From assembly GCA_937919625.1 (NCBI GenBank), contig CALFRK010000133.1, forward strand, positions 1 to 33,722: a DNA stretch of 33,722 bases, written 5' to 3'. This DNA comes from an uncultured Ilumatobacter sp. Its GTDB lineage: Bacteria > Actinomycetota > Acidimicrobiia > Acidimicrobiales > Ilumatobacteraceae. Within the stretch, counting starts at the first letter, position 1; each line of letters opens with the position of its first letter. The position numbers were made by a program, and so were the translations under genes. Below, piece after piece: positions 1-33,722 of the stretch. A model generated the notes under the pieces. The model was not told where the DNA came from. It searched no databases and was given only the letters and a program-made list of their open reading frames with translations.

Positions 1-70
1 CAAACTTCACCCCAACAAACTTCACCCCAACAAACTTCACCCCAACAAACTTCACCCCAACAAACTTCAC
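1..70. repeat. 15-bp tandem array at the window start
   Basis: The unit CAAACTTCACCCCAA is repeated four times without error and a fifth copy is cut after 10 bases. The array begins at base 1, so its true length is unknown. It ends directly before the ribosome-binding site of the thiolase gene. It may be a real intergenic microsatellite, an assembly loop at a contig end, or both. Confidence 0.95.
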
Positions 71-76
71 AGGGAG
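71..76 (+). promoter_or_regulatory. Shine-Dalgarno site of the thiolase gene
   Basis: AGGGAG lies seven bases before the ATG at 84. It supports this start and shows that the gene is translated from a leadered mRNA, unlike many first genes in the window. The leader abuts the 15-bp array. Confidence 0.75.
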
Positions 77-83
77 CAACAAC

Positions 84-1250
84 ATGATCAGCGCTGTCAT
101 TGTCGATGCCGTGCGGACGCCTGGAGGCCGCCGCAACGGGAAACTGAAGGATTGGCACCCCGCCGACCTTGCAGCTCACGTGCTCAAGGCGATCGAGGAG
201 CGCAACGGTCTCGATCCGTCAATGGTCGACGACGTCATCATGGGCTGTGTCATGCAGGTCGGTGAGCAGTCGCTCAATATCGGTCGCAACGCGGTGCTCG
301 CCGCCGGTTGGCCCGAAACGGTTCCCGCCACCACGGTCGACCGTCAATGCGGCTCCAGTCAGCAGGCGCTCCACTTTGCTGCTCAAGGTGTGATGGCCGG
401 CGCCTACGACATCGTGGTCGCCGCCGGTGTCGAGGTGATGACTCGCACCCCGATGGGTGCCTCGATCGTGAAAGACATGGGGTTTCCGTTCCCCAAGTCG
501 ATGATGAAGAGGTACGAGGCCACAGGCCTGCCGATGCAAGGTGTTGGAGCCGAGATGATCGCCGACGAGTATGGCCTGACACGCGAAGACCTAGACGCCT
601 TCGGCGCCGAGAGCCAGCGCCGCGCCGCTCAGGCAACCGCCGAAGGCCGCTTTGAACGCGAAATCGTTCCCGTCCCTGTCGTGATCGACGGCGTCACGGT
701 GATGATGACCGCTGACGAGGGAATCCGCGAAGGCACCACGCCCGAGACGCTGGCCAACCTGAAGCCTGCGTTCAAGGAAGGCGGCAAGGTCACTGCCGGC
801 AACTCGTCGCAAATCAGCGACGGCGCTTCGGCCGTGCTGGTGATGAGCGAGCAACGGGCCGCCGAACTCGGGCTCACCCCGCGAGCCCGCTTTCACACCT
901 TTGCCGTGGTCGGCACCGACCCCGTCACGATGCTCAAAGGCCCGATTCCGGCGACCGAGAAGGTGCTCGAGCGCTCGGGGTTGTCAATCGACGACATCGA
1001 CCTGTTCGAGGTCAACGAGGCGTTTGCTTCGGTTGTTTTGGCCTGGCAGAAAGTGCACGGCACCGATCTCGCCAAGACCAACGTCAACGGCGGCGCGATC
1101 GCCCTCGGTCACCCGCTGGGTTGCTCGGGAGCCAAGCTGATGACGACACTGCTCAACGAACTCGAGCGCACCGGTGGTCGTTACGGTCTACAGACCATGT
1201 GCGAAGGCGGCGGGCTCGCCAATGCAACCATCATCGAAAGGCTCAGCTGA
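84..1250 (+). CDS. Thiolase (acetyl-CoA C-acyltransferase)
   Basis: Thiolase of 388 residues, the usual length for the family. It catalyses thiolytic cleavage of 3-ketoacyl-CoA to acetyl-CoA and a shortened acyl-CoA, the last step of beta-oxidation, or the reverse condensation. The nucleophilic Cys89 sits in DRQCGSSQQA, the NEAF motif is at 311-314, His343 is in ALGHPLGCSG and the acid/base Cys373 is in MCEGGG, so the active site is complete. The start is supported by AGGGAG seven bases upstream. Its stop overlaps the start of the following dehydrogenase (TGATG), so the last two beta-oxidation enzymes are co-translated. The substrate (fatty acyl or sterol side chain) cannot be told from sequence. 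The general type resembles FadA5/FadA6-like actinobacterial thiolases. Confidence 0.95.
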   Translation: MISAVIVDAVRTPGGRRNGKLKDWHPADLAAHVLKAIEERNGLDPSMVDDVIMGCVMQVGEQSLNIGRNAVLAAGWPETVPATTVDRQCGSSQQALHFAAQGVMAGAYDIVVAAGVEVMTRTPMGASIVKDMGFPFPKSMMKRYEATGLPMQGVGAEMIADEYGLTREDLDAFGAESQRRAAQATAEGRFEREIVPVPVVIDGVTVMMTADEGIREGTTPETLANLKPAFKEGGKVTAGNSSQISDGASAVLVMSEQRAAELGLTPRARFHTFAVVGTDPVTMLKGPIPATEKVLERSGLSIDDIDLFEVNEAFASVVLAWQKVHGTDLAKTNVNGGAIALGHPLGCSGAKLMTTLLNELERTGGRYGLQTMCEGGGLANATIIERLS

Positions 1251-2029
1251 TGCCCAGAATGAATCTCGAAGGCTCGTCTTCGATTGTCACGGGCGGTGCG
1301 TCCGGGATTGGTGAGGCGTGTGCCCGCCAGCTGGCCGCGCTGGGCTCGCGAGTTGTGATCGCCGACCTTCAGGAAGAGCGCGGTCAGGTCGTCGCTTCCG
1401 AAATCGGTGGCCTGTTCGTCAAGTGCGACGTCTCCAGCGAGCAAGACGGTGCTGCGGCCGTCGCTGCCGCATCGGAGATGGGTCCTCTGCGGGCGCTCGT
1501 CAACTCAGCTGGCCTTGGCCGAGCCGGACGCACGGTCGATCGCAACAACGACCCGATGGCGCAGAGCGATTTTGATTTCGTGATCAAGATCAACTTGCTC
1601 GGCACGTTCAACATGCTGCGCTTAGCGGCAGCAGCGATGGCCAAGACCGATCCGCTCGATGCCGACGGTCAGCGTGGGGCGATCGTCAACATGGCGTCGG
1701 TCGCCGCGTTCGACGGCCAGATCGGCCAGGCCGCCTACTCGGCGTCGAAGGGCGGCGTGGTCGGTATGACCTTGCCGATAGCCCGTGACCTGTCGGCCAT
1801 CGGTGTCCGCGTCAACACCGTGGCACCCGGTCTGATCGACACCCCGATCTATGGCGAAGGCGAGGCTTCCGAGGCGTTTAAGAATCACCTCGGCCAGTCG
1901 GTGTTGTTTCCGAAGCGGCTTGGCAGTTCGGAGGAGCTGGCCTTCATGGTGCTCGACCTGATCACCAACCCATACATGAACGCCCAGACGATTCGCGTCG
2001 ACGGCGGGATCCGGATGCCACCGAAATAG
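1250..2029 (+). CDS. SDR-family 3-hydroxyacyl-CoA dehydrogenase (HSD10 type)
   Basis: Short-chain dehydrogenase of 259 residues resembling type 2 3-hydroxyacyl-CoA dehydrogenase (HSD10). It should oxidise 3-hydroxyacyl-CoA to 3-ketoacyl-CoA with NAD, the step before thiolysis. Visible motifs are the nucleotide-binding TGGASGIG (14-21), NSAG (85-88, a variant of NNAG), and the catalytic Ser150, Tyr163 and Lys167 (YSASK). Asp39 at the end of the second strand (VVIAD) favours NAD over NADP. The ATG at 1250 overlaps the thiolase stop; an in-frame ATG at 1259 is an alternative. The reading frame extends further upstream inside the thiolase gene, but that part is a shadow. A GC-rich hairpin follows the gene. 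Confidence 0.93.
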   Translation: MPRMNLEGSSSIVTGGASGIGEACARQLAALGSRVVIADLQEERGQVVASEIGGLFVKCDVSSEQDGAAAVAAASEMGPLRALVNSAGLGRAGRTVDRNNDPMAQSDFDFVIKINLLGTFNMLRLAAAAMAKTDPLDADGQRGAIVNMASVAAFDGQIGQAAYSASKGGVVGMTLPIARDLSAIGVRVNTVAPGLIDTPIYGEGEASEAFKNHLGQSVLFPKRLGSSEELAFMVLDLITNPYMNAQTIRVDGGIRMPPK

Positions 2030-2040
2030 GCCTGACGTAC

Positions 2041-2061
2041 CGGCCCGGCGAGGTCGGGCCG
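2041..2061. terminator. Hairpin between convergent genes
   Basis: CGGCCCG (2041-2047) pairs with CGGGCCG (2055-2061) across a 7-base loop. It lies 11 bases after the dehydrogenase stop and before the stop of the convergent gene at 2109. There is no T-tract, so it is a candidate actinobacterial-style terminator only. Confidence 0.5.
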
Positions 2062-2108
2062 TGTTCCAGCCCGGCTCTCGCCGGCGGCCTCTGGCAGGCG
2101 CTACATAT

Positions 2109-2627
2109 TCAGACCGACGGGCCTTCGGCGCGGATTCGTTCGACGTCGTCGATCGCTCGTCGCAGGTCGGTCAACCAGTCGTCGGTGTGTTGCCCAACCA
2201 GCTTGACGCACCAGGCCAGTGCGTCGGCGCGTGACCTGGCAACGCCGGCAGCGATCAGGGTGTCGAGCACCTGCCGTTCGGGCTGGCGTAGTCGGGTCAT
2301 GGCTGGTACGGCGATATGCGTGAACAGTGCGGTTTGGCCGTCGGTGCTGACACCCCACGCCACTTTTCGCTCGAAGCGGTGCTCAGCCTCGCGAGCAATC
2401 GCCATCCTTTGTTCGCGGGTGTCGTCACGGAACCCGGCGATCCGTCCAGCGGCTGCCTCGGAGCGGGCAGTATCGGTGGCGTCGTCGTTGACGGTCGGGG
2501 GAGCGATGTCGAGCGTGACCGTGATCTCTTCGCGGTCGACGACGACGGTCGGTACTGCATGTTGGGTCCATTCCGCCGGTAGGCGTCCGCTGAACCATGC
2601 GGAGATGTCTGATGAAGTTGTTGTCAT
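2109..2627 (-). CDS. Conserved-looking hypothetical protein, possible C-terminal ribbon-helix-helix-like segment
   Basis: A 172-residue protein I cannot place in a named family. There is no signal peptide or membrane segment. The central part (about 55-90) is charged and probably helical. Residues 110-146 (TRLRQPERQVLDTLIAAGVA, then ARSRADALAWCVKLV) resemble the helical part of small DNA-binding or antitoxin-like proteins, but the preceding beta strand is not convincing. An AT-rich promoter with TATAAT and TAATCT lies just before the ATG and predicts a leaderless mRNA. The gene is oriented like the dioxygenase upstream but has its own promoter. Single-frame coding quality is good and no better frame overlaps. 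Confidence 0.75.
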   Translation of the reverse strand: MTTTSSDISAWFSGRLPAEWTQHAVPTVVVDREEITVTLDIAPPTVNDDATDTARSEAAAGRIAGFRDDTREQRMAIAREAEHRFERKVAWGVSTDGQTALFTHIAVPAMTRLRQPERQVLDTLIAAGVARSRADALAWCVKLVGQHTDDWLTDLRRAIDDVERIRAEGPSV

Positions 2628-2634
2628 GTAAGTA

Positions 2635-2642
2635 AGATTATA
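2635..2642 (-). promoter_or_regulatory. -10 box of the 2627 gene (leaderless arrangement)
   Basis: On the minus strand TATAAT (2642-2637) overlaps TAATCT (2640-2635). The second fits TANNNT and is seven bases before the ATG at 2627, so transcription should start at or next to the start codon. This is one of the most AT-rich spots of the window. No clear -35 box was seen. Confidence 0.65.
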
Positions 2643-2677
2643 TGATTACACCCATACTTCCACCCACCACATGTCGG

Positions 2678-3793
2678 TCAACCTCGCGAGCGCAGCAGGC
2701 GGCGGCGGCTCTCGTAGTCCTCGCGGTTGACATAGGCACCGCACAAATGGCGATTGCCGGTGTAGGCGGCGCGCCCGTGGAGTACGCGCCAATTGTCGAA
2801 CAGCATCGCTGTGCCCGGTCGGTTCACCCTGCGCCACTGGAGCGCATGGTCGTTGGCAAGCGCCTCGAAGGCACGTAGCGCTTCGTAAAAGGCATCCATC
2901 TGCGGCGGCGGCAGCAGGAAGGGCGCTCGGTCGCCGTTGTTGAACGACACCTGTGCGAGGGCGCCGAGATGGTCGTGGCGAAACACGGGGCGGCCGGCCA
3001 TGAGATGCGAACCGTCGCCGAGGTACTGTCCGGGCACATTCACGGTCGCCAGCACCTGGTACAGCTCGGGCTCGCTGGCACGCAGTTCGGATGCGATCCG
3101 GAACCCGTCGACCATCGTCGATTCGCCGCCCTCACCATCGAACATCAGACAGTGCAGCAGCTGCAGGCCCGGAGCGTCGTGGCTATACGTGCCGTCGGTA
3201 TGGGGAAGCAGCTCGAGGTTGGTGTAGGCGGTGTCGGCTTTGGAGAGGTCGGCCTGGAAGTCCCAGAAGCCACCGAAGATCGTTTCGCGTACATATCCGA
3301 CGCGACGTACCAACGCCTCGGTGGCCTCGATCGTCGGTGGCGTTCCGACCACCATCGCGAATCCATAGGTAGCGACAAGATCGAGCCAGCTCGCGATGCC
3401 TTCGTCGCCGGCCATCACGGTCTCGTGCTCGATGCTGGGCCACTGCTCATCGATGATCTCTGCATCCCACAACACCCGTTCGGTGGGCACATCGATGTTG
3501 GCCGGTCCGGGTGTACGGAACGAAGCGAGAAACTCGATCGGCAGATGCGATGCCGGAGTATTGTCGCTCCACGCCACCTCGACCTGATCGCCAACGACGC
3601 GGACGGTGGTGCCGCGCAGATCGTGGCGGACACCTGCGGTATGCAGCTGCCGCTGCTGTGTGACCGGGTGCAGCGTCGCCTCGTCGTGTGCATGGTCACG
3701 CAACCACAGCCACGGGTAGCGGCTGGTCACGCGATCGTCCCATGTGATGTCGAGCCAGTCGTCACCGAGGCCCAGCGAGGAGATCAGCGGCAC
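2678..3793 (-). CDS. Gamma-butyrobetaine hydroxylase-like Fe(II)/2-oxoglutarate dioxygenase
   Basis: Protein of 371 residues, close to the family's usual size. An N-terminal GBBH-like domain (about 10-95, with YPWLWLRDH at 26-34) is followed by a TauD/TfdA-type double-stranded beta-helix. The iron ligands are visible as His198-x-Asp200 (HTDGTYS) and His339 (LHGRAAY); Arg341 or Arg348 is a candidate for binding 2-oxoglutarate. Family members hydroxylate gamma-butyrobetaine or trimethyllysine, but the substrate here is unknown. The Cys residues that bind zinc in the N-terminal domain of canonical enzymes are missing: the segment after WLRDH reads AHDEATLHP. The start is GTG; no strong ribosome site or clear -10 box is seen. 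It follows the serine hydrolase gene by 48 bases. Confidence 0.88.
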   Translation of the reverse strand: MPLISSLGLGDDWLDITWDDRVTSRYPWLWLRDHAHDEATLHPVTQQRQLHTAGVRHDLRGTTVRVVGDQVEVAWSDNTPASHLPIEFLASFRTPGPANIDVPTERVLWDAEIIDEQWPSIEHETVMAGDEGIASWLDLVATYGFAMVVGTPPTIEATEALVRRVGYVRETIFGGFWDFQADLSKADTAYTNLELLPHTDGTYSHDAPGLQLLHCLMFDGEGGESTMVDGFRIASELRASEPELYQVLATVNVPGQYLGDGSHLMAGRPVFRHDHLGALAQVSFNNGDRAPFLLPPPQMDAFYEALRAFEALANDHALQWRRVNRPGTAMLFDNWRVLHGRAAYTGNRHLCGAYVNREDYESRRRLLRSRG

Positions 3794-3841
3794 ACCCGTG
3801 ATTCAATCAGGAGAAGGCTTCACAAGCATGATCGATGGCGA

Positions 3842-5098
3842 TCACGGTTCGCCCAGTTGTGGCTCCAACCAGTCAGCCAGTTCGCCCATCAAGTCGATCC
3901 AGTCGACATCGCCGCATCTGCTTCCGTGGCGAACGATCACAAGCTCGGCACCGGGGTCGACATAGATCTGTCGACAATGATCACCGTTGGCAAAGAACGT
4001 GCCGGGGCGTTGTTCATCGAGCCACCACAGGTACTGGTACTGCGATGCCGGGTCGGTGTCGACGTCGTTGCGAGTGGCCTGGGCGACGAAGTCGGACGAA
4101 ACGACCTGGGCAGCGCCGTTGTGCCCGTCGTGGAGGTACAGCCATCCGAGCTTGGCAAAGTCGATCGCTCGCCCGTTGATCCCGACGAACATCTTCTCGA
4201 ACCCAGAGGCCTCGCTGTCGAGGCTCCATGAGCCCTCGGCCTCAGCTCCCATCGGTTGCCACAAGCTGGCTTGCATGTAGTCCGACACCGACATGCCGGT
4301 TGCCCGCTCCAGCACGAAGCCAAGCAGGATGACGTTCCAATCGTTGAAGTTGAACTCTTCGCCCGGCGGTCGTTCGACCGACGTCTTGGTCAGCGCCGCC
4401 GACCTGAGATCGCTGGCGTAGTAGGTGTTGGCGGGGTCGGCCCACGGCGACGACCCCTCGCGGAATGCGAGCCCCGACGACATCGTGATCAGGTGCAGCA
4501 ACGTGATGTCGCCGAACCGGGTGTCGCGTTGCGACAACTCAGGGATGTATTTCGTAATCGGGTCGTCGAGCCCAGCGATCAAGCCCCCGTCGATCGCAAT
4601 TCCGACCAGCGTCGCCGTGAACGATTTGGCGACCGAGAACGAAGTCTGCACGGCATCGTGGTTCGAACCGTTGAAGTAGCGCTCGTACAGCAAATCGTTG
4701 CCGTGCAGCACGATGAACGCCGTGGTGCCATTTGACTCGAGTGTGTCTCCGAACGACCCACCGGACGGATCGGCGAAGACCGTATCGATGGGGGGTCCAT
4801 CCACCGGAGTGAACACAACCGGATCGGCTGCCGGCTCGAATGGTCTCGACGGAAACCGGAACTGGTCGCCGAAGCTCGAGTCGCCCCACACGATCGCCGG
4901 CGCCAACTGAGAGGTATCGGTTGCGGTTTGCGCCCACACCGAGACCGACAGCACGATCGCTGCTACGGAGGCCACCAAAGCCCCCATCCCGACGCCGGCC
5001 ACCCGTGACGTAGTCGCTCGCCCCGGACGTCGCGCCCACCAGACCAACGCAACGCCGCATGCGATCAGCAAAGACGTCATGATCAACACGACCGTCAT
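3842..5098 (-). CDS. Membrane-anchored serine hydrolase, class C beta-lactamase fold
   Basis: Protein of 418 residues from the ATG at 5098, chosen because GGAGG lies four bases upstream; a GTG at 5143 would add 15 residues. Two hydrophobic segments (about 2-20 and 35-55) anchor it in the membrane. The rest is a penicillin-binding-protein/class C beta-lactamase-like domain related to 6-aminohexanoate-dimer hydrolases and esterases. The nucleophile motif is Ser155-Val-Ala-Lys158 (SFSVAKSFT). The segment that normally carries the Tyr of the YxN motif reads FNFNDWN, so the Tyr appears to be Phe251. The C-terminal part has NGDHCRQIYVDPGAE and two Cys that could pair. Substrate unknown. It lies between the cupredoxin gene and the dioxygenase gene on the same strand, with 179 bases to the former. 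Confidence 0.87.
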   Translation of the reverse strand: MTVVLIMTSLLIACGVALVWWARRPGRATTSRVAGVGMGALVASVAAIVLSVSVWAQTATDTSQLAPAIVWGDSSFGDQFRFPSRPFEPAADPVVFTPVDGPPIDTVFADPSGGSFGDTLESNGTTAFIVLHGNDLLYERYFNGSNHDAVQTSFSVAKSFTATLVGIAIDGGLIAGLDDPITKYIPELSQRDTRFGDITLLHLITMSSGLAFREGSSPWADPANTYYASDLRSAALTKTSVERPPGEEFNFNDWNVILLGFVLERATGMSVSDYMQASLWQPMGAEAEGSWSLDSEASGFEKMFVGINGRAIDFAKLGWLYLHDGHNGAAQVVSSDFVAQATRNDVDTDPASQYQYLWWLDEQRPGTFFANGDHCRQIYVDPGAELVIVRHGSRCGDVDWIDLMGELADWLEPQLGEP

Positions 5099-5102
5099 CG
5101 AA

Positions 5103-5107
5103 CCTCC
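5103..5107 (-). promoter_or_regulatory. Shine-Dalgarno site of the serine hydrolase gene
   Basis: GGAGG on the minus strand, four bases before the ATG at 5098. It decides for this start rather than the GTG at 5143, which has no such site. Confidence 0.65.
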
Positions 5108-5277
5108 GATCCGCGTGACATCTGAGCGCCCTTGATGACGCACACCGCGGCCGGGCGGATCGACCCACCGTGCAGTGATCCTTCAGCACGACGAACAACA
5201 GCCCGCCAGAGCCCTCTGTCACCCCCCCCGGTGGGGAGCTTGGTCGGCGGGGGCATGTGGCCGGCGTGTAGTTCGGC

Positions 5278-5790
5278 TCAGCCGGTGACGATGACCTCGC
5301 CAATCATCCATGGGTGTGGCGTGCAGAAGTAGGTGAACGTGCCGGCTTCGTCGAACGTGCGCTCGAACAACTCGCCGGCCTGCACCTCACCCGAGTCGAA
5401 CAGACCATCGGGAGTGCCCGTCTTGCCCGGCTCGCCGGTACTCGTGCCCGATATCACGGTATGGAACAAGGTGTCGGTGTTGCTCCACGTGACGGTGTCG
5501 CCGACCTTGACCGTGACCACGTTTGGTGAGAACGCGATATCGGCGTTCGTCGGATCCCAAGCCTCAGGGATGATGATCACCTCAACCGCAGCAGGCTCCT
5601 CCGCCGGCGCAGCCTCGGCCGCCGGTCCCCCTGGGATCCTGGCAAATGGTGACGTGCCGTCGTTGCCGTCATCGCCGCACGCAGCCAGCCCGACCACAGC
5701 GAAGGCGACAGCGACGCCGCCGCCCATCGTCCGGATGAACCGCCTGTGGGTGAGAGTTTCCCGGCGATCACCAGTCATCTTCATGGACAT
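5278..5790 (-). CDS. Cupredoxin (plastocyanin-like) lipoprotein
   Basis: Protein of 170 residues. The N-terminus has basic RRETLTHRRFIR, a hydrophobic stretch (23-37) and a lipobox LAAC, giving a lipid-anchored Cys38; the paired arginines leave Tat export possible. A short Ala/Pro/Glu-rich linker leads to a cupredoxin domain (about 68-170). Type 1 copper ligands are His110 (LFHTV), Cys156, His159 and Met162 (YFCTPHPWM), so it should bind copper and carry single electrons outside the membrane. The start at 5790 is supported by GAGGTG six bases upstream; the frame extends further upstream without coding character. It is divergent from the hydrolase gene at 5948 and shares an operator-like intergenic region with it. 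Confidence 0.92.
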   Translation of the reverse strand: MSMKMTGDRRETLTHRRFIRTMGGGVAVAFAVVGLAACGDDGNDGTSPFARIPGGPAAEAAPAEEPAAVEVIIIPEAWDPTNADIAFSPNVVTVKVGDTVTWSNTDTLFHTVISGTSTGEPGKTGTPDGLFDSGEVQAGELFERTFDEAGTFTYFCTPHPWMIGEVIVTG

Positions 5791-5796
5791 GTTCGA

Positions 5797-5802
5797 CACC
5801 TC
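5797..5802 (-). promoter_or_regulatory. Shine-Dalgarno site of the cupredoxin gene
   Basis: GAGGTG on the minus strand, six bases before the ATG at 5790. It fixes the start of the lipoprotein signal sequence. Confidence 0.65.
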
Positions 5803-5824
5803 ATTCTCGACATAGGGCTTGCAC

Positions 5825-5830
5825 ACCGTA
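5825..5830 (-). promoter_or_regulatory. Candidate -10 box of the cupredoxin gene
   Basis: TACGGT on the minus strand fits TANNNT and would start a transcript with a leader of roughly 30 bases carrying the Shine-Dalgarno site. The place expected for its -35 box falls inside the inverted repeat at 5846-5864. Confidence 0.4.
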
Positions 5831-5845
5831 GGGCGTCCCCACCTT

Positions 5846-5876
5846 GGCCCAGAAATACTGGGCCGAGTAGGGCCGA
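5846..5876. promoter_or_regulatory. Operator-like inverted and direct repeats between divergent genes
   Basis: GGCCCAG (5846-5852) and CTGGGCC (5858-5864) form a perfect inverted repeat with an AAATA centre. GGGCCGA then occurs twice, at 5860-5866 and 5870-5876, exactly one helical turn apart. The cluster lies between the divergent cupredoxin and hydrolase genes and overlaps the expected -35 region of the former. Confidence 0.5.
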
Positions 5877-5934
5877 ACTTCCCTTCGACGGTATCGATCG
5901 CGCGTGCGGATCGCCACGGGCGGTGGCGGGAACG

Positions 5935-5940
5935 TACGGT
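5935..5940 (+). promoter_or_regulatory. -10 box of the 5948 hydrolase gene (leaderless arrangement)
   Basis: TACGGT fits TANNNT and ends seven bases before the ATG at 5948, which predicts transcription from the start codon itself. No Shine-Dalgarno site is present. Confidence 0.6.
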
Positions 5941-5947
5941 ACTTCGC

Positions 5948-6880
5948 ATGGTCGACCGCATCGAGTACGACGAGTTCGCTCTCTTCCATCAGAACGCCGC
6001 CGAGCACGACCTGGCCTTCGATGGGCCTCCGGATGTGAGACGCGTGGCCACTGAGCTACCGGATGGTCGTCGACTCAGCAGCCTGGTCTGGGGTAATGAT
6101 CCACCCGAGATGGTGCTGATCCACGGGGGCGCCCAGAACGCCCACACGTGGGACACGGTGGCTCTTGCTCTGGGTCGCCCGCTGATCGCCCCCGACCTTC
6201 CCGGCCACGGCCACTCCGACAGTCCGGCACCAGGGGTCGGAACCGCGCCCGCCGCCAACGCCGCCGACCTTGCGGCGGTGATCGCTGAAAAAGCCCCAAA
6301 CGCGGGCCTCATCGTCGGTATGTCGTTGGGCGGGCTCACCTCGATCGCGCTGGCGACAGTTCGACCCGATCTGGTGCGACGTCTCGTGCTTGTCGACATC
6401 ACCCCGGGCGTCACGGGCGAGAAGGCCAAGGCGATTTATGACTTTGTGCGCGGCCCCGCCACGTTTCCCAGCTTCGGTGAGCTGCTGGCGCGCACGATCG
6501 AGTTCAACCCAACCCGTTCGGAGAGCTCCCTGCGGCGCGGAATTCTTCACAACGCCACCCAGCTAAACGACGGAAGCTGGGTCTGGCGTCACCGCCGCGA
6601 CGACGTCGCCGTGATGGGCAATGATGAGACCGCCGGCCCTGACCCGGCGCTGTTGTGGGATGACCTGGAGGGGTTCGCCGGCCCGATTACGCTCGTGCGT
6701 GGGATGCGCTCTCAGTCGGTCGTCGACGATGGTGATGTTGTCGAACTGTTGCGGCGCCGACCTGACGCAACCGTGATCGAGGTCGACGCCGGCCACAGCG
6801 TGCAAGGCGACGCCCCGCTCGAACTCGCAGAGATCATCCTCGGCGCGTTGACATCCCGAGACACAGGAGACAGCCAATGA
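5948..6880 (+). CDS. Alpha/beta hydrolase
   Basis: Protein of 310 residues with the alpha/beta hydrolase fold. HGG (59-61) supplies the oxyanion region, GMSLGG (124-129) holds the nucleophile Ser126, and His283 (AGHS) is the catalytic base. The acid is unclear: the usual loop before the last strands reads [12 protein letters not shown], and Asp150 after VLV is another candidate. Substrate unknown. The ATG at 5948 is chosen because TACGGT precedes it by seven bases and the upstream frame has no coding character. The gene overlaps the next crotonase gene by four bases (ATGA), so the two products probably act in one pathway, for example hydrolysis of an ester or thioester linked to acyl-CoA turnover. 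Confidence 0.88.
6865..6870 (+). promoter_or_regulatory. Shine-Dalgarno site of the 6877 crotonase gene
   Basis: AGGAGA lies six bases before the ATG at 6877, inside the 3' end of the hydrolase gene. Together with the ATGA overlap it points to translational coupling. Confidence 0.7.
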
Positions 6881-7686
6881 GCATCGACTACGACGCCCTC
6901 TATCCGAGTTTCACCTACGACCGCCCGCGAGACGGTGTGCTGCGGGTCACGTTCGACGCCCCAGGGCTGAACTCGGTCGGGCCCGGCGCCCACCGCGAGA
7001 TCGCCGAGATCTGGCAGACGGTCGATCGCGATCCCGACGTGCAGGTAGCCATCCTGCAGGGCGCCGGCAAGGGTTTCTCGGCGGGTGGCAGCTTTGAGCT
7101 GATCGACGGGATGATCCAGGACTATGGCGTGCGCACCAGAGTCATGCGCGAGGCCCGTGACCTGGTATGGAACGTGATCAATTGTTCGAAGCCGATCGTT
7201 TCGGCGATCCATGGCCCTGCGGTCGGTGCCGGGCTGGTGGCCGGATTGTTGGCCGACGTGTCGATCGTCGGGCGCAACGCCCGCATCATCGACGGCCACA
7301 CCCGCCTGGGCGTGGCCGCCGGCGATCACGCGGCGGTCTGCTGGCCGTTGTTGTGCGGCATGGCGAAGGCCAAGTACTACCTACTCACCTGTGACACCCT
7401 GACCGGCGAGGAGGCCGAGCGGATCGGATTGGTGTCGCTGTGTGTCGACGACGACATGGTCCACGAGGAGGCGCTGATCGTTGCCGACAAACTGATGGCT
7501 GTCTCGCCATCGGCGATGCGCTGGACCAAACACTCGCTGAACCACTGGTACCGTTCGGCGGGCTCGGCATTCGACGCCTCGCTGGCGCTCGAGTTCTACG
7601 GGTTCGGCGGCCCCGACGTGGCCGAGGGGCTGGCGTCACATCGCGAGAAGCGGGCCCCCGACTTTCGGGGAGCCACCAGCGAGTAA
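6877..7686 (+). CDS. Enoyl-CoA hydratase/isomerase family protein lacking both hydratase glutamates
   Basis: Crotonase-superfamily protein of 269 residues. The first oxyanion-hole segment is [11 protein letters not shown] (65-74) and the second is [12 protein letters not shown] (112-123), so acyl-CoA thioester binding is expected. By eye alignment to rat enoyl-CoA hydratase, the two catalytic glutamates (Glu144 and Glu164 there) are replaced by Val121 and His141 (DGHTRLG). It is therefore unlikely to be an ordinary hydratase and may be an isomerase, hydrolase or another crotonase activity. The start codon overlaps the hydrolase stop (ATGA) and has AGGAGA upstream. A stem-loop follows the stop codon. 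Confidence 0.88.
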
Positions 7687-7690
7687 CGGA

Positions 7691-7716
7691 AGCAACCCGG
7701 GCCTGACGGGGTTGCT
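7691..7716 (+). terminator. Stem-loop after the 6877 crotonase gene
   Basis: AGCAACCC (7691-7698) pairs with GGGTTGCT (7709-7716) across a 10-base loop. It sits in the 36-base gap between two genes and ends six bases before the ATG at 7723. It may end the upstream transcript or mask the initiation region of the next gene. Confidence 0.5.
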
Positions 7717-7722
7717 CTCGAC

Positions 7723-8457
7723 ATGCATCGTCTGAGCCCACTTCCGACCTCGTACGCCACCACCCGCGACGTGTTGCAGCGGGTTGCCGTTCACATCGTG
7801 GCGCGAGCCCGGTCACAGGCGACGGGGCGTTTTGGCCTGCGCGTCACCAACGGCGGCTTTGGCACACCCGAGTTCGGCGAGGATCTGACGCGTGTACGGG
7901 TCTCTGGTGGTCTGCTGGTTCGCGAGTCGGGCGGTCCCGAGAAAGCGCACAGTGCGGCAGTCACCATCGATGGGTCGTCTCTGACCGATCTGGCTGGCTT
8001 CGCCCAGGTCGACCTCGGCGCCGAACTCGACGTTGGCCACGACACCCCGCCGCTCGGCGATGCCGGCCAGCCGCTCGGCGTCGATGTGTCAGCCGCCAAG
8101 GCGTTGGGCGATTGGTACGCGCTCGTGGCCGCCGCCCTCGATCGTGTCGTCGCCGAGGCACCATTCGCCGCCGACCCCTCGCTTGTTCAGGTCTGGCCTG
8201 AGCACTTCGACGCCGCCCTCGATCTGACGGCGGCGCCCGATCGCCGCGTCAACCTGGGTGGCTCGCCCGGCGACTCGTATCACGCCGAGCCGTACCTCTA
8301 TGTCGGCCCGTGGACCGACGATCGCCCCGGCGACCCAGAGTTTTGGAACGCCGGGTTCGGCGCTGTACTCGGCCACGGCGAACTAGGCGGTGCGGGCGAC
8401 CCGCTGGACGCGGCAGTTTCGTTCTTCAGGCGCGGGATCGAGTTGCTCGCCAGCTGA
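7723..8457 (+). CDS. DUF5996-like protein of unknown function
   Basis: Protein of 244 residues without signal or membrane segments. The C-terminal half has WPEHFD (158-163), GGSPGD (179-184) and EPYLYVGPW (189-197), a pattern like that of DUF5996 proteins, in which a WP-HFD motif is followed by a GD and an EPYxY motif. The family has no assigned reaction that I know of. The conserved His, Asp and Glu residues could bind a metal or act in catalysis, but this is speculation. It follows the crotonase gene by 36 bases that hold a stem-loop. No good ribosome site or TANNNT box precedes the ATG, so co-transcription with the upstream pair is likely. Confidence 0.72.
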   Translation: MHRLSPLPTSYATTRDVLQRVAVHIVARARSQATGRFGLRVTNGGFGTPEFGEDLTRVRVSGGLLVRESGGPEKAHSAAVTIDGSSLTDLAGFAQVDLGAELDVGHDTPPLGDAGQPLGVDVSAAKALGDWYALVAAALDRVVAEAPFAADPSLVQVWPEHFDAALDLTAAPDRRVNLGGSPGDSYHAEPYLYVGPWTDDRPGDPEFWNAGFGAVLGHGELGGAGDPLDAAVSFFRRGIELLAS

Positions 8458-8640
8458 CGGCGGTTCGGCTCGACCGTCGAGCAGGATCAGGTCATCTGAT
8501 AGTTGTCGCAGGTAGTCGCCGGTGGGCTCGTGCGAGCCGAACCCAACGGCTTCGTTCTGTGACGAGTGCTTCGCGTCGATGTATGCGCGAGTCGATAGTC
8601 ACGATGTCGTTGCGATGGCGATCGGACATGGACGTCGTCA

Positions 8641-8646
8641 TAGTGT
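8641..8646 (+). promoter_or_regulatory. -10 box of the 8653 crotonase gene (leaderless arrangement)
   Basis: TAGTGT fits TANNNT and ends six bases before the ATG at 8653. The 195-base gap upstream (8458-8652) holds no gene, only an imperfect repeat of the start region (ACATGGAC at 8626 and 8651). Confidence 0.6.
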
Positions 8647-8652
8647 TCCGAC

Positions 8653-9441
8653 ATGGACCTCACCACGATGACGTATGGGGTGCGCAACGGCGTTGCGCAC
8701 ATACGATTCACCCGCCCGGAGGGAGCCAACGCGGTCAACCCGGCGTTCTCGGCCGACCTGCGGGCGGTGATGGTCGCGATCGAGTTCGACGCCGCCGTGA
8801 AGGCGGTGTCGGTCACTGCCGAGGGCAAGGTGTTCTGCGCTGGTGGCGATCTAAAGTTGTTCTACGAGGCGGGCCCGAACGTGCCGTCGCTGGCGTCCGA
8901 CATGCTGGTCGACTACCACGGCGCGATCTACAAGATGAACTCGATCCCCAAACCGTTCGTGGCGGGTGTGCGCGGCGCTGCCGGTGGTGCCGGGCTGTCG
9001 CTGATGAGTGCCTTTGACTTGGTCGTGTCGGGCGAGTCGGCCAAATACACGATGGCCTACACCCGCGCCGGTGTAACACCTGACGGAACCTCGTCGTACT
9101 TTGTGGCGCGCCACATCGGGTTGCGCCGCATGCTCGATCTGACGCTGACCAACCGCGTGCTCAGCGCCGTCGAGGCCGAATCGTGGGGGCTGGTCAACCG
9201 GGTGGTGCCAGACGACGATGTCGATCAGGCCACGGCCGACCTGGCGCAACAGCTCGCCGACGGTCCGGCGTGGGCGACTGGCCACGCCAAGAGCGTCGTG
9301 TACCACGGCTACGAGCACGCCTTGCAGGCCGCCGGCGAGTACGAGGGTGCCGTAATCGCCCAGGCGATGTGCGGCCACGACGGCCAAGAAGGCATCGCCG
9401 CCTTCGCCGAAAAGCGCAAGCCGAACTTCACCGGCCAATAG
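8653..9441 (+). CDS. Enoyl-CoA hydratase/isomerase (PaaG-like crotonase)
   Basis: Crotonase-superfamily protein of 262 residues. FCAGGDLKLF (61-70) and RGAAGGAGLS (107-116) form the two parts of the oxyanion hole. The acid position is Asp144 in AGVTPDGTSS, as in PaaG-type isomerases (AGxxPD), rather than the Glu of true hydratases. Isomerisation of an unsaturated or ring acyl-CoA is therefore more likely than hydration. The start is supported by TAGTGT six bases upstream, so the gene probably has its own leaderless transcript. It forms a local acyl-CoA group with the crotonase at 6877 and the thiolase and dehydrogenase at 84-2029. Confidence 0.9.
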   Translation: MDLTTMTYGVRNGVAHIRFTRPEGANAVNPAFSADLRAVMVAIEFDAAVKAVSVTAEGKVFCAGGDLKLFYEAGPNVPSLASDMLVDYHGAIYKMNSIPKPFVAGVRGAAGGAGLSLMSAFDLVVSGESAKYTMAYTRAGVTPDGTSSYFVARHIGLRRMLDLTLTNRVLSAVEAESWGLVNRVVPDDDVDQATADLAQQLADGPAWATGHAKSVVYHGYEHALQAAGEYEGAVIAQAMCGHDGQEGIAAFAEKRKPNFTGQ

Positions 9442-9460
9442 CGAGCAAAGCGTTCGGAGT

Positions 9461-9547
9461 GTGTCAGGCACAACTCGAGCGGGTCGGATTGGACGCGTCG
9501 CCCAAACCATGCCGTGTCTGATAAGCCACGCTGTGTCTGGCGCAACT
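9461..9547. repeat. Diverged repeats of GTGTCWGGCRCAACT
   Basis: GTGTCAGGCACAACT (9461-9475) and GTGTCTGGCGCAACT (9533-9547) match at 13 of 15 positions, and a third GTGTCTG lies at 9514-9520. They fill the gap between the convergent crotonase and mtfA genes. No hairpin with a T-tract is seen. Confidence 0.55.
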
Positions 9548-9570
9548 TGGCGCAACTTGGCGCAACTTGG
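9541..9570. repeat. 10-bp tandem array (CGCAACTTGG x3)
   Basis: Three perfect copies of CGCAACTTGG directly next to the 3' end of the mtfA gene (stop at 9573). The 10-base period is about one helical turn. Confidence 0.9.
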
Positions 9571-9572
9571 CG

Positions 9573-10301
9573 CTACGTGCCGGCCCTGGCGGCTGGGTTC
9601 TGCCGATAAAAGTCGGCGAGCCGTTCGTACACCCGCGGTAATCGCTGGCGTAGGTCGACCGGGCGGGTGAAGAACAGTTCGCTGGTGACGGCGAAGTACT
9701 CGGCCGGGTTGGTGGCGGCGTATCCGCGCACCAGGGCGTCGCTGCCCCTCCGGCGCAGCCGGCGGTAGTTGGTGCCGAGCGTTTGTGCCCACTCCCGCTG
9801 TGCGTCTCGGTTTGGAAGCGGTGGCATCCCGTCGGCGGGTCCGTCGAGTTGGTCGAGTTTGTGGGCGAACTCGTGGTACACGACGTTCGCCCCAATCCCG
9901 GGCGCTGCAACCTGACGTTGCACGGTTTGCCAATCGAGCAAGACCGGACCGCGCCCATGTCCGGACTGTCCGGCCAGGTATTGCGGACCTGAGGTGTACA
10001 CGCCTCGCACGGGCCCCGGCTGCACTTGACGGGTGACGATCGTGCGGGCATGCAAAACGATCGACTTGACGTTCAGAAACGGTTGCGTCTGTGGTTCGAA
10101 CCCGGCGGTCAGCAATGCCGCGTGCGAGCTGACCGTCAGCACCATCTGATCGGTGACCTCGACGTCGCGGGCGCCCTCCCAGTGGGCTCGGCGGATCAGC
10201 CGTTCGCCATGGACGAAGAAACGTTCGCGTTCGGCCGCCGAGAGCCGATTGAATTCGGTCGGTGCGGCCCGTTCGAGGTCGCTTCGCAGATCGGCATCCA
10301 C
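9573..10301 (-). CDS. mtfA: MtfA-family zinc metallopeptidase
   Basis: Protein of 242 residues resembling E. coli MtfA (Mlc titration factor A), a cytoplasmic zinc aminopeptidase-like enzyme related to the anthrax lethal factor fold. The zinc motif is His143-Glu144-Phe-Ala-His147 (YHEFAHKLD), and Glu201 in NPAEYFAVTSELFF fits the third ligand. The preceding GPVLLDW and following FYRQNP segments are also typical of the family. In enterobacteria MtfA influences the glucose repressor Mlc; no Mlc is visible here, so only the peptidase assignment carries over. The start is GTG at 10301. The weak -10-like CACACT lies six bases upstream. The gene is divergent from hrpA with 92 bases between. Confidence 0.9.
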   Translation of the reverse strand: MDADLRSDLERAAPTEFNRLSAAERERFFVHGERLIRRAHWEGARDVEVTDQMVLTVSSHAALLTAGFEPQTQPFLNVKSIVLHARTIVTRQVQPGPVRGVYTSGPQYLAGQSGHGRGPVLLDWQTVQRQVAAPGIGANVVYHEFAHKLDQLDGPADGMPPLPNRDAQREWAQTLGTNYRRLRRRGSDALVRGYAATNPAEYFAVTSELFFTRPVDLRQRLPRVYERLADFYRQNPAARAGT

Positions 10302-10393
10302 AGCGACAGTGTGCCCGCGAATCCGGATTGTGTCCGTCGCCAGATAGAAATCGTGCGGGTCGCACGTTCCGAACCTGCGACCCTTGCACCGTC

Positions 10394-13300
10394 ATGTCCC
10401 CGTCCAATCGCCGTTCTGACTCTGGTGATCACGAGCAGCGACGCGCCCGTCAAGTTACGGCTCGCCAGGCCACCCTCGAACGTCTCACCGCGGCGGGGCC
10501 GATCGGGTACCCCGAGTCGCTGCCGATCACCGAACGCCGTGACGAGCTGGTGCAGGCGATTCGCGACCACCAAGTCGTGATCATCGCCGGCGAGACCGGT
10601 TCGGGCAAGAGCACGCAGCTGCCGAAGATGTGCATCGAGGCAGGCCGCGGCATCGAGGGGTTGATCGGTCACACCCAGCCGCGTCGCGTGGCGGCGCGAA
10701 CGGTTGCCGAGCGGGTTGCCGAGGAGATCGGCACGACGATCGGAGATGGCGTCGGGTACACGGTTCGGTTCAACGACCGGGTCGGCGAGGGGACACTGCT
10801 GCGGGTGATGACCGACGGTATTCTGCTCAACGAGTTGCAGCGCGATCGAATGCTGCGCCGCTATGACACGCTGATCATCGACGAGGCGCACGAGCGCAGC
10901 CTCAACATCGACTTCACACTCGGCTATCTCAAACAACTCCTGCCGCGACGACCCGATCTGAAAGTGATCGTCACGTCGGCCACGATCGACACTGAACGGT
11001 TCGCCGAACACTTCACCGACGGCGATCGCACACCGGCCCCTGTATTCGTCGTCGAGGGGCGCACGCACCCGGTCGAACTGCGCTATCGACCATACGGTGA
11101 TGACAACGAGAGCCGTCAGGGTGATCGCCGCGATCAGGTACGGGCGGTGATCGATGCATTCGACGAACTTGCCAAGGACGGCCCGGGCGACGTACTCGTG
11201 TTCCTCAGCGGCGAGCGCGAGATCCACGACATCGCGGATGCGCTGCGCAAAGAAGATCGTCGCGACACCGAGATCATGCCGCTCTACGCACGATTGTCGG
11301 CATCCGAACAGCACCGCATCTTTCAAACCCATCGCGGCCGCCGCATCGTGCTGTCGACGAATGTCGCCGAGACCTCGATCACTGTCCCTGGGGTGCGTTA
11401 TGTCATCGATGCCGGCACCGCCCGGATCTCCCGATTCAGTCGCCGGTTGAAGGTGCAGCGGCTTCCGATCGAACCCGTGTCGCAGGCGTCTGCCAACCAA
11501 CGTGCTGGACGTTGCGGACGAGTCGCGCCGGGTATCTGCATCCGCCTGTACACACAGGACGACTACGAGACCAGGTCCGAATTCACCGAGCCGGAGATCC
11601 TGCGCACCAATCTGGCATCGGTCATCCTGCAGATGACGGCGATCGGTCTCGGCGACGTCGACCGGTTCCCGTTTGTCGAGCCGCCAGATTCGGCGTCGAT
11701 CCGCGATGGTTACCTGCTGCTCGACGAGTTGGGAGCTCTCGAGCCGGGAACGATCGGTGCGCCGCGCGATCTCACCAAGATCGGGCGACAACTTGCGAGA
11801 CTCCCAGTCGACCCTCGGCTGGGTCGAATGGTGATCGAGGCCGAACGCCAGGGCTGCGTACGAGAGGTGCTTGTGATCGCCTCGGCATTGTCGATCCAGG
11901 ATGTCCGCGAGCGCCCCAAGGAGTCGCCAGAGAAGGCGGCCGAGCTGCACCGTCGGTTCGATGTAGAGGGCTCCGACCTGCTTTCGACGGTGGTGCTTTG
12001 GGATTACCTGCGTGAACGACAGCGCCAGCTGTCCGGCAATCAGTTTCGGCGCATGTGCCGTGACGAGCACCTCCACTACCTGAGGGTGCGCGAGTGGCGC
12101 GACCTGTACAGCCAGCTTCGCCAGGTTGCCGGACAGTTGAAGATCCGTCCGACGATCGAGGCCGGTCATCCCGACCATGTGCATCGCGCCGTGCTGGCAG
12201 GGCTGCTGTCTCACATCGGTGTGCGTGACGGCGACGGACGCGAGTTCCGTGGAGCTCGCGATGCGAGGTTCGTCATCGCTCCCGGTTCGGTACTGTCACG
12301 ACGCCCGCCGCGCTGGGTGATGGCCGCCGAGCTTGTCGAAACGAATCAGCTGTGGGCCCGCCGCGTGGCCGGTATCCAGCCTGAGTGGGCCGAAACACTG
12401 GCGCAAGATCTGGTGAAACGCTCGTACAGCGATCCGTGGTGGGACGATCGTTCGGGCCGTGCGGTGATCGCCGAGACGGTCACACTGTTCGGCTTGCCAA
12501 TCGTCAGCAGCCGCACGATCGGTCTCGACCGGGTCGACGTCCGGCTGGCGCGAGAGATGTTCATTCGCAACGCGCTCGTGTTCGGCGACTGGGAGACGCG
12601 CCATGCGTTCGTCGCCAAGAACGAACGGTTCCTCGATCGTGTGCGACTGCTCGAGGCGCGTGTGCGCCGGATCGATCTGCTCGACGACGACGCCCTGCTC
12701 GAGTTCTACGATGAGCGCGTCGGGAGCGCCGTCACCTCGGGCCGCGATTTTGATCGTTGGTGGCGAGACCTTCGTGAACAACAGCCTGATCTGCTGGAGC
12801 TCACGCCCTCCGTATTGTCGAACCGGCGCGGTATCGCTCTCACCGACTATCCCGACACTTGGAGACCAGATGGCTGGCAAGCGGGCGATCCCGAGTACCG
12901 CATTACCTATCGCTATGAGCCCGGCACGGCGCTCGATGGGGCAGCGATTACGGTTCCGCTGACCGCTTTGAACCAACTCGACGACACCGGCTTCGACTGG
13001 TTGATCCCTGGATATCGACCCGAATTGGTATCGCTGCTGGTGCGTTCGTTGCCCAAGGACGTGCGTCGCAATCTGATCCCGATGAACGAAACGGCAGCTG
13101 CCGCAGCCGAGTTGCTCGGACCCGCCGAGGGACGTCTGGTCGATGCTCTAGCGCGTGCCATCACGGAGGTGTCCGGCCAGCCGATCGACGCCGACGGTTT
13201 TCGTCTGGCCCGGCTGCCGAGCAATCTGCGGCTACACATAGTGGTGGTTGACGACAAGGGCATCGTGGTCGATGCCGGCGACGACCTGGCGGCGATCCGC

Positions 13301-14221
13301 GGTCGCCAAGCTGGCTCCGCCCGGGCAGCCCTCGCTGACGTCTCGCCGGTTACCGAGCGGCGCGACATCGTGCGGTGGGACATTGGTCGGCTCGACCGAG
13401 TCGTCGAGCACCGCATCAAGGACGGCCACATCGTGCGCTCGTATCCGACGCTGCTCGATCGCGGCGACAGCGTTGCCTTGCGGGTAGTCGACAACGAGGA
13501 CCTGCAGCAGCGGGCGATGCGGGGCGGTGTACGCAGGTTGCTGCTGATGGCTGCCGCCCCGACCTCCTCCAAGATCGAGCGCACCCTCGACCAGCGCAGC
13601 CAGATTGCGATCGCCAAGGGATCGATTGCTCTGGGCGATCTCGTCGCCGACTGCATCGAGGCGGCGGTCGACGCCGTGATGGCCAGATACGAACTGCCGT
13701 GGGACGATGTAGCGTTTGCCCGGCTCGAAGGTTCGGTGCGCGGCGAGGCGCCGGGCGTCGCCGCAGACGCTTTGGCAGTGGCGGCTGACATCATCGGTGC
13801 CGGAGAAAGGGTTCGCAAGCGCACGCGTTCGCTGACCGCAGCGGCGTTGCGTCCGACGGTCGGCGACGTCGAGGGACATCTCGCTCGACTGGTGTCACCC
13901 GGTTTCGTGCGTCGATCGGGTACCGATCGACTTCCCGATCTGCATCGTTATCTGCGCGGCATCGAATATCGACTCGACCATCTGGCCGGTGACGTAGCGC
14001 GCGACCAGCGCCGGATGGCCGATGTCCGCCCGCTCGAGCGTGAGTACCTGGGCGCAGTGGCCGGTCTCGAGCGGGTCACCGACGAGGCGCGTCGGGTGGT
14101 GTGGCTGCTCGAGGAGTATCGGATGAGCGTGTTCGCGCAACCGGTCGGTGTCGACGGCCCGGTCAGCCCGAAACGAATCCGCCGCCAGTTCGAACAAGCA
14201 ACCGGCATTCGCCTGCCCTGA
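10394..14221 (+). CDS. hrpA: ATP-dependent RNA helicase HrpA
   Basis: DEAH-box helicase of 1275 residues, the usual length for HrpA. Motif I GETGSGKS is at 66-73, motif II DEAH at 163-166, motif III SAT at 195-197 and motif VI QRAGRCGR at 369-376. The second RecA domain is followed by the winged-helix/ratchet and OB regions and a long C-terminal extension (about 680-1275) of the DUF3418 type found in HrpA. It should unwind or remodel RNA or mRNA-ribosome complexes in the cytoplasm. The ATG at 10394 is preferred because the frame upstream overlaps the mtfA promoter and lacks coding character; no strong ribosome site or TANNNT box was found there. Divergent from mtfA. Confidence 0.95.
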   Translation: MSPSNRRSDSGDHEQRRARQVTARQATLERLTAAGPIGYPESLPITERRDELVQAIRDHQVVIIAGETGSGKSTQLPKMCIEAGRGIEGLIGHTQPRRVAARTVAERVAEEIGTTIGDGVGYTVRFNDRVGEGTLLRVMTDGILLNELQRDRMLRRYDTLIIDEAHERSLNIDFTLGYLKQLLPRRPDLKVIVTSATIDTERFAEHFTDGDRTPAPVFVVEGRTHPVELRYRPYGDDNESRQGDRRDQVRAVIDAFDELAKDGPGDVLVFLSGEREIHDIADALRKEDRRDTEIMPLYARLSASEQHRIFQTHRGRRIVLSTNVAETSITVPGVRYVIDAGTARISRFSRRLKVQRLPIEPVSQASANQRAGRCGRVAPGICIRLYTQDDYETRSEFTEPEILRTNLASVILQMTAIGLGDVDRFPFVEPPDSASIRDGYLLLDELGALEPGTIGAPRDLTKIGRQLARLPVDPRLGRMVIEAERQGCVREVLVIASALSIQDVRERPKESPEKAAELHRRFDVEGSDLLSTVVLWDYLRERQRQLSGNQFRRMCRDEHLHYLRVREWRDLYSQLRQVAGQLKIRPTIEAGHPDHVHRAVLAGLLSHIGVRDGDGREFRGARDARFVIAPGSVLSRRPPRWVMAAELVETNQLWARRVAGIQPEWAETLAQDLVKRSYSDPWWDDRSGRAVIAETVTLFGLPIVSSRTIGLDRVDVRLAREMFIRNALVFGDWETRHAFVAKNERFLDRVRLLEARVRRIDLLDDDALLEFYDERVGSAVTSGRDFDRWWRDLREQQPDLLELTPSVLSNRRGIALTDYPDTWRPDGWQAGDPEYRITYRYEPGTALDGAAITVPLTALNQLDDTGFDWLIPGYRPELVSLLVRSLPKDVRRNLIPMNETAAAAAELLGPAEGRLVDALARAITEVSGQPIDADGFRLARLPSNLRLHIVVVDDKGIVVDAGDDLAAIRGRQAGSARAALADVSPVTERRDIVRWDIGRLDRVVEHRIKDGHIVRSYPTLLDRGDSVALRVVDNEDLQQRAMRGGVRRLLLMAAAPTSSKIERTLDQRSQIAIAKGSIALGDLVADCIEAAVDAVMARYELPWDDVAFARLEGSVRGEAPGVAADALAVAADIIGAGERVRKRTRSLTAAALRPTVGDVEGHLARLVSPGFVRRSGTDRLPDLHRYLRGIEYRLDHLAGDVARDQRRMADVRPLEREYLGAVAGLERVTDEARRVVWLLEEYRMSVFAQPVGVDGPVSPKRIRRQFEQATGIRLP

Positions 14222-14263
14222 TCCGATCACCCGGCTGATCCGCCGCGGCCACCTGCTTGCACG

Positions 14264-14269
14264 TACTGT
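14264..14269 (+). promoter_or_regulatory. -10 box of the MFS transporter gene (leaderless arrangement)
   Basis: TACTGT fits TANNNT and ends six bases before the ATG at 14276, in the 54-base gap after hrpA. The transporter can therefore be transcribed separately from hrpA. Confidence 0.6.
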
Positions 14270-14275
14270 CCTGGC

Positions 14276-15487
14276 ATGCCACAGGTTGTTCACACCGTCG
14301 ATTCGGGTCGGGCGTGGCTGACCGTCGTGGCGTCGTTCCTGGCATCTGCGGTGACCCTGGGTACGGCGTACAGCTTCGGCGCTTTCTTCGAGTCGATGAG
14401 CGAGGAGTTCGGCTCGGCGAGTGGCGAGACGGCCGTGATCTTCGGCATCACGACGTTCTCGTTCTTCTGGTTGAGCCTGGTGACGGGTCGCATGATGGAC
14501 CGCTTCGGCCCGCGTGTTGTATTGCTGCTCGGCGCCGTGGCGATGGCGGTCGGGCTGTTGTTGACCAGCCGGGTCGATTCGCTGGCGGTTGGCTACGTCA
14601 CATACGGGGTGGGCGTGGGGATCGCCGCGGCGTGCGGCTATGTACCGATGGTGGCGATGGTGGGCGGGTGGTTCGTGCACCATCGCGCTGTAGCGGTTGG
14701 GCTGGCGGTTGCGGGCATTGGGGTCGGCACGATGGTGATGTCGCCGCTGTCGGCAGCGCTGATCGACCGTTACGGTTGGCGCGACACCTATGTGATGTTC
14801 GGGCTGGGTGGTGCGGCTGTGCTGCTTGCGTGTATCCCGCTCGCTGCCCGCCCGCCGGGCCATGGCACCCGGCAGCCGTCGCGTTTCGGCGATGCGTGGA
14901 GGAGCGCCGTGTTTCGGCGCGTGCATCTGTCATCGTTTGCCCTTGGGCTGGCCCTATTCGTGCCGTTCGTGTTTGTCGGCCAGTACGCCAAGGAGCGCGA
15001 TGTCGGATCGGTGCAGGCTGCGGTGCTGGTCGGAGTGCTGGGCGGCGCAAGCGTGTTGTCGCGGGTCGGATTCGGATCGTTGGTTCGTTCGTTCGGCTCA
15101 TTCCGGCTGTACCGGGCGTGTTACGCGATCCATGCCGTCAGCTTCGTGATCTGGTTCTTCGCCGGATCGTCGTATGTCGTCCTGGTGCTGTTTGTGTTCG
15201 TGCTCGGCGTGGGGTACGGCGGCTTTGTGGCGCTCGGGCCGATCGTGATCTCGGATCGTATGGGGGTTTCCGGACTCGGCTCGATCCTGGGGATGCTGTA
15301 CACCGGCCCAGGGTTGGGTGGTCTGATCGGCCCTCCGGTGGCCGGCTGGTTGATCGACCAAACCGATACCTACCGCTGGGCGATCGGCGCCTGCTTCGCC
15401 GTCTGCATTGTGTCGGTCTGCTTGCTGTTCGGGCTGCCGACCACCAGCGACGGCCGATTACAGCGAGCTGACGACGCAATCGGCTGA
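14276..15487 (+). CDS. Major facilitator superfamily transporter
   Basis: Polytopic membrane protein of 403 residues with about 12 hydrophobic segments in two halves, the standard MFS layout. The loop between helices 2 and 3 reads GRMMDRFGPR (about 75-84), a form of MFS motif A, and the cytoplasmic loop after helix 6 holds ARPPGHGTRQPSRFGDAW. The overall look resembles monocarboxylate/oxalate-formate (OFA)-type carriers, but the substrate cannot be read from sequence. TACTGT six bases before the ATG predicts its own leaderless transcript. The gene ends just before a long hairpin that separates it from the convergent LOG-family gene. Confidence 0.9.
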   Translation: MPQVVHTVDSGRAWLTVVASFLASAVTLGTAYSFGAFFESMSEEFGSASGETAVIFGITTFSFFWLSLVTGRMMDRFGPRVVLLLGAVAMAVGLLLTSRVDSLAVGYVTYGVGVGIAAACGYVPMVAMVGGWFVHHRAVAVGLAVAGIGVGTMVMSPLSAALIDRYGWRDTYVMFGLGGAAVLLACIPLAARPPGHGTRQPSRFGDAWRSAVFRRVHLSSFALGLALFVPFVFVGQYAKERDVGSVQAAVLVGVLGGASVLSRVGFGSLVRSFGSFRLYRACYAIHAVSFVIWFFAGSSYVVLVLFVFVLGVGYGGFVALGPIVISDRMGVSGLGSILGMLYTGPGLGGLIGPPVAGWLIDQTDTYRWAIGACFAVCIVSVCLLFGLPTTSDGRLQRADDAIG

Positions 15488-15503
15488 TCAAACACTCACC
15501 GAA

Positions 15504-15546
15504 CGCGTGAACAGGCTGCGCAGTATGTGCGCAACCTGTTCACGCG
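15504..15546. terminator. Long hairpin between convergent genes
   Basis: CGCGTGAACAGG (15504-15515) pairs perfectly with CCTGTTCACGCG (15535-15546). After one C:A mismatch the stem continues with TGCGCA (15517-15522) and TGCGCA (15528-15533), closing a five-base loop GTATG. It fills most of the 71-base gap between the MFS and LOG genes. No T-tract follows on either strand, but stem length and position fit a bidirectional terminator. Confidence 0.75.
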
Positions 15547-15558
15547 AACCTTGAGGGT

Positions 15559-16701
15559 TTAGGTGTTCAGCTCGTAGGCGAGGATCTTGTCGACGACCTC
15601 TTGTTCGTCGTCGGTCAGTGTGATCAGGTGGCGGTACGGGTGGCCGTCGGCCAGCGATTCGAGCAACGGCCACACCGGACGATGGTGGGTCCAGTAGTCG
15701 ACCCCGACCAGCACCATCGGGGCCGCTGATCCGAAGCTCTCGTAGTGGTTCTGGGCGGCGTCCTGGAAGATCTCCTGGATCGTGCCCGCGCTGCCGCGGG
15801 TGAACACAACACCGTGGGTAGCGATCGCCAGAAGCCCCTCCTCACGAACGCTGTTGGCGAAGTATTTGGCGATCTTCGTGGCGAACGCCGAAGGCGGCTC
15901 GTGACCGTACATCCAGGTCGGGATCCCGATCGAGTCATATCTAGTTCGGCCGCGGAAACTATCGAGTGGCCAGCGCCGACGCACCTCGAACGCGCGGTGC
16001 AGCCAGTCGGGATCGGTGTACTCCTTGCCAAGCTCGCCGCCCGTCGGGCGTGGCGCCAACACAGTGATCGCCTCGTCGAGCTGGGCGTCATCGAAGTTGG
16101 CCATCCAGGCGCCGAGGTGGGTCGCCTCCATCGCTCCCGGTCCGCCGCCCGACAGCATCAGCCGCCCGGATCGGGTCAGCCGGCGAGAGATCCGGGCGAC
16201 ACTGGCGTACTGAGGGTCGGCTCGCTCGAGGCCGTGACCGCCCATTACGGCGACCGGTCTGCGACCAGCGAGTTCCTCGTAGAGGGCGTCGCTGATCGAG
16301 TGATCATGCAGGCGCCGAGCGAGGCTCTCGTCGATCATCGGCGGATACTGTCGGCCCGACTCGACCCAGTGCCGATAAACCTTGGCGTCGTAGGTCGACT
16401 CGTACCCGGCCGGGTCGCCAGGATCGAACCCGGCAAACAGCTCCCCCGGCGTGTAGAGGCGCGCCCGGTGAGCCGTAAAGGGGCGACCGAGCTGATCGCG
16501 GATCACAGTGGCGCCCATCGTGGTGAGAAATCCAGCCTGAGCAGGCGTCAGGTGGCACGACAAGAACAAGCAACCGGCAAACGAACCCGACTCGAATCCG
16601 GTGATGTCGCGCAGATCGAGCGATTGGAACGCCGCCGGCGGTCTGTCGACGCCGAGCTCAACCCAGCCGCGACACTGTTCAATCTTGTCGATTTCGATCA
16701 C
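15559..16701 (-). CDS. LOG-family (lysine decarboxylase-like) nucleotide hydrolase
   Basis: Protein of 380 residues with a Rossmann-like LOG domain, longer than minimal LOG proteins (about 190) and nearer in build to PpnN-type nucleosidases. The phosphate-binding motif is SGGGPGAMEA (184-193) and the second motif TRGSAGTIQE (301-310) corresponds to PGGxGTxxE, with Arg-Gly-Ser in place of Pro-Gly-Gly. Glu310 is the expected catalytic residue. The N-terminal 140 residues are probably a family-specific extension. It probably cleaves the base from a nucleoside 5'-monophosphate. The GTG start at 16701 is supported by TAGGTT on the same strand six bases upstream; an overlapping ATG runs into a stop at once. 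Confidence 0.85.
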   Translation of the reverse strand: MIEIDKIEQCRGWVELGVDRPPAAFQSLDLRDITGFESGSFAGCLFLSCHLTPAQAGFLTTMGATVIRDQLGRPFTAHRARLYTPGELFAGFDPGDPAGYESTYDAKVYRHWVESGRQYPPMIDESLARRLHDHSISDALYEELAGRRPVAVMGGHGLERADPQYASVARISRRLTRSGRLMLSGGGPGAMEATHLGAWMANFDDAQLDEAITVLAPRPTGGELGKEYTDPDWLHRAFEVRRRWPLDSFRGRTRYDSIGIPTWMYGHEPPSAFATKIAKYFANSVREEGLLAIATHGVVFTRGSAGTIQEIFQDAAQNHYESFGSAAPMVLVGVDYWTHHRPVWPLLESLADGHPYRHLITLTDDEQEVVDKILAYELNT

Positions 16702-16707
16702 ATCGAG

Positions 16708-16713
16708 AACCTA
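16708..16713 (-). promoter_or_regulatory. -10 box of the LOG-family gene (leaderless GTG start)
   Basis: TAGGTT on the minus strand fits TANNNT and ends six bases before the GTG at 16701. The 183-base gap it lies in (16702-16884) shows no other gene that I can support. Confidence 0.6.
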
Positions 16714-16884
16714 CCGAGTTGGGAGATGTGCCACGAGCGTGAGCCGATAGGCGAACTGCGACCAATCGTTACGGGGGGACAATGCGGAACGAAAGCAGCG
16801 CAGCGACCTGTCCGCTGGGTTCCCATGCACAACTCCCATCTCGGCGTGGTCAGGGCGAAGGACGGATCTGCGGTTGGGCGCGAT

Positions 16885-17502
16885 CTAAATCGCCTTCGTG
16901 TAACAGCCGGTCACGTCGTCGCGAGCGAAACCGACCCTCAACAGGTAGCTGCTGTGTGACTCGAGGGCCGCCGCAGCGGTTAGCTGCGCGATCCCTGCCG
17001 ATCGGAACACTCGGGCACCGGGCCCGTATACCCAACGGCCGAGCCGCGAGTCGCGGTAGGCCCGCAACACGAAGTCGAGCGTGATGTCGAGCGTTGCCCC
17101 ATCACGCTCCCCAAGAATCGCCCCAGCTGGCAGGCCGTCCCGGGTCAGCACCATTGCGAACCCGACTGCGACCGTCGGGTCGTACTCGGGTTGGAAGCTC
17201 TTGATCTCTGTTTCGTGGTGATCGAGGAAGTCGAGCAGGAAAGGCGAATCGGCCGGCACGACGACCGCTCCGAGATCGCGCCTGCCACCCAGCTCGCGCC
17301 ACAGAAACCAGACATTGAGGGCGACGATCGCCACATTGGTGCCGACGATCGGAACCGAGCCGATCAACACGCCGTACACGAGGAATGCCGCCGATCCCGC
17401 CAGCGATATGATCCGCAGCCGTACGACCGATGTCATCGCCAGCGAGATGACGACCAACACCGACGCCGCGTAGCCGACCAACTCCTGCCCGTTGAACTCC
17501 AT
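16885..17502 (-). CDS. YgjV-like membrane protein with C-terminal GNAT-like domain
   Basis: Protein of 205 residues. Three hydrophobic helices (about 9-27, 31-49 and 51-69) with GTNVAIVALNVWFLWREL resemble the small YgjV-type inner-membrane family. After a polar break the rest (about 85-200) looks like a compact soluble alpha/beta domain: DFLDHHETEIKSFQP, then VGFAMVLTRDGLPAGAILG, then a long strand-helix segment ending in LLRVGFARDDVTG. The last part is reminiscent of the end of GNAT acetyltransferases, but no clear acetyl-CoA P-loop is visible. Function unknown. It lies 11 bases after the nitronate monooxygenase-like gene, so the two are probably one operon. No ribosome site is evident. Confidence 0.8.
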   Translation of the reverse strand: MEFNGQELVGYAASVLVVISLAMTSVVRLRIISLAGSAAFLVYGVLIGSVPIVGTNVAIVALNVWFLWRELGGRRDLGAVVVPADSPFLLDFLDHHETEIKSFQPEYDPTVAVGFAMVLTRDGLPAGAILGERDGATLDITLDFVLRAYRDSRLGRWVYGPGARVFRSAGIAQLTAAAALESHSSYLLRVGFARDDVTGCYTKAI

Positions 17503-17513
17503 ACGACGGCCGT

Positions 17514-18452
17514 TCAGCCCTGCAGCCGGGCGACGGTTTCGCCGAACTCGCGCACCGTGTCGGCAATGATGTCGGCGACCGGACGCACCGACTCGATCCT
17601 GCCGGCCACCTCACCGCTGAGGGCGATCGCCGCCTCCATGTCGCCTCCGAAGTAGAGCGCCATAGCGTTGCCGAACTCGCCGAACACATTCTCCTCGGAG
17701 TCGAGCAGGCGGGTCGTGCGCTCGGTGCGAAGCGCACGCAGCGCAGGGGAGTGGCGCTGGTTGAGGAACAACGTGTCGGTCTCGTTGGCGTCGACGATCG
17801 CCTGCTTCCAATTGTCGTGCACCGGGGATTCGGCAGCCGACACCATGCGGGTGCCCATCTGCACGCCCTCGGCGCCGAGCGCGAATGCGGCAGCCATCGT
17901 GGCGCCGTCGACGATTCCACCGGCGGCGATGATCGGCACGTCGACCTTCGAGCGGATCAGCGGCAACAGCACCATCGTCGAGACCGGGGTCGGGCTCTTG
18001 AAACCGCCGCCCTCGCCGCCCTCGACCACCAACCCGTCGACGCCGGCATCGACCGCCTTGAGCGCCGCCGCCAACGTTGGGACAACGTGATACACGGTGA
18101 GACCAGCCTCTTTCAGGATCGAGGTGTACTTGGTGGGCGAGCCGGCCGACGTGGTGACGAACTTGACGCCCTGGTCGATCACGAACTCGGCGATCGCCGG
18201 GTCGCGAACGAACGCCTGAGCGATGTTGACGCCGAACGGACGGTCGGTCAGATCGCGCATCTTGGCGACCTCACCCTTCACGGCGTCGAGCTCACCCGAA
18301 GATGTCTCGATCACGCCAAACGCACCGGCGGCGGACACGGCCGAAGCCAGCCGACTGCGGGCGATCCAACCCATCGGCGCCTGAACAATCGGGATCTCGA
18401 CTCGAAGATCGCGTGTGACGCGGTTGTCGAAGGCGGGGTGCGAAATCGGCAC
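17514..18452 (-). CDS. Nitronate monooxygenase-like FMN protein
   Basis: TIM-barrel flavoprotein of 312 residues in the nitronate monooxygenase/2-nitropropane dioxygenase family. QAPMGW (24-29) is the N-terminal FMN-site motif, AAGG (176-179) and GAEGVQMGTR (193-202) bind the FMN phosphate. The loop that carries the catalytic His in class I enzymes (GGH) reads EGGEGGGFK (144-152), so the His appears to be Phe151. The protein may instead be an NAD(P)H:quinone reductase-like member or oxidise another substrate. The GTG start at 18452 is supported by TAGCTT six bases upstream on the same strand. It is the first gene of a two-gene operon with the YgjV-like protein. Confidence 0.87.
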   Translation of the reverse strand: MPISHPAFDNRVTRDLRVEIPIVQAPMGWIARSRLASAVSAAGAFGVIETSSGELDAVKGEVAKMRDLTDRPFGVNIAQAFVRDPAIAEFVIDQGVKFVTTSAGSPTKYTSILKEAGLTVYHVVPTLAAALKAVDAGVDGLVVEGGEGGGFKSPTPVSTMVLLPLIRSKVDVPIIAAGGIVDGATMAAAFALGAEGVQMGTRMVSAAESPVHDNWKQAIVDANETDTLFLNQRHSPALRALRTERTTRLLDSEENVFGEFGNAMALYFGGDMEAAIALSGEVAGRIESVRPVADIIADTVREFGETVARLQG

Positions 18453-18458
18453 CCCGTC

Positions 18459-18464
18459 AAGCTA
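18459..18464 (-). promoter_or_regulatory. -10 box of the nitronate monooxygenase-like gene (leaderless GTG start)
   Basis: TAGCTT on the minus strand fits TANNNT and ends six bases before the GTG at 18452. Confidence 0.6.
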
Positions 18465-18547
18465 CCGAGATGGGAGTGGTGCCGGTGATCTGCACGGACT
18501 TGTCGCGTCGCTTGTATTCCGCCGGCGCCGCCCGCACCTGGCAAGGA

Positions 18548-18587
18548 CAGTTCGCAGTTCGCAGTTCGCAGTTCGTCCGTCCGTCCG
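18548..18587. repeat. 7-bp tandem array (CAGTTCG x4) followed by TCCG x3
   Basis: Four perfect copies of CAGTTCG (18548-18575) run directly into three of TCCG (18576-18587). The array lies between the 3' end of the methyltransferase gene and the promoter of the next gene on the same strand. Its unit length of 7 is not a multiple of 3, so copy changes would not be tolerated in a coding sequence. Confidence 0.9.
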
Positions 18588-18603
18588 GCCCACGCTCCAC
18601 GCA

Positions 18604-18617
18604 CGACTCCCGAGTCG
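18604..18617 (-). terminator. Short hairpin after the methyltransferase gene
   Basis: CGACTC and GAGTCG are separated by two bases, six bases beyond the stop of the gene ending at 18624. The stem is short and no T-tract is present, so this is a weak candidate. Confidence 0.3.
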
Positions 18618-18623
18618 CCTGTC

Positions 18624-19082
18624 TCAACGGTGTGGCCGAGGCACGAAGCGCGGCGTGGTGCCTGCGTACTCGGCGTAGCCGGGGTAGATGGCGGCCAACC
18701 GGCGTTCCTCCCAGGCCGCCTTGCCGTTGAAGAAGACCACGGTGACCACGCCGACAGCCAGCGCTGCGAAACTGCGGCTTCGCACCGCCAGCCCTACCAC
18801 TACCAGCAACACTCCGCTATAGATCGGATGACGGGCGAAGCGGTACAGGCCACCCGTGCGCAGGCTGGCATCAGATTTCGGCTCGGGTGTGGCGGTGAGC
18901 GATTCGCCGAGATGGCTCGCCGCCAGGCCCACGACGACGAGTCCGACGATGACGAGCGCAATGCCCACGATCGTCAGCCCGGGTGGGAGAGGCCAGTCGG
19001 TTCCGGTCGGCAGCACCACGAGTGTCGCCAGCAACACGAACTGCGTCGCCACGAACAGCCATCCCGTCTGCCGGTTGTTCAT
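18624..19082 (-). CDS. Isoprenylcysteine carboxyl methyltransferase-like membrane protein
   Basis: Small membrane methyltransferase of 152 residues with about four hydrophobic segments. The motif TGGLYRFARHPIYSG (76-90) and the C-terminal EERRLAAIYPGYAEYAGTTP (125-144) are those of the ICMT/phospholipid methyltransferase group, which binds S-adenosylmethionine at the membrane surface. In bacteria the acceptor is usually unknown; lipids, isoprenoids or protein carboxylates are possible. The start overlaps the stop of the CapA-like gene by four bases (ATGA), so both are made from one mRNA and by coupled translation. Confidence 0.88.
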   Translation of the reverse strand: MNNRQTGWLFVATQFVLLATLVVLPTGTDWPLPPGLTIVGIALVIVGLVVVGLAASHLGESLTATPEPKSDASLRTGGLYRFARHPIYSGVLLVVVGLAVRSRSFAALAVGVVTVVFFNGKAAWEERRLAAIYPGYAEYAGTTPRFVPRPHR

Positions 19083-20380
19083 GCTGCCTCCGTGCCTGGG
19101 AAGAAGTTGCCGAGAATCGAACGTGTCCGCTCGAGCGATCGTTCGAGGCGGCCACGCTGCCCGGCGGAGATGTCGTTGCGGGCCAGTTCAGCTTCGACCA
19201 GCACCGCTGTCCATCCGGCGTCTTTGTCGACCCACGTTGGGTGGGCGACCGGCCGGTCTACCGTAACTGTGCCCTGCTCGTCGACGGTGATCGCGACGGT
19301 TACCACGGCGGCATCCTGGCTGGCAGCGGGCCAGCGATCGGACGTTGGCAGATTCGACAAGATGTTGCCGAGCCCGAACAACACCCATGTGTCGTTGACC
19401 TGCTCGATCGGCTGCAATACATGGGCGTGATGGCCGATCACGAGATCGATCAAGCCACTGGCGGTGATCTCGTCGGCGACATTGCGCTGGAAACCGGTCG
19501 GCTGATGCAGCCCCTCGGCGCCCCAGTGCATGCTCACGATCACCACCTGTGCGCCGAGCGACCTGGCACTGGCGGCGTCGGCGATGATGCGCTGCGGATC
19601 GATGGTCGCCGACCGCCACTCCTCACCCTTCGGCAACGACAGACCGTTGTAGCTGAACGTGTACGAAAGATGGCTGAACGAGACACCCTCGACCTCGAAC
19701 AACTTGGGTCGGATCTCGTCGGGCCGTCGGGCCATTCCCGACTGCTCGAGGCCCCGCGATTCGAGCACGTTGACGGTTCGATCGATGCCTGCGGTGCCGC
19801 GGTCGGCGGTGTGGTTGCTGGCTGTCGAGCAGCGGTCGTACCCTGCCGCCACGATCGCGTCGGCAATCTGCTCTGGCACTCCGAAGCGCGGCATTGTCGT
19901 GAACTGCTCGCCCTCCGGCGCGATAGCGGTCTCGAGGTGGCACACGGCAAGATCGACGGCGGCCACGACGGGCGCAAGCCCAGCCAGCATCGGATCAAAA
20001 TTGTAACCGGTCCCCCCGGCGGTGGCAGCTGCGTTGCGTTGCGCCTGGCTCCACAGCGGACTGTGGGCCAGCGTGTCGCCCGAAAACGCCAGGCTGATGT
20101 GGCGCGGCCAAACGGGTTCGGCGGCGAGAGTGGTCGTCGGCGCCGTCGTCAGAGTCGTCGTTGGGACGCTCACCGCAGTCGCCGGCACGCTGATACTTGT
20201 CGGCGGTGGACTGGTCGTCGTGGTGGCGCCCGTCGTCGTCTCGGCGGCAGACTTGGCCGGCGCTGTGGAGGCTGCCCGGTCCGCCGACGAACACGCTGTC
20301 GTGATGAGCATCAACCCCGACAATATGACTGCGCCGGTACGCGTCAGAGCGACGCTGGCGGCGGGTGGACGAGGGTCCAT
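19079..20380 (-). CDS. CapA-family metallophosphatase-like lipoprotein
   Basis: Protein of 433 residues from the ATG at 20380; longer frames upstream cross into the divergent peptidase gene. The N-terminus has a signal sequence and lipobox ITTAC with lipid-anchored Cys30, followed by a Ser/Thr/Pro linker (about 40-88). The catalytic domain has the CapA/PgsA metallophosphatase pattern: SGDT (100-103), SNHTADRG (188-195), MHWG (284-287), GHHAH (316-320) and GLGN (336-339). CapA-type proteins are linked to poly-gamma-glutamate formation or anchoring, but many free-standing members have no known role and no pgsBC genes are present here. It leads an operon with the ICMT-like methyltransferase and is divergent from the M20 peptidase with 51 bases between. 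Confidence 0.9.
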   Translation of the reverse strand: MDPRPPAASVALTRTGAVILSGLMLITTACSSADRAASTAPAKSAAETTTGATTTTSPPPTSISVPATAVSVPTTTLTTAPTTTLAAEPVWPRHISLAFSGDTLAHSPLWSQAQRNAAATAGGTGYNFDPMLAGLAPVVAAVDLAVCHLETAIAPEGEQFTTMPRFGVPEQIADAIVAAGYDRCSTASNHTADRGTAGIDRTVNVLESRGLEQSGMARRPDEIRPKLFEVEGVSFSHLSYTFSYNGLSLPKGEEWRSATIDPQRIIADAASARSLGAQVVIVSMHWGAEGLHQPTGFQRNVADEITASGLIDLVIGHHAHVLQPIEQVNDTWVLFGLGNILSNLPTSDRWPAASQDAAVVTVAITVDEQGTVTVDRPVAHPTWVDKDAGWTAVLVEAELARNDISAGQRGRLERSLERTRSILGNFFPGTEAA

Positions 20381-20418
20381 CGCACCAGCCTCGCGCACGC
20401 GAGGATCAATCCAATCGT

Positions 20419-20424
20419 TACGGT
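20419..20424 (+). promoter_or_regulatory. -10 box of the M20 peptidase gene (leaderless arrangement)
   Basis: TACGGT fits TANNNT and ends seven bases before the ATG at 20432. The same hexamer is used at 5935 with the same seven-base gap. Confidence 0.6.
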
Positions 20425-20431
20425 TGTGCCC

Positions 20432-21862
20432 ATGGCGCTCGACCGTGCAGCAACCGATCACGTCAACCAGGTCTGGAACGAGATCGTGCCGGTATTGCAC
20501 GACTACATCAAGATCCCGAACGTCAGCGAGGCGTTCGATCCCGACTGGCGTGAACACGGCTACATGCAGCAGGCCGTCGAGCTGATTTGCGACTGGTGCG
20601 CGGCGCGCCCGATCGAGGGAATCAGCGTCGGTATCCAGGAGCTACCACAGCGATCACCGGTGATCGTGATCGAGGTGGCTCCGTTCGGCCAGGCCGGCGC
20701 CGAGCTTGGTCTTGACGACACCGTGCTGTTGTACGGCCACCTCGACAAGCAGCCCGAGATGGAGGGTTGGCGCGACGGACTCGGCCCATGGACCCCGGTG
20801 CTCGACGGCGATCGATTGTACGGCCGTGGTGGCGCAGACGACGGCTACGCGGCGTTCGCCAGCCTGACCGCGATCGAGGCGGTTCAAGCTGCCGGCGGAT
20901 CTCACGGGCGGTGCGTCGTGTTGATCGAGGCCAGCGAGGAATCGGGCTCGCCCGACCTGCCTGCCCATGTCGAAGCGCTCGCCGATCGACTCGGTTCGCC
21001 GAGCCTGGTGGTGTGCCTCGACTCCGGTTGCATCGACTACGAACGGATGTGGGTGACCACGTCGCTGCGCGGTCTTGTCAGCGCCGTACTCACCGTCGAC
21101 ATCGTCACCGCTGGACTGCATTCGGGAGACGTTTCGGGCATGGTGCCGTCCAGCTTTCGGATCGCACGATCATTGTTGTCGCGGATCGAGGACGAAGCGA
21201 CGGGTCGGGTGCTGCTCGACACGTGCCAGACCGAAGTCCCCGCTGACCGCGTCGCCCAGGCCGATTCGACGGCCGTCGACATCGGTGCGATCGCCGATCA
21301 CTATCCGTTTGTCGACGGTGCCGGCCCGACAACTGCCGATGCCACCGAGCAACTGCTGGCGCGCACTTGGCGGGCCGCGCTCAGCGTGGTTGGTGCCGAC
21401 GGATTGCCGCCGACCAGCCGCGCCGGAAACGTGTTGCGACCCAGCACCTCGCTCAAGCTGTCACTTCGGTTGCCACCCAACGCTGACCCGCAGGCCGTCG
21501 CCGACGAGTTCGCCGCGGCGTTGTTGGCCGATCCGCCGTACGGCGCCCGCGTCACACTGTCGGGCCTCGAGACCGGACCAGGTTGGAACTCCCCGGCGCT
21601 TGCGCCCTGGCTCGAGTCGGCGCTCGACGCTGCGTCGATCGTCGCTTTCGGGGAGGCGGCACGCATGTTCGGCGAAGGTGGCTCGATCCCGTTCATGGGC
21701 ATGCTCGGAGAGCGCTTTCCCGAGGCCCAGTTCGTGATCACCGGCGCCCTCGGTCCCGATGCCAACGCCCACGGCCCTAATGAGTACTTGCATGTGCCCA
21801 CGGCTCGCCGCCTGACCATCGTCGTCGCCGAACTCCTGGACGCCCACGCTCGCCGTGCGTGA
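20432..21862 (+). CDS. M20-family metallopeptidase (CNDP-like dipeptidase)
   Basis: Protein of 476 residues without a signal sequence, so probably cytoplasmic. Di-zinc ligands and catalytic residues are visible: His103 with Asp105 in YGHLDKQPE, Asp136 in GRGGADDGY, Glu169-Glu170 in EASEESGS, and His447 in AHGPNEYLH. The lid domain lies between about 230 and 350. The pattern resembles carnosinase/CNDP-type dipeptidases more than ArgE or DapE. The ATG at 20432 is chosen because TACGGT precedes it by seven bases and the upstream frame runs antisense through the CapA gene. Its 3' end overlaps the M14 carboxypeptidase gene by eight bases, implying a shared transcript and linked roles in peptide breakdown. 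Confidence 0.93.
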   Translation: MALDRAATDHVNQVWNEIVPVLHDYIKIPNVSEAFDPDWREHGYMQQAVELICDWCAARPIEGISVGIQELPQRSPVIVIEVAPFGQAGAELGLDDTVLLYGHLDKQPEMEGWRDGLGPWTPVLDGDRLYGRGGADDGYAAFASLTAIEAVQAAGGSHGRCVVLIEASEESGSPDLPAHVEALADRLGSPSLVVCLDSGCIDYERMWVTTSLRGLVSAVLTVDIVTAGLHSGDVSGMVPSSFRIARSLLSRIEDEATGRVLLDTCQTEVPADRVAQADSTAVDIGAIADHYPFVDGAGPTTADATEQLLARTWRAALSVVGADGLPPTSRAGNVLRPSTSLKLSLRLPPNADPQAVADEFAAALLADPPYGARVTLSGLETGPGWNSPALAPWLESALDAASIVAFGEAARMFGEGGSIPFMGMLGERFPEAQFVITGALGPDANAHGPNEYLHVPTARRLTIVVAELLDAHARRA

Positions 21863-22844
21863 TACGAGAATGGTCGCCGTAGCGGCGGCGGGTGTTCTGC
21901 TGGCCGCCTGCTCATCGGGCTCTCATGCATCCCCGACCACGATCGTTCCGGCAGCCACTACGACGGTCGAACTGGCTGCGACGACAACGGTGTCGACCTC
22001 CACCACGATCGCTACGACCACGACCAGCTCGACCTCCACGACAACCTCGCCCCCTCCAGCGATCTCGTCGACGTCGACGTCGACCGTGACGAGCCCGCCG
22101 ACCACAAGCCCGCCGACCACAGCGGCGTCGACCGTCGCCGGCGCGATTCCGCCGCCGCCGGAGATCACCCCCATCGATGCACTCTCGTTTCCGGTCGACA
22201 CCGAGATCGAGATCGGTCGATCGGTCGAGGGCCGCCCGATCACGGTCATCCGGCGCGGCGACCCCGGCGGGGCCCGTGTACTCGTCGTCGGCGCCATCCA
22301 CGGCAACGAAGACGCCGGCGTGGCGATCATCGATCGGCTGGCCAGCGGGCCGGTGCCCCTCGGCGTCGAGCTGTGGCTGGTGCGTTCGATCAACCCCGAC
22401 GGCCAGGCCCGCCATGATCGCCAGAACGCCAACCTCGTCGACCTCAACCGCAACTTCCCGAACAAGTGGGGATACCTCGGCACTGAAGGGGACTGGCAAT
22501 ACGCCGGCACCAGACCGGCCAGCGAGCCGGAGACCCGGGCGATTGTGGCGCTCGGTGACTCGGTGCGGCCAGATCTGATCCTGTGGTACCACCAGGACCT
22601 GTTTCGGATCAGCCCATCGTCGGGCCGCGACGGTGACGCTCGCGCCCGCTACGCCGAGATCACCGGGCTACCGTTGATCGGAATCACAGGCGGCACGTAC
22701 ACCGGCACCGCTTCGCAGTGGTCGCGGACGGTCACCACCGATGTCGGCATCGGCTTCACGGTCGAACTCGGGCCGACACTGACCGAAACCGACATCACCA
22801 ACCACGCCGCGGCGGTGTTGGCCGTCGCCCAAGAGCTGTTCTGA
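21855..22844 (+). CDS. M14-family zinc carboxypeptidase lipoprotein (MpaA-like)
   Basis: Protein of 329 residues. MRDTRMVAVAAAGVLLAAC gives a lipoprotein signal with lipid-anchored Cys19; the GTG at 21855 is preferred over the ATG at 21870 because only it supplies the basic residues before the hydrophobic stretch. A Ser/Thr/Pro linker follows (27-97). The catalytic domain has the M14 zinc ligands His149 and Glu152 (HGNE) and His246 (WYHQ), NRN at 198-200, and the general base Glu304 (FTVELG). This short form resembles murein peptide amidase MpaA, which cuts gamma-D-Glu-diaminopimelate bonds. The gene overlaps the M20 peptidase gene by eight bases. Its stop codon is part of a palindrome shared with the convergent gene. 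Confidence 0.9.
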   Translation: MRDTRMVAVAAAGVLLAACSSGSHASPTTIVPAATTTVELAATTTVSTSTTIATTTTSSTSTTTSPPPAISSTSTSTVTSPPTTSPPTTAASTVAGAIPPPPEITPIDALSFPVDTEIEIGRSVEGRPITVIRRGDPGGARVLVVGAIHGNEDAGVAIIDRLASGPVPLGVELWLVRSINPDGQARHDRQNANLVDLNRNFPNKWGYLGTEGDWQYAGTRPASEPETRAIVALGDSVRPDLILWYHQDLFRISPSSGRDGDARARYAEITGLPLIGITGGTYTGTASQWSRTVTTDVGIGFTVELGPTLTETDITNHAAAVLAVAQELF

Positions 22845-22871
22845 GTTGGAAGTTGGGAACTCCCAACTCAG
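22841..22871. terminator. Palindromic bidirectional terminator containing both stop codons
   Basis: CTGAGTTGG (22841-22849) pairs with CCAACTCAG (22863-22871). After one A:C mismatch, AGTT (22851-22854) pairs with AACT (22858-22861) around a GGG loop. The stop codons of the two convergent genes, at 22842-22844 and 22870-22868, are exact mates in the stem. Confidence 0.8.
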
Positions 22872-23239
22872 CGGAGGAACCAGTCGCCTGACTCGATCGG
22901 GGTCAGGTCGAGGCCGTCGCCGTACTCGTAGGCCCATGCCCGAACACCACACCCGGTGGTGAGCTCGACGCGTCGATACAGGCCGAGCACGGTGTCCTCC
23001 TCCTCGTCGAGCACCGCCAGCGCCTTGTCGAGCGTGTCGGCTCGCAGCTGATAGGTGCGCCCGACGATCGTGCCGTCGCCACCGAACACGGCCGCTGGGT
23101 AGTCGAGGCCGGTGTCGAACAGGTGGCCAACGGCCGAGTCGGCCCGGCCGCCATCGGCGACGAACGGCTCGAGCAACGACCAGCGAACATCACCGGGGCG
23201 CAGCGTGCCGTAGACGAACAGATGCAGGTTTATCGGCAC
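22868..23239 (-). CDS. Gamma-glutamylcyclotransferase-family protein
   Basis: Protein of 123 residues with the GGCT/AIG2 fold. The substrate-binding signature is YGTLRPG (10-16), and the catalytic acid is most likely Glu81 in LDEEED, followed by YRR (88-90). Enzymes of this fold convert gamma-glutamyl amines or peptides into 5-oxoproline and a free amine or amino acid. The acceptor preference is unknown. The start is GTG, 13 bases after the stop of the antiporter gene on the same strand, so it is likely the last gene of an operon with the two Na+/H+ antiporters. The stop codon is embedded in the palindrome at 22841-22871. Confidence 0.88.
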   Translation of the reverse strand: MPINLHLFVYGTLRPGDVRWSLLEPFVADGGRADSAVGHLFDTGLDYPAAVFGGDGTIVGRTYQLRADTLDKALAVLDEEEDTVLGLYRRVELTTGCGVRAWAYEYGDGLDLTPIESGDWFLR

Positions 23240-23252
23240 CGGTGGATCGCCG

Positions 23253-25082
23253 TCATTCGGCTTGCTCCAACGCCCGTTCGAGATCCTTCTGCACCGATGG
23301 GGCTGCGAGACCGATCACCGTGCCCTGCGACGGCACGGGATCGTTGCGGCAGATAAAGCTGAGCTGGCCGCCGAACACTCGCGCCATCGGCAGGAACAAA
23401 CCAGCCTCGGTCGCCGCCGAGATCGGCTCGCCGGTAGGGGAGGGGCGAACCCGCCAACCCTGGCGTGTGCGCTCGTCGAGGGTTCCGTAGTCGAGTCCCT
23501 GGATACCGATCACCCTACCCAGCAGCGCTTCTGGCAGGGCGCCGCTGCGCTGGCGCTCGCCGGGGGCGAGCTGAAACGTTTCGCGTCGGCCGAACAGCCT
23601 GGCGAACCGACCTGAGGCGAGGGCGTTGACCTCGTCGTTGGAGGTGAGTGCCAGGATCCTTCCGATGCCCCGCAGATCGAGCTCGTGCGTGGCTTCCTCG
23701 GTCAGCACACTCAGCCGCCTTGCCGGCAACCCGAGCGCCACCGAACGGGTCACGTTGTACGGGTCGGTGTCGACCAGCATCGTTTTTACATCTAGATCTT
23801 CGAGCGCTTTCGCCAATCCTCTGGCGATCGAATGCGCTCCGACGATCAGCACGCCGTTGGCGCGGGCTTCCGCCAGCCCCAACGCGCGAGCTACCGGTCC
23901 TGCGAGAAAGCCGTAGACGAGGATCGTGCCGATGATCATCAAGAACACGATCGGCACGATCAGCTCGGCCCCTCGTACCCCCTCTTGCTCGAGCCGCAGG
24001 GCGAAGATCGCCGACACGGCGGCGGCCACGATGCCGCGCGGTGCCATGACCATCAAGAACAACCGCTCGCGCCAAGTCAGACCGGTTCGTACTGTCGACA
24101 CGATCACCCCGAGCGGGCGAGCTACGAACACCAGCATGGCGAGGAACAGCAGCGATGGGAGGGCGACGTCTCGCAACTGGTCGGGTTCGATGCGGGCCGC
24201 CAGCAGAATGAACAGGGCGGAGATCAGCAAGGTGCGCAGACTCTCGTTGAACTCGAGCAGTTGGCGCACGGCGGCTGAGTCTCGTCGCGCCAGCCAGATG
24301 CCCATCACGGTCACGGTCAGCAGGCCTGCCTCCTCCTGCACCTCGTTGCTGATCACGAACCCGACCACCACGATCGCCAACGCGATCGGATTGCCGAGGT
24401 GGTCGGGGATCAGGAACCGGCGCAGGGCATGATCGAGCATGTAGGCCAGTAGGAATCCGATCCCGACACCGGCCAGCAGTGTGAGTCCGATCACGCCGAT
24501 CAGAGCGCTGATCGCCTCGCCCGGCTCGTCGGTCAGCGCCGCCTCGAAGGCCACCAATGCGGCGGTGGCACCGATCGGGTCGATCAGAATGCCTTCTGCA
24601 CGCAGCATCGGACCGGTGCGGCCGCTGGGCCGGACAAACCGCAGCAACGGTCCGACGACGGTGGGCCCTGTTACCACGAGCACGGCCGCCATGACAGCGG
24701 CGGCGCCACGGCTGATATCGAACAGTTGCTCGGCGCTCCAGGCGGCAACGAGGAAGGTGATGATGGCGCCGATGGTGATTAGACGGCGCACGACGGTGCC
24801 GGTCGATCGCAGCTCGCGCGGGGGCAGGTCGAGCCCGCCTTCAAACAGGATCAGGGCTACCGACAGCGAGACGACGGGAAACAGGGTTCCGCCCAGGAAG
24901 TCGTCGGGGTCGATCAGGCTGAAGACAGGGCCGAGCAGCAGGCCGGCAACGAGCAGCAGAATGATCGATGGCACTTGGGTACGCCACGCGATCCATTGCG
25001 CGGCCATCCCTACGCCGACGATGATCGCCAGCGTTGGGCCGAGCGCAGATTCGGTGGCTGCCAGCAGCGTGGAGATCAGCAT
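23253..25082 (-). CDS. CPA-type cation:proton antiporter with nucleotide-binding C-terminal domain
   Basis: Protein of 609 residues. The first 400 form a Na+(K+)/H+ antiporter with about 12 membrane segments. VTGPTVVGPLL (138-148) and LIDPIGA (166-172) are the two ion-path motifs; the second has Asp168-Pro instead of the Asn-Asp or Asp-Asp pairs of other subgroups. Residues about 408-490 form a TrkA-N/RCK-like Rossmann domain (NGVLIVGAHSIARGL), in which the usual GxGxxG is degenerate. The last 100 residues are of unknown type. It should exchange Na+ or K+ for protons, possibly gated by a nucleotide. It lies 53 bases after the nhaA gene on the same strand and just before the cyclotransferase gene. 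Confidence 0.9.
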   Translation of the reverse strand: MLISTLLAATESALGPTLAIIVGVGMAAQWIAWRTQVPSIILLLVAGLLLGPVFSLIDPDDFLGGTLFPVVSLSVALILFEGGLDLPPRELRSTGTVVRRLITIGAIITFLVAAWSAEQLFDISRGAAAVMAAVLVVTGPTVVGPLLRFVRPSGRTGPMLRAEGILIDPIGATAALVAFEAALTDEPGEAISALIGVIGLTLLAGVGIGFLLAYMLDHALRRFLIPDHLGNPIALAIVVVGFVISNEVQEEAGLLTVTVMGIWLARRDSAAVRQLLEFNESLRTLLISALFILLAARIEPDQLRDVALPSLLFLAMLVFVARPLGVIVSTVRTGLTWRERLFLMVMAPRGIVAAAVSAIFALRLEQEGVRGAELIVPIVFLMIIGTILVYGFLAGPVARALGLAEARANGVLIVGAHSIARGLAKALEDLDVKTMLVDTDPYNVTRSVALGLPARRLSVLTEEATHELDLRGIGRILALTSNDEVNALASGRFARLFGRRETFQLAPGERQRSGALPEALLGRVIGIQGLDYGTLDERTRQGWRVRPSPTGEPISAATEAGLFLPMARVFGGQLSFICRNDPVPSQGTVIGLAAPSVQKDLERALEQAE

Positions 25083-25135
25083 CGGAACGGCGGCGGCGAG
25101 CTCAGTCTCTGTGCTGAACTCGCCGTGTCAGTGTT

Positions 25136-26560
25136 CTAGTCGATTTTCGACTGCCGCGGCGAAGAGTTGAACGCCGGATCCGTGTCAGGGTCGACCACAG
25201 GTCCAGTCATTGAGCGATCGTCGAGCACCTTTCCGGGAATCATGATCGCTGATCCGATCAGCGCCGCCGCGAACGATCCGATCAGCACACCGAGCCGAGC
25301 ATCGGTGCCCACGACCTCCTCGCCGAAGGCAAGTTCGGTCACGAACAGCGACACTGTGAACCCGACTCCGCCGAGTGCACCAGCACCGAGCACATAGCGC
25401 GGCGTAACCCCCTCCGGAAGGCGCCCTATTTTGAGGGCGACGGCCAGAAGGGTCGCCCCGGTGATGCCGATCGTCTTGCCGACCACGAGCCCGAGCATGA
25501 CGCCCCACGTCACGCGATTGGTCATCGCACTGCCCAGGTCGGAGGCAGGGATCTTGATCCCGGCATTGGCGAGCGCAAACACGGGCACGACCAAGAATGC
25601 TGACCAGGGGTGCAGTCGGTGCTCGAGCCATTCGACGATGGATACGGTCCACTTCGCTTGCTGCGAGACGGCTGCCGCCTTGCGCACGTCGGGCTTGGCG
25701 GCCAGCTCGTCGGCGTCGATCATGCCAGACCGTCGGCGGGGCGTTACGGGCGCCAGCAGGCCGAATGCGACACCGGTGAGGGTTGGATGTACGTGAGCGT
25801 TGTGAAGCCCCAACCAGCACAGAGCACCGAGGGCGACATACACCCCGATCCAAGGCACGCTGTTTCGGATCACGGCGGCGACGGCGACCGCTCCGATGGC
25901 AACCGACAACCACTCGAACGAAACACCCTCGGAGTAGAAGATGGCGATAACCAGGATCGCCCCGATGTCGTCGACGATGGCGAGTGCCAGCAGAAACAGT
26001 TTCAGCCACGACGGTGCACGCGAGCCCAACAGGGCAACGACACCCATCACGATTGCGATGTCGGTGGCCATCGGGATCCCCCACCCCTTCGAACCATCAC
26101 CGCCCGAGTTGAGTACTGCGAAGATCGTGGCCGGCACAATCATGCCGCCAAAGGCGGCGATGATCGGGAGCGCGGCCTGGCGCGGGTCACGCAACTCGCC
26201 CTCGGTCAGCTCGCGCTTGATCTCCAATCCGACGACGAAGAAGAACAACACCATCGCCAGATCGTTGACCCATTCGCGCAGATTGAGATGGATACCGTGC
26301 CCGTTGAACTCAACGCCGGATTCGATGCTCCAGAGATCAAAGTAGCTTCCCGACCAGGGCGAGTTGGCCCAGATCAGGGCAAAGATCGCGGCACCGACCA
26401 GCAGCAGACCAGCGCTCGCCTCCTGATGCAGGAAGTCGCGCAGCGGACGAATGAAACGTTCTGCTCGCCCGTTGGGATCGCGGGCGTACCGGTCGGTGTG
26501 AGGATCGGTGGGCGAGGTCGACACGGTGGACAAGTATCGCAGCGCTGACGTCGAGTTCAT
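25136..26560 (-). CDS. nhaA: Na+/H+ antiporter NhaA
   Basis: Protein of 474 residues, longer than E. coli NhaA (388) through a polar N-terminal tail of about 40 residues and a hydrophilic insert (about 272-310). The diagnostic residues are present: ATDIA (165-169), Asp197-Asp198 in AIVDDIGA for Na+ and proton binding, HPTLTG (258-263) and LHPW before the second half. It exports Na+ in exchange for two protons. The start is uncertain: ATG at 26560 or GTG at 26524, which has a GATACTT -10-like box 7-8 bases upstream. Divergent from the hydrolase-OsmC gene with a gap of 34 bases (70 with the GTG). Heads an apparent operon with the second antiporter and the cyclotransferase. Confidence 0.93.
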   Translation of the reverse strand: MNSTSALRYLSTVSTSPTDPHTDRYARDPNGRAERFIRPLRDFLHQEASAGLLLVGAAIFALIWANSPWSGSYFDLWSIESGVEFNGHGIHLNLREWVNDLAMVLFFFVVGLEIKRELTEGELRDPRQAALPIIAAFGGMIVPATIFAVLNSGGDGSKGWGIPMATDIAIVMGVVALLGSRAPSWLKLFLLALAIVDDIGAILVIAIFYSEGVSFEWLSVAIGAVAVAAVIRNSVPWIGVYVALGALCWLGLHNAHVHPTLTGVAFGLLAPVTPRRRSGMIDADELAAKPDVRKAAAVSQQAKWTVSIVEWLEHRLHPWSAFLVVPVFALANAGIKIPASDLGSAMTNRVTWGVMLGLVVGKTIGITGATLLAVALKIGRLPEGVTPRYVLGAGALGGVGFTVSLFVTELAFGEEVVGTDARLGVLIGSFAAALIGSAIMIPGKVLDDRSMTGPVVDPDTDPAFNSSPRQSKID

Positions 26561-26582
26561 ACGTGCGCGGCGAAGCTGTTGG

Positions 26583-26588
26583 TACCGT
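26583..26588 (+). promoter_or_regulatory. -10 box of the hydrolase-OsmC gene (leaderless arrangement)
   Basis: TACCGT fits TANNNT and ends six bases before the ATG at 26595. It lies in the very short gap to the divergent nhaA gene. Confidence 0.6.
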
Positions 26589-26594
26589 CGGCGC

Positions 26595-27842
26595 ATGCCC
26601 ACCCGCATCGAACGTGTCACGTTTCCCGGCAGTTCTGGCGAACTGCTCTCAGCACGGCTCGACCTGCCGGCCGGCCCGCCCAAGGCGTTTGCCCTGTTTG
26701 CTCACTGCTTCACATGCAGCAAGGACCTTCGGGCGGCCTCCAGGATTGCGGCAGTATTGACCGACCTTGGCTACGGGCTGCTGCGGTTTGACTTCACTGG
26801 GCTCGGTGCCAGCGAGGGCGAGTTCGCCAACACCAACTTCTCGTCGAATGTCGACGACCTGATTGCGGCCGCTGATTGGCTGCGCCAAGACCACCGGGCG
26901 CCACAGTTGCTGGTCGGCCATTCGCTCGGAGGGGCGGCGGTGATCTGCGCTGCTAACCAACTCGCCGAAGTGAGTGCTGTCGCCACGCTGGGGGCCCCGT
27001 CGGATGCCGGTCACGTCGCCGGGCTGTTCGACGGAATGCTCGACGAGATCGCAGAACGTGGCGAGGTCGAGGTCGAGCTGCACGGGCGGCGGTTTACTAT
27101 TCGTCAGCAGTTCATCGACGTCCTGCGCTCTGGGGCGGTCACCGATGCCGCAGCCACTCTCGACGCGGCTCTCTTAGTGATGCACTCACCGATCGACAAC
27201 ACCGTCAGTGTCGACCACGCTGCTGGCATCTTTCAAGCGGCTCGTCATCCGAAGAGCTTCGTCAGCCTCGATCACGCCGACCATCTGTTGTCTACGACCG
27301 CCGATTCCGAGTACGCGGCGTCGGTGATCGGAGCATGGGCAGCCAGGTATCTCGTTGACGAGAGCGGCGCGACCAAGGCCCCCAAGCCGTCCGCCCAGGT
27401 GGTTGTCGCGGAGACCACTCAAGGCTTGTTCCTCAACCACGTCGTGACCGGGCGGCATCGGTTCCTCGCCGACGAGCCCGAGTCGGTCGGCGGTTTCGAC
27501 GCCGGGCCGGGCCCGTACGACTTGCTGGCGGCCGCGCTTGGCGCGTGTACGTCGATGACGTTGCGGATGTACGCCGATCGCAAGCAGCTTCCGCTCGACA
27601 AGGTGACGGTCGAGGTGTCACACGACAAGGTGCACGCTGCCGATGTCGCCACCGACACAGCAGACGGTGCTGTGCCGAAGAATGGCAAGATCGATCAGTT
27701 CACGCGGGTGTTATATCTGGAGGGCGAGCTCGATGAGAAGCAGCGCGCCGGCCTGGCGAAGATCGCCGATCGGTGTCCGGTTCACCGCACGCTCGAACAG
27801 GCGTCGCTGATCGTCACCCAACTCGGCCCGCCCGCCGAGTAG
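26595..27842 (+). CDS. Alpha/beta hydrolase-OsmC fusion protein
   Basis: Protein of 415 residues with two domains. Residues 1-255 are an alpha/beta hydrolase with GHSLGG (nucleophile Ser110), Asp201 (HSPID) and His227 or His230 (LDHADH) as the triad. Residues 260-415 are an OsmC/Ohr-like peroxiredoxin domain with Cys318 (ALGACTS) and Cys394 (DRCPVH) as the redox pair. Such fusions are an established actinobacterial and proteobacterial family. The expected role is reduction of organic or fatty acyl hydroperoxides, with the hydrolase perhaps freeing the oxidised acyl group. The ATG at 26595 follows TACCGT by six bases. The stop codon directly abuts that of the convergent YihY gene with no base between. 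Confidence 0.93.
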   Translation: MPTRIERVTFPGSSGELLSARLDLPAGPPKAFALFAHCFTCSKDLRAASRIAAVLTDLGYGLLRFDFTGLGASEGEFANTNFSSNVDDLIAAADWLRQDHRAPQLLVGHSLGGAAVICAANQLAEVSAVATLGAPSDAGHVAGLFDGMLDEIAERGEVEVELHGRRFTIRQQFIDVLRSGAVTDAAATLDAALLVMHSPIDNTVSVDHAAGIFQAARHPKSFVSLDHADHLLSTTADSEYAASVIGAWAARYLVDESGATKAPKPSAQVVVAETTQGLFLNHVVTGRHRFLADEPESVGGFDAGPGPYDLLAAALGACTSMTLRMYADRKQLPLDKVTVEVSHDKVHAADVATDTADGAVPKNGKIDQFTRVLYLEGELDEKQRAGLAKIADRCPVHRTLEQASLIVTQLGPPAE

Positions 27843-28733
27843 TCAGTCGTCGTCGGCGGCGGCAACGGGTGCGGTCGGTTGTTCCGACGGCGATGCTGGC
27901 TGGCGGTCATTGCGTCTGACCAGGGCAGCGTTCAGCTCGGCCCCGATCAGGCTGATCAGGGCGAGCAAACTGAGCCAGCTGAGCAACGCCAACGTGGCCG
28001 CAAACGTGCCGTAGACACTCTCGGCGTCGTCGAATGTCTTGGTGACGAGTCGTGTGCCGGCGAACTGCAGCACGGTGTACAGAATCCCTGTGAAGACCGC
28101 ACCTGGCCAAACGATTTCCCATGTCGTCGACTTGGAGGTGAGGTACCGGTACATCGCACCTACAACAATGAAGTTGACCACCAGGCCACCGAGGGTGATC
28201 AGCAGCCGTCCGAGTCGAGGCATCCCAACCTCGCTGACGGTCGCCGCCAACGCCACGGTGACGATCTGACCGGCGCCGATCACGGCGATGCCAACGAGCG
28301 CCCTGACACGTTTGACGGCCCCATTCGCGCGATCGTCGACCGGGATCTCCCAGACGTCATCGAGGGCGGCCTGAAGGGCGACGAACGCTTTCAGCGATCC
28401 CCACAACGCGATCCCAAGTCCGAAAACCAGGGCCCACCAGTTGCCGCCGATCGTTGAACCGGGCTCGAGATCAGCACCGATCACCGGAATCTGGCTGAGG
28501 GCCGAATCGACAATGTCGGCCTGCAGTTCGGGGTCGCCTTCGAGTGCGAACCCGAGGATCGTCGTCGCCGCCATCAGCAACGGGAACAAGGTGAGAAACC
28601 CGTAGTAGGCGAGTACGGCGGCGTTGCGACCGGTGAGATGGCGCCGGAAGCCGTCGAGCGTTTCGACGGTGACATCGACAGGATCGCTGCGGCGACGCAA
28701 CCGCATCACGCTGGTGCTGGTGGTCCAGGCCAT
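27843..28733 (-). CDS. YihY/BrkB-family membrane protein
   Basis: Protein of 296 residues with about six membrane segments and the YihY/BrkB signatures: AVLAYYGFLTLFPLLM (39-54), ALWGSLKAFVALQAALDDVW (109-128) and LLSWLSLLALISLIGAELNA near the end. It was once called ribonuclease BN by mistake; the real function is unknown, possibly transport or envelope upkeep. The C-terminal tail is hydrophilic and Ala/Pro-rich. The ATG at 28733 lies six bases after the ung stop, and GGAGG lies 12 bases upstream of it, so the gene is translated as the second gene of an ung operon. It ends against the hydrolase-OsmC gene with directly adjoining stop codons. Confidence 0.9.
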   Translation of the reverse strand: MAWTTSTSVMRLRRRSDPVDVTVETLDGFRRHLTGRNAAVLAYYGFLTLFPLLMAATTILGFALEGDPELQADIVDSALSQIPVIGADLEPGSTIGGNWWALVFGLGIALWGSLKAFVALQAALDDVWEIPVDDRANGAVKRVRALVGIAVIGAGQIVTVALAATVSEVGMPRLGRLLITLGGLVVNFIVVGAMYRYLTSKSTTWEIVWPGAVFTGILYTVLQFAGTRLVTKTFDDAESVYGTFAATLALLSWLSLLALISLIGAELNAALVRRNDRQPASPSEQPTAPVAAADDD

Positions 28734-28739
28734 GGTGCT

Positions 28740-29438
28740 TCACAGCCTCCAATCGATCGCTGGTTGGCCGTGAGCGACGAGTGCCTGGTTGCTGCGGCTG
28801 AACGGTTTGGCTCCGAAGAAACCGGTGTGGGCTGACAGCGGCGACGGGTGTGGTGATTCGATGATCGTGTGCCGTGATGGGTCGATCAGCGACTTCTTCT
28901 TTCGGGCGTAGGCACCCCACAAGATAAACACGACGTGATCCGGCTTGGCGCTGACGGCGCTGATTACCTCGTCGGTGAACGTCTCCCACCCCTTGCCCTG
29001 ATGCGATGCTGCCTGGCCGGCGCGCACGGTGAGCGTGGCATTCAACAGCAGCACACCCTGGCGTGCCCACGGTTCGAGATTGCCATGATCGGGAATCGGC
29101 AGATCAAGGTCGCTCGACAGTTCCTTGTGGATGTTGGCGAGTGATGGCGGGACGCGTACGTCGGACTGCACCGAGAAACACAGGCCGTGGGCCTGGTTTG
29201 GGCCGTGGTACGGATCCTGGCCGAGAATCATCACGCGGGTCGCCGCGTACGGCGTCAGGTGCAGCGCCGCGAACACGCGGTCGGCGGGCGGGTAGACCGT
29301 GGCCTGCGAACGCTCTGCCGACACGAATCCCTGCAGCGTGTCCCAGTACGGCTTGTCGAACTCGCGCCTCAGAATCGGGTTCCAGTCGGTCTTCACGTTC
29401 GCCGCCGCTTTTGCCGCCCTACTGTCCTCACGCTCCAT
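28740..29438 (-). CDS. ung: Uracil-DNA glycosylase (family 1)
   Basis: Protein of 232 residues, full length for family 1 UNG. GQDPYHGP (73-80) holds the catalytic Asp75, LLLNATLTVR (130-139) is the uracil-recognition strand with Asn133, and HPSPLSAH (197-204) holds the catalytic His197 and the DNA-reading loop. It removes uracil from DNA as the first step of base excision repair. The ATG at 29438 has CATGAT six bases upstream, close to TANNNT, which suggests a leaderless mRNA. A GTG at 29396 is a possible alternative start. The start codon is only nine bases from that of the divergent PLP enzyme gene. Confidence 0.96.
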   Translation of the reverse strand: MEREDSRAAKAAANVKTDWNPILRREFDKPYWDTLQGFVSAERSQATVYPPADRVFAALHLTPYAATRVMILGQDPYHGPNQAHGLCFSVQSDVRVPPSLANIHKELSSDLDLPIPDHGNLEPWARQGVLLLNATLTVRAGQAASHQGKGWETFTDEVISAVSAKPDHVVFILWGAYARKKKSLIDPSRHTIIESPHPSPLSAHTGFFGAKPFSRSNQALVAHGQPAIDWRL

Positions 29439-29447
29439 GTGCCTATC

Positions 29448-30458
29448 ATGCCGAGCGTGTTCGGTCATCTTCCGCGGGCCCGCTTGGCGACATTGCCGAC
29501 TCCACTCGAGCGTGGGTCTGAGCTGCCTGGCGGCGCCCGGCTGTGGATGAAGCGCGACGATCTGACGGGCCTCGGAATGGGTGGCAACAAGGCCCGCAAG
29601 CTCGAGTTCCTCTGTGGTGCGGCGGTTGCCCAAGGCGCCCGTTCGCTGGTCACCGTCGGTGCCGCCCAATCCAACCACTGCCGGATGACGGCGGCGGCCG
29701 GGGCGATGCTTGGTCTCGAGGTGCACCTCGTGCTGTCAGGGGACGCGCCGGCAGTGCCGACCGGGAACCTCCTTCTGTCGAATCTGTTCGGGGCCCAGCA
29801 GCATTTCACCGGTTCGGAAGAGAGCCACTGGGGCGAACTCGAGATCGCCAGGGAGGCGCTCGCCAACGAACTCCGGGCGGCCGGCGCCGAGCCTTACTCG
29901 ATCCCGATCGGTGGTTCGACGCCAGTCGGCGCCGTCGGATACGCGGTTGCGTTCGTCGAGCTGATGCAACAGTGCCAGGCGTTCGACGTCACACCGGCGG
30001 CGATCGTGCACACTTCGTCGAGCGGAGGAACCCATGCCGGGTTGCTGGCCGGGCGAGCGCTGTGGCGACTCGAGGGACATGACGTGCCAGAGGTGCTGGC
30101 GATCGGGGTCGCCAAGGGTGTCAATATGGGCATGCCGAACATCGCCGATCTGGCCCGCGACACGATCGAACTGATTGGCGGTGACCGATCGATTCTCGAC
30201 CGGGGCGATGTGCGGGTCGACCCGAATTGGATGGGCCACGACTATGGCGTCCCCACTCGAGCGGGTGATGCGGCAATCCGTTGGGCCGCCCGCCATGGTG
30301 GCTGGGTCCTCGATCGTGTATACAGCGGCAAGGGCTTCGCCGGGCTGGTCGGCAATGCCGAGGCCGGCCGCTGGGCGGCAGGGAACGATGTCGTGTTCAT
30401 ACACACCGGTGGCACGCCGGCGATCTTCGCTGCAGGCGGGGTACCGCCAGGGCGATGA
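29448..30458 (+). CDS. PLP-dependent D-cysteine desulfhydrase/ACC deaminase-like enzyme
   Basis: Protein of 336 residues of the tryptophan-synthase-beta fold. GGNKARKLEF (45-54) holds the PLP lysine Lys48; QSNH (74-77) is the substrate-side loop typical of ACC deaminase and D-cysteine desulfhydrase; SSGGTHAGLL (191-200) binds the PLP phosphate; HTGGTPAIFA (319-328) is the C-terminal cofactor loop. The family breaks down D-cysteine or related D-amino acids, or 1-aminocyclopropane-1-carboxylate, to ammonia and a keto acid. Sequence alone does not separate these. The ATG at 29448 gives a normal N-terminus (ARLATLPTPLE). It is nine bases from the start of the divergent ung gene. Confidence 0.92.
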   Translation: MPSVFGHLPRARLATLPTPLERGSELPGGARLWMKRDDLTGLGMGGNKARKLEFLCGAAVAQGARSLVTVGAAQSNHCRMTAAAGAMLGLEVHLVLSGDAPAVPTGNLLLSNLFGAQQHFTGSEESHWGELEIAREALANELRAAGAEPYSIPIGGSTPVGAVGYAVAFVELMQQCQAFDVTPAAIVHTSSSGGTHAGLLAGRALWRLEGHDVPEVLAIGVAKGVNMGMPNIADLARDTIELIGGDRSILDRGDVRVDPNWMGHDYGVPTRAGDAAIRWAARHGGWVLDRVYSGKGFAGLVGNAEAGRWAAGNDVVFIHTGGTPAIFAAGGVPPGR

Positions 30459-30459
30459 G

Positions 30460-30473
30460 GTCAGCCGGCTGAC
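30460..30473. other. Perfect 14-bp palindrome in a convergent gap
   Basis: GTCAGCCGGCTGAC, two bases beyond the stop of the PLP enzyme gene and well before the stop of the convergent secreted protein (30583). It could form a short hairpin or bind a dimeric protein. The rest of this 124-base gap shows nothing I can name. Confidence 0.4.
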
Positions 30474-30582
30474 GGCAGTTGAGAGCGGCGAGCGATTCAC
30501 CGACGATGGGTTGGCCGTGTTCGCCCTACTCGTGGGCCGCGTCGACCGAGTCGGCTGCCATTGTGAACGTTGCCTGGGCGCT

Positions 30583-32430
30583 CTAGCCGCGGCGAAGCAG
30601 CGCTGCCGGGTTGAACTCGTCGGCGAGCATGCCAGCAACCCAATATTCGGCGGGGATCTTGAACGGCAGTCCCCATCCGGGGGCTGGCCAGCTGCCCAAT
30701 CCGCCAGGTCCGTGCGGTTCGACCGGCGCCCAGACACAATCTTCGGGGGCCAGAATCAGTGCTGATCGGCCGTAGGCGGTGACTGTGCCGTTGGAGTGCA
30801 GGGTCCAGCCGCCGTTGACGATCGCGGACACATTGGCGGTGCCGCGTTCGGCTCTGCTAACGCCGACGAGTCGTGGGTCGGCGGGCACCGACCACGGACC
30901 GATGGCGACGTGGCATGCCTGGTGTTGCTGAGCTGCGCTGACGAGGGTGTCGGCGTCGAGCATGCTGCCGTCGGGTGCCAAGATGGTGAGCCGTAGATGG
31001 GGCCAGATGTTGCCGTCGCCGATGCCGCGGAACTCGTCGGATGGCATCGGGTCGGTGTCACCCATGTAGCCGAGGATCTGGCCGGCGAACACAGGCGTGC
31101 CTGGCTGCCCGAGCGCAGTGAACCGGAAGGAGTGGTGGGCGGCGCCGTCGTCGGTGCCCGGCGAGTCATCGTTGAACCCGGCGTAGTGGTAGGTGCGGCC
31201 GATCGCGTCGACCAATGTGATGCTGACCTCGCCAGTGACCGGGTTGTCGTATTCGATTGCCGTGACGACCCCGTCTGCGACAGCCAGGATCGGTTGCAGC
31301 GTTTGGCCGAAAACGATCGCCGACGTGCCGCCTCCGCAGTCGGCGGCGTCGCACGGAGTTGGCGGGGCAACGACGGCCCGGCCGAGCACGGGGAAGGCGA
31401 TCTCGACGAGTGGCTCGCGTTCGACATCGATGTCTGGTGGTAGACCAGCGAGGAAGCGAAGTTCGGGCGGCACGGCTGTCAACCGGTGCAGTACCGGCTC
31501 GCCGGTGACGAATGCCAACATGTCGAGCCACCGGTACTGGTATTCGCGAACCGTAAGACGGTTGCCGGCCGACGGCAGCGGAACTTCATCCATCAGGGCC
31601 GGGATCAGGGCGGCGCGCGGAAAATACCAGATCACCGGCACCATTGAGACGTCGCCTCGCCATTGTTCGAGGATCGCGCGCACGTCGAGCAACGCCCTTT
31701 CGTCCTGGACCTCTGGTGGCGCCAGATAGGCGTGCGGGTAGCCGCCGTAGTTGTTCCAGGTAGAGGCGATGTATTGATAGGCGCCCGACGCGTTGCCCTT
31801 GTTCGGTGTGAGGTAGTAGCGCTCGCTCGACTCCATCAGGCGGATTGTGCGGAGGATGTCACCGATGTCTTTAGGAACGGTGATGCCGAGTGCTGTCGGC
31901 GCAGTTTGCGGCCCGGCCGGAACCGTGGTTGTCGTGTTGGGTACCGAGCTGGTGGTCGTGGTGGGGCACGGCGGCAGGGTGGTCGTGGTTGTGGTCGTGG
32001 TGCTGGTGGTGCTGGTGGTGCTACCGGGAAGCGTCGTGGTCGTGGTCGTGGTCGTGGTGCTGGTCGTGGTCGTGGTGCTGGTGGTGGTGCCGGGAAGCGT
32101 TGTGGTTGTGGTCGTGGTGGTGCTGGTCGTCGTTGTTGGCGGGGCACACGGCATCGTGGTCGAGGGAGCGCTCGTTGTGGTGCTGCTCGTTGTGGTGCTG
32201 GTCGAGGTCGCAGCTGTACTCGTCGTCTCGGGAACCGAGGTAGTGGTGGTGCTGGTCGTTGTGGTGCTGGTCGAACTCGTGGTGCTGGTGGCCGAAGGGG
32301 GCGAGCTCGTGCTGCTCGATGACGTTGTGCTGGCCGATTCGGTTCCGGCGAACGCGATCGTGCCAGACACGGTGAGAGCGCCCGCCAGCATCAAGATGAC
32401 GGCGCCAGGAAGAGATCGCAGGTTGTACAT
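30583..32430 (-). CDS. Secreted protein with Thr-rich linker, transglycosylase-like and degenerate M23 domains
   Basis: Protein of 615 residues. A signal peptide (1-28, cut near AFAG) is followed by an extreme Thr/Ser linker (about 30-178) built from runs of Thr broken by LPG or LPP and a few Cys. Next comes a lysozyme/transglycosylase-like domain (about 186-270) with Glu200 in RLMESSERY as the likely catalytic acid and GNASGAYQYIASTW. Residues about 375-487 look like an M23/LytM domain (ILAVADGVVTAIEYDN, GQILGYMG) but the final HxH is HLR (478-480) and the first His is absent, so it is probably a binding module. The tail has several Cys. Role: cell-wall binding or remodelling. No clear ribosome site or -10 box was found. 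Confidence 0.87.
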   Translation of the reverse strand: MYNLRSLPGAVILMLAGALTVSGTIAFAGTESASTTSSSSTSSPPSATSTTSSTSTTTTSTTTTSVPETTSTAATSTSTTTSSTTTSAPSTTMPCAPPTTTTSTTTTTTTTLPGTTTSTTTTTSTTTTTTTTTLPGSTTSTTSTTTTTTTTLPPCPTTTTSSVPNTTTTVPAGPQTAPTALGITVPKDIGDILRTIRLMESSERYYLTPNKGNASGAYQYIASTWNNYGGYPHAYLAPPEVQDERALLDVRAILEQWRGDVSMVPVIWYFPRAALIPALMDEVPLPSAGNRLTVREYQYRWLDMLAFVTGEPVLHRLTAVPPELRFLAGLPPDIDVEREPLVEIAFPVLGRAVVAPPTPCDAADCGGGTSAIVFGQTLQPILAVADGVVTAIEYDNPVTGEVSITLVDAIGRTYHYAGFNDDSPGTDDGAAHHSFRFTALGQPGTPVFAGQILGYMGDTDPMPSDEFRGIGDGNIWPHLRLTILAPDGSMLDADTLVSAAQQHQACHVAIGPWSVPADPRLVGVSRAERGTANVSAIVNGGWTLHSNGTVTAYGRSALILAPEDCVWAPVEPHGPGGLGSWPAPGWGLPFKIPAEYWVAGMLADEFNPAALLRRG

Positions 32431-32515
32431 GGTGGTTAGCGGTATCCGAATGGTCTGGCCACGCTACCGTGCCTGGCGGTAGCAGGCAGGGCGTCCGGCG
32501 CTAGCGGCGCGCCGG

Positions 32516-32521
32516 TAACGT
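32516..32521 (+). promoter_or_regulatory. Candidate -10 box upstream of the mini-ORF ladder
   Basis: TAACGT fits TANNNT. Transcription from it would begin near 32528, about 15 bases before the first mini-ORF at 32543, so all four mini-ORFs would be on the kinase mRNA. TACCGT at 32465-32470 is an alternative further up. No clear -35 box. Confidence 0.35.
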
Positions 32522-32542
32522 GCGACAAGATTAGTGGTCGGG

Positions 32543-32612
32543 ATGACCAATTGCCGGTGAGCAACAAGAGATGAGCAATTCGAGATGATCAATTCGAAAT
32601 GAGCAATCCGGA
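32543..32612 (+). repeat. Five 14-bp units forming a start-stop ladder of mini-ORFs before the ROK kinase
   Basis: Five imperfect 14-bp units start at 32543, 32557, 32571, 32585 and 32599; all share TGA at unit positions 2-4 and CAA at 6-8. Units 1-4 each encode a start codon, four more codons and TGA: MTNCR (32543-32560), (GTG)SNKR (32557-32574), MSNSR (32571-32588) and MINSK (32585-32602). Each TGA overlaps the next start by four bases as RTGA. The last overlap is with the ATG of the kinase gene at 32599. The layout predicts stepwise coupled re-initiation, or at least a leader that loads ribosomes at the kinase start. Confidence 0.85.
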
Positions 32613-33528
32613 TGCTCAGCGCGATGTGATCCTGGCGATCGACATCGGCGGCACGAAGTTCGCCTCGGGGCTGATGACGATTCGTGGCGAGCTGCTCGAC
32701 CGATCGAGGATCGACGTCGAGCGTGATGTTGGCCCGCAATCGCACTTCGCTGCGCTGGCGACCATCGTCAGTGAGCAATTGGAACAGGCGAGGGCGCAGC
32801 ACGCGGTCCGGGTGCGGGCGATCGGCATCGGATGCGCTGGGCCGATCACCCGCAACTGCGAGACCGTGTCGCCTGTCAACATTTCGTCATGGCGATCCTT
32901 CCCATTGCGCCAACACCTTCACGATCTGACTGGTCTTCCGGTGTTCGGTGACCTCGATGCCAAGGCGCTGGCGCTGTCGGAAGGGTGGCTCGGGGCAGGT
33001 CGCAACGTGTCGAGCTTCTGTGCGATGACCGTGTCGACGGGCGTCGGTGGCGGGTTCGTGATCGACGGTGAGCTGCTCGATGGTGCGACAGGCAACGCCG
33101 GGCACGTCGGACATATCATCGTCGAGCCGGGCGGCCGTCGGTGTGGTTGCGGGGCGCGCGGCTGCCTCGAAGCTGAGGCGTCTGGGCTGGCAATCGAGGC
33201 GATCACCGGGCGCTCACCAACCGAGCCGACCTACGACATCATGCGTCGTACCGGGCGGCTGGTAGGCAGGGCAGCCGGGATGATCTGTACGGCGATGGAT
33301 CTCGATCTCGTCGTTGTCGGCGGTGGTGTGGCGCTGGGCTTCGCGGCGACGTTCTTCAATGCCGCTCAGGAAGAGATCGACGCTGTCGCCCGGGTCGGCC
33401 AGGGCGCTGCGGCGCGAATCACGCCGGTTCGTTTGGGTGATCGTGGTCCTTTGATCGGCGCCGGTGCAGTTGGCCTGCGGGGCCTGCGGCGATCTGGCCG
33501 GCACGCCGCTACGACTCGGATCCTGTAG
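32599..33528 (+). CDS. ROK-family sugar kinase (glucokinase-like)
   Basis: Protein of 309 residues with no N-terminal DNA-binding domain, so a kinase and not a ROK repressor. DIGGTK (15-20) binds ATP phosphate; the catalytic Asp is Asp118 or Asp120 in FGDLDAKA; GNAGHVGH (165-172) holds the zinc and sugar ligand His169; CGCGARGCLE (182-191) supplies the zinc cysteines Cys182, Cys184 and Cys189. It probably phosphorylates glucose or an N-acetylated amino sugar. The ATG at 32599 is the last rung of a series of overlapping mini-ORFs, and its first codons (MSN) copy the repeat unit. The 3' end overlaps a convergent gene by 20 bases. Confidence 0.93.
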   Translation: MSNPDAQRDVILAIDIGGTKFASGLMTIRGELLDRSRIDVERDVGPQSHFAALATIVSEQLEQARAQHAVRVRAIGIGCAGPITRNCETVSPVNISSWRSFPLRQHLHDLTGLPVFGDLDAKALALSEGWLGAGRNVSSFCAMTVSTGVGGGFVIDGELLDGATGNAGHVGHIIVEPGGRRCGCGARGCLEAEASGLAIEAITGRSPTEPTYDIMRRTGRLVGRAAGMICTAMDLDLVVVGGGVALGFAATFFNAAQEEIDAVARVGQGAAARITPVRLGDRGPLIGAGAVGLRGLRRSGRHAATTRIL

Positions 33529-33722
33529 CGAGTGCTTCAACCTTTGCCAGACCGTCCGACATGGCCGGGTGATCCCGAGTTGTGTAGACACGGATCATCC
33601 GCTCAGCGTGTTCGGTGGTTCCAGCGGTTATCAAACCGGTGATCCGCAGCGGCGCACCATGTTCGGTGGAGTGCTCTGATTGGTGGGGAGTGCTCTGATT
33701 GGTGGGGAGTGCTCTGATTGGT
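33509..33722 (-). CDS. 3' end of an unidentified gene, cut by the window edge
   Basis: On the minus strand a frame is open from the window edge to a TAG at 33511-33509, giving about 70 residues that end in KVEALATGSES. The part from 33509 to about 33660 reads like normal protein (PLRITGLITAG, then EHAERMIRVYTTRDHPAM). The first 17 or so codons are made from the 19-bp array at the window edge and may not be genuine. I do not recognise the family. It is convergent with the ROK kinase gene and overlaps its last 20 bases, including both stop codons. Confidence 0.6.
   Translation of the reverse strand, partial: PIRALPTNQSTPHQSEHSTEHGAPLRITGLITAGTTEHAERMIRVYTTRDHPAMSDGLAKVEALATGSES
33671..33722. 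repeat. 19-bp tandem array at the window end
   Basis: GTGCTCTGATTGGTGGGGA occurs twice in full and a third copy is cut by the window edge after 14 bases. Like the array at base 1 it coincides with the sequence end and may be an assembly effect. Confidence 0.9.

Follow-up and report, generated by a model that had tools for sequence, protein, structure and literature searches.

The described systems closest to the element treated here are the MIRUs of mycobacteria, which we take to be one homologous sequence family, together with overlapping gene pairs and the SD-driven bicistronic designs. MIRUs are portrayed in excerpts of PMC12548453 as mobile repetitive sequences that supply a mini-ORF at a start codon, coupled at −4 nt, and that are presumed to preserve expression of the gene in spite of the inserted unit. 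According to the same excerpts, coupling works best over spacings of −4 to +3 nt and, exceptions aside, weakens as the distance grows; its mechanism is not firmly established, reinitiation and RNA unfolding both being still debated. Gene pairs of the ATGA and TGATG types are treated in PMC6728339, whose main text, in the portion available, lacks the word 'tandem', and an excerpt of PMC11260477 describes the uPPE2-PPE2 pair of Mycobacterium, where an out-of-frame uORF hands ribosomes via AUGA to a gene without an SD. No description of tandem RTGA ladders was recognised in the open-licence literature searched.

Architecture of the ladder

The window, that is, the whole stretch of 33,722 nucleotides that was analysed, is contig CALFRK010000133.1 of an uncultured Ilumatobacter sp. 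(GCA_937919625.1). On its forward strand, RTGA is found at 32543 (ATGA), 32557 (GTGA), 32571, 32585 and 32599 (ATGA) with a spacing of exactly 14 nt, which gives four closed five-codon ORFs of 18 nt each with 4-nt overlaps. The fourth shares its ATGA with the start of a ROK-family kinase gene. An earlier note on this DNA had described the array in the same terms, as five 14-bp RTGA units making four 18-base ORFs with 4-base overlaps and the kinase ATG last, and that description is exact. The features are listed below.

32516..32521, + strand: −10-like box TAACGT (TANNNT), the probable kinase promoter, judged from congener boxes and the TANNNT peak in sampled genomes
32530..32542, + strand: degenerate unit 0 (ATTAGTGGTCGGG), start and stop lost, from by-eye comparison with congeners and units
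32534..32560, + strand: possible entry ORF from GTG 32534, VVGMTNCR then stop, frame and stop common with mini-ORF 1
32543..32560, + strand: mini-ORF 1, ATG to TGA, MTNCR then stop
32557..32574, + strand: mini-ORF 2, GTG to TGA, VSNKR then stop
32571..32588, + strand: mini-ORF 3, ATG to TGA, MSNSR then stop
32585..32602, + strand: mini-ORF 4, ATG to TGA, MINSK then stop, the stop lying in the overlap with the kinase start (ATGA)
32599..33528, + strand: ROK-family kinase, 309 aa, Pfam PF00480 (E 4.7e-51), N-terminus MSNPDAQRDVILAIDIGGTK

Position 32599 is the likely kinase start, because the N-terminus MSNPDAQRDVIL agrees with that of the congeners (MSTIDAQRDVIL in G008); a match at E <= 0.001 was obtained in 61/61 genomes searched. 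The window unit copies the opening codons of the kinase (MSN), which makes the array resemble a duplicated start region. The piece ATTAGTGGTCGGG at 32530-32542, absent from the earlier note, has to the eye the appearance of a degenerate sixth unit close behind the −10-like box, and it occupies the place of the congeners' start codon (by eye). Divergent to the kinase, on the minus strand at 30583-32430, lies a 615-aa ORF that has no Pfam match and carries a long stretch of repeats close to its N-terminus. Perfect tandem arrays form the two ends of the window (1-70, 15 bp x 4.7; 33668-33722, 19 bp x 2.9), as if the assembly broke in repeats. The assembly itself (G000, 4.10 Mb, 185 contigs) carries the kinase region twice (C133 and C61), identical over the 1,031 bases searched; the window sequence matches C61:5-33726, and C133 is as long as the window.

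In the alignment of the units, columns 2-4 (TGA) and 6-8 (CAA) are invariant and 8/14 columns vary (by eye), which confirms the invariance and the divergence reported before; the core TGANCAA is unchanged in 5/5 units. Only the better-matching part is caught by TRF (32568-32607, 2.9 copies, score 66). If bases were independent, a given fixed spacing would bring four RTGA together about 0.26-0.54 times in the 210 Mb of all 61 genomes, so the window array is not a chance assembly of motifs, and tandem duplication is what renders it likely. The earlier note had taken the retention of every start and stop as the real signal. On the window array alone this signal is weak: with 12 changes in the 5x14 alignment (hand count), the chance of sparing three given columns is ~0.055, and the CAA columns, which have no start or stop role, are spared as fully as TGA. 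The encoded peptides differ among the four units, and runs of a single codon are absent from the mini-ORFs. The computed fold of the leader is somewhat more stable than that of shuffled sequence (z −2.45, one fold computed).

The promoter-like box and possible entry into the ladder

Leaderless initiation requires a 5'-terminal start codon, and leaderless transcription is recognised by a sharp peak of TANNNT at 12-15 nt ahead of the starts. In contigs of four genomes (G000, G009, G021 and G029; 1.55 Mb), TANNNT peaks at this distance before called starts (155 per 717 operon-first genes, 89 per 628 others), against a background elsewhere of ~2 per position, and SD-like 4-mers precede 25% of operon-first and 33% of other genes; the sampled genomes of the order thus show much leaderless-type transcription. 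The peak before genes within presumed operons (89/628) suggests that leaderless transcription and internal promoters are widespread.

At the kinase locus, TARCGT precedes a start codon by 14-15 nt in 8/9 congeners (G001-G006, G008, G009) and was not seen by eye in G007. In seven of them this start is the kinase's own; in G004 it belongs to a mini-ORF. The window's box, TAACGT at 32516, predicts a transcript start at about 32528-32531. A single other TANNNT is present within 32430-32640, at 32465, and no SD-like 4-mer occurs in 32528-32599. The codon 14 nt after TAACGT is ATT (32530), which is followed by bases resembling a decayed unit and then by the ladder. The promoter-like box is present only upstream of the ladder, and because the array sits between this box and the gene, it should be transcribed. 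ORFs from ATT 32530, GTG 32534 or ATG 32543 all end on a ladder RTGA, that from ATT 32530 at 32572, so that the chain could be fed by more than one entry frame. One of the three frames from 32528 first meets TAG at 32532; hence not every frame is caught. The first ATG of the ladder would lie ~13 nt inside the predicted transcript, which is counted against the relay explanation set out below.

The array is absent from the congeners, and the ladder of the window is known from one genome only; judged by these comparisons, it is lineage-specific. That the congeners have the kinase start without the array, together with the window unit repeating kinase codons, fits a duplication in place. In G004, the box is followed by ATGACGGAGGCACG and ATGACGGAGG, a two-copy 14-bp duplication whose sequence is unlike the window units (by eye). 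Its first ATG lies 14 nt after TAGCGT, and the mini-ORF, encoding MTEAR, terminates on the kinase ATG (by eye). This duplication is an independent 14-bp ladder of two steps at this gene. The own genome contains a second array (C141:45975), which leads to a 276-aa ORF that Pfam does not match; the 5'-most unit of this array has lost RTGA. A further own-genome array of 11 bp and eight RTGA units lies at C166:61-141; in the piece examined, the caller placed no gene where this array ends.

Recurrence across the order

Arrays were searched with a pattern of four RTGA at a fixed period (RTGA-N10 x4 for period 14) and, as control, with the reversed pattern, whose counts were made by hand; the first sample comprised the own genome and 60 relatives, and the order sample 397 genomes. 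In the first sample, period 14 was found in 17/61 genomes (reversed control 6), period 11 in 11/61 (control 2), period 17 in 12/61 (control 3), period 13 in 9/61 (control 1), period 16 in 11/61 (control 8) and period 10 in 5/61 (control 3). Because the control is also exceeded at the unclosed periods 13, 16 and 10, part of the RTGA excess is unrelated to relays. Period 15 matched in 42/61 genomes, many of the matches being in-frame coding repeats.

Across the order, period 14 was present in 93/397 genomes against 44/397 for the reversed control (p 2.7e-6), and period 13 in 26/397 against 28/397 (p 0.66). The comparison of 93 with 26 of 397 (p 1.8e-11) ignores the general commonness of period 14, which among intergenic repeats is more frequent than any other period not divisible by 3 (7 vs 2 at period 13); the ratio test, 93:44 vs 26:28, allows for it (Fisher p 0.009). 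The search of other genomes proposed in the earlier note, for RTGA-N10 arrays that end on a CDS start, was thus rewarded: such arrays were found, the pattern occurring in 93/397 genomes and many of its matches ending on genes.

The units themselves are unrelated between loci. Spacer identity between 70 arrays is 0.290, vs 0.285 after shuffling; 11 array pairs reach at least 8/10 spacer identity where 2.3 are expected, and 8 of these lie within one locus or among TrkH orthologues. Outside its own locus, the window unit was met once among 381 loci, as a single copy. Two further arrays may be recorded here. One, in G190 (C1:443484-443655), consists of 14 RTGA units of GTGACTGACTGCCG and ends on a 99-codon ORF; the other, an 11-nt ladder in G016 (C72), leads into the gene of a GntR/FCD regulator, and the palindrome ACTGTATACAGT before the ladder may be the operator of that regulator.

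The genes behind the ladders, named from Pfam and sequence, are diverse, and the longest ladders before recognised genes carry 9 RTGA (L314, L317). Ladder ends and bridged pairs are as follows.

Period-14 ladder end: AA_kinase+PUA protein (ProB-like), 7 RTGA
Period-14 ladder end: chorismate synthase, 5 RTGA
Period-14 ladder end: GDPD protein, 9 RTGA
Period-14 ladder end: MurG-type glycosyltransferase, 5 RTGA
Period-14 ladder end: CoaE, 4 RTGA
Further period-14 ladder ends: Bac_luciferase, Epimerase, COX3, SQS_PSY, ABC ATPases and others
Bridged pairs, 14 nt, Pfam on both sides: FtsW to MurG-type; S1 to CoaE; ZnuA to ABC; sortase to ABC
Bridged pairs, 14 nt, Pfam on both sides: amine oxidase to SQS_PSY; luciferase-like to ABC
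Bridged pairs, 14 nt, Pfam on both sides: DEAD helicase to metallo-beta-lactamase fold; TrkH to TrkH
Bridged pairs, 17 nt, Pfam on both sides: Complex I 49 kDa to 2Fe-2S thioredoxin-like; nucleotidyl transferase to epimerase; CoA transferase to NMO
Bridged pair, 11 nt, Pfam on both sides: ScpB to pseudouridine synthase

In the pairs ZnuA to ABC, sortase to ABC and luciferase-like to ABC, the caller start is not at the last RTGA, and these pairs stand outside the nine strict bridges counted below. A Pfam match was obtained for 24/30 downstream ORFs scanned at period 14, leaving six without a match; at periods 11 and 17, 4/10 scanned downstream ORFs had none.

Phase at gene starts and junctions

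A repeat of period 2 mod 3 (11, 14, 17; phase 2) closes its reading on the next unit, one of period 1 mod 3 (10, 13, 16; phase 1) on every second unit, and one of period 0 mod 3 never. Raw ORF length was rejected as a sign of a gene start, random RTGA opening 60-codon ORFs in 39-52% of cases; by this rejected measure, ORFs of at least 60 codons lay on both sides in 13/40 arrays at period 14 (background 11%), 5/12 at 17, 3/12 at 11, 2/11 at 13 and 7/35 at 15. Since raw length is unreliable, Pfam was used together with a hexamer gene caller trained on the sampled genomes, a start being accepted within 3 nt of the last RTGA. Period 15 was left out of the phase test on account of many in-frame coding repeats such as GTGAGGTTGGCGCCG arrays, the 35 arrays classified being only a part.

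Among the first-sample arrays of periods 10, 11, 13, 14, 16 and 17, all of which were classified, 0/95 lay inside called genes. A called gene start was located at the last RTGA in 16/64 phase-2 vs 2/31 phase-1 arrays (Fisher one-sided p 0.025), and 9/64 vs 0/31 bridged a stop to a start (p 0.023); arrays at a stop only differed little (15/64 vs 6/31). For the remaining 48/64 phase-2 arrays, the caller put no gene start on the last unit. In the order sample, a Pfam-supported gene stood at the end of 11/23 period-14 vs 2/24 period-13 arrays among the matches listed (p 0.003). Because phase-1 periods close on every second unit (9-codon hops at period 13), last-but-one units were also counted, which raises period 13 to 4/24 among the matches listed (p 0.023 vs 11/23). 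The denominator of 23 derives from 30 period-14 arrays among the matches listed, 6 TrkH and 3 GCV_T-like arrays being collapsed to one each, with L302 and L320 excluded from the start count. That of 24 comes from 28 new period-13 loci, L095 and L096 being left out as already in the first sample, and here Pfam covered the longest ORFs only, namely the last-unit ORF of 5/24 arrays and the last-but-one ORF of 5/24. L051 and L175 (period 14) and L089 (period 13) were counted twice, in two registers. Both samples combined give 27/87 vs 4/55 (p 0.0005), or 6/55 with last-but-one units (p 0.004). One by one, the phase tests are modest.

The spacers of ladders at starts are no more diverged than those of other phase-2 arrays (median identity 0.80 vs 0.87, MWU p 0.43), so older, maintained ladders at starts find no support in this comparison. 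In an unbiased tandem-repeat scan of 1.55 Mb, intergenic repeats numbered 39, 22 and 25 for period mod 3 = 0, 1 and 2; coding repeats numbered 97, 2 and 1, indicating that the method sees selection. Start-spanning repeats (5, 0 and 1, the last being the window array) were too few, and the scan was dropped as a phase test.

Ordinary junctions were also surveyed. In 394 same-strand gene pairs with gaps of 5-120 nt, a relay reaches the called start exactly in 23, vs 16.8 (sd 1.8) in dinucleotide-shuffled gaps, of which 0/300 were as high; if the mini-ORFs are limited to 8 codons, a small excess is left (9 vs 7.0 shuffled, 4/300 as high). Where RTGA stands at both ends of a gap of 5-60 nt, the relay-closing phase is found in 11/19 pairs vs 61/217 other pairs (p 0.009).

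The TrkH–TrkH junction

The TrkH locus was picked for its ladder, and its orthologues were collected within the genus by protein search (496 aa), because a search by RTGA pattern would be biased. The downstream TrkH is present in 22/22 genomes, with the second TrkH gene just upstream, and the junction is readable in 21, the exception being G420, where the match sets in at residue 62 and no upstream motif was detected. Of the 21 readable junctions, 19 are spanned without a break by a relay of 1-4 mini-ORFs. These relays contain 38 mini-ORFs, 35 of 14 nt and three of 17 nt, without any unclosed spacing, and all relay junctions are RTGA except one TAATGA. In G070 the two genes overlap directly by GTGA, and in G119, where the script found no path, a direct TTGA overlap is seen by eye. 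The chain is thus closed in 21/21 readable species, 19 via mini-ORFs and two directly. Seven of the 22 genomes are themselves pattern matches; the other 14 readable ones are also closed, 12 by mini-ORFs and two directly. ATGA is constant in the 18 distinct units of 14 nt, and their spacers differ from the consensus at 24% of sites. At this junction, the number of units, the spacer sequence and even the unit length change, and the chain stays closed.

A proposed slippage-born relay and its alternatives

A slippage-born 14-bp expansion of the kinase start region that acts as a termination-reinitiation relay is regarded as the best explanation, with a probability of roughly 0.6. Replication slippage in this lineage would have produced 14-bp tandem copies of the kinase's own start region, and as this unit contains RTGA and recurs with a period of 2 mod 3, each added copy would close itself. 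A ribosome starting in the leader would end on the next RTGA, restart there and repeat this, walking the ladder step by step until the kinase ATG is reached in frame. Copies that break the reading would be lost from translated junctions and short leaders, where RTGA copies of period 2 mod 3 would be tolerated, so that the ladder would survive by keeping the gene translated, through selection against broken chains, and not by regulating it. Since coupling falls with distance in the excerpts cited above, the −4 overlaps would avoid that loss. Given the fold with z −2.45, mini-ORF translation may possibly also unfold the leader. The ribosome walk to the kinase, proposed in the earlier note, gains from ladders recurring at starts and junctions and from the TrkH chain closed in 21/21, evidence that lies mostly outside the window. 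Whether such relays make themselves more generally is a more tentative matter, possible rather than probable: period-2-mod-3 repeats would conduct ribosomes from more than one entry frame, unit number would become an evolvable dial on gene ratio, and phase alone would be needed, with no family, mobility or peptide.

The array might instead be a neutral microsatellite, a young slippage repeat of the leader whose unit brings starts and stops along at no cost, the kinase being initiated independently at 32599. Intergenic tandem repeats are indeed abundant in all phases (39, 22, 25), TGA retention alone has p ~0.055, and the spacer-divergence test is negative. The earlier note had named decayed units in relatives as the finding that would make the array neutral, and this came about only by half: congeners lack the array, and one decayed 5'-edge unit is seen in the window and in the second own-genome array. 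Against neutrality stand the phase bias at gene starts and junctions and the 19/21 TrkH junctions closed by mini-ORFs with diverged spacers and no unclosed spacing. Moreover, as neither an SD-like motif nor a nearby TANNNT precedes 32599, independent initiation of the kinase would have to proceed without a visible signal. We consider this reading unlikely, if by no means far-fetched.

A use of the repeat as such appears less plausible still. If each step passed only a fraction of the ribosomes, slippage could tune or phase-vary the kinase as a copy-number rheostat, to which the range of 1-4 units among TrkH orthologues, the ladders reaching 9 RTGA before recognised genes and the dependence of coupling efficiency on spacing and context (excerpts of PMC12548453) would lend themselves; none of the results, however, shows selection on number as opposed to closure, and the rheostat is held to be improbable. 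It is very improbable that the repeats act at the DNA level as regulator binding sites for the kinase or for the divergent gene at 30583-32430. They are direct repeats between divergent genes with TGANCAA invariant in 5/5, but they lie downstream of the predicted transcript start, are absent from the congeners, and have similar ladders elsewhere that carry unrelated sequences. A leader-peptide sensor, in which a ribosome on MSNSR-like peptides would sense an amino acid or a drug, as the earlier note had suggested, is scarcely credible: short peptides are encoded and the leader folds (z −2.45), but the peptides differ among the four units and among loci, no one-codon run is found in the mini-ORFs, and units show no cross-locus similarity (0.290 vs 0.285 shuffled), so that the suggestion stands unsupported.

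Significance and comparison with known systems

Whether a terminating ribosome can restart repeatedly, step by step, is a basic question of bacterial translation, for which nature offers ready-made substrates in the ladders of 1-8 mini-ORFs that precede recognised genes in dozens of contexts unrelated to one another. They would allow per-step efficiency, frame capture and the need for an SD to be measured directly, and they suggest a route by which non-coding repeats get tolerated, or used, at operon junctions. For gene finders, caution is advised over starts behind RTGA arrays.

With the ATGA and TGATG pairs (excerpts of PMC6728339 and PMC12548453), the ladder shares the 4-nt RTGA junction and the proposed hand-over of the ribosome, stop and start overlapping on one strand at all five window RTGA; the known cases in these excerpts link two genes in one step, whereas ladders chain mini-ORFs between them. 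The uPPE2-PPE2 pair resembles it in the AUGA hand-over from a short ORF to a gene without an SD, as proposed for the ladder, and differs, as far as the excerpt of PMC11260477 goes, in being a single uORF under a riboswitch, whereas the ladder is a chain. The bicistronic designs likewise use a short first cistron that 'delivers' the ribosome to the gene (excerpts of PMC12548453), but they are engineered and comprise one step. MIRUs come nearest, and the statement of the earlier note that no element of this form had been described is too strong, since a coupled mini-ORF placed at the start codon is already described for the MIRUs of mycobacteria. The likeness to MIRUs as excerpted in PMC12548453 is one of geometry only, the window and TrkH mini-ORFs sharing the coupled start-codon arrangement at −4 nt. 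In contrast to MIRUs, ladder units are unrelated between loci (0.290 vs 0.285; window unit once in 381 loci), so that they form no single homologous family; they measure 11-17 nt and seem to have arisen on the spot through tandem duplication. In its working the ladder would resemble a MIRU without one dispersed family, and it is filed as a variant of translational coupling.
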